Positions 1 through 29,071 of a stretch of DNA of 29,071 nucleotides are shown piece by piece. Numbering within the stretch: position 1 is the stretch's first letter; each line of letters begins with the position of its first letter. The DNA is from a virus, in the IMG/VR virus record IMGVR_UViG_3300032829_000032, positions 1 to 29,071 of that record; one strand, written 5' to 3'. The notes under the pieces were generated by a model that worked only from the letters and a program-made list of their open reading frames with translations, did not search any database and was not told where the DNA came from. The position numbers and the translations under genes were made by a program.

Positions 1-1
1 T

Positions 2-3000
2 GGAACAAATAATGAAATAAAATATTTAGTTAATGTTGAAACTGATAAAAAATCGAACACAGCTAATTGTGTAATCCACGAACCAGGAAAATCTAAAAGA
101 TTAGTACAAATTCAATATACTCCATTTATTTTTATTAAAGATTTAAAGAAATATAATATAAAATTATATAATGGAGATAAAGCATTATTAAATGCTAAAA
201 TGGGTGTTTATGGTATTTCAATAAAGCCTTTAAAGACAGGAAAACAAGAAAGATTAGAAAATGGATATAAATATATTGTTGAAAGTAATAAATCATTAAA
301 TTCAATTTTTGATTTTTTTAAAGATAGTAATTTTGATTTCTTCGAAAAGAAATTAGATCATAAAGGTAGACCAGTTAAAGATCATAAAGGTAAATTTATT
401 TACCCTAATAGTGATTTATGCTATTATGTTACAACAAATGAACAATTTTTTATATCAAAAAGAACAAGATTATTTAAAGGTTTTGATGAATATAAAAATG
501 TACATAAAATGTCTTTTGATATTGAAACAACTGGTTTAAAATATCAAATACATAGATTGATTTCTATTGGTATAAAAGATAATAGAGGATTTCAAATAAT
601 ATTAGAACCTGAAAAAGAAAATGATGATGAATCTGAAATTAAATTAATACAAGAATTTTTTTATTATATTGATAAGATAAAACCTGCAATTATATTAGGA
701 CATAATATTGAAGGTTTTGACTTTGATTTTATTATTGGTAGAGCAAAAAAATTAAATTTAGATTTAGCATTAATAAAAACAACATTAAATGAAAATAGAT
801 CTTTATATAGAAAAAATGCAACAGTAAAACTTGGAAATACTGCTGAAAAATATACAGCTACTGAAATGTGGGGATATTCTATTGTTGACACATTACATGC
901 AGCAAAGAAAACAGCTGCTTTAAACACTGAAATAAAAAATACTAAATTAAAATATATTATTAAATATGAAGGTTTAGCTAAAGATAATCGTACATATATT
1001 GATGGAAGTAATGGTAATATTGGCAAATTTTGGAATGAAAATAAAAATTTTGTTATAAGTGATATAAATGAATATATACAAATTCCTGAAGAATATCAAG
1101 ATATTTCAAATAAATTAATATTATTACAAAATAATAAAAATAAAATTTCTGATGAAGAATATAATAATTATAGAAAACAATTATTAAATAATAAAAAATT
1201 TATTGAATGGTTTAGAAATAATGCTATTCCAAAAAAAATGCTAAAATTTATAAAAGGAAAAGATCTTGTTAAGCAATATTTATTAGATGATTTATGGGAA
1301 ACTGAACAAGTAGATGAATTATATAATCAATCAGCATTTTTATTAGCTAAAATTATACCTGAAACATATACACGTGTTTGTACAATGGGTACTGCTGCAA
1401 TATGGAATTTAATATTAACAGCTTGGAGTTATGAAAATGGAATAGCTATTCCATATAAAGTAAAAAAAGAAGATTTTTCAGGCGGTTTAGCACGTTGTTA
1501 TAAAAAAGGATATTCAAAAAAATTAGTTAAAATTGATTATGCTTCACTATATCCAATGATTCAATTAACAGAGGATGTATTTCCAATTTTTGATATAACT
1601 GGTGTTATAAAGAAAATTTTAATATATTTAACAACAACACGTAATATATATAAAAAATTAGCTAATGGTGATGAATTAAATAATGAAGAAATTTCATTAT
1701 TAAAAGAAATTGATCATGAAACATATGAAAAATATATAAATAAAACTATAAAGCCTGAAGAATGGAATTTATTTAAAGTTAAACAATTACCCATTAAAAT
1801 TTTAAATAATTCATTATTTGGAGCATTAGGATCAGGAATTTCATTTAATTGGTCAGATAATGTATGTGCAGCACGTATTACTTGTACAGGTCGTTTACAT
1901 TTAAGACATGCTATTTCATGGTTTAAAAAATATAATTGTGATCCATTACTTGCTGTAACTGATGGTATAAATTTTTCAATACCTGAAAAAACAAATATTA
2001 AAGTAAATAATAATATTGAAGAAATAATACAAAATGAAGAAATATCTATCGATGAAGCTTGGCAATATAAAAATAAAAAAGGAATTTCAGCATTAATTGA
2101 AAAATATAATGAAGAAATAAAAATATTTAATGAATCATTAGGAAAACAAAATTTTATATCTTTAGATGATGATGGTAGATTTATATCTTGTTTAAATCTT
2201 TCTCGTATTAATTATGCACTTTTATATGAAAAAAAGAATAAAAAAACAGGATTAATGGAAGAAAAAATCAAATTAACTGGTAATAGTATTAAATCAAAAA
2301 CAATGCCTGAATATATAGAAGATTTTGTTGATAAAGGTATGAAAATGATTTTAAATGGTGATGGATTTGGTTTTGTTGAATATTATTATAATTATGCTGA
2401 AGATATTTTTTATAAAAGAATTCCATTAAAAAAAATAGCTAGTAAAAGTAAAATTAAAACAACAATTAAAAATTATTTAAATAGGGGTAAGGATAAAAAT
2501 GGAAGGCTTAAAGGTAAACAAGCATATATGGAATTATTAATTGAAGAAAGAAATAATATTGCTAAAGAATTATTTAAAGAAAATTTTGATAAAATAATAG
2601 AAAAAAATAATATTAAAGATAAAACAATAAATGATTTTACATTAGATGAAATATATAGTTATGTTTCAGATATGATGCCATTAGAACCTGAACTTGATAC
2701 AATGTGTTATTATATTAATATTGGAAGTAAAAAAAGTGATGGAGATTCTAAATTAATTGAAGATAAAATAACTGGTAAAAAGAAATATGCATCTAAATTA
2801 ATATCAAATAAAGATATTGAAGAAAATCCTAATTTAACAGGTGAATATAATGTTGTTAAATATATGGATGCATTTAATAAAAAAGTTAAAATATATCTTG
2901 AAGGCTTTGATCCTGAAATAAGAGGACAAATATTAGTACAAATAATTAGAAAAAAAATAAAAGATACTAATGGAAATAAGATTGAAAAAATGGATTTTAT

Positions 3001-3658
3001 TAGAAATTATTTTACAAAGGATCAATTAGAATTAAAAAATTTTATACATGATGATTATGATTTATCAATGAAATTAGAACCAAAAGAAGTAATATTTTGG
3101 AATAATTATGGCTTTAATCCAGATAAAATTTGGAATGGATACTCAATTTATGATGATGATAAATTATATCTCGAAATATATCAACATGCATTAGATTATA
3201 TTAATAATTTAATGAAAAATTCAGGAAAAAAAGAAGTTAAATCAGTTAATGATAATATAGAAAAGGGTGATTACATATTATACAAACATAAATTTAAATA
3301 TAGCTTAGGATATAATAATGGACAATTTATTGAAATAATTAGAGAAAATATTGATATTCCCAAATCAGATATTGAAATTGAATTTGAAAAACAAAGCTTA
3401 TTAAATGAAGAAAAATTGAAAAGAGCTAAAATGGACGAATCTGATGAATTAAATGATAAAGAAAAAAATATTGATATTAATGAATTATTTGAAGAATTTA
3501 AAAAAGAATTTAAAATTCCAGCTAAATTTACAATAGATGATGTAAATAAAATTGAAAAAGCTAAACAAGCTTTTGAAGATTTTGTTAATGATAGTATTGA
3601 TTATGATGATGAAGAAGATGAAATTGATGAAGAAGAAATTTATTATGATTTTGCTTAA
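2..3658 (+). CDS. Family B DNA polymerase (T4 gp43-like), 5'-truncated by the window edge
   Basis: Replicative DNA polymerase with 3'-5' proofreading. The frame is open from base 2, and the residues before the first ATG (200) continue the polymerase N-terminal domain (IQYTPFIFIKDL), so the true start is upstream; at least 1218 aa are present. Exo I is DIETTGL (D codon at 518), Exo II is GHNIEGFDFDF (near 700), and Exo III is probably FVISD (near 1050) with Phe in place of Tyr. FSGG precedes motif A, DYASLYPMIQ (Asp codon 1535). Motif B is KILNNSLFGALG (near 1795). Motif C is VTDG (Asp codon 1961) where most relatives have DTDS: the metal-binding second Asp is kept and the first is lost. It is longer than T4 gp43 (about 900 aa), with an acidic C-terminal tail ending YYDFA that might bind a sliding clamp (inference). 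Family assignment is secure. Confidence 0.95.
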   Translation, partial: GTNNEIKYLVNVETDKKSNTANCVIHEPGKSKRLVQIQYTPFIFIKDLKKYNIKLYNGDKALLNAKMGVYGISIKPLKTGKQERLENGYKYIVESNKSLNSIFDFFKDSNFDFFEKKLDHKGRPVKDHKGKFIYPNSDLCYYVTTNEQFFISKRTRLFKGFDEYKNVHKMSFDIETTGLKYQIHRLISIGIKDNRGFQIILEPEKENDDESEIKLIQEFFYYIDKIKPAIILGHNIEGFDFDFIIGRAKKLNLDLALIKTTLNENRSLYRKNATVKLGNTAEKYTATEMWGYSIVDTLHAAKKTAALNTEIKNTKLKYIIKYEGLAKDNRTYIDGSNGNIGKFWNENKNFVISDINEYIQIPEEYQDISNKLILLQNNKNKISDEEYNNYRKQLLNNKKFIEWFRNNAIPKKMLKFIKGKDLVKQYLLDDLWETEQVDELYNQSAFLLAKIIPETYTRVCTMGTAAIWNLILTAWSYENGIAIPYKVKKEDFSGGLARCYKKGYSKKLVKIDYASLYPMIQLTEDVFPIFDITGVIKKILIYLTTTRNIYKKLANGDELNNEEISLLKEIDHETYEKYINKTIKPEEWNLFKVKQLPIKILNNSLFGALGSGISFNWSDNVCAARITCTGRLHLRHAISWFKKYNCDPLLAVTDGINFSIPEKTNIKVNNNIEEIIQNEEISIDEAWQYKNKKGISALIEKYNEEIKIFNESLGKQNFISLDDDGRFISCLNLSRINYALLYEKKNKKTGLMEEKIKLTGNSIKSKTMPEYIEDFVDKGMKMILNGDGFGFVEYYYNYAEDIFYKRIPLKKIASKSKIKTTIKNYLNRGKDKNGRLKGKQAYMELLIEERNNIAKELFKENFDKIIEKNNIKDKTINDFTLDEIYSYVSDMMPLEPELDTMCYYINIGSKKSDGDSKLIEDKITGKKKYASKLISNKDIEENPNLTGEYNVVKYMDAFNKKVKIYLEGFDPEIRGQILVQIIRKKIKDTNGNKIEKMDFIRNYFTKDQLELKNFIHDDYDLSMKLEPKEVIFWNNYGFNPDKIWNGYSIYDDDKLYLEIYQHALDYINNLMKNSGKKEVKSVNDNIEKGDYILYKHKFKYSLGYNNGQFIEIIRENIDIPKSDIEIEFEKQSLLNEEKLKRAKMDESDELNDKEKNIDINELFEEFKKEFKIPAKFTIDDVNKIEKAKQAFEDFVNDSIDYDDEEDEIDEEEIYYDFA

Positions 3659-3694
3659 TTATTAAATAAAATATTTTAATCATTATAATTATTA

Positions 3695-3704
3695 ACTATT
3701 TATA
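3695..3704 (+). promoter_or_regulatory. Late-promoter-like motif ACTATTTATA
   Basis: Exact ACTATTTATA in the short gap after the polymerase gene, 18 nt before the ATG at 3723. One of ten intergenic copies on the plus strand. Its role as a phage promoter is inferred from this recurring position. Confidence 0.6.
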
Positions 3705-3722
3705 GTAAATAAATAATTTAAT

Positions 3723-4409
3723 ATGAATAGTAATATTATAAAAAAATTAGTAAATGAAATTATTGATTCAAATGATAATTTAATTGGATCAGATAATATT
3801 CCTAGTACTGGAAGTGATTTAGAATCAGCTGGAATTGGTACAAGTGACTCAAACGTTTTTAAAGGACATCAAAATTATAGAAACAACTATGCTAGTATAT
3901 TGGGTTTCAGTGTTTTAGAACAAGAAAAGAATAATGATGAAAAAGTTATTGATGAAGATAAAATAATTAATAATGATAATTATAAAGCTTTAAAATTTAC
4001 ACAATCTGATCCAAATTTAGGTGATATTGAAATGAGAATTTTACCAATTATTAGTCAAAATAAAGTTTTAATTGAAAAAAATCATTGGTTACCAGCAGAT
4101 AAAAATGGCAAAAGAATTATTAAAACAGGTAAAAAATTTTTTAATTTATCTGAATATAATGATTTAATTAAAAAATTTAGAAGTTTAAAAAATGTTAAAG
4201 AAATAGATATTGATAAAGAACGTTATAAAAATGAATCATTAGATGAAGATAAAATATCTGATAAAAAAGATGATGATAAATCTATAAATAAAAAAAAGAC
4301 TAATAATGACATTTTAGATAAAAAAATTGGAAATATTGCTGATTTATTAAATAAAAAATTTAATAAAGATCAATTAAATAAATTAGTTAATTTATTAGAA
4401 ATTAAATAA
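3723..4409 (+). CDS. Acidic hypothetical protein, 228 aa
   Basis: I do not recognise this protein. It begins with a helical stretch (NIIKKLVNEIID), then a Ser/Gly/Asp-rich linker (GSDNIPSTGSDLESAG). A more structured core around residues 85-155 contains SDPNLGDIEMRILPII and NHWLPADKNGKRIIKTGKKF. A long Lys/Asp-rich linker follows, and then a C-terminal amphipathic helix (IADLLNKKFNKDQLNKLVNLL). There is no signal peptide or membrane segment. It has its own late-type motif, and the Nudix gene starts 18 nt after its stop, so the two are probably co-transcribed. A minor virion or head-associated protein is possible but unproven. Confidence 0.8.
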   Translation: MNSNIIKKLVNEIIDSNDNLIGSDNIPSTGSDLESAGIGTSDSNVFKGHQNYRNNYASILGFSVLEQEKNNDEKVIDEDKIINNDNYKALKFTQSDPNLGDIEMRILPIISQNKVLIEKNHWLPADKNGKRIIKTGKKFFNLSEYNDLIKKFRSLKNVKEIDIDKERYKNESLDEDKISDKKDDDKSINKKKTNNDILDKKIGNIADLLNKKFNKDQLNKLVNLLEIK

Positions 4410-4427
4410 TATTATAAAATATTTATT

Positions 4428-5231
4428 ATGAATTCAGAACTTTACGGAAAAGAATATATTATTCCTGAAAATATATTAAGTAATATTAATAAAGCATTAA
4501 TTCAATTTCCAAATGATAATGGTATTAAAAGAGCTAAATATTTATTAAATAATAAAAAAATTAGTTATAGTAATTTAAAAAGAATTAAAAATTTTTTTGA
4601 CTATAATACTGAAAAAACATCTCAATATTTATTATATGGCGGAGATGAAATGAAATCTTGGGTTGAAAAATTATTAAATTCAGAAAGACAAAGTGCTGAT
4701 AACACTAAAGAAATAAAAAAAGATTTAAATATTGATATCGATAAAGGTGATATTAATACTAATTTTAATGCTAAAGAAACAATAAAAGAAGAAAATGAAA
4801 ATTTTAATATTATAATAAATTCTGAAGAAAAAGATAATGCAATAGCACTTATTTTTAATAATGATAAAAAAATATTATTATTAAAAAGAAATCCAAATAT
4901 AGAATGGTATCCTAATAAATGGAGTTTAGTTGGCGGTGGTATTGAAGTTGGCGAAACACCTGAATTTAGTGTAAAAAGAGAAATTTATGAAGAAACCGGT
5001 TTAAAAATTGAAAATTTAATTCAAAAATTTATAATTGAAAGAAATAAGAAATCTAAAAATATTAAAGAATATGTATTTGTTGGAAAATTTAATGGCAATG
5101 AAGATGAAATTAAATTAAATACAAATGAAAATATAAATTATGGATTTTTTAGTTATAATGAAATAAAATTTTTAGATACTGTTCCAAATTTAATTGATTA
5201 TATAGATATTGCAATAAAAGATTATAGTTAA
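4428..5231 (+). CDS. Nudix hydrolase domain protein with an N-terminal helical domain
   Basis: Two-part protein of 267 aa. Residues 137-260 are a Nudix hydrolase with a complete Nudix box (G170-x5-E176-x7-REIYEETGL, residues 184-192), so catalysis on a nucleoside diphosphate-linked substrate is expected; the substrate cannot be read from sequence. Residues 1-90 form a separate helical domain (IKRAKYLLNNKKISYSNLKR, then GGDEMKSWVEKLLNSER), followed by a charged linker. Stand-alone Nudix enzymes are usually about 130-180 aa, so the N-terminal part is an added module that may attach the enzyme to a phage structure (inference). It follows 3723 at 18 nt with no promoter motif between, suggesting one transcript. 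Confidence 0.9.
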   Translation: MNSELYGKEYIIPENILSNINKALIQFPNDNGIKRAKYLLNNKKISYSNLKRIKNFFDYNTEKTSQYLLYGGDEMKSWVEKLLNSERQSADNTKEIKKDLNIDIDKGDINTNFNAKETIKEENENFNIIINSEEKDNAIALIFNNDKKILLLKRNPNIEWYPNKWSLVGGGIEVGETPEFSVKREIYEETGLKIENLIQKFIIERNKKSKNIKEYVFVGKFNGNEDEIKLNTNENINYGFFSYNEIKFLDTVPNLIDYIDIAIKDYS

Positions 5232-5234
5232 TTA

Positions 5235-5244
5235 AGTATTTATA
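5235..5244 (+). promoter_or_regulatory. Late-promoter-like motif AGTATTTATA
   Basis: One-base variant of ACTATTTATA, starting 4 nt after the Nudix stop codon. It lies 5 nt before the Cas12a-repeat-like hairpin and 60 nt before the ATG at 5305. If it works like the others, the hairpin would lie at or near the 5' end of the transcript. Confidence 0.5.
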
Positions 5245-5249
5245 TAAAA

Positions 5250-5268
5250 AAATTCTACTATTGTAGAT
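5250..5268 (+). repeat. Solitary Cas12a-repeat-like hairpin (copy 1)
   Basis: AAATTCTACTATTGTAGAT: a 5-bp stem TCTAC/GTAGA (5254-5258 with 5263-5267), loop TATT, terminal T. It differs by one base from the AATTTCTACT(N)3GTAGAT core of type V-A (Cas12a) direct repeats. There is no second repeat at CRISPR spacing, the flanks are almost pure A/T, and no U-tract follows, so it is neither an array nor a normal terminator. A related hairpin is at 12846-12864. The sequence match is seen directly; the biological role is inference. Confidence 0.6.
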
Positions 5269-5304
5269 TAAAAAATAAATAATAAATAAATTTAATAAAA
5301 TTTA

Positions 5305-5547
5305 ATGATGAGTAAACTAGAAACAAGCGGTATTATATATCGTAATGAAGAAATCGTAAAAAATATTTACGGTACAGGTAATGAATATAATGAATCAAAT
5401 AAAAATGCATTATCTGATGGTGATGATAAAGGAAGAGGTGAATTAAACAATAGTGTGGGTACATTAACTGATATTAAAACAAGAAATTCTTTATTAACAA
5501 AAAATAAATATAAAACAGGTTCAGAATATAATGAATCAAATGATTAA
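5305..5547 (+). CDS. Small protein with two copies of a TGxEYNESN motif, 80 aa
   Basis: Not recognised. The protein carries YGTGNEYNESNK near residue 42-54 and YKTGSEYNESND at the very C-terminus, a duplicated Asn/Glu-rich motif. The first two codons are both ATG (5305 and 5308), so the start is uncertain by one residue. It is hydrophilic with no membrane segment. It has an unusually long leader for this genome: about 60 nt from the AGTATTTATA motif, holding the Cas12a-repeat-like hairpin. The next gene starts 21 nt downstream without its own motif. A small virion-associated protein is possible. Confidence 0.7.
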   Translation: MMSKLETSGIIYRNEEIVKNIYGTGNEYNESNKNALSDGDDKGRGELNNSVGTLTDIKTRNSLLTKNKYKTGSEYNESND

Positions 5548-5568
5548 ATAAATATTTTAATTTTTTTA

Positions 5569-6390
5569 ATGTTCCAACTTAAAGAAGATATTATATTAAA
5601 AGAAAATATTAAAGATTTTCGTGCATTATTACTTGAAGCCCCAAGTCAAGTGGATATTATTGATGCTATAAAAAATAAAAAAGTAATGTACATATATTAT
5701 GCGGGTGATACTACCATATCAAAGGGTTTTAGAACCATAGAAATTTATGCTTATGGTATTACAAATCCAGGAAATATAGTAATTAGAGCATTTCAACAAG
5801 CTGGAGCTAGTGATAGTAATAAGGGTTTAAGAAGACCAGTAAGACCAGATCGTGATGCTCTACCACAATGGCGTTTATTTATTGTTAAAAATATAACTTC
5901 TATGCTACCTACAGGTAAACATTTTTTAACATCTCCGGGTAAAATTCGTCCAAAATATAATCCAAATGATAAGCAGATGAAAGAAATTATATTTGCTATT
6001 CAACCGACAGAAGCAGGTGAAATTAAATTTATTGGAAGAGACTCAATAAATATGCCAGATGTAACGCAACAACAAGTACCTACAAAAGATAAAGAAAAAA
6101 TTGGAATTGAAGCAAAAAAAAGAAAAGAATTAACAAAACAAGAAATTATTGATTTATATGATTTAGCTAGAAATTATTATAAAAAATCAACAAAAGATTT
6201 TATTGTTATATATAAAGATAATGATTTTAAATTAGATTATGAAAAAAATAGGAATAAGTATGATCCGAAAGATATATTAGGAAATTTAAGAGAATTATTT
6301 GTTAAAATAACTGGTCAGGAAGGATTTAAATTATCTAATAAATGGATAGAAGATCAAAGAAATAATTTTAAAAAAAATTTAAAAAAATAA
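5569..6390 (+). CDS. WYL-like domain phage protein
   Basis: Protein of 273 aa. Residues 28-120 have the pattern of a WYL-type beta-barrel: VDIIDAIKNKKVMYIYYAG, GFRTIEIYAYGI, GNIVIRAFQQAG and LPQWRLFIVKNITSM. WYL domains are ligand-binding modules of bacterial transcription regulators. Here there is no helix-turn-helix domain in front, so a regulator role is not supported. The C-terminal 100 residues are charged and helical (KKRKELTKQEIIDLYDLARN). Codon use is a little less AT-biased at the 5' end. It shares a probable transcript with the 80-aa gene 21 nt upstream. Confident as a gene, moderate for the fold. Confidence 0.8.
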   Translation: MFQLKEDIILKENIKDFRALLLEAPSQVDIIDAIKNKKVMYIYYAGDTTISKGFRTIEIYAYGITNPGNIVIRAFQQAGASDSNKGLRRPVRPDRDALPQWRLFIVKNITSMLPTGKHFLTSPGKIRPKYNPNDKQMKEIIFAIQPTEAGEIKFIGRDSINMPDVTQQQVPTKDKEKIGIEAKKRKELTKQEIIDLYDLARNYYKKSTKDFIVIYKDNDFKLDYEKNRNKYDPKDILGNLRELFVKITGQEGFKLSNKWIEDQRNNFKKNLKK

Positions 6391-6409
6391 TATTTTTTAA
6401 ATAAAATAT

Positions 6410-6419
6410 ACTATTTATA
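6410..6419 (+). promoter_or_regulatory. Late-promoter-like motif ACTATTTATA
   Basis: Exact motif 22 nt before the ATG at 6442, in the gap after the WYL-like gene. Confidence 0.6.
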
Positions 6420-6441
6420 AAAAATAATAAAATTTTATAAA

Positions 6442-7215
6442 ATGAAAACTCTTAATTTAGATAAGTTAAAAGAAGAAATAAGTAATTCTAAACAACAAAA
6501 TAATCAAGCAGTACAGCCTAAAGATTTGTTTTTACATGGTATTATGGAAGCATGGAAAACTGGTAGACCAAATCAAGCAACAAATATAATAAAAAATGTT
6601 GATTATAAAACAGAAATAAAACAATCACAAAAAGGTGGTCCTGTATTAGGTAGTGATAAAACATTAAATCCTGATATAATGCAACATGTTATAAATGAAT
6701 CTGAAAATAGTACATCTTTTAATAATATTAATGAAGTTAATACAGCACAACAAAATAATAATTTAAAATTATCTGTTAATAAATTAAATGAAAATGTTGA
6801 TAGAGATGAATTATTAGATGCTGAACAAGATAGAAGAATAAGAGAATATAAAAAAATATATCAAAATTATCCTGGTTTACCAAATGCTTGGTTGCCACCA
6901 GAAAATAAAAATTTAAATGAAAATAATGCTTCATATAAGAATAACATGCAAGAATCAATGCCAACAATGATAAATGAAGAAGTAATAAATGGCATTGAGC
7001 AAAGAATTTTTAATAATATTAATGAAAATTTAGTTTTTGAACTTAAAGATGTACTAAAAAATACTATTATTGAATTATATACTATTGATAAAATTAAGAA
7101 TACATTACTTGAAAATACTGAAATTACTAAAAAAATTATAAATGATAATAAACAAATAATAAAACAAATAATTATTGAAACAATAAAAGAATTACAAAAT
7201 AAATCTAAAAAATAA
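6442..7215 (+). CDS. Hypothetical protein with helical C-terminus, 257 aa
   Basis: Not recognised. The N-terminal part has a conserved-looking stretch (VQPKDLFLHGIMEAWKTGRP), the middle is Asn-rich and probably disordered, and a basic/acidic patch (DAEQDRRIREYKKIYQNYPG) precedes NAWLPPENK. Residues 175-257 are predicted long amphipathic helices rich in Ile/Asn/Glu/Lys. The gene has its own late-type motif and is closed by a strong terminator 31 nt after the stop, so it is a single-gene transcription unit. A structural or assembly role is plausible from position only. Confidence 0.75.
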   Translation: MKTLNLDKLKEEISNSKQQNNQAVQPKDLFLHGIMEAWKTGRPNQATNIIKNVDYKTEIKQSQKGGPVLGSDKTLNPDIMQHVINESENSTSFNNINEVNTAQQNNNLKLSVNKLNENVDRDELLDAEQDRRIREYKKIYQNYPGLPNAWLPPENKNLNENNASYKNNMQESMPTMINEEVINGIEQRIFNNINENLVFELKDVLKNTIIELYTIDKIKNTLLENTEITKKIINDNKQIIKQIIIETIKELQNKSKK

Positions 7216-7246
7216 TTTGTAATTTTATATTATAATTTATATATTT

Positions 7247-7278
7247 AAATCCTGAATTTTAAAAATTTAGGATTTTTT
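7247..7278 (+). terminator. Factor-independent terminator after 7215
   Basis: AAATCCT (7247-7253) pairs with AGGATTT (7269-7275), extended inward by A/T pairs, followed by a T-run (7273-7278). Separates the 6442 and 7325 genes. Confidence 0.8.
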
Positions 7279-7295
7279 ATTTAATGAGTTTATTA

Positions 7296-7305
7296 ACTAT
7301 TTATA
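7296..7305 (+). promoter_or_regulatory. Late-promoter-like motif ACTATTTATA
   Basis: Exact motif 19 nt before the ATG at 7325, just after the terminator at 7247-7278, so the downstream gene needs a new promoter here. Confidence 0.65.
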
Positions 7306-7324
7306 TTAAAATATAATTTTTATT

Positions 7325-10066
7325 ATGAATTTTAATGTTAATGAATTTGAAAGTATAAAATCTTTTAATGGAAGAAAAGAATATGCTGATAATAATTTAC
7401 AAAGATTAGGTTCTGGCTCAGGTAGAATTGTATATGCTATTGATGATAATAAAGTTCTTAAATTAGCAAAAAATAATAAAGGGATAGCACAAAATCAAGC
7501 AGAAATTAATTTAAGTAATGAATATTATGAAAATATATTAGCTAAAGTATTAGATTATGATAATAATTATTTATGGATAATTTCAGAAAGGACAAAAAAA
7601 ATAACTCCAACTAGATTTACACAATTAACAAATGTTAAATTAAATGATTTAAATATATTTTTAAGAAACTATGATGCTGAATTACATGGAAAAAGGCCTA
7701 TATTTTCAATGTCTAAAGAATTAAATGATGAATTATATAATAATGAATTTGTAAGTGAATTATTAAATTTTATTTCAGATACAAACTCAAATGTTGGAGA
7801 TATGGCAAGAATTTCAACTTATGGTGAAATTAATAGAAAAGGAACTCCAATGGCTGTTTTAAATGATTATGGTTTAACACATGAAGTTTATGATAGTTTT
7901 TATAGTAGAAAATTTCAAGAATCATATCAAATTGATGAATTGTTAGATTTAAATAAAGAAGATGAATTAACAAATTTTGTTAATCCTTGGTATGATCATA
8001 ATTTAGGTTTTGGATTAGAACCACAACATGTAGATGAATCAATTGAAAATTTAAAGCAAAAGGATAGTGATATTATTGCTTATAATATTAATAAAAAATT
8101 AAACATAGGAAATAAACCAATGTTTTTATCTAAAGGTAAAAATGGCTATGCTTATAATCTTGGAAATAATAAAATATTAAAAATTACAACAGATATTAGT
8201 GAAGCTATTGAAAGTAAAAAAATTTTAAATAAAAAAAATAATCATATTGCTGATATTTATAATGTTTTTCAAATAGAATATAATAATAAAATTTTTTATG
8301 CTATTATTTTAGAAAAATTAAAAATTAATCCTGAATTATTTAAATCATATTATAATTTTTTTGATAAATTATTCATATCATTATTTAATGAAGATTATTA
8401 TACAATTTTAATGTTTTATTTTAGAAATAAAAATGCATATGATGAAAAATTTAATTCTGAAATAAATAAACATTTATCTAAATTTATTGATAAATATAAA
8501 TTTTATAATGAATTATTGGCTATTATTAATGAACAAAAACAAAATGGAATAAAAAATAGTGATTTTCTTAATCCATATAATTTAGGATATAAATCAAATG
8601 GAAATTTAGCAGTTTTTGATTTAGGTTCTGGTGATGAATTAGAATATTATAAGTTTGCTGGTAAAAAACCTGAAACAATAAAAGTTGAAAGTGAAAATAT
8701 TAATGAACGAATAAAATCATATATGCCAGGAAGTAAAGAAATTATGATTAGAAGAAAATGTATGCTTGGCGGTAATGAAGATGGTACTTCTGAACCATGT
8801 AATCAAGGTGATATAAACAATATTATTTTAAAATCAATAAAAGAAAATTTCAATATTAATGAATCAAGATTAATAACTGAAAGAACTGGTGATATTGAAT
8901 ATGGTTGTGCTATGTTAGGATTAGATATTTCTAATTGGAATAATATTACATTAATGATTGAAAAAGATGATATTTATGATAAAGAAGGATATAATATTGA
9001 AAAAGAGCCGCATGTAACATTATTATATGGTTTTAAAGAAAATGTTAAGGCAAATGATGTATTTGATATATTTAAAGCGATTTCATCAATTGAACCATTT
9101 CAAATAATTGTTACAGGTATTTCATATTTTGAAAATGAAGAATTTGATGTTGTTAAATTAGATGTTGAATTAACAAAAAATTTAAAAAGATTAAATAGAT
9201 ATATGAAAGAATTACCATATGAAAAAAGTGTTCAATTTGGTAGTAAAGATAATTATATACCACACATTACAATTGCATATGTAAAAAAAGGAACAGGTAA
9301 GAAATATAAAAAAATATTTGATGAAAAAATATATTTAGTAGCAAATAAATTAGTATATTCAGATAAAAACAAAAATAAAATAACATTAGATTTAAACAAT
9401 GGTAAAATTATTGAAGAAAATGTGAATTTAAATAAAAATAATTTATTAAATTTAATTGAGTCAGTTATTAATGAAAATATTGATGGACAGCCAGAAAAAC
9501 AATTAAAATTAAATGTAAATTATATTGATAAAACAGAATTAAAAAATGAAAAATGTTTAAATTGTGGATGGTTTAAAAATGATTATTATGGCCAATGTAA
9601 AATTGTTGAAGGACAAGTAAATCAAGATGGATGGTGTAATTTATGGGGCACTAAACAGTTTTGTAATGAAGAATATACTCAAGATATTATAAAAATTAAT
9701 ATTAATAAAAATAATTTATTAAATTTAATCGAATCAGTTATTAATGAATCTGAAAGTAAATATTCAGAAATAAAACAATCTTTATTGAATTCTAAAAGTA
9801 TTCCTAAAGAAATGAAAGAAAAAATTTTACCTTATATAACATCTGGTTCAAAATATCATACAAGTAAAAAAGGAAACGGTGGTGTTATTACTGAATTATT
9901 AAAACCTAAAGAATTTACTAATAAAACTCCAAAATCTTCAGGTGTTTCATTGGGTGCTGATAAAAAAGGATTTTTTTGTTTTACTCATAGAGCAAGTTCA
10001 AAACGTTATGAATCTCCAGAAAAAATTCCGATTAAAGATATTGAATTTATAGAATCAACAGGATAA
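7325..10066 (+). CDS. Multi-domain protein: two kinase-like modules, 2H phosphoesterase, four-Cys module
   Basis: 913 aa, modular. Residues 25-190 are kinase-like: Gly-rich loop LGSGSGRIVYAID (28-40), VLKLAK with K46, and NDYGLT (180-185) at the DFG position. Residues 265-440 repeat the theme in weaker form: SKGKNGYAYNLGNNKILKI and FDLGSG. A short Cys motif (CMLGGNEDGTSEPCNQGDIN, 479-498) follows. Residues 520-690 are a 2H phosphoesterase with both signature motifs, PHVTLLYGF (H563, T565) and PHITIAYV (H647, T649). Residues 744-771 hold four Cys (C744, C747, C758, C771) in a pattern like small metal- or FeS-binding modules. NKNNLLNLIESVINE occurs twice (703-717, 794-808), flanking that module. 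A final module ends GFFCFTHRASSK. No canonical kinase catalytic HRD loop was seen, so kinase activity is doubtful. The arrangement fits phage polyvalent proteins (inference). Confidence 0.85.
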   Translation: MNFNVNEFESIKSFNGRKEYADNNLQRLGSGSGRIVYAIDDNKVLKLAKNNKGIAQNQAEINLSNEYYENILAKVLDYDNNYLWIISERTKKITPTRFTQLTNVKLNDLNIFLRNYDAELHGKRPIFSMSKELNDELYNNEFVSELLNFISDTNSNVGDMARISTYGEINRKGTPMAVLNDYGLTHEVYDSFYSRKFQESYQIDELLDLNKEDELTNFVNPWYDHNLGFGLEPQHVDESIENLKQKDSDIIAYNINKKLNIGNKPMFLSKGKNGYAYNLGNNKILKITTDISEAIESKKILNKKNNHIADIYNVFQIEYNNKIFYAIILEKLKINPELFKSYYNFFDKLFISLFNEDYYTILMFYFRNKNAYDEKFNSEINKHLSKFIDKYKFYNELLAIINEQKQNGIKNSDFLNPYNLGYKSNGNLAVFDLGSGDELEYYKFAGKKPETIKVESENINERIKSYMPGSKEIMIRRKCMLGGNEDGTSEPCNQGDINNIILKSIKENFNINESRLITERTGDIEYGCAMLGLDISNWNNITLMIEKDDIYDKEGYNIEKEPHVTLLYGFKENVKANDVFDIFKAISSIEPFQIIVTGISYFENEEFDVVKLDVELTKNLKRLNRYMKELPYEKSVQFGSKDNYIPHITIAYVKKGTGKKYKKIFDEKIYLVANKLVYSDKNKNKITLDLNNGKIIEENVNLNKNNLLNLIESVINENIDGQPEKQLKLNVNYIDKTELKNEKCLNCGWFKNDYYGQCKIVEGQVNQDGWCNLWGTKQFCNEEYTQDIIKININKNNLLNLIESVINESESKYSEIKQSLLNSKSIPKEMKEKILPYITSGSKYHTSKKGNGGVITELLKPKEFTNKTPKSSGVSLGADKKGFFCFTHRASSKRYESPEKIPIKDIEFIESTG
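9431..9748 (+). repeat. 45-nt direct repeat flanking the four-Cys module
   Basis: 9431-9475 and 9704-9748 encode the identical peptide NKNNLLNLIESVINE and differ only at a few silent bases (ATTGAGTCA versus ATCGAATCA). The copies bracket the Cys-rich insert, suggesting that the module was gained or can be lost by recombination between them. Confidence 0.85.
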
Positions 10067-10074
10067 TAAAATAA

Positions 10075-10084
10075 ACTATTTATA
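10075..10084 (+). promoter_or_regulatory. Late-promoter-like motif ACTATTTATA
   Basis: Exact motif 13 nt before the ATG at 10098, the shortest motif-to-start distance in the window. Confidence 0.6.
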
Positions 10085-10097
10085 ATAAAATAATATA

Positions 10098-10955
10098 ATG
10101 TTACAAAAACAAAAACATATTCCAAATATATCTATGCCATATACTGAAGTAATAAAAAAATTACAAGATGAAAATATGGAATATAAATTAATAACAATTG
10201 ATCCAATTTATTTAAAACCTTTAAATAAGGTTATAAATGGAAATAAAATATCAAAATTTGATAATAATGATGATCCAATTTATATAACAGAAGATTTAAA
10301 TATTATTGATGGACATTATAGAGTTGCAAATGCATTATCAAATAATAAAATGATAAAAGCTGTCAGAATTTTAGATACTTTAGAAAATGCTTTAAGAGTT
10401 TTAAATAAAATTCAGGATATTTTTGATTATGAAAAGCAAAGAAATTTAGAAGAAGTTGCAGCACAAGATTATATTAATGATTTTAATGATCAAGATAGTG
10501 GAATAAAAAATGATGATAATGAAGTTGCTGATGGAATAAATGGAAATTATAATTTTATTAGCTTATTAGAAAAAGATTTATATAATAATGAAAATGCTGA
10601 TAATTTAAAAAATAAACAAAAATTAATTGGTTATAGAAAATCACCTATAAATGAAAAATCTAATATTGGTAATTTCTTTTTATTAAATCCAAATGATGAA
10701 TATAATAATAAATTTGAAATTGAATTTGAAAATCTTTTAGATTTATCTAATTGGGAATTAAATGATGATAATCAAAATAATCCAATTGAAATATTATCAT
10801 TATTATGGTTTCCAAATATTGATTTTAATGTTTTATCTGTTCAATATGGTGTTCCTACAATTAATTTAATTAATAAAGCAATAACTGAAAAAGCTAAAAT
10901 GATGAATTATGACGGAATAAGATATAATGATAAAATTTTACATGCTTTAAAATAA
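10098..10955 (+). CDS. ParB/Srx-like domain with a possible ADP-ribosyltransferase-like C-terminus
   Basis: Residues 30-95 match the ParB N-terminal fold: KLITIDPIYLKPLNKV, then DDPIYITEDLNIIDGHYRVANAL (DGHYR at 71-75) and KAVRIL. In this superfamily the DGHxR loop binds nucleotide or phosphate. No helix-turn-helix DNA-binding domain follows, so chromosome-partition function is unlikely. After a charged linker, residues 176-285 (IGYRKSPINE, IGNFFLLNPNDEY, EFENLLDLSNWEL, NYDGIRYNDK) resemble the ADP-ribosyltransferase-like domains of phage polyvalent proteins; this is pattern recognition and weaker. It directly follows the multi-domain gene with its own late-type motif. Confidence 0.8.
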   Translation: MLQKQKHIPNISMPYTEVIKKLQDENMEYKLITIDPIYLKPLNKVINGNKISKFDNNDDPIYITEDLNIIDGHYRVANALSNNKMIKAVRILDTLENALRVLNKIQDIFDYEKQRNLEEVAAQDYINDFNDQDSGIKNDDNEVADGINGNYNFISLLEKDLYNNENADNLKNKQKLIGYRKSPINEKSNIGNFFLLNPNDEYNNKFEIEFENLLDLSNWELNDDNQNNPIEILSLLWFPNIDFNVLSVQYGVPTINLINKAITEKAKMMNYDGIRYNDKILHALK

Positions 10956-10970
10956 TAAATATAAAATTAA

Positions 10971-10980
10971 AGTATTTATA
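10971..10980 (+). promoter_or_regulatory. Late-promoter-like motif AGTATTTATA
   Basis: One-base variant of ACTATTTATA (same C-to-G change as at 5235), 17 nt before the ATG at 10998. Confidence 0.55.
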
Positions 10981-10997
10981 ATAAATAATAAAAAACT

Positions 10998-11357
10998 ATG
11001 AATAATTATAAAATAACAAATATTACAAGTCAATTAGGAAAAAGAGATTTAATGTATAATAAATCATTAAATATTGAATATGTTACAGGTTTTGAAAAAA
11101 AAACATATATTTTACAGCCAAATGAAACATTATTTATTACAATAAAATCATTACCATTATCTGTTCATAAATTAAGAATGAAAAAATTTGTTATTGTTAG
11201 TGAAGTTGATGATCAAACAATAGTAAATGAATATAATAAAAAAAATGTTGTAAATAATAATTTTATTGTACCATCATTAGATATAATACAAAAAACAGAA
11301 GATAATGTTATTGAAACAAAAAAAATTAAAAAAAATACGAAGCATGACGAAAAATAA
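10998..11357 (+). CDS. Conserved-looking small protein, 119 aa
   Basis: Function unknown. Residues 1-75 look like a compact beta-rich domain (NITSQLGKRDLMYNKSLNIE, KKTYILQPNETLFITIKSLP, LSVHKLRMKKFVIVSEVDD); the rest is a charged, probably flexible tail ending KKNTKHDEK. The beta domain with PxETLxI resembles small virion or neck-type accessory proteins, but I cannot name it. It has its own late-type motif and a strong terminator 28 nt after the stop, so it ends a transcription unit. Confidence 0.75.
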   Translation: MNNYKITNITSQLGKRDLMYNKSLNIEYVTGFEKKTYILQPNETLFITIKSLPLSVHKLRMKKFVIVSEVDDQTIVNEYNKKNVVNNNFIVPSLDIIQKTEDNVIETKKIKKNTKHDEK

Positions 11358-11385
11358 ATGATGATTAAATTATGCAGTATTATTT

Positions 11386-11413
11386 AACCGATAAAAATTT
11401 TATCGGTTTTTTT
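11386..11413 (+). terminator. Factor-independent terminator after 11357
   Basis: Perfect 11-bp inverted repeat AACCGATAAAA (11386-11396) with TTTTATCGGTT (11398-11408), running into a seven-T tract (11407-11413). Confidence 0.85.
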
Positions 11414-11443
11414 ATTTTATTTAAGTCTTTTCAAAATTTTCAT

Positions 11444-11453
11444 ACTATTTATT
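11444..11453 (+). promoter_or_regulatory. Late-promoter-like motif ACTATTTATT
   Basis: Nine of ten match to ACTATTTATA, downstream of a terminator and 40 nt before the glycosyltransferase ATG at 11494. This is the longest gap without an intervening element. Confidence 0.5.
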
Positions 11454-11493
11454 ATAAAATATAATAATTTTTAATAAAAATTTATAGAATTTT

Positions 11494-12867
11494 ATGGAAG
11501 AAAAAAAGAGAGTTTTATTTTATTGTGTTGATCAAGCTGGTGTATTCTATTTTAGACAATTAACACCAGCTGTTGAGTTAGATAGAAATCATTCAGATGA
11601 GTTTCATATCGATATTGAAAAACAATTAGATTTTAATGATCCTAATTTAGTTGAAAAATTAAAAACATATAATATAATTCATTATCATCGTCAATTAGCT
11701 CCAACAATTCCTTTGATGTTAAAATTATCTAAAGAATTAAAAAATGCTGGTGTAAAATTAGTTATGGATATTGATGATTATTGGTTTTTAGATAAAAAAC
11801 ATCCTATGTATGCTTTATCTATTGAACATAAAATGCATCAAGATATTTTAGATAATTTAAAAATTGCTGATTATGTTACTACAACAACTGAATTATTTGC
11901 TGAAGAAATAAAAAAAGTAACTGGTAAGGATAATGTTATTGTTTTATATAATGCTATTAATCCTGATTGGATGAAACAATTTCAAAATAATAGAAAACCC
12001 GATCCTGATGGTTTAGTTAGAATAAGTTATGCTGGAGGATCTTCGCATTTAGGCGATTTACAACAACTTGAGGGAGTTATTAACTTTCTTGAAACAGATC
12101 CTGAAACAAAAGGAAAGTATAAAATAAATCTTATTGGTTGGGATGCTGCTGGTACAACAAATGAAATTAAATTTAATGAAGAACTTCAAAAAGAACTTCA
12201 AGAAAAAAATCTTTGGAATCAAAACATTATTAATTTTATTAATAAATCAAAAGGAAATATTGATGTTGTACCAATGATACCTAAAGATTTAAAGGATAAA
12301 TATAGAAATAAAATGTTTTTAAATAAACAAAGACCTATTAAATCCGAAGAATCTGTTTATTATCAATATGAAAAAATATTAACTGATAATTATAGATTAT
12401 TAAAAGATGATAATTATAAAAAATGGTTAATGAATTTTCAAAGATTAGATTATCCAGGTAAACAATATTTTACACGTATTTGGACAAAACCAGTAAACAT
12501 GTATGCTGAAGCATTAGATCAAACAGATATTGTAATTGCTCCACTTGATGATAATAAATTTAATAATTTTAAAAGTAATTTAAAGCAGGTAGAGTGCTGG
12601 TCAAGAAAATTACCTATTGTATGCTCAGATATGGCTCCATACAATATTGATGGAAAAAATGAAGAAAATTGTATTTTAATATCTACAAAAAATAATAGTC
12701 ATAAATATTGGAAAAAAGCATTAAAACGTTTAATACTTGATAAAGAATTAAGAGAAAAATTGGGTAATCAATTGTATGAAGATTTTAAAGAAAAATATCA
12801 TCTTACAAATGTTACAAAAAAACGTGCTGAATTTTATAAAAAAATAATTTCTACTAATGTAGATTAA
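11494..12867 (+). CDS. GT-B fold glycosyltransferase (GT4-like)
   Basis: 457 aa glycosyltransferase, expected to transfer a sugar from an activated donor. The N-terminal Rossmann-like half starts KKRVLFYCVDQAGVFYFRQL, then NIIHYHRQLAP and VKLVMDIDDYWF. A second glycosyltransferase-type segment is IADYVTTTTELFAEEIKK (124-141) followed by VLYNAINPDW. The C-terminal donor-binding half has TDIVIAPLDDNKF (344-356) and NLKQVECWSRKLPIVCSDM (362-380), with the conserved Glu (E368) of GT4 enzymes. It is full length for the family. Located among virion genes, it may glycosylate virion proteins, the phage DNA or a host surface glycan; the sequence does not decide. Its last codons overlap the second Cas12a-repeat-like hairpin. 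Confidence 0.9.
   Translation: MEEKKRVLFYCVDQAGVFYFRQLTPAVELDRNHSDEFHIDIEKQLDFNDPNLVEKLKTYNIIHYHRQLAPTIPLMLKLSKELKNAGVKLVMDIDDYWFLDKKHPMYALSIEHKMHQDILDNLKIADYVTTTTELFAEEIKKVTGKDNVIVLYNAINPDWMKQFQNNRKPDPDGLVRISYAGGSSHLGDLQQLEGVINFLETDPETKGKYKINLIGWDAAGTTNEIKFNEELQKELQEKNLWNQNIINFINKSKGNIDVVPMIPKDLKDKYRNKMFLNKQRPIKSEESVYYQYEKILTDNYRLLKDDNYKKWLMNFQRLDYPGKQYFTRIWTKPVNMYAEALDQTDIVIAPLDDNKFNNFKSNLKQVECWSRKLPIVCSDMAPYNIDGKNEENCILISTKNNSHKYWKKALKRLILDKELREKLGNQLYEDFKEKYHLTNVTKKRAEFYKKIISTNVD
12846..12864 (+). repeat. Solitary Cas12a-repeat-like hairpin (copy 2)
   Basis: AATTTCTACTAATGTAGAT: stem TCTAC/GTAGA (12850-12854 with 12859-12863), loop TAAT, preceded by AATT and followed by T. This is an exact match to the conserved parts of Cas12a direct repeats. 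It lies inside the glycosyltransferase frame, encoding its last residues before the TAA at 12865. The following sequence is A/T only, as at copy 1. No neighbouring repeats occur at CRISPR spacing. Confidence 0.65.
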
Positions 12868-12908
12868 AAAAATAATAAATAATTAAATAAAATTAAAAAA
12901 TAAATATT

Positions 12909-13778
12909 ATGGAAACAAAAGAAAAAGAATTAATGAATGCTGAATTATTAAAAAAATTAATAGAAAAAAGAAAATTAGAAGAAAATAAACAAAAAGAAAT
13001 TAATAATGAACTTAAAATTAATAAAGAAAATAGATTTAAAAATAAAAAATTTCTTAATAATTGGTTTATTAAAAAAATTTTAAAATTCAAGAAAGAAACT
13101 AAATATGAAAAATTAATAAAAAAAATTGAATCTTTAGAAAATGAATTAAGTAAATTAAAAAATTTAGATTTTGAATATATTTCACGTAATTATAAACGTG
13201 AAAAAATAATAAATAATATTATTAAAGCAAATAATAATTTTGAAAAATATTTAAAGAAAAAGAAAAAAGATAATTCTAAATATAGAATATCTAATGAAAA
13301 AAATATATTAAATGATATTAAAGATTTAATTTTTAATTCTGTAAAACTTAATTATACTGTAACAAAAATATTAAATGAAATAAATTATATTAAAGAATTT
13401 TATCAATCTGATTATGAAAAAATGAAAAAAGAATATAATGAAATTTTAGATGATATAGAAAAAAATAAAAATAATAATTTACATAATTTATTAAAAGAAG
13501 ATGATAAATTTATTTATAATTTTTATATTTTTATTAAAATAATTAAAAATTTATTTAAAAAGAAAAATAAATTAACTAGAAATTTAAATAAAAAATCAGA
13601 TATTGTAAAAAAACAATTATTAATTATTAAAGCTTTAGAATTAAATGAAAAAAAAGTATATTATAATCGTATTATTAATAGATATAATAAAATATTTAAT
13701 GAATTTGAATTATTATATAATTTAAATAATAATGATTTAATAATAGAATTAAATAAAATATATTATTCATCGAAATAA
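12909..13778 (+). CDS. Lys/Asn/Glu-rich coiled-coil protein, 289 aa
   Basis: Not recognised. Almost entirely predicted helix, with long heptad-like stretches (EKLIKKIESLENELSKLKNL, residues 67-91) and very high Lys/Asn/Ile/Glu content. Its N-terminus (KEKELMNAELLKKLIEKRK) resembles those of 15670 (MNAELMRKL) and of the broken copies at 13951 and 14202, suggesting a small paralogous family in this region. It starts 41 nt after the glycosyltransferase, with no clear promoter motif, so read-through is likely. The bias is extreme even for this genome, but the uninterrupted frame and helical pattern support a real gene. Confidence 0.7.
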   Translation: METKEKELMNAELLKKLIEKRKLEENKQKEINNELKINKENRFKNKKFLNNWFIKKILKFKKETKYEKLIKKIESLENELSKLKNLDFEYISRNYKREKIINNIIKANNNFEKYLKKKKKDNSKYRISNEKNILNDIKDLIFNSVKLNYTVTKILNEINYIKEFYQSDYEKMKKEYNEILDDIEKNKNNNLHNLLKEDDKFIYNFYIFIKIIKNLFKKKNKLTRNLNKKSDIVKKQLLIIKALELNEKKVYYNRIINRYNKIFNEFELLYNLNNNDLIIELNKIYYSSK

Positions 13779-13800
13779 TAAATAATTAACTATAAACATT

Positions 13801-13933
13801 ATGGAAAATAAATTTAGATTATGAAGCAGAATGTTGTGCTGTTTTATGTTTTGAATTTATTGAAAAATATAAATTAGATACATATAAAAACTATTATAAT
13901 GTAAAATTAAAATCACTTGCATTAAATAAATAA
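13801..13933 (+). pseudogene. Frameshifted small gene (about 43 aa if repaired)
   Basis: An ATG at 13801 runs only seven codons before a TGA. Skipping one T of the TTT at 13813-13815 restores a frame beginning MENKLDYEAECCAVLC and running through FEFIEKYKLDTYKNYY to a TAA at 13931-13933. The repaired protein has normal-looking composition and a natural start 22 nt after the previous stop. It may be a genuine frameshift mutation or a sequencing error at a homopolymer. Function unknown. Confidence 0.5.
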
Positions 13934-13950
13934 AATTAAAAAATAACTTT

Positions 13951-14008
13951 ATGAAAATAAAGGAAAAAGAATTTTATAATTGAATTATTAATAGATATAT
14001 TAAAATAA
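13951..14008 (+). pseudogene. Decayed start of a paralogous gene
   Basis: ATG at 13951 gives MKIKEKEFYN and a TGA at 13981. A shifted frame continues IIELLIDILK to a TAA at 14006. The composite resembles the N-terminus of the 12909 protein (KEKELMNAELLKKL). It ends 9 nt before the GC-rich RNA candidate. Short, so tentative. Confidence 0.35.
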
Positions 14009-14016
14009 ATTATTAT

Positions 14017-14181
14017 CGGGGTGGTTGGACATCCCTATGGTGAGGTCTTTAATGGCACTCACTAAGCCTGAGTAAATTTATGAAAAGGAATCCACTTATA
14101 ATTTAAAATTTAATGATTTATAATAAAAATTTTAAGACATTAAATTTGGGTGGTAAAGCCAACCAATCAAGAGAACAGTGG
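14017..14181 (+). ncRNA. Candidate structured RNA upstream of the tail-tube-like gene
   Basis: A block of about 165 nt whose first 80 nt are about 44% G+C, roughly twice the surroundings, with stop codons in all frames. Seen pairings: TGGTTGG (14022-14028) with CCAACCA (14159-14165), 7 bp closing the element; TGGTGAG (14038-14044) with CTCACTA (14058-14064), hairpin with a 13-nt loop; TTAAAATTT (14103-14111) with AAATTTTAA (14127-14135); CCACT (14092-14096) with AGTGG (14177-14181), which crosses the closing stem and would form a pseudoknot. GGG (14018-14020) may also pair with CCC (14033-14035). No tRNA, tmRNA or group I intron core is recognisable. It could be a cis-regulatory leader for 14300 or an independent phage RNA. 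Phage-associated Rfam classes such as manA and wcaG are worth comparing, but I cannot confirm a match. Confidence 0.6.
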
Positions 14182-14201
14182 TATAATAGAAATTTAAAAA
14201 A

Positions 14202-14293
14202 ATAAATGTTGAATTAATAAAAGAACTGAATTAGAAAAAGAAATAATTAATTTTATTTCTAATAATAATGATAATGAAGATTTAAAAGAATAG
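14202..14293 (+). pseudogene. Decayed gene fragment between the RNA and the tail-tube-like gene
   Basis: One frame reads KINVELIKELN then stops (TAG). The next frame continues ELEKEIINFISNNNDNEDLKE to a TAG at 14291-14293. Joined, this resembles the MNAELLKKL start of its neighbours. It is the only coding-like stretch here ending in TAG, which fits relaxed selection. The ATG at 14206 is in the wrong frame. Confidence 0.35.
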
Positions 14294-14299
14294 TAATAT

Positions 14300-14713
14300 A
14301 TGAAAAATTTTACTTCAATACAATATGAACTAAAAAGAAATAATAGATTTTTAGTTGAATTTCCTGAACAATTTGAAATTGTAAAATGGTCAATACAAAA
14401 AATAAATAAGCCTAAATTTACTGATGATAAATGGGAAAACATTAAAATAGAATTTATTGATCCAATTGGACCATCAACATCACAATCTTTATTTATGATT
14501 GTTGAATTTATAAAAAATTATAAAGGTGATGATAAAATATTATTTGAAATAAAAATAAAATCACTTGATCCAACTGGACTTGAAATTGAAGAATGGATTA
14601 TTTATGTTGAAAAAATAATAACAATTAATTTTGGTGAATTGGATTATGCTAATAATGATGTTCAAACGCCATTTATTATTATTAAACCATTAAAATGTAT
14701 TTTAAAATATTAA
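14300..14713 (+). CDS. Tail-tube-like protein (T4 gp19-type fold), 137 aa
   Basis: Small beta-rich protein matching the outline of contractile-tail tube subunits. It begins YELKRNNRFLVEFPEQFEI and WSIQKINKPKF, then a central IEFIDPIGPSTSQSL, then IKIKSLDPTGLEIEEWIIYV. The end, FGELDYANNDVQTPFIIIKP followed by LKCILKY, resembles the final beta-hairpin of tube proteins, where a LDYS-x-D element precedes the last strand. Such subunits stack as rings around the DNA channel and are capped by the baseplate. A baseplate tube-initiator relative is an alternative. It starts 6 nt after the decayed fragment and has no late motif nearby; the structured RNA is in its leader region. The next gene starts 3 nt after its stop. 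Confidence 0.6.
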   Translation: MKNFTSIQYELKRNNRFLVEFPEQFEIVKWSIQKINKPKFTDDKWENIKIEFIDPIGPSTSQSLFMIVEFIKNYKGDDKILFEIKIKSLDPTGLEIEEWIIYVEKIITINFGELDYANNDVQTPFIIIKPLKCILKY

Positions 14714-14716
14714 TTT

Positions 14717-15607
14717 ATGAAAAAATTATTTAACTATATAGTAATTTGGTTTTATATGAAATATCTATCGATAATGACAATGATAGGTATTGCATTAAAA
14801 AATACGCAAGATGATATATTATCATCAAATCCTATTATTAGTGAAAAAGATAAACTTAATTATATAAAATTGCATAAAGTTCCTTTTATTAATAAAATGA
14901 ATCAAGGACAACGAGATGATTTTTATTGTCAATCATATTATGAAATTTTAAAAAAGGCAGATAAATTTTTAAAAAAATCATCATCTACAAGAATTGCTCA
15001 AGTTGCTGATAGATTTTCAATGTCATTAGGACAAAAAGATTTAGATGGCAAAAGATATGATCATTTTGGTTTTTATGATGAAAAGCATAAATATTATGGT
15101 AAGACATTAGCTGAAGCAATTGAAATAGAAACTGAATTAAGAAGATTAAAAGATGATGATTATGAACTTCTTTATATATTAAATAATACTCCAATTGATG
15201 ATACTTTTAGTGATAAATATTTAAAAGAAATTGATGAAAACAAATTTATTTCATTATCTGAAAAAGAAAAAGCTAAATTAAGAAAATTTCCTATGATAAT
15301 TAATAGAGATGTTGAAACAATTAATAAAATTGAACAATTAACAGAATTTGTTCATGTTAAAAAAATTGGATTTGAATATAGAATGTATGAATTTTTTATA
15401 CCAAAAAAATTTAAATTATCTGAACAAGATGAAACCGGAAAAATATTTCAAGATTTAATAAATTTTAATAAATTTTGGTTTAGAGATGAATACGGCCAAT
15501 TAATTGGATTTACAATTGAAAAATATGAAAAATTTATTAAAGAAATGAATCATTATGATATTTTAAAATTTAGTGGTCAAGAAATAAAAAATATGAATAA
15601 TAATTAA
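14717..15607 (+). CDS. Conserved-looking protein with hydrophobic N-terminus, 296 aa
   Basis: Function unknown. Residues 6-27 (NYIVIWFYMKYLSIMTMIGI) are hydrophobic enough for one membrane-associated helix. The rest is soluble and charged, with well-ordered segments: RDDFYCQSYYEILKKADKFL, RYDHFGFYDEKHKYYGKTLA and YRMYEFFIPKKFKL. The motif RYDHFGFYDEKHKYYGKT looks strongly constrained. It is probably co-translated with the tail-tube-like gene (3-nt gap), which suggests a tail or assembly role, but no family is recognised. Confidence 0.75.
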   Translation: MKKLFNYIVIWFYMKYLSIMTMIGIALKNTQDDILSSNPIISEKDKLNYIKLHKVPFINKMNQGQRDDFYCQSYYEILKKADKFLKKSSSTRIAQVADRFSMSLGQKDLDGKRYDHFGFYDEKHKYYGKTLAEAIEIETELRRLKDDDYELLYILNNTPIDDTFSDKYLKEIDENKFISLSEKEKAKLRKFPMIINRDVETINKIEQLTEFVHVKKIGFEYRMYEFFIPKKFKLSEQDETGKIFQDLINFNKFWFRDEYGQLIGFTIEKYEKFIKEMNHYDILKFSGQEIKNMNNN

Positions 15608-15614
15608 AATTTTA

Positions 15615-15645
15615 TTGCAAATATAAAATATTAATTATATTTTTG
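15615..15645 (+). promoter_or_regulatory. Bacteroidota-type promoter (TTG-N20-TATTTTTG)
   Basis: TATTTTTG (15638-15645) fits the Bacteroidota primary-sigma -7 element TAnnTTTG, and TTG (15615-15617) lies 20 nt upstream as a -33 element. It sits 24 nt before the ATG at 15670. No ACTATTTATA motif is present here, so this operon (15670-17325) is probably read by unmodified host RNA polymerase, perhaps early. Confidence 0.6.
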
Positions 15646-15669
15646 TTATTTAAATAATAAATATAATTT

Positions 15670-16209
15670 ATGGAAGAAAGAGAGAAAAAATATTATCCTA
15701 TGAATGCCGAATTAATGAGAAAGTTAAAGCTATCATTAGATTTAGGCAAAGTATATGATCATCAAGTTCAATCTAAAATAGATGAAATATATGAAATTGA
15801 TGAATTAGCAGATGTTAAATTAAAAAATAAAGATTTCAGAACATTAGATCATTATAAAAAATTATCAAAAGAAGGCTATTTTAAGAGAATAATAAATGAA
15901 AATGATATAAAAAAATCTGAAATAGAAAATAAAAATTTTCAAAATAAAATAAATTTAGAAAACAAACAACAAGAATTGCAACAGCAAAAATTTGATTTAG
16001 AACATATGAGAAACTCAATTATCTCAGATTTTGAATATTATCAAAAAAGAATAGATAATTTAAAAAATAATACTAATGAAAATTTTGCAAATAAAATGAA
16101 TGATTTAATAAATGAAATTCAACATTACATTGATAATATTCCAATTAAAAATGATCAAATTTTAATAAATTATATCATTTATTTCAATAAAAAGAATTTT
16201 ACTAATTAA
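15670..16209 (+). CDS. Helical protein, paralogue of the next gene, 179 aa
   Basis: Unknown function. Residues 35-75 (IDELADVKLKNKDFRTLDHY, KKLSKEGYFKRIINENDI) align with residues 30-70 of the 16219 product (LNNLADEKLKNNDFKNLDKI, NELAKEGYFKDKITEEDL), showing a tandem duplication. The N-terminal MNAELMRKLKLSLDLG recalls 12909. Residues 80-150 are a predicted coiled coil. It is the first gene after a host-type promoter, in an operon with its paralogue and the HD phosphohydrolase. Confidence 0.75.
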   Translation: MEEREKKYYPMNAELMRKLKLSLDLGKVYDHQVQSKIDEIYEIDELADVKLKNKDFRTLDHYKKLSKEGYFKRIINENDIKKSEIENKNFQNKINLENKQQELQQQKFDLEHMRNSIISDFEYYQKRIDNLKNNTNENFANKMNDLINEIQHYIDNIPIKNDQILINYIIYFNKKNFTN

Positions 16210-16218
16210 AAATATATT

Positions 16219-16680
16219 ATGGATAAAAATTTTTTAAAAACATTAACCCAATCTTTAGAAGATGGTATTGTTGATGAATCATTAAAAAATAAATTTAATG
16301 ATTTAAATAATCTTGCTGATGAAAAATTAAAAAACAATGATTTTAAAAATTTAGATAAAATCAATGAATTAGCTAAAGAAGGATATTTTAAAGATAAAAT
16401 TACTGAAGAAGATCTTGAAAAATCTAAAGAAGAAAATAAAAATCTTCAAAAACAAATAGATATGGATAATAATGTAAATAATATTATTAAATTATATCTT
16501 GAAGAAAAAGATAGACATTATCATAAATTAGATGAAATAAATTCTTTAATTAATGAATTAGAAAAAGATCCTGAATTAAATGTTGATAATAAATATTATA
16601 AAATATTATTAGAAATAAAAGAAAAAAGAATAATACCTTTTATTAATGATTTTAGAAGTGAAAATTCAACATTAATTTAA
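16219..16680 (+). CDS. Helical protein, paralogue of the previous gene, 153 aa
   Basis: Tandem paralogue of 15670, starting 9 nt after its stop. The shared core is LADEKLKNNDFKNLD...LAKEGYFKDKITEEDLEKS, followed by a different coiled-coil tail (KDRHYHKLDEINSLINELEK). The ELAKEGYF element could be a protein-binding helix pair. No catalytic motif, signal or membrane segment is seen. The HD gene follows after 6 nt. Confidence 0.75.
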   Translation: MDKNFLKTLTQSLEDGIVDESLKNKFNDLNNLADEKLKNNDFKNLDKINELAKEGYFKDKITEEDLEKSKEENKNLQKQIDMDNNVNNIIKLYLEEKDRHYHKLDEINSLINELEKDPELNVDNKYYKILLEIKEKRIIPFINDFRSENSTLI

Positions 16681-16686
16681 TATTAA

Positions 16687-17325
16687 ATGAAAAATGATTG
16701 GATAAATTTAATAAAAAATATTTATAATTATTTTACATGTTTAAATTTTAATAAAAATACAATAGATTATTATGATTCTGTTATTAAAAAAAATTATACA
16801 ATAAATAGATATTATCATAATTTAAATCATATTAATAAATTATTAAGTTATTCTGAAATATTTAATTTAACAAATAAAGAAAGATTATTATTAGAATTAT
16901 CTATTTGGTTTCATGATATTATTTACAATCCAACAAAAAATGATAATGAAGAACAAAGTGCTCAAGAGTTTGTTAAATTTTCTAATGAATATTTAAAATT
17001 AGATAATTTATATGTTGATATTGTAAAAAATATGATATTGGCAACAAAGCATAATGATACTGCATATAATAAATTAGAAAAAATAATATGTGATCTCGAT
17101 TTAATAGAATTAAGTTCTAATAATTATATTGAAAATTCAAATAAAATAAAAAAAGAATTTTCTCATTTAAAAGATGAAACATGGAGAAATGAACGTATAA
17201 AATTTTTAACATATTTTTTAAATAAAGAAAAAATATTTTATAATAAAGAATGTTATAATACATATGAAGTTAAAGCAAAAGAAAACTTAATAAAAGAAAT
17301 AGAATATTTAAAATATATTTGCTAA
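16687..17325 (+). CDS. HD-superfamily metal-dependent phosphohydrolase
   Basis: 212 aa. The metal-binding signature is complete: YHNLNHI (H44, H48), WFHDIIY (H76-D77), ATKH (H122) and DLDL (D136, D138). The YHNxxH...WFHDxxY...E-x2-SA arrangement matches the stand-alone predicted HD phosphohydrolases of bacteria (COG4339-like), full length for that group. Likely substrates are nucleotides or related phosphoesters; a role in nucleotide metabolism or in countering a nucleotide-based host defence is inference. It is the last gene of the operon begun at 15670, starting 6 nt after the previous stop. Confidence 0.85.
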   Translation: MKNDWINLIKNIYNYFTCLNFNKNTIDYYDSVIKKNYTINRYYHNLNHINKLLSYSEIFNLTNKERLLLELSIWFHDIIYNPTKNDNEEQSAQEFVKFSNEYLKLDNLYVDIVKNMILATKHNDTAYNKLEKIICDLDLIELSSNNYIENSNKIKKEFSHLKDETWRNERIKFLTYFLNKEKIFYNKECYNTYEVKAKENLIKEIEYLKYIC

Positions 17326-17348
17326 TTCAAATTTTATTATTATATTTG
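17319..17348 (+). promoter_or_regulatory. Bacteroidota-type promoter (TTG-N19-TATATTTG)
   Basis: TATATTTG (17341-17348) fits TAnnTTTG, with TTG (17319-17321, inside the end of the HD gene) 19 nt upstream. It lies 35 nt before the ATG at 17384. Confidence 0.6.
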
Positions 17349-17383
17349 TAAATTAATTATTAACAATTTAAATTATAAAAATT

Positions 17384-17854
17384 ATGAAATATTTTGAAGC
17401 AGAAGAAGATTTACAAAATTTATTTGATGAAGTATTAAATGAAACAAGTATACCTAAATGGGTAACATTTAGAGTTTTAACTTCAGATAAATTAAAAAAT
17501 GTTTGTGAAGTAAAGAAACAATCAGATTTAGCTGTTGTTCTAAGCGATGTAAATATTGCAGTTTTAATAAATCATGTTGTTTTTGAACAACTTGATATAG
17601 TAAATCAAAAAATGGTTTTAGAAGAAGCATTAACATCTATTGTTGTTGATCCAGATAATGATAAATTGAGTATAGAAAAAGCTGATTTTCAAACATATAG
17701 CGGGTTCTTAGCTAAATATGGAAATACCCCAATTCTCTTATTAAAAGAAGTTGTAAAATCTTTATTTGATAAAGAAGCTGAAAAAGAAAGACAACTAAAA
17801 CAAGAAAAAATGGAAAAAAGGAAAAATAAATCTATTGCTTATGATAGCATATAA
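17384..17854 (+). CDS. Conserved-looking phage protein of unknown function, 156 aa
   Basis: A compact alpha/beta domain: PKWVTFRVLTSDKLKNVCEV, LAVVLSDVNIAVLINHVVFE, NQKMVLEEALTSIVVDPDND, then IEKADFQTYSGFLAKYG. It ends in a Lys/Glu-rich helix. The layout (strand, helix with VLEEAL, then VDPDNDKLSIEKADF) recalls small metallopeptidase-like phage proteins, but no HExxH is present, so no catalytic claim is made. It has a host-type promoter and a strong terminator 23 nt after the stop, making it a single-gene unit. Good codon pattern and an intact frame. Confidence 0.75.
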   Translation: MKYFEAEEDLQNLFDEVLNETSIPKWVTFRVLTSDKLKNVCEVKKQSDLAVVLSDVNIAVLINHVVFEQLDIVNQKMVLEEALTSIVVDPDNDKLSIEKADFQTYSGFLAKYGNTPILLLKEVVKSLFDKEAEKERQLKQEKMEKRKNKSIAYDSI

Positions 17855-17877
17855 TTAAAAATTTTTAATAGATTTTT

Positions 17878-17906
17878 AAAACCCATCGATATAGATGGGT
17901 TTTTTA
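17878..17906 (+). terminator. Factor-independent terminator after 17854
   Basis: AAAACCCATC (17878-17887) pairs perfectly with GATGGGTTTT (17894-17903) around a 6-nt loop, followed by more T (to 17905). Confidence 0.9.
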
Positions 17907-17920
17907 TTTTATAATAATTA

Positions 17921-17950
17921 TTACTTAAAAGTAAGTTACTAAAAAGTAAC
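17921..17950 (+). repeat. Two tandem small hairpins between terminator and baseplate promoter
   Basis: TTACTT/AAGTAA (17921-17934) is directly followed by GTTACT/AGTAAC (17935-17950). Both are built from the same TTACT...AGTAA units, so the region is also a pair of direct repeats. Located 35 nt before the ACTATTTATA motif that serves the baseplate genes. A binding site for a dimeric regulator is possible but untested. Confidence 0.5.
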
Positions 17951-17985
17951 ATATTTTATTTTGATTTATAATATTTTTTATTATA

Positions 17986-17995
17986 ACTATTTATA
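17986..17995 (+). promoter_or_regulatory. Late-promoter-like motif ACTATTTATA for the baseplate operon
   Basis: Exact motif 16 nt before the ATG at 18012. It is the only late-type motif before the 18012-21912 gene run, so it would drive the gp25, gp6 and two further structural genes. Confidence 0.65.
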
Positions 17996-18011
17996 TAAAA
18001 TATTATAAATA

Positions 18012-18407
18012 ATGCCATCGACAATAAATATAAAATTTCCTTTAGAAGATGATGTAACATTAAATAATGCATTTCAATTAAATACTACATCAAAAAACGC
18101 ATATTCATCAGATTTGTTATTATTACTTTTAACACAAAAGGGAGAACGTTATTATGATATTGAATATGGAACAAATCTCATTCGTTTTATATTTGAACCA
18201 AATGACACTCTTACAGAATCATATATAAAAGAAGAAATTATAACATCAGTAAAACAATATATACCTAATTTAACAATAAAAAATATACAATTTTTAACAA
18301 TAAATGATGACCCAAGTATTAGTGAAAATCAAATAAATGTTAAAATATTTTTTTCATATGATGAAGGTTTTTTTACTGATTCGAATGAAATAACAATAAC
18401 ATTTTAA
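18012..18407 (+). CDS. T4 gp25-like baseplate wedge subunit
   Basis: 131 aa, the usual length of gp25/W-type wedge proteins. Diagnostic pattern: SSDLLLLLLTQKGERYYDIE, then YGTNLIRFIFEPND, then helix EEIITSVKQYIPNLTIKNIQ and terminal beta strands. In contractile tails this protein contacts gp6 and the sheath-initiating end of the wedge. It is followed after 13 nt by the gp6-like gene, the conserved gene order for the wedge. Confidence 0.9.
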   Translation: MPSTINIKFPLEDDVTLNNAFQLNTTSKNAYSSDLLLLLLTQKGERYYDIEYGTNLIRFIFEPNDTLTESYIKEEIITSVKQYIPNLTIKNIQFLTINDDPSISENQINVKIFFSYDEGFFTDSNEITITF

Positions 18408-18420
18408 ATTTTAAAATATA

Positions 18421-20253
18421 ATGGCTAATAATAATCCAGTATCTTTAAATAGTCGTACATATTCACAAATACAACAAGATTTAATATCTTTTATACAACA
18501 ATATTATCCTGAAATTCAGGATTTTTCAACTTCATCTATTGGAAGATTATTACTTGATTTAAATGCTGGTGTTGGAGATAATTTAAATGGAAATCTTGAT
18601 CGTAATTTTACTGAAACCCAATTAAAGTATGCTCAATTAAAATCATCAATAATGGGTATTGGTGAAAATTTAGGATTAAATACTAATATTATAGCAAAAA
18701 GACCATCAGTTACAATTGTTGATTTTAGCGTAACAGTTCCTGTTAAAGGTGATAGACCAGATACTTCATATTATCCAGTTTTAATGCCAGGTAGCCAAGT
18801 TATTGGTGGCGGAAAAACTTTTGAAACTCAAACAATAATTGATTGGAATTCAGATATTAGTTCATTAGGAAATGTAAATAGAACAATTATCCCAAATATT
18901 GATTCAAATGGTATTGTACAATCATATAATGTTACTAAAAGAGAAGTTGTAATAAATGGTTCAACAAATATCTTTAAAAAAATAATAACAGAAACAGAAT
19001 CTACACCATTTTTTCAAATAACATTACCTGATTCTGATGTTATAAATATTGATAGTATTATTTTATTAGATGGAACAAATTATTCAACGAACCCAACATT
19101 ATCAGATTTTAATAATCCAGATTATAAATATTATGAAGTTGAATCATTAGCGGATCAAAAAGTTTTTATTGATAATCCCTCAACTGGAACAACAACAGGT
19201 ATACAAGCAGCTAAATGGATTGATGTAACAAAAAAATTTATTAAAGAATATACTCCAAATGGATTTTGTATGATAACATTTGGTTCAGGTGATATTGAAA
19301 CTGATATATTTAAAAATGGATTTATTAAATATGGTATTACAAATCAAGAATTTTTAAATAATTATTTAAAAAATACAGCACTTGGAGTTATATTAAAAAA
19401 GAATAGTACATTGTTTATAAAATATCGTACAGGTGGCGGTAGTAATTCTAATATTGGAGCAAATACTTTAAATAAATTAGGAAATTATCAATTATCTGTT
19501 AATGGACAAAGACAAGATTTTAATATACAAGTTCAAAGAAGTTTAAGTGTTAATAACCCAATTGCTGCTATTGGAGGCAGTGATGGCGTTACAACAGAAC
19601 AATTAAGATATTTAATAAAATATAATTTATCTTCTCAAAATAGAGACGTTGTATTAACAGATTACTTATTACAAGTATATAAAATGCCAGGAAAATATGG
19701 TACACCGTTTAGAGTTAATGCATTAAAAAAAGATAATAAAATTGTTATTCCAATTTTAAGTTTAAATTCAGATGGAACATTAAGTAACATAAGTAATAGC
19801 TTGTTAAAACAAAATATATCAGAATATTTATCAAATTTTAAAATGATAAATGATTATATTCAAGTAACAAATGGACAAATCTTTAATTTAGCTTTTGATA
19901 TTGATGTATATGCTGAAAATGGTAATGATTCAGAAATTGCAAATAATATTATAACAACAGTTAAAAATTATTTTGATATTAATAATCAACAAATGAATAC
20001 AGATATTAATATCTCTGATTTACAAAAAAGTATTACTGAACTACCTGGAGTAATTAATGTTATTAATATTAAAGTATATAATAAATTTAGTGGAGATTAT
20101 AGTATGAATATTATTCCACAAGAATTTGTTAATAATACTACAGGAGAAATTAAATTAATTAATAATATGGTTTATAGTTCATTAAACTCAATGTTTGAGA
20201 TAAAGTATCCTAATAGAGATATTAAAGTATTTTTAAGAAAAAAGGCTGTATAA
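18421..20253 (+). CDS. T4 gp6-like baseplate wedge subunit
   Basis: 610 aa; gp6/J-type baseplate wedge protein that forms the ring around the hub. The N-terminal hallmark is YSQIQQDLISFIQQYYPEIQ followed by SSIGRLLLDLNAGVGDNLNG. The middle is beta-rich (VTIVDFSVTVPVKGD, PVLMPGSQVIGGGKTFETQT). The C-terminal part has GGSDGVTTEQLRYLIKYNLS, SQNRDVVLTDYLLQVYKMPG and a final domain with ISDLQKSITELPGVINV, typical for the family. Full length and intact. Position directly after gp25 supports the call. Confidence 0.9.
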   Translation: MANNNPVSLNSRTYSQIQQDLISFIQQYYPEIQDFSTSSIGRLLLDLNAGVGDNLNGNLDRNFTETQLKYAQLKSSIMGIGENLGLNTNIIAKRPSVTIVDFSVTVPVKGDRPDTSYYPVLMPGSQVIGGGKTFETQTIIDWNSDISSLGNVNRTIIPNIDSNGIVQSYNVTKREVVINGSTNIFKKIITETESTPFFQITLPDSDVINIDSIILLDGTNYSTNPTLSDFNNPDYKYYEVESLADQKVFIDNPSTGTTTGIQAAKWIDVTKKFIKEYTPNGFCMITFGSGDIETDIFKNGFIKYGITNQEFLNNYLKNTALGVILKKNSTLFIKYRTGGGSNSNIGANTLNKLGNYQLSVNGQRQDFNIQVQRSLSVNNPIAAIGGSDGVTTEQLRYLIKYNLSSQNRDVVLTDYLLQVYKMPGKYGTPFRVNALKKDNKIVIPILSLNSDGTLSNISNSLLKQNISEYLSNFKMINDYIQVTNGQIFNLAFDIDVYAENGNDSEIANNIITTVKNYFDINNQQMNTDINISDLQKSITELPGVINVINIKVYNKFSGDYSMNIIPQEFVNNTTGEIKLINNMVYSSLNSMFEIKYPNRDIKVFLRKKAV

Positions 20254-20262
20254 TTAGTTCAC

Positions 20263-20285
20263 ATGATTTGCGAATTGAAAATCAT
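20263..20285 (+). other. Small intergenic hairpin after the gp6-like gene
   Basis: ATGATTT (20263-20269) pairs with AAATCAT (20279-20285) around a 9-nt loop in the 47-nt gap between 20253 and 20301. No U-tract, so not a standard terminator; it may stabilise or process the polycistronic mRNA. Confidence 0.4.
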
Positions 20286-20300
20286 TAGATTTATAATGTA

Positions 20301-21014
20301 ATGGAATATATTAAAAAAGAAATAAAATTAAAAACTATATTAGTTAGTGGATATACAGGTACAACAAAATATTATAAAATTGTACCTGATATTGATGCTA
20401 CTTATAATTTTAAAATTTTATTAACACAAAATGCTAGAGATTTAGGTTTTTTTGATACTATTGATAATACTATTGAACAAAATGAATTTCCTATTATTTC
20501 AAATTATCCTGTAACAGGTAATTGTACAAGCAGATTAAATGAAATTAGAAAAAATTCAATAAATCCAATATTTTATAAAAATTATTTTTATTCTATTGAT
20601 ACTACAGCTGATGGATTAGATATTTATGATTCATATTTTTATACTGGCGATACATTAAATAATCCAATAACATTATTATCTTTTAATACAGGAATAACAG
20701 GTATTACAAATTATAATTTTAAATATTTTGTTGATGGTATAGAATATAAAGAATTTTCTGGTTTAACAAATAGTGTTCAATTTAAATTTATTTCACTTGG
20801 AGATAGTTCACCAGATATTTTGCATAATAAAATATATAAAGATGAAAATAAACAAAATATAATTAATAATCCAAAAATTGATAGTGATGTATTTATAGAA
20901 AGACAGGAAATTTCAGTTTTCGAAAAAAATTATAACTTAGAATTTGTTAAAAGTATTTTTGATATTGAAACATTTGCTGGTGGTAATTACTACAATATAA
21001 TTAATAATAGTTAA
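20301..21014 (+). CDS. Structural (baseplate-associated) protein, 237 aa
   Basis: I cannot name this protein. It is beta-rich with phage-virion character: IKLKTILVSGYTGTTKYYKI, LLSFNTGITGITNYNFKYFV, DGIEYKEFSGLTN. There is no signal peptide, membrane segment or catalytic motif. It lies between the gp6-like gene (47 nt upstream, with a small hairpin in the gap) and another structural gene 7 nt downstream, so a baseplate or short-fibre attachment role is inferred from context. Confidence 0.75.
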   Translation: MEYIKKEIKLKTILVSGYTGTTKYYKIVPDIDATYNFKILLTQNARDLGFFDTIDNTIEQNEFPIISNYPVTGNCTSRLNEIRKNSINPIFYKNYFYSIDTTADGLDIYDSYFYTGDTLNNPITLLSFNTGITGITNYNFKYFVDGIEYKEFSGLTNSVQFKFISLGDSSPDILHNKIYKDENKQNIINNPKIDSDVFIERQEISVFEKNYNLEFVKSIFDIETFAGGNYYNIINNS

Positions 21015-21021
21015 AAAATAT

Positions 21022-21912
21022 ATGGCAGTTGGAATTTACGGTACAATAAGGGCTTCAGATATTAATATTTCTGATATCGAAATATTTTATAATTATGCTT
21101 CATCAAGAGAAGCTGTAAGTACTGATATGTTTAGCCTTGATCCTGCTGATGTTTTAACAGAATTACAAATACCTACAAGTGAACAGTTGCCGGGAAGACA
21201 GAATCTATTGGAAGGTTTATACAACCTTCGTTTACCAGCTACTGTTTTTAATGCAACCGGAATTTATACATTGTATATAACAGGAAAAAGAATATATACA
21301 AGTATTTTAGATTGTGGAGTTTTATCAAGTATGCCAAATATTCGTGGAATTTTATTGGATTCAAATCAGTTAGATGCTACACTTCGTTCTGCAAATGCCC
21401 TCCAAGGATTTAGAATAGAATATATTAACTCGGATGGGACAAAATTACGTAATATCTGTAGATACATTGTGTCATCAAATAGAGTATCACCCATCTCATC
21501 AAATATATCGAATTCATCACAACGTACAGTTAGATATACTTTTGACGATACTTCGAATTTATTGTTTTTACAATTAACTCCATCTTCATCATCTACTTTA
21601 AAACCAAATTCAACTCCTTTTATTGGTTTTTCATCTCAAGATATTATATTATCAAATACTTTATTTTCACCAATTTGCTTAGAAATTGTTATGCAAAATG
21701 AAGATATTGATTCAATTGCACAATTAATATCAGGAGAACAAATAAAAAATGTTAATACAGGAGAATTGACACTATTTGATGAAAATCGTAATATAAAAAA
21801 ACAATTTAATTTATATTCTATTAAAGATGATGTAAATAATGCATTATACGAAATTAAAGAAAATAAAACGAATATAAACCCAATTTCATTTGATGATATA
21901 ACAAGTGTTTAA
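21022..21912 (+). CDS. Structural protein of T4-like baseplate region, 296 aa
   Basis: N-terminal MAVGIYGTIRASDINISDIE and NLLEGLYNLRLPATVFNATG, IYTLYITGKRIYTSILDCGV and ANALQGFRIEYINSDGTKLR give the impression of a virion protein conserved among distant T4-like phages, including marine ones; this is recall and not a search result. The 5' half uses more C/G-containing codons than its neighbours (near 21180-21500), as expected for a highly expressed or strongly constrained gene. It is the last gene of the operon starting at 18012 and is followed by 275 nt without a clear plus-strand gene. Confidence 0.8.
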   Translation: MAVGIYGTIRASDINISDIEIFYNYASSREAVSTDMFSLDPADVLTELQIPTSEQLPGRQNLLEGLYNLRLPATVFNATGIYTLYITGKRIYTSILDCGVLSSMPNIRGILLDSNQLDATLRSANALQGFRIEYINSDGTKLRNICRYIVSSNRVSPISSNISNSSQRTVRYTFDDTSNLLFLQLTPSSSSTLKPNSTPFIGFSSQDIILSNTLFSPICLEIVMQNEDIDSIAQLISGEQIKNVNTGELTLFDENRNIKKQFNLYSIKDDVNNALYEIKENKTNINPISFDDITSV

Positions 21913-21953
21913 AATTTATATAAGAATATATAAATAAAAATAGAAAGATTATT

Positions 21954-22130
21954 TTAATAAAATAATTTTTTTATTTTATTTTCATTTTTAATGTGAGAAA
22001 ATCCATATATTTTATATATTCTATTATTTTTAATATTTAAGTGTTTTTTAAATAATTCAAGCATAATTAATTGTTCATTAAGCCATAAATCACGATCATA
22101 AATATTTGTAATTTTTATTATAAAAACCAA
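21954..22130 (-). pseudogene. Possible small minus-strand gene or remnant, 58 codons
   Basis: In the gap 21913-22187 the minus strand has an open frame encoding a natural-looking peptide: NIYDRDLWLNEQLIMLELFK, then KHLNIKNNRIYKIYGFSHIK, ending KKLFY and TAA. There is no ATG near its start; only a TTG (22128-22130) follows the upstream stop. It could be a start-less remnant or use a rare start codon. The plus strand of this gap has no coding frame; its remaining feature is the promoter motif at 22156. Confidence 0.35.
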
Positions 22131-22155
22131 ATATTTTTATACTATTTTAAATTTT

Positions 22156-22165
22156 ACTATTTATA
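22156..22165 (+). promoter_or_regulatory. Late-promoter-like motif ACTATTTATA
   Basis: Exact motif 22 nt before the ATG at 22188. A partial copy (ACTATTTTAA, 22141-22150) lies 15 nt upstream. Confidence 0.6.
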
Positions 22166-22187
22166 TTAAATTCAATTTGTTTAGTAG

Positions 22188-25100
22188 ATGGCAAAACAAA
22201 AAATCATAAATCCTGATCTTGATTCTAATTTAAATGATAATTCTGATTTCCAGAATGTTACAAGTCAAACTATTTTTAGTTTTGGAAATTTTAATGTTAC
22301 TGGAAATTTTTCAAACAGAACAATTATAAATTATGAAAATCAATTATCATCATTTGTAAAACCGATAACTTTAGATGATATAAATATTTCTGATACAAAA
22401 TCAGTGGCAATATATAATTCAGCAACAAATTTAACACTTAATTTAGATTATTCTGATTTAAAATCATTTATTCGTTATGGTTCTACTTCTGAATATCTTA
22501 GAGTTGCAATACAAAATATTATTACTAATTATCCTGCTTCATTGTTTGTTAATAATCAAACAACTGTTGGAGGCAACATTACATTTTATAATTATACTTA
22601 TAATGTTTATACAAATATTTCAACATTTAGAATTCCATCACAATATATAGATAATAAATTTGGATTTATATTTAATGAAGGTAATATAGCTAAACCGAAT
22701 GATAATGAATTAAAAAATTTAAATTTATCATTTACAAATTATATTGTTTGGAGTACATTATTTCCTGATGATTTTTCGCATAATATTATTGGATTCACTG
22801 GAGATAGCATTAGCAGAAATTATATAACATTAATTGTTAATGGTGATGTATTTCCTAATTTATCAGGTTTAACTAGTGGAAATTTTAATTTACATTTAAG
22901 ACCTTTAACTTCAATATATGAAGATTTTATATTAAATTTAAAACCTTTTGAAAAATATTTAGTTTCAAATAGAAATACAACTAAAGGTTTTATTTTAAAT
23001 TTAAAAGATCCTTTAATTCAAGAAGATGGAGAAATATTATATAGTGATAATAATTTAACATGGAGTACTACTGATGGATATAATATTGATTTTGATGGCT
23101 ATTCATATACTTCATTTCTTCAATCATTATTAAATATTGGTAAAAAATATGATGTAACAAAAACTGATTTAATAGCTCGTTTTTTAACACCAGCATCAAT
23201 TAAACAATATGATTTAACTGATGAAGGTAAAATGACTAAAATATTACATATTTATGGCTGTGAATTTGATGAAATCAGGCAATTTATTGATAGTTTAGTT
23301 AATATTAATAAAATATCATATGATAAAAAGAATAATATTCCTGATCAATTAGTTAAAAATCTTGCACAAACTTTTGGTTGGAATACATTTTCTTTAGTTA
23401 CAGAAGAACAATTTGTTGCATCAGTTTTAGATAATAATGAAACTAATAATGTAAATAATTCTTTACCATCTGAAATTGATATTGAACTTTGGAGAAGAAT
23501 ATTAATAAATACAAATTATTTTTGGAAATCTAAAGGTACAAGAAATGCTATTAAATCAATGTTTCTTTTAATTGGTATTCCTGAACCATTTATTAATATT
23601 ACTGAATATGTATATACTGTAAATGAAAAAATTAATCCAAATACTGTTACTTTAAGTTTAGCTGATTTACCATCTGCATCATTACCCTATAATAATGAAG
23701 GCTATCCTGTTGCCCCAATTGAAACAGATAGTTTTTATTTTCAAATATCTGGCGATACAGATAATGGACAAGCTTATATGAATAATTTTAGAAATGTTGG
23801 ATTTGTTTTAAATAAAGTTATTGATAACAAAAAATCATGGGTTGAAGAAAATAATATATATAGAAAAGATGAAAATACATCACAATATTATGTTAAAGAT
23901 GAAAGATTAATTCTTAATACTAAAGAAGTTGATGTTGGATTAGATGCTTCAAGAGGTATTGAGTTTGATTTTTTTACATATATTAAAGATGTTGATTATC
24001 CTATTAATAGTACAGGTTTTACTATGCCATTCGCTTATGTTAATTTATCAATGGGCTATAGTAATAGTGCTACTAATTTCATAATAAATAATGATCCTAT
24101 TGGAGATATTCAAGTTTCATATAATGGTATTGATTTATCTTCTGTTAATATTAGTAATAATGGTAATCCTATTACTACAGATATTGCAAATGCAGATTAT
24201 TACATAAATCCTATTAATAATAGAGAAATAATATTATTAAATGGTATAGCTAAAGATTATGGCAATAATCAAAGAGATGTTGTTGAAGTAAGCTATATTT
24301 ATAGATTATTTGATACATTAGTTTCAAATAATGTTAAATATATTGTAACACGTGTAACACCTAATTTAGCTGGAACAATTATTCCTTTACCAGAAAATCC
24401 TAATGGTGATATACAACTAACTGTTAATGGCATAGCATTATCTAAAAATAGAGATGGATTTAATGATGGAGATTATCAATTAAATGGTAATCAAATTATA
24501 ATTCAAAACCCAAGTGTTATTTCATTTTTAGTAGATAATCCAATTGTTCAAGTTGCTTATGTTATATCAACAAATATTGATGTAAAAGGAAAATCTGAAA
24601 TACATAGAATAGATAGCCTTAATAGTAGTAAATTTTATTTTAATAATTTAATTAATAAATATGTTTATCGTTTAAATTATAAAATTTCTGATGTTAAATC
24701 AGTTAGATTGTTAGTTAATGGTATAAGTTTAGAACCTGGTAAAGATTATATTTTAAATACAAGTAATACATATGAATTGTACCTTCCAGCTGCTTTGAAA
24801 TTAGGAGATATTATTATGGCTTATTACCTTATGGGCGGAAATCCAGATAATACTCTTATAATAAATGATTCATTTGGCCTTGGAGATATAACAACATTAT
24901 CATTTTTAGAATTTACTGAATTAATTCAAAGAAAATTAATTAATGCTAAAACTAGAAAAATAATTTCAGATTTTAAAGGTGGTTTTTATCCTTATTTATA
25001 TTATATTTTTACACAATATTTAAAAAGATCATTATTAGATCCTAATAATCCTTTATTAAGTAATGGTTATACTTTTAATAATCTTTATGCGTTTTTAAAT

Positions 25101-25967
25101 AAATATAATGGCTATTTTCAAAAATTTGTTGATGAATTATTACCATCAACAATAATAATTGGTAAAAATGGACAAATAATTAGAAATACTATTTTTACTA
25201 AACAAAAATATATGTATCGTAGAGGGGTTAGTTTTGATAGTGATTTACAATGGCTTGGAGATAACGGAACATTATATAAAAGAAGATTAACTGAAAAGCA
25301 ATATTTATGGGAAAATGATTTTGTTTGTTATAATGAACAATTACCAATACCTAAAGGATACTTATATAATAATAGTGAAATTATTAATCCTAATGATCAA
25401 ATTTATATTTATAATAATTCAGAAACTGGTGTAACACAAATTTATATTTACAATAATAGTGAAACTATAACAGGTGGTACTGGCTTTGATAATTTTGTTA
25501 CAACAGCTAGTTTAATTACTAATTCTATTGTTAATAGCGGTGATACTAAGATATTAAATTATAAATTAAATTTATCAAATTCTTCAATTCCAAGTGGAAA
25601 AATATTGAAACTTAAATTAAAATATGTTTCAATACTTGAAAATTATAATATTGAAGGAAATATTATTAATAATCAGACAACTAAATTCTATATTAATAAT
25701 GTTCTGCAAGAAACATATACAAATGAATTAAATATTAATGGTGTTCAAAATGAATATAATATAAGTAGTGATATTAATTTAATTTATGGAGATGCTTTAA
25801 CAGGCCAATTGATTATTAAACAAGATACAAGTGCAGTTACTTCAGAAAGTTATAATACAATAAATGAATTACAAGTTATAATCTATAGTGCAACTATTGC
25901 TGGAAGTGTTGTTAATATTGATAATTTTAATGATAAATTAAGTGTTTCTTTAAATGAGAGTGTTTAA
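22188..25967 (+). CDS. Large baseplate / tail structural protein, 1259 aa
   Basis: Large virion protein, probably a peripheral baseplate component. Residues 340-470 look like phage tail protein of the P2 gpI / wedge type: KMTKILHIYGCEFDEIRQFI, KKNNIPDQLVKNLAQTFGW and IELWRRILINTNYFWKSKGT, then NAIKSMFLLIGIPEP. Residues 620-880 hold two or three related beta-sandwich units, each with a VNGI(A/S)L core (IQLTVNGIALSKNRDG; VRLLVNGISLEPGKDY). Near the C-terminus YNNSE-containing units are repeated, followed by a beta-rich end domain. No enzymatic motif. It has its own late-type motif. Gene position after the wedge genes and before the fibre gene suggests it links wedge to fibres. Confidence 0.8.
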   Translation: MAKQKIINPDLDSNLNDNSDFQNVTSQTIFSFGNFNVTGNFSNRTIINYENQLSSFVKPITLDDINISDTKSVAIYNSATNLTLNLDYSDLKSFIRYGSTSEYLRVAIQNIITNYPASLFVNNQTTVGGNITFYNYTYNVYTNISTFRIPSQYIDNKFGFIFNEGNIAKPNDNELKNLNLSFTNYIVWSTLFPDDFSHNIIGFTGDSISRNYITLIVNGDVFPNLSGLTSGNFNLHLRPLTSIYEDFILNLKPFEKYLVSNRNTTKGFILNLKDPLIQEDGEILYSDNNLTWSTTDGYNIDFDGYSYTSFLQSLLNIGKKYDVTKTDLIARFLTPASIKQYDLTDEGKMTKILHIYGCEFDEIRQFIDSLVNINKISYDKKNNIPDQLVKNLAQTFGWNTFSLVTEEQFVASVLDNNETNNVNNSLPSEIDIELWRRILINTNYFWKSKGTRNAIKSMFLLIGIPEPFINITEYVYTVNEKINPNTVTLSLADLPSASLPYNNEGYPVAPIETDSFYFQISGDTDNGQAYMNNFRNVGFVLNKVIDNKKSWVEENNIYRKDENTSQYYVKDERLILNTKEVDVGLDASRGIEFDFFTYIKDVDYPINSTGFTMPFAYVNLSMGYSNSATNFIINNDPIGDIQVSYNGIDLSSVNISNNGNPITTDIANADYYINPINNREIILLNGIAKDYGNNQRDVVEVSYIYRLFDTLVSNNVKYIVTRVTPNLAGTIIPLPENPNGDIQLTVNGIALSKNRDGFNDGDYQLNGNQIIIQNPSVISFLVDNPIVQVAYVISTNIDVKGKSEIHRIDSLNSSKFYFNNLINKYVYRLNYKISDVKSVRLLVNGISLEPGKDYILNTSNTYELYLPAALKLGDIIMAYYLMGGNPDNTLIINDSFGLGDITTLSFLEFTELIQRKLINAKTRKIISDFKGGFYPYLYYIFTQYLKRSLLDPNNPLLSNGYTFNNLYAFLNKYNGYFQKFVDELLPSTIIIGKNGQIIRNTIFTKQKYMYRRGVSFDSDLQWLGDNGTLYKRRLTEKQYLWENDFVCYNEQLPIPKGYLYNNSEIINPNDQIYIYNNSETGVTQIYIYNNSETITGGTGFDNFVTTASLITNSIVNSGDTKILNYKLNLSNSSIPSGKILKLKLKYVSILENYNIEGNIINNQTTKFYINNVLQETYTNELNINGVQNEYNISSDINLIYGDALTGQLIIKQDTSAVTSESYNTINELQVIIYSATIAGSVVNIDNFNDKLSVSLNESV
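25398..25466 (+). repeat. 39-nt tandem repeat encoding QIYIYNNSET
   Basis: 25398-25427 and 25437-25466 encode QIYIYNNSET twice with a 13-residue period. A partial third unit (LYNNSE) lies 15 residues upstream. Intragenic repeat likely to vary in copy number. Confidence 0.8.
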
Positions 25968-26011
25968 ATTTGGACATAACAATAAAACGTTGATTTAAAA
26001 TTTATTAAATT

Positions 26012-26050
26012 ATAATCAGGACAATTATCTGGACATGATGTCCTGATTAT
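26012..26050 (+). other. Intergenic hairpin with an alternative pairing
   Basis: ATAATCAGGACA (26012-26023) pairs perfectly with TGTCCTGATTAT (26039-26050), a 12-bp stem with a 15-nt loop. The loop contains GGACA (26031-26035), which can pair with the same TGTCC (26039-26043). It lies between the converging 22188 and 26107 genes, has no U-tract on the plus strand, and directly adjoins the minus-strand terminator. Confidence 0.6.
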
Positions 26051-26081
26051 AAAAAAATCCTATAAAAAATTATAGGATTTT
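26051..26081 (-). terminator. Terminator of the outer-membrane protein gene
   Basis: AAAATCCTATAA (26054-26065) pairs with TTATAGGATTTT (26070-26081). On the minus strand the stem is followed by a seven-T tract (A-run at 26051-26057). It is nearly identical to the hairpin at 26677-26702. Confidence 0.8.
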
Positions 26082-26106
26082 AATAAATATTATTATAATT
26101 TTTTAA

Positions 26107-26604
26107 TTAAAATCTATATACATAGCATAATTTAAATCGTTCAATATTTCCAACACTAAGTAAAAATCCATTATTACTATCAACAAATAATTTAATTGCT
26201 AATTCATAATTTAAATTTGTTGTTCCTTTTCCATAGAAATATGTATTTATTAAAATTGGATCTTCATATATTTTATTTGTCCAAGCTAAACCAATAATTG
26301 GAACAATAAAAAAATTATTTTTTACTATATTAATATTATAACCAATATTGAAAATACTAATTTTTATTTTATTTGCATCATAAGTATGATCTGATGAAAA
26401 ATCTAATTCTTCTCCTTTACCATGTGCAAAATTACTTGAAAAATCACAATAAAATTCTTTATAAGAAAATCCAATATTTAAACCCATATTAGATGATTCT
26501 TTTAAATTAATGCTATAAATAGTAGCACCAATATTTAAATCAACTTGACTATAACTAAAATTAATACTAAATAATAAAACTAATGCAAATAATAAATTTT
26601 TCAT
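26107..26604 (-). CDS. Secreted beta-barrel outer-membrane protein, 165 aa
   Basis: Residues 1-20 are a classic signal peptide (MKNLLFALVLLFSINFSYSQ), with likely cleavage next to Gln20 as is common in Bacteroidota. The mature part alternates hydrophobic and polar residues in short strands (NIGATIYSINL, MGLNIGFSYKEFYCDF, IKISIFNIGYNINIV, NYELAIKLFVDS, FKLCYVYRF) and ends in Phe, the usual signal for outer-membrane barrel insertion. About eight strands fit the length. It is on the opposite strand from the surrounding virion genes, with its own terminator, so it is a moron-like accessory gene. It may alter the infected cell's surface, for example to block superinfection (inference). A host-type promoter was not clear. 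Confidence 0.8.
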   Translation of the reverse strand: MKNLLFALVLLFSINFSYSQVDLNIGATIYSINLKESSNMGLNIGFSYKEFYCDFSSNFAHGKGEELDFSSDHTYDANKIKISIFNIGYNINIVKNNFFIVPIIGLAWTNKIYEDPILINTYFYGKGTTNLNYELAIKLFVDSNNGFLLSVGNIERFKLCYVYRF

Positions 26605-26672
26605 GTTTTTAAATTTTTAAAGGTTAATATAAAGTATAATACGTAAATTTTTAATAAATGTTTCATTAAAAT

Positions 26673-26702
26673 AAAAAAATCCTATAATTTCTTATAGGAT
26701 TT
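26673..26702 (-). terminator. Terminator of the small Cys-rich gene
   Basis: AAATCCTATAA (26677-26687) pairs with TTATAGGATTT (26692-26702) around loop TTTC; the minus strand continues into a seven-T tract (26673-26679). Nearly the same hairpin as at 26054-26081. Confidence 0.8.
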
Positions 26703-26713
26703 AATTTAAATTA

Positions 26714-26941
26714 TTATAATTCTAATTTTGCTACATTACTACATTTAGAACAATTTTGATTTTTATTAATAAAATTATAATATGAACAATACCACTCATA
26801 GTTATCATTCATGCATTTTAAATGTATATTTTTTTCATTTGCATTTTTATATATAAACGGTTCAATTAATATATAATTTTTCTTTTTACATTTTTCTAAA
26901 ATTTTTTCTTTAACAAATTTTTGTGATAAACTTTTTTCCAT
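26714..26941 (-). CDS. Small zinc-finger-like protein, 75 aa
   Basis: Layout like phage- and host-encoded treble-clef/zinc-ribbon repeats associated with endonucleases: KKKNYILIEPFIYKN, then IHLKCMNDNYEWYCSYYNFI and NQNCSKC. The Cys positions are C43, C52, C64 and C67; C43 with the C64-x2-C67 pair and one further residue could bind one zinc. No nuclease domain is attached, so it may be a lone module or the remnant of a longer gene. It has the best host-type promoter in the window and its own terminator, forming an independent minus-strand unit next to the outer-membrane protein gene. Confidence 0.7.
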   Translation of the reverse strand: MEKSLSQKFVKEKILEKCKKKNYILIEPFIYKNANEKNIHLKCMNDNYEWYCSYYNFINKNQNCSKCSNVAKLEL

Positions 26942-26958
26942 AAATTATAATAAACTTA

Positions 26959-26989
26959 CAAATATATAAATAAAATATTAAATTTCCAA
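26959..26989 (-). promoter_or_regulatory. Bacteroidota-type promoter for the small Cys-rich gene
   Basis: On the minus strand, TTTG (its TTG at 26987-26989) is followed after 20 nt by TATATTTG (26959-26966), matching -33 TTG and -7 TAnnTTTG. The -7 element is 17 nt before the ATG at 26941. Confidence 0.7.
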
Positions 26990-27001
26990 ATAAATTTTAT
27001 A

Positions 27002-27011
27002 ACTATTTATA
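27002..27011 (+). promoter_or_regulatory. Late-promoter-like motif ACTATTTATA for the fibre gene
   Basis: Exact motif 15 nt before the ATG at 27027, back to back with the minus-strand host-type promoter. Confidence 0.65.
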
Positions 27012-27026
27012 ATAAAAATTTATAGT

Positions 27027-29071
27027 ATGGCATTTATTGATAAAAATGAACCTGTTGTTTTAAATATTAAATTAACTGATAAAGGTCGTGAACAATTAAG
27101 TAAAGGAAAATTAAATTTTACAAAATATAGCATAAGTGACAGTGAAATCAATTATCAATTTATTTCAGATAATTCAATTAATATTGATAAATTAAATATA
27201 CTTAGGCCAGTAGATAATAATCCCCAACAATTAAGTTTTATTACACAAGATTTAACTGGAAATACACTTAATAATATTACAAATATACAATCGGTACCAA
27301 CAATTGTACAAAACACTGCTACTGAATATGGCTTTTTTTCTATAAGTGGAAATACTGTATCGATTTTGACAGATCCAATTCACATAAAACAAGAATCTAT
27401 TTCAATACATCTTAATCAAGTAACAGGAGGAACATTATTACATTTATATAAATCATCAACATATGGAACTTCATTACTTGAGCCATCAATAAATGATTAC
27501 ATGATGATTAGGTGGACAAACCCTAATGGTGCATCTACAGATAATTATATTATTAATCAAAATATTCCACAACCTTGTTTATTTTATAAAATTCAAAATA
27601 TTATTTCTGGTAGTTTAGCAAGTAATAATTTAATAGTACAAGTTGATAGATTACTCCCCGATTTTAGCAATCAAGGATCTGGTAATGCTGGTGGCTTCAT
27701 ATATTATAATAATTACTTTGCTTCTGGAAATACACCCTACTACACAACAGACTTCATGGGAGATTCGATATTCTCGTTTTTTGAAAACACTGCAAACCCT
27801 GTTGTCCCTAATCCATTTTTTAATATGTCATTAGTTTTTACTGAGGAATTATCAGGAATTTTATCTACATATAAAAAATTTAGTACTTTTAATACAGCAG
27901 GATATGGTGGATTTGTATCATATATTCAAAATCAAAATCCTGTAAATAAAATTCTTGGAATAATACATTATTCAAATATTTCACCATCAAACACTTATGG
28001 TGAAGAATTATATTTAAATACTCCAGTACTTAATTTACCAACAATAATGTGGCATAAAGCTACGGATAATAAAATGGGATTAGTTTTAAGTTGTTATGGT
28101 AATCAAAAATTATTAACAGGTGAAACTGTTTCATTAAATACTACTTATTATGATTTAGCTGATAGTAATGGTAATATTGTTGGAAAAGTTTTTACTGATT
28201 TAAAATTATTTGTTATTGAAGATCAGGAATTAATTTTTGCAATGTCTTATAAATCAAACAGATCGTGGACACTTCCAAAACCATTTGTAGGATTTAATGC
28301 TGTTGTAAGTTCTTGTCCTCAATGTGTTGTTCAGGCAACAGTTTCAAAAACTGATATTACTACTGGAACTGGTTCAATTACTGTTAGTAATGTTGTTTCT
28401 GGTGGTCCTGCTCCTATTTTCCTTGATATTAAATTAAGTGGAACAACAATATATTTTAATATATTTACTGGAACAACATTTACTTTAAGTGGTTTAACAG
28501 TTGGAAATTATACTATTACTATATATGATACTAATTCTGCAAATTGTTATATTACATATAATAAAGAAATTTTAAATATTTATGCTGCAACATGGAATGC
28601 TTTAAATAGTGGAACATCTACATTACTATCATCAACTTATTTTATTGATGATAATAATGGTTGGGTTGCAGGACAAATTGGATTAATACGTAAAACAATT
28701 AATGGTGGAAATACTTGGATAACACAAACAACTGGCATTAATAGTGATATATTAAGTATATTTTTTATTAATAGTAATAATGGTTGGGCTTGTACAAGTA
28801 ATGGCACAATATTACATACAACAAATGGTGGAACTAATTGGATAGTACAAAATAGTACAGTAAGTGTTTATTTAAGTTATATATATTTTATTAACTTAAA
28901 TGAAGGTTGGTGTTGTGGTGATAATGGCGTAATATTACATACAACAAACGGTGGAACTAATTGGAGTTTACAAGCAGGTATAACAAGTAATATTTTATAT
29001 TCAATATATTTTATAGATAATAATAATGGCTGGTGCTGTGGTTTAAATGGTATAATACTGCATACAACAAA
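27027..29071 (+). CDS. Large tail fibre / adhesin protein, 3'-truncated by the window edge
   Basis: Open from the ATG at 27027 to the window end (681 codons, no stop). Residues 1-430 look like a virion attachment domain conserved in this phage type: NEPVVLNIKLTDKGREQLSK, NYIIN, PVNKILGIIHYSN, NLPTIMWHKATDNKMGLVLS, YYDLADSNGNIVGKVFTDLK, FVIEDQELIFAMSYKSNRSW. A CPQC motif follows. Residues 437-508 resemble one SprB-type repeat of Bacteroidota adhesins (GSITVSNVVSGG, TFTLSGLTVGNYTITIYDTN). From about residue 518, Ycf48/BNR-like propeller repeats begin (NNGWVAGQIG, TTNGGTNW). It is the likely receptor-binding protein; the C-terminus and any catalytic domain are outside the window. Confidence 0.85.
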   Translation, partial: MAFIDKNEPVVLNIKLTDKGREQLSKGKLNFTKYSISDSEINYQFISDNSINIDKLNILRPVDNNPQQLSFITQDLTGNTLNNITNIQSVPTIVQNTATEYGFFSISGNTVSILTDPIHIKQESISIHLNQVTGGTLLHLYKSSTYGTSLLEPSINDYMMIRWTNPNGASTDNYIINQNIPQPCLFYKIQNIISGSLASNNLIVQVDRLLPDFSNQGSGNAGGFIYYNNYFASGNTPYYTTDFMGDSIFSFFENTANPVVPNPFFNMSLVFTEELSGILSTYKKFSTFNTAGYGGFVSYIQNQNPVNKILGIIHYSNISPSNTYGEELYLNTPVLNLPTIMWHKATDNKMGLVLSCYGNQKLLTGETVSLNTTYYDLADSNGNIVGKVFTDLKLFVIEDQELIFAMSYKSNRSWTLPKPFVGFNAVVSSCPQCVVQATVSKTDITTGTGSITVSNVVSGGPAPIFLDIKLSGTTIYFNIFTGTTFTLSGLTVGNYTITIYDTNSANCYITYNKEILNIYAATWNALNSGTSTLLSSTYFIDDNNGWVAGQIGLIRKTINGGNTWITQTTGINSDILSIFFINSNNGWACTSNGTILHTTNGGTNWIVQNSTVSVYLSYIYFINLNEGWCCGDNGVILHTTNGGTNWSLQAGITSNILYSIYFIDNNNGWCCGLNGIILHTT
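28701..29071 (+). repeat. 123-nt (41-aa) Ycf48-like repeats in the fibre gene
   Basis: The NGGNTW/NGGTNW element recurs at 28701, 28824 and 28947, exactly 123 nt apart, and the next copy would begin at 29070, at the window end. Each unit encodes ...IYFIDNNNGWCCGxNGxILHTTNGGTNW-type blades. Strong nucleotide similarity between units 2 and 3 indicates recent duplication. Confidence 0.9.

Follow-up and report, generated by a model that had tools for sequence, protein, structure and literature searches.

The window analysed here, the linear virus record IMGVR_UViG_3300032829_000032 (29,071 bases, very AT-rich), carries two solitary hairpins, e1 and e2, which match the processed core of type V-A (Cas12a) CRISPR repeats, exceed what chance predicts for such a sequence, lie in the 5' leaders of two protein genes and are absent from a sister phage. 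Judged from their sequence, e1 and e2 are plausibly RacrVA-like mimics of the Cas12a repeat placed in mRNA leaders, and hence elements of a known kind; we give this reading a probability of about 0.4. They are not classed here as confirmed Racr elements because their resemblance does not extend over a full repeat. The features concerned are as follows.

5235-5244, plus strand: promoter-like motif AGTATTTATA, of the ANTATTTATA family, which precedes many genes of the window and of the sister
5250-5268, plus strand: e1, hairpin AAATTCTACTATTGTAGAT, Cas12a-repeat-like and different from the processed V-A repeat in a single base (U to A at position -17)
5305-5547, plus strand: 80-aa gene, function unassigned, with e1 in its 5' leader (36 nt from e1 to the ATG)
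11494-12867, plus strand: glycosyltransferase-like open reading frame (phrog_7162, E=1.9e-40), the last codons of which (..IISTNVD and stop) are encoded by e2
12846-12864, plus strand: e2, Cas12a-repeat-like hairpin AATTTCTACTAATGTAGAT, a sequence that certain genuine V-A arrays have, letter for letter, as their processed repeat
12909-13778, plus strand: 289-aa gene, function unassigned, with e2 in its 5' leader (44 nt from e2 to the ATG)

The phage and its probable host

The window encodes a set of tailed-phage proteins (family B DNA polymerase, NUDIX protein, glycosyltransferase, tail tube and baseplate wedge), and a Bacteroidota-type host is likely because protein comparison places two kinds of isolates closest: for the baseplate wedge, Flavobacterium phage immuto (27% identity), and for the polymerase, Salinibacter phages (25% identity). 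No tRNA genes were found in the window, and no Acr or defence genes in the neighbourhood of e1 or e2. No Rfam family matched the whole window at the gathering threshold. At E<=1 there was likewise no match for e1, for e2 or for a region of a true V-A array, and as even a genuine array escapes it, Rfam is unable to detect the V-A repeat. Elsewhere in the window, a near-identical pair of terminator-like hairpins (AAATCCTATAA..TTATAGGATTT, at 26054-26081 and 26677-26702) stands on either side of a minus-strand gene (26107-26604), the product of which resembles a Bacteroidota secreted protein at its start.

Two solitary matches to the core of the V-A repeat

Both hairpins, which a first-pass annotation had described as Cas12a-repeat-like, are present on the plus strand, 7.6 kb apart, and are the only matches in the window to TCTACTN{1,6}GTAGA as well as the only sites within three mismatches of AATTTCTACTATTGTAGAT. 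Each 19-mer folds into a 5-bp stem with a 4-nt loop (-4.8 kcal/mol). The handle of e2 is complete and its 19 bases are identical to the processed direct repeat of V-A arrays (AATTTCTACTNTTGTAGAT), which bears out the annotation's statement that e2 is exact in all conserved positions; its loop, TAAT, is a rare form. The AATT that the annotation had placed in front of the stem is not found in e1, which has AAAT (handle AAATTCTACT) and agrees at 18 of 19 positions with the array repeat of Bacteroidetes HGW-6. The changed base is U-17 (to A), and e1 keeps the pairing bases of the crRNA fold, A-18 with U-10 and U-16 with U-1; a crRNA that lacks A-19 to U-17 is still accepted by FnCas12a (PMC8789034). 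In both elements the match is limited to the 19-nt processed part at the 3' end of the repeat, the full length of which is about 36 nt. By coverage it is thus a partial match, since a full match in SRUFinder requires that 90% or more of a known CRISPR repeat be covered at high identity (coverage threshold taken from PMC10651486).

Neither array nor mini-array lies near e1 or e2, in keeping with the solitary repeat units that define Racr elements and with what the annotation had reported; in contrast with V-A arrays, the window has no second repeat, no spacer and no cas genes. The annotation's argument that two copies speak against chance also stands. For the loose pattern TCTACTN{1,6}GTAGA, dinucleotide shuffling predicts 0.03 occurrences in the window, and for TCTACTN3GTAGAT, Markov models of order 1-3 built from the window predict 0-0.005, compared with the two observed in each case.

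The DNA downstream of both elements is A/T-only, and was therefore regarded by the annotation as useless for a specific guide. Neither the window nor L124 contains a site next to a TTT PAM that these A/U guides match with up to three mismatches, and a loaded Cas12a complex would therefore be idle. The two downstream A/T flanks score 23 against one another and 10-18 against other leaders, a borderline value (the 95% level of shuffles is also 23) which makes a small duplication possible; the 5' flanks of e1 and e2 align to their orthologues in the sister, not to one another.

Position in mRNA leaders

The e1 hairpin is situated between the NUDIX gene (end 5231) and the 80-aa gene (ATG 5305), 5 nt behind the promoter-like motif AGTATTTATA, as the annotation had noted. 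By analogy with the T4 late promoter, which presumably would put the start of the transcript at about the first base of e1, this element is predicted to lie at or near a transcript 5' end. If TATTTATA indeed serves late transcription, its products would appear late for an anti-CRISPR. Among the motif-linked leaders of the window, only that of e1 has a hairpin of this type, and no comparable hairpin was found in the other motif-linked leaders of window or sister; look-alikes with unrelated stems, which the annotation had named as grounds for abandoning its proposal, did not appear in these leaders. The e2 hairpin overlaps the coding end of the open reading frame 11494-12867 and is not purely intergenic. 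Upstream of e2, the only promoter candidate is a degenerate A/T stretch, and neither element has a terminator of its own.

The sister contig (L246/L258) shares 69% identity with the window in the polymerase and 79% in the glycosyltransferase. It encodes an orthologue of the 80-aa protein (43% identical) with the same motif in front and the hairpin absent, and its glycosyltransferase orthologue has a different end, again without the e2 hairpin. Neither e1 nor e2 occurs in the sister or in phages of about 50-60% identity. Across 40 related virus records (1.96 Mb, AT-rich), TCTACTN{2,5}GTAGAT has a single match, with a 2-nt insert (reversed control, 3), and there is no AATTTCTAC-type match. The conservation among related phages that the annotation had named as a check is thus missing, and because the sister and the 40 related records lack them, e1 and e2 are probably recent in the lineage of the window.

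Type V-A arrays and Cas12a in Bacteroidota

The exact e2 19-mer occurs at eight loci in a 257 Gb genome collection, three of them isolated and five in V-A arrays, namely in Granulicatella (Granulicatella seriolae), a Saccharibacteria MAG, a Prevotellaceae MAG, Bacteroidetes HGW-6 (as a variant repeat) and a Clostridia MAG (at an apparent array edge). Cas12a is encoded by all three of the genomes tested among those with the 19-mer in arrays. Among 395 sampled Bacteroidota genomes, those in which Cas12a turned up are the centre genome and one of the other 394, and both Cas12a-bearing genomes contain arrays of AATTTCTACTATTGTAGAT, with the TATT loop of e1. The claim that Cas12a occurs in Bacteroidota is therefore borne out as to its presence, with the same repeat core, but at a frequency of 1/394 outside the centre genome the enzyme is rare there. 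The 393 Bacteroidota genomes without Cas12a hold only 11 isolated AATTTCTACTN{2,5}GTAGAT sites.

Solitary V-A-like repeats in viral DNA

The same pattern, AATTTCTACTN{2,5}GTAGAT, was used to scan IMG/VR, with duplicates and arrays removed; the figures below describe the matches listed, and with genes called as simple open reading frames the proportions are approximate. Among these matches, solitary repeats of the form AATTTCTACT..GTAGAT that have the canonical TNTT loop fall between genes 26 times out of 36 (random sites, about 11%), compared with 8 of 34 for other loop lengths (p=5e-5). The control handle AAATTCTACT, which is that of e1, is intergenic in 0 of 12 listed matches when combined with the TNTT loop (p=9e-6 versus 26/36) and in 11 of 83 over all loops, which is background-like; among listed viral matches with the TAAT loop of e2, only 1 of about 5 was scored intergenic. 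Of the canonical intergenic repeats listed, 18 of 25 are followed by a same-strand gene at a distance of no more than 110 nt; at random intergenic positions the proportion is 30% (p=2e-5). Because of these intergenic, handle-control and same-strand-upstream counts, the solitary V-A repeats of viral DNA look like products of selection, with an apparent need for the AATT handle and a preference for mRNA leaders. If such repeats act as decoys, the upstream excess among the matches listed would suggest that the leader-embedded form is common.

Both e1 and e2 share the leader position of this class upstream of same-strand genes, and differ from its consensus (AATT handle plus TNTT loop) by the AAAT of e1 and the TAAT of e2. 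The class thereby supports the reading of the two hairpins as Cas12a mimics, yet the handle of e1 is of the background type and the loop of e2 is rare. A separate IMG/VR scan for the TATTTATA motif followed by a hairpin returned 53 loci, none with the arrangement seen in the window; several of them are longer-stem terminators. On the reverse strand of one viral contig (L094), three solitary V-A-like repeats with unrelated flanks and the loops TTCA, TTCA and TTCC lie within about 450 nt, and several copies per virus are therefore not unique to the window.

A further group of IMG/VR contigs carries composite repeats. In L051, L052, L070 and L113, a type I-C-like repeat end (..TGTGGATTGAAAC) adjoins a V-A-like hairpin (AATTTCTACTATTGTAGAT or variants), and in L303, L308 and L309 the two occur in reverse order. 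Of 198 Bacteroidota genomes, 23 have the I-C-like end in their arrays. Several composites have a TTTG promoter-like box in front and a GC hairpin with a T run behind, and from their sequence they look like one small RNA directed against two CRISPR types; the composite in L113 (at about 5650-5775) has no match in phage or plasmid collections.

Comparison with known Racr elements and alternative explanations

That phages carry solitary repeats as RNA anti-CRISPRs, a premise of the annotation, is well founded: RacrVA1-3 are solitary V-A repeats for which this activity has been demonstrated experimentally (Camara-Wilpert et al. 2023, PMC10651486), and they rescue the growth of phage from Moraxella Cas12a (PMC10651486). 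Like these, e1 and e2 are solitary V-A repeat-like hairpins in a mobile element, outside any array, for which the proposed action is the occupation of Cas12a. Unlike RacrVA1-3, which came from a search that demanded near full-length repeat matches and from candidates chosen with a predicted promoter (PMC10651486), e1 and e2 match the 19-nt processed core only, sit in the leaders of protein genes and, in e1, deviate by one base. Our literature search found no further work on V-A Racr elements beyond this study, and no description of leader-embedded solitary V-A repeats.

The original Racr proposal is partly supported. In its favour are the non-random likeness to V-A repeats, the intergenic viral class and the lack of look-alike hairpins in other leaders of the phage; the background-like handle of e1 and the core-only match weigh against it, as do the rare loop and the coding overlap of e2, the sister without elements, the lack of an acr neighbour and of an own terminator, and the rarity of Cas12a in Bacteroidota. 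Nearly as likely as a Cas12a decoy is the explanation that e1 and e2 are ordinary leader hairpins which delay degradation by RNase or adjust translation; the likeness of their stem to the Cas12a repeat would then be a coincidence and the second copy the product of a small duplication. Their location 36-44 nt before an ATG, the predicted transcript start at e1 and the e1 handle agree with such a function, and the downstream flank score, although only at the 95% level of shuffles, fits copying. This explanation is at odds with the absence of comparable hairpins from the other motif-linked leaders of window and sister, with a stem and handle that are those of V-A repeats, and with 5' flanks that show no mutual alignment.

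A purely accidental likeness in a genome this rich in A/T, singled out among many windows read, is less likely than either and on the whole improbable. In its favour, stem and handle consist largely of A/T, no preset motif guided the spotting of the elements, and the viral matches with handle AAATTCTACT show that a background class exists; against this, the window holds two copies, whereas the expectation for a single one is 0.005 or less, the 1.96 Mb of AT-rich relatives contain none, and isolated sites are scarce in Bacteroidota genomes without Cas12a. Finally, V-A mini-arrays do occur in viral contigs (L064 and L097), and e1 and e2 might be relics of one, or of a phage-borne array once equipped with spacers against rival phages. 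This is very improbable in view of the A/T-only DNA downstream, the two widely separated sites and the lack of a second or conserved full-length repeat near either; a mini-array origin was rejected for want of a second repeat nearby.

Proposed action and implications

If e1 and e2 are Cas12a mimics, each would be transcribed as a processed V-A repeat mimic within the 5' leader of a phage mRNA, and in a host that bears Cas12a the enzyme would bind the leader hairpin once the mRNA is made. Cas12a may then cut just 5' of the hairpin, at what would be a small cost to the mRNA because e1 is predicted to lie at or near the transcript 5' end, and the bound enzyme would be occupied by an A/U-only 'guide' without a target. 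The benefit to the phage would be a competitive titration of Cas12a, as for RacrVA. Pre-crRNA inserted into a 5' UTR lets Cas12a act on mRNA in yeast (PMC9943656), and LbCas12a is inhibited by excess scaffold RNA (PMC8789034). A more specific version, which we regard as rather doubtful though less so than chance, is that the phage mRNA itself is the decoy, its leader repeat capturing Cas12a with harmless 5' trimming and without a separate gene for a small RNA.

The handle and loop controls used here provide a test, based on sequence only, that separates real Cas12a mimics from chance hairpins. Should the mimic reading of e1 and e2 be true, the users of RNA anti-CRISPRs would include a tailed phage that is AT-rich and probably infects Bacteroidota, and these would exist in a leader-embedded form that searches for full-length repeats miss.
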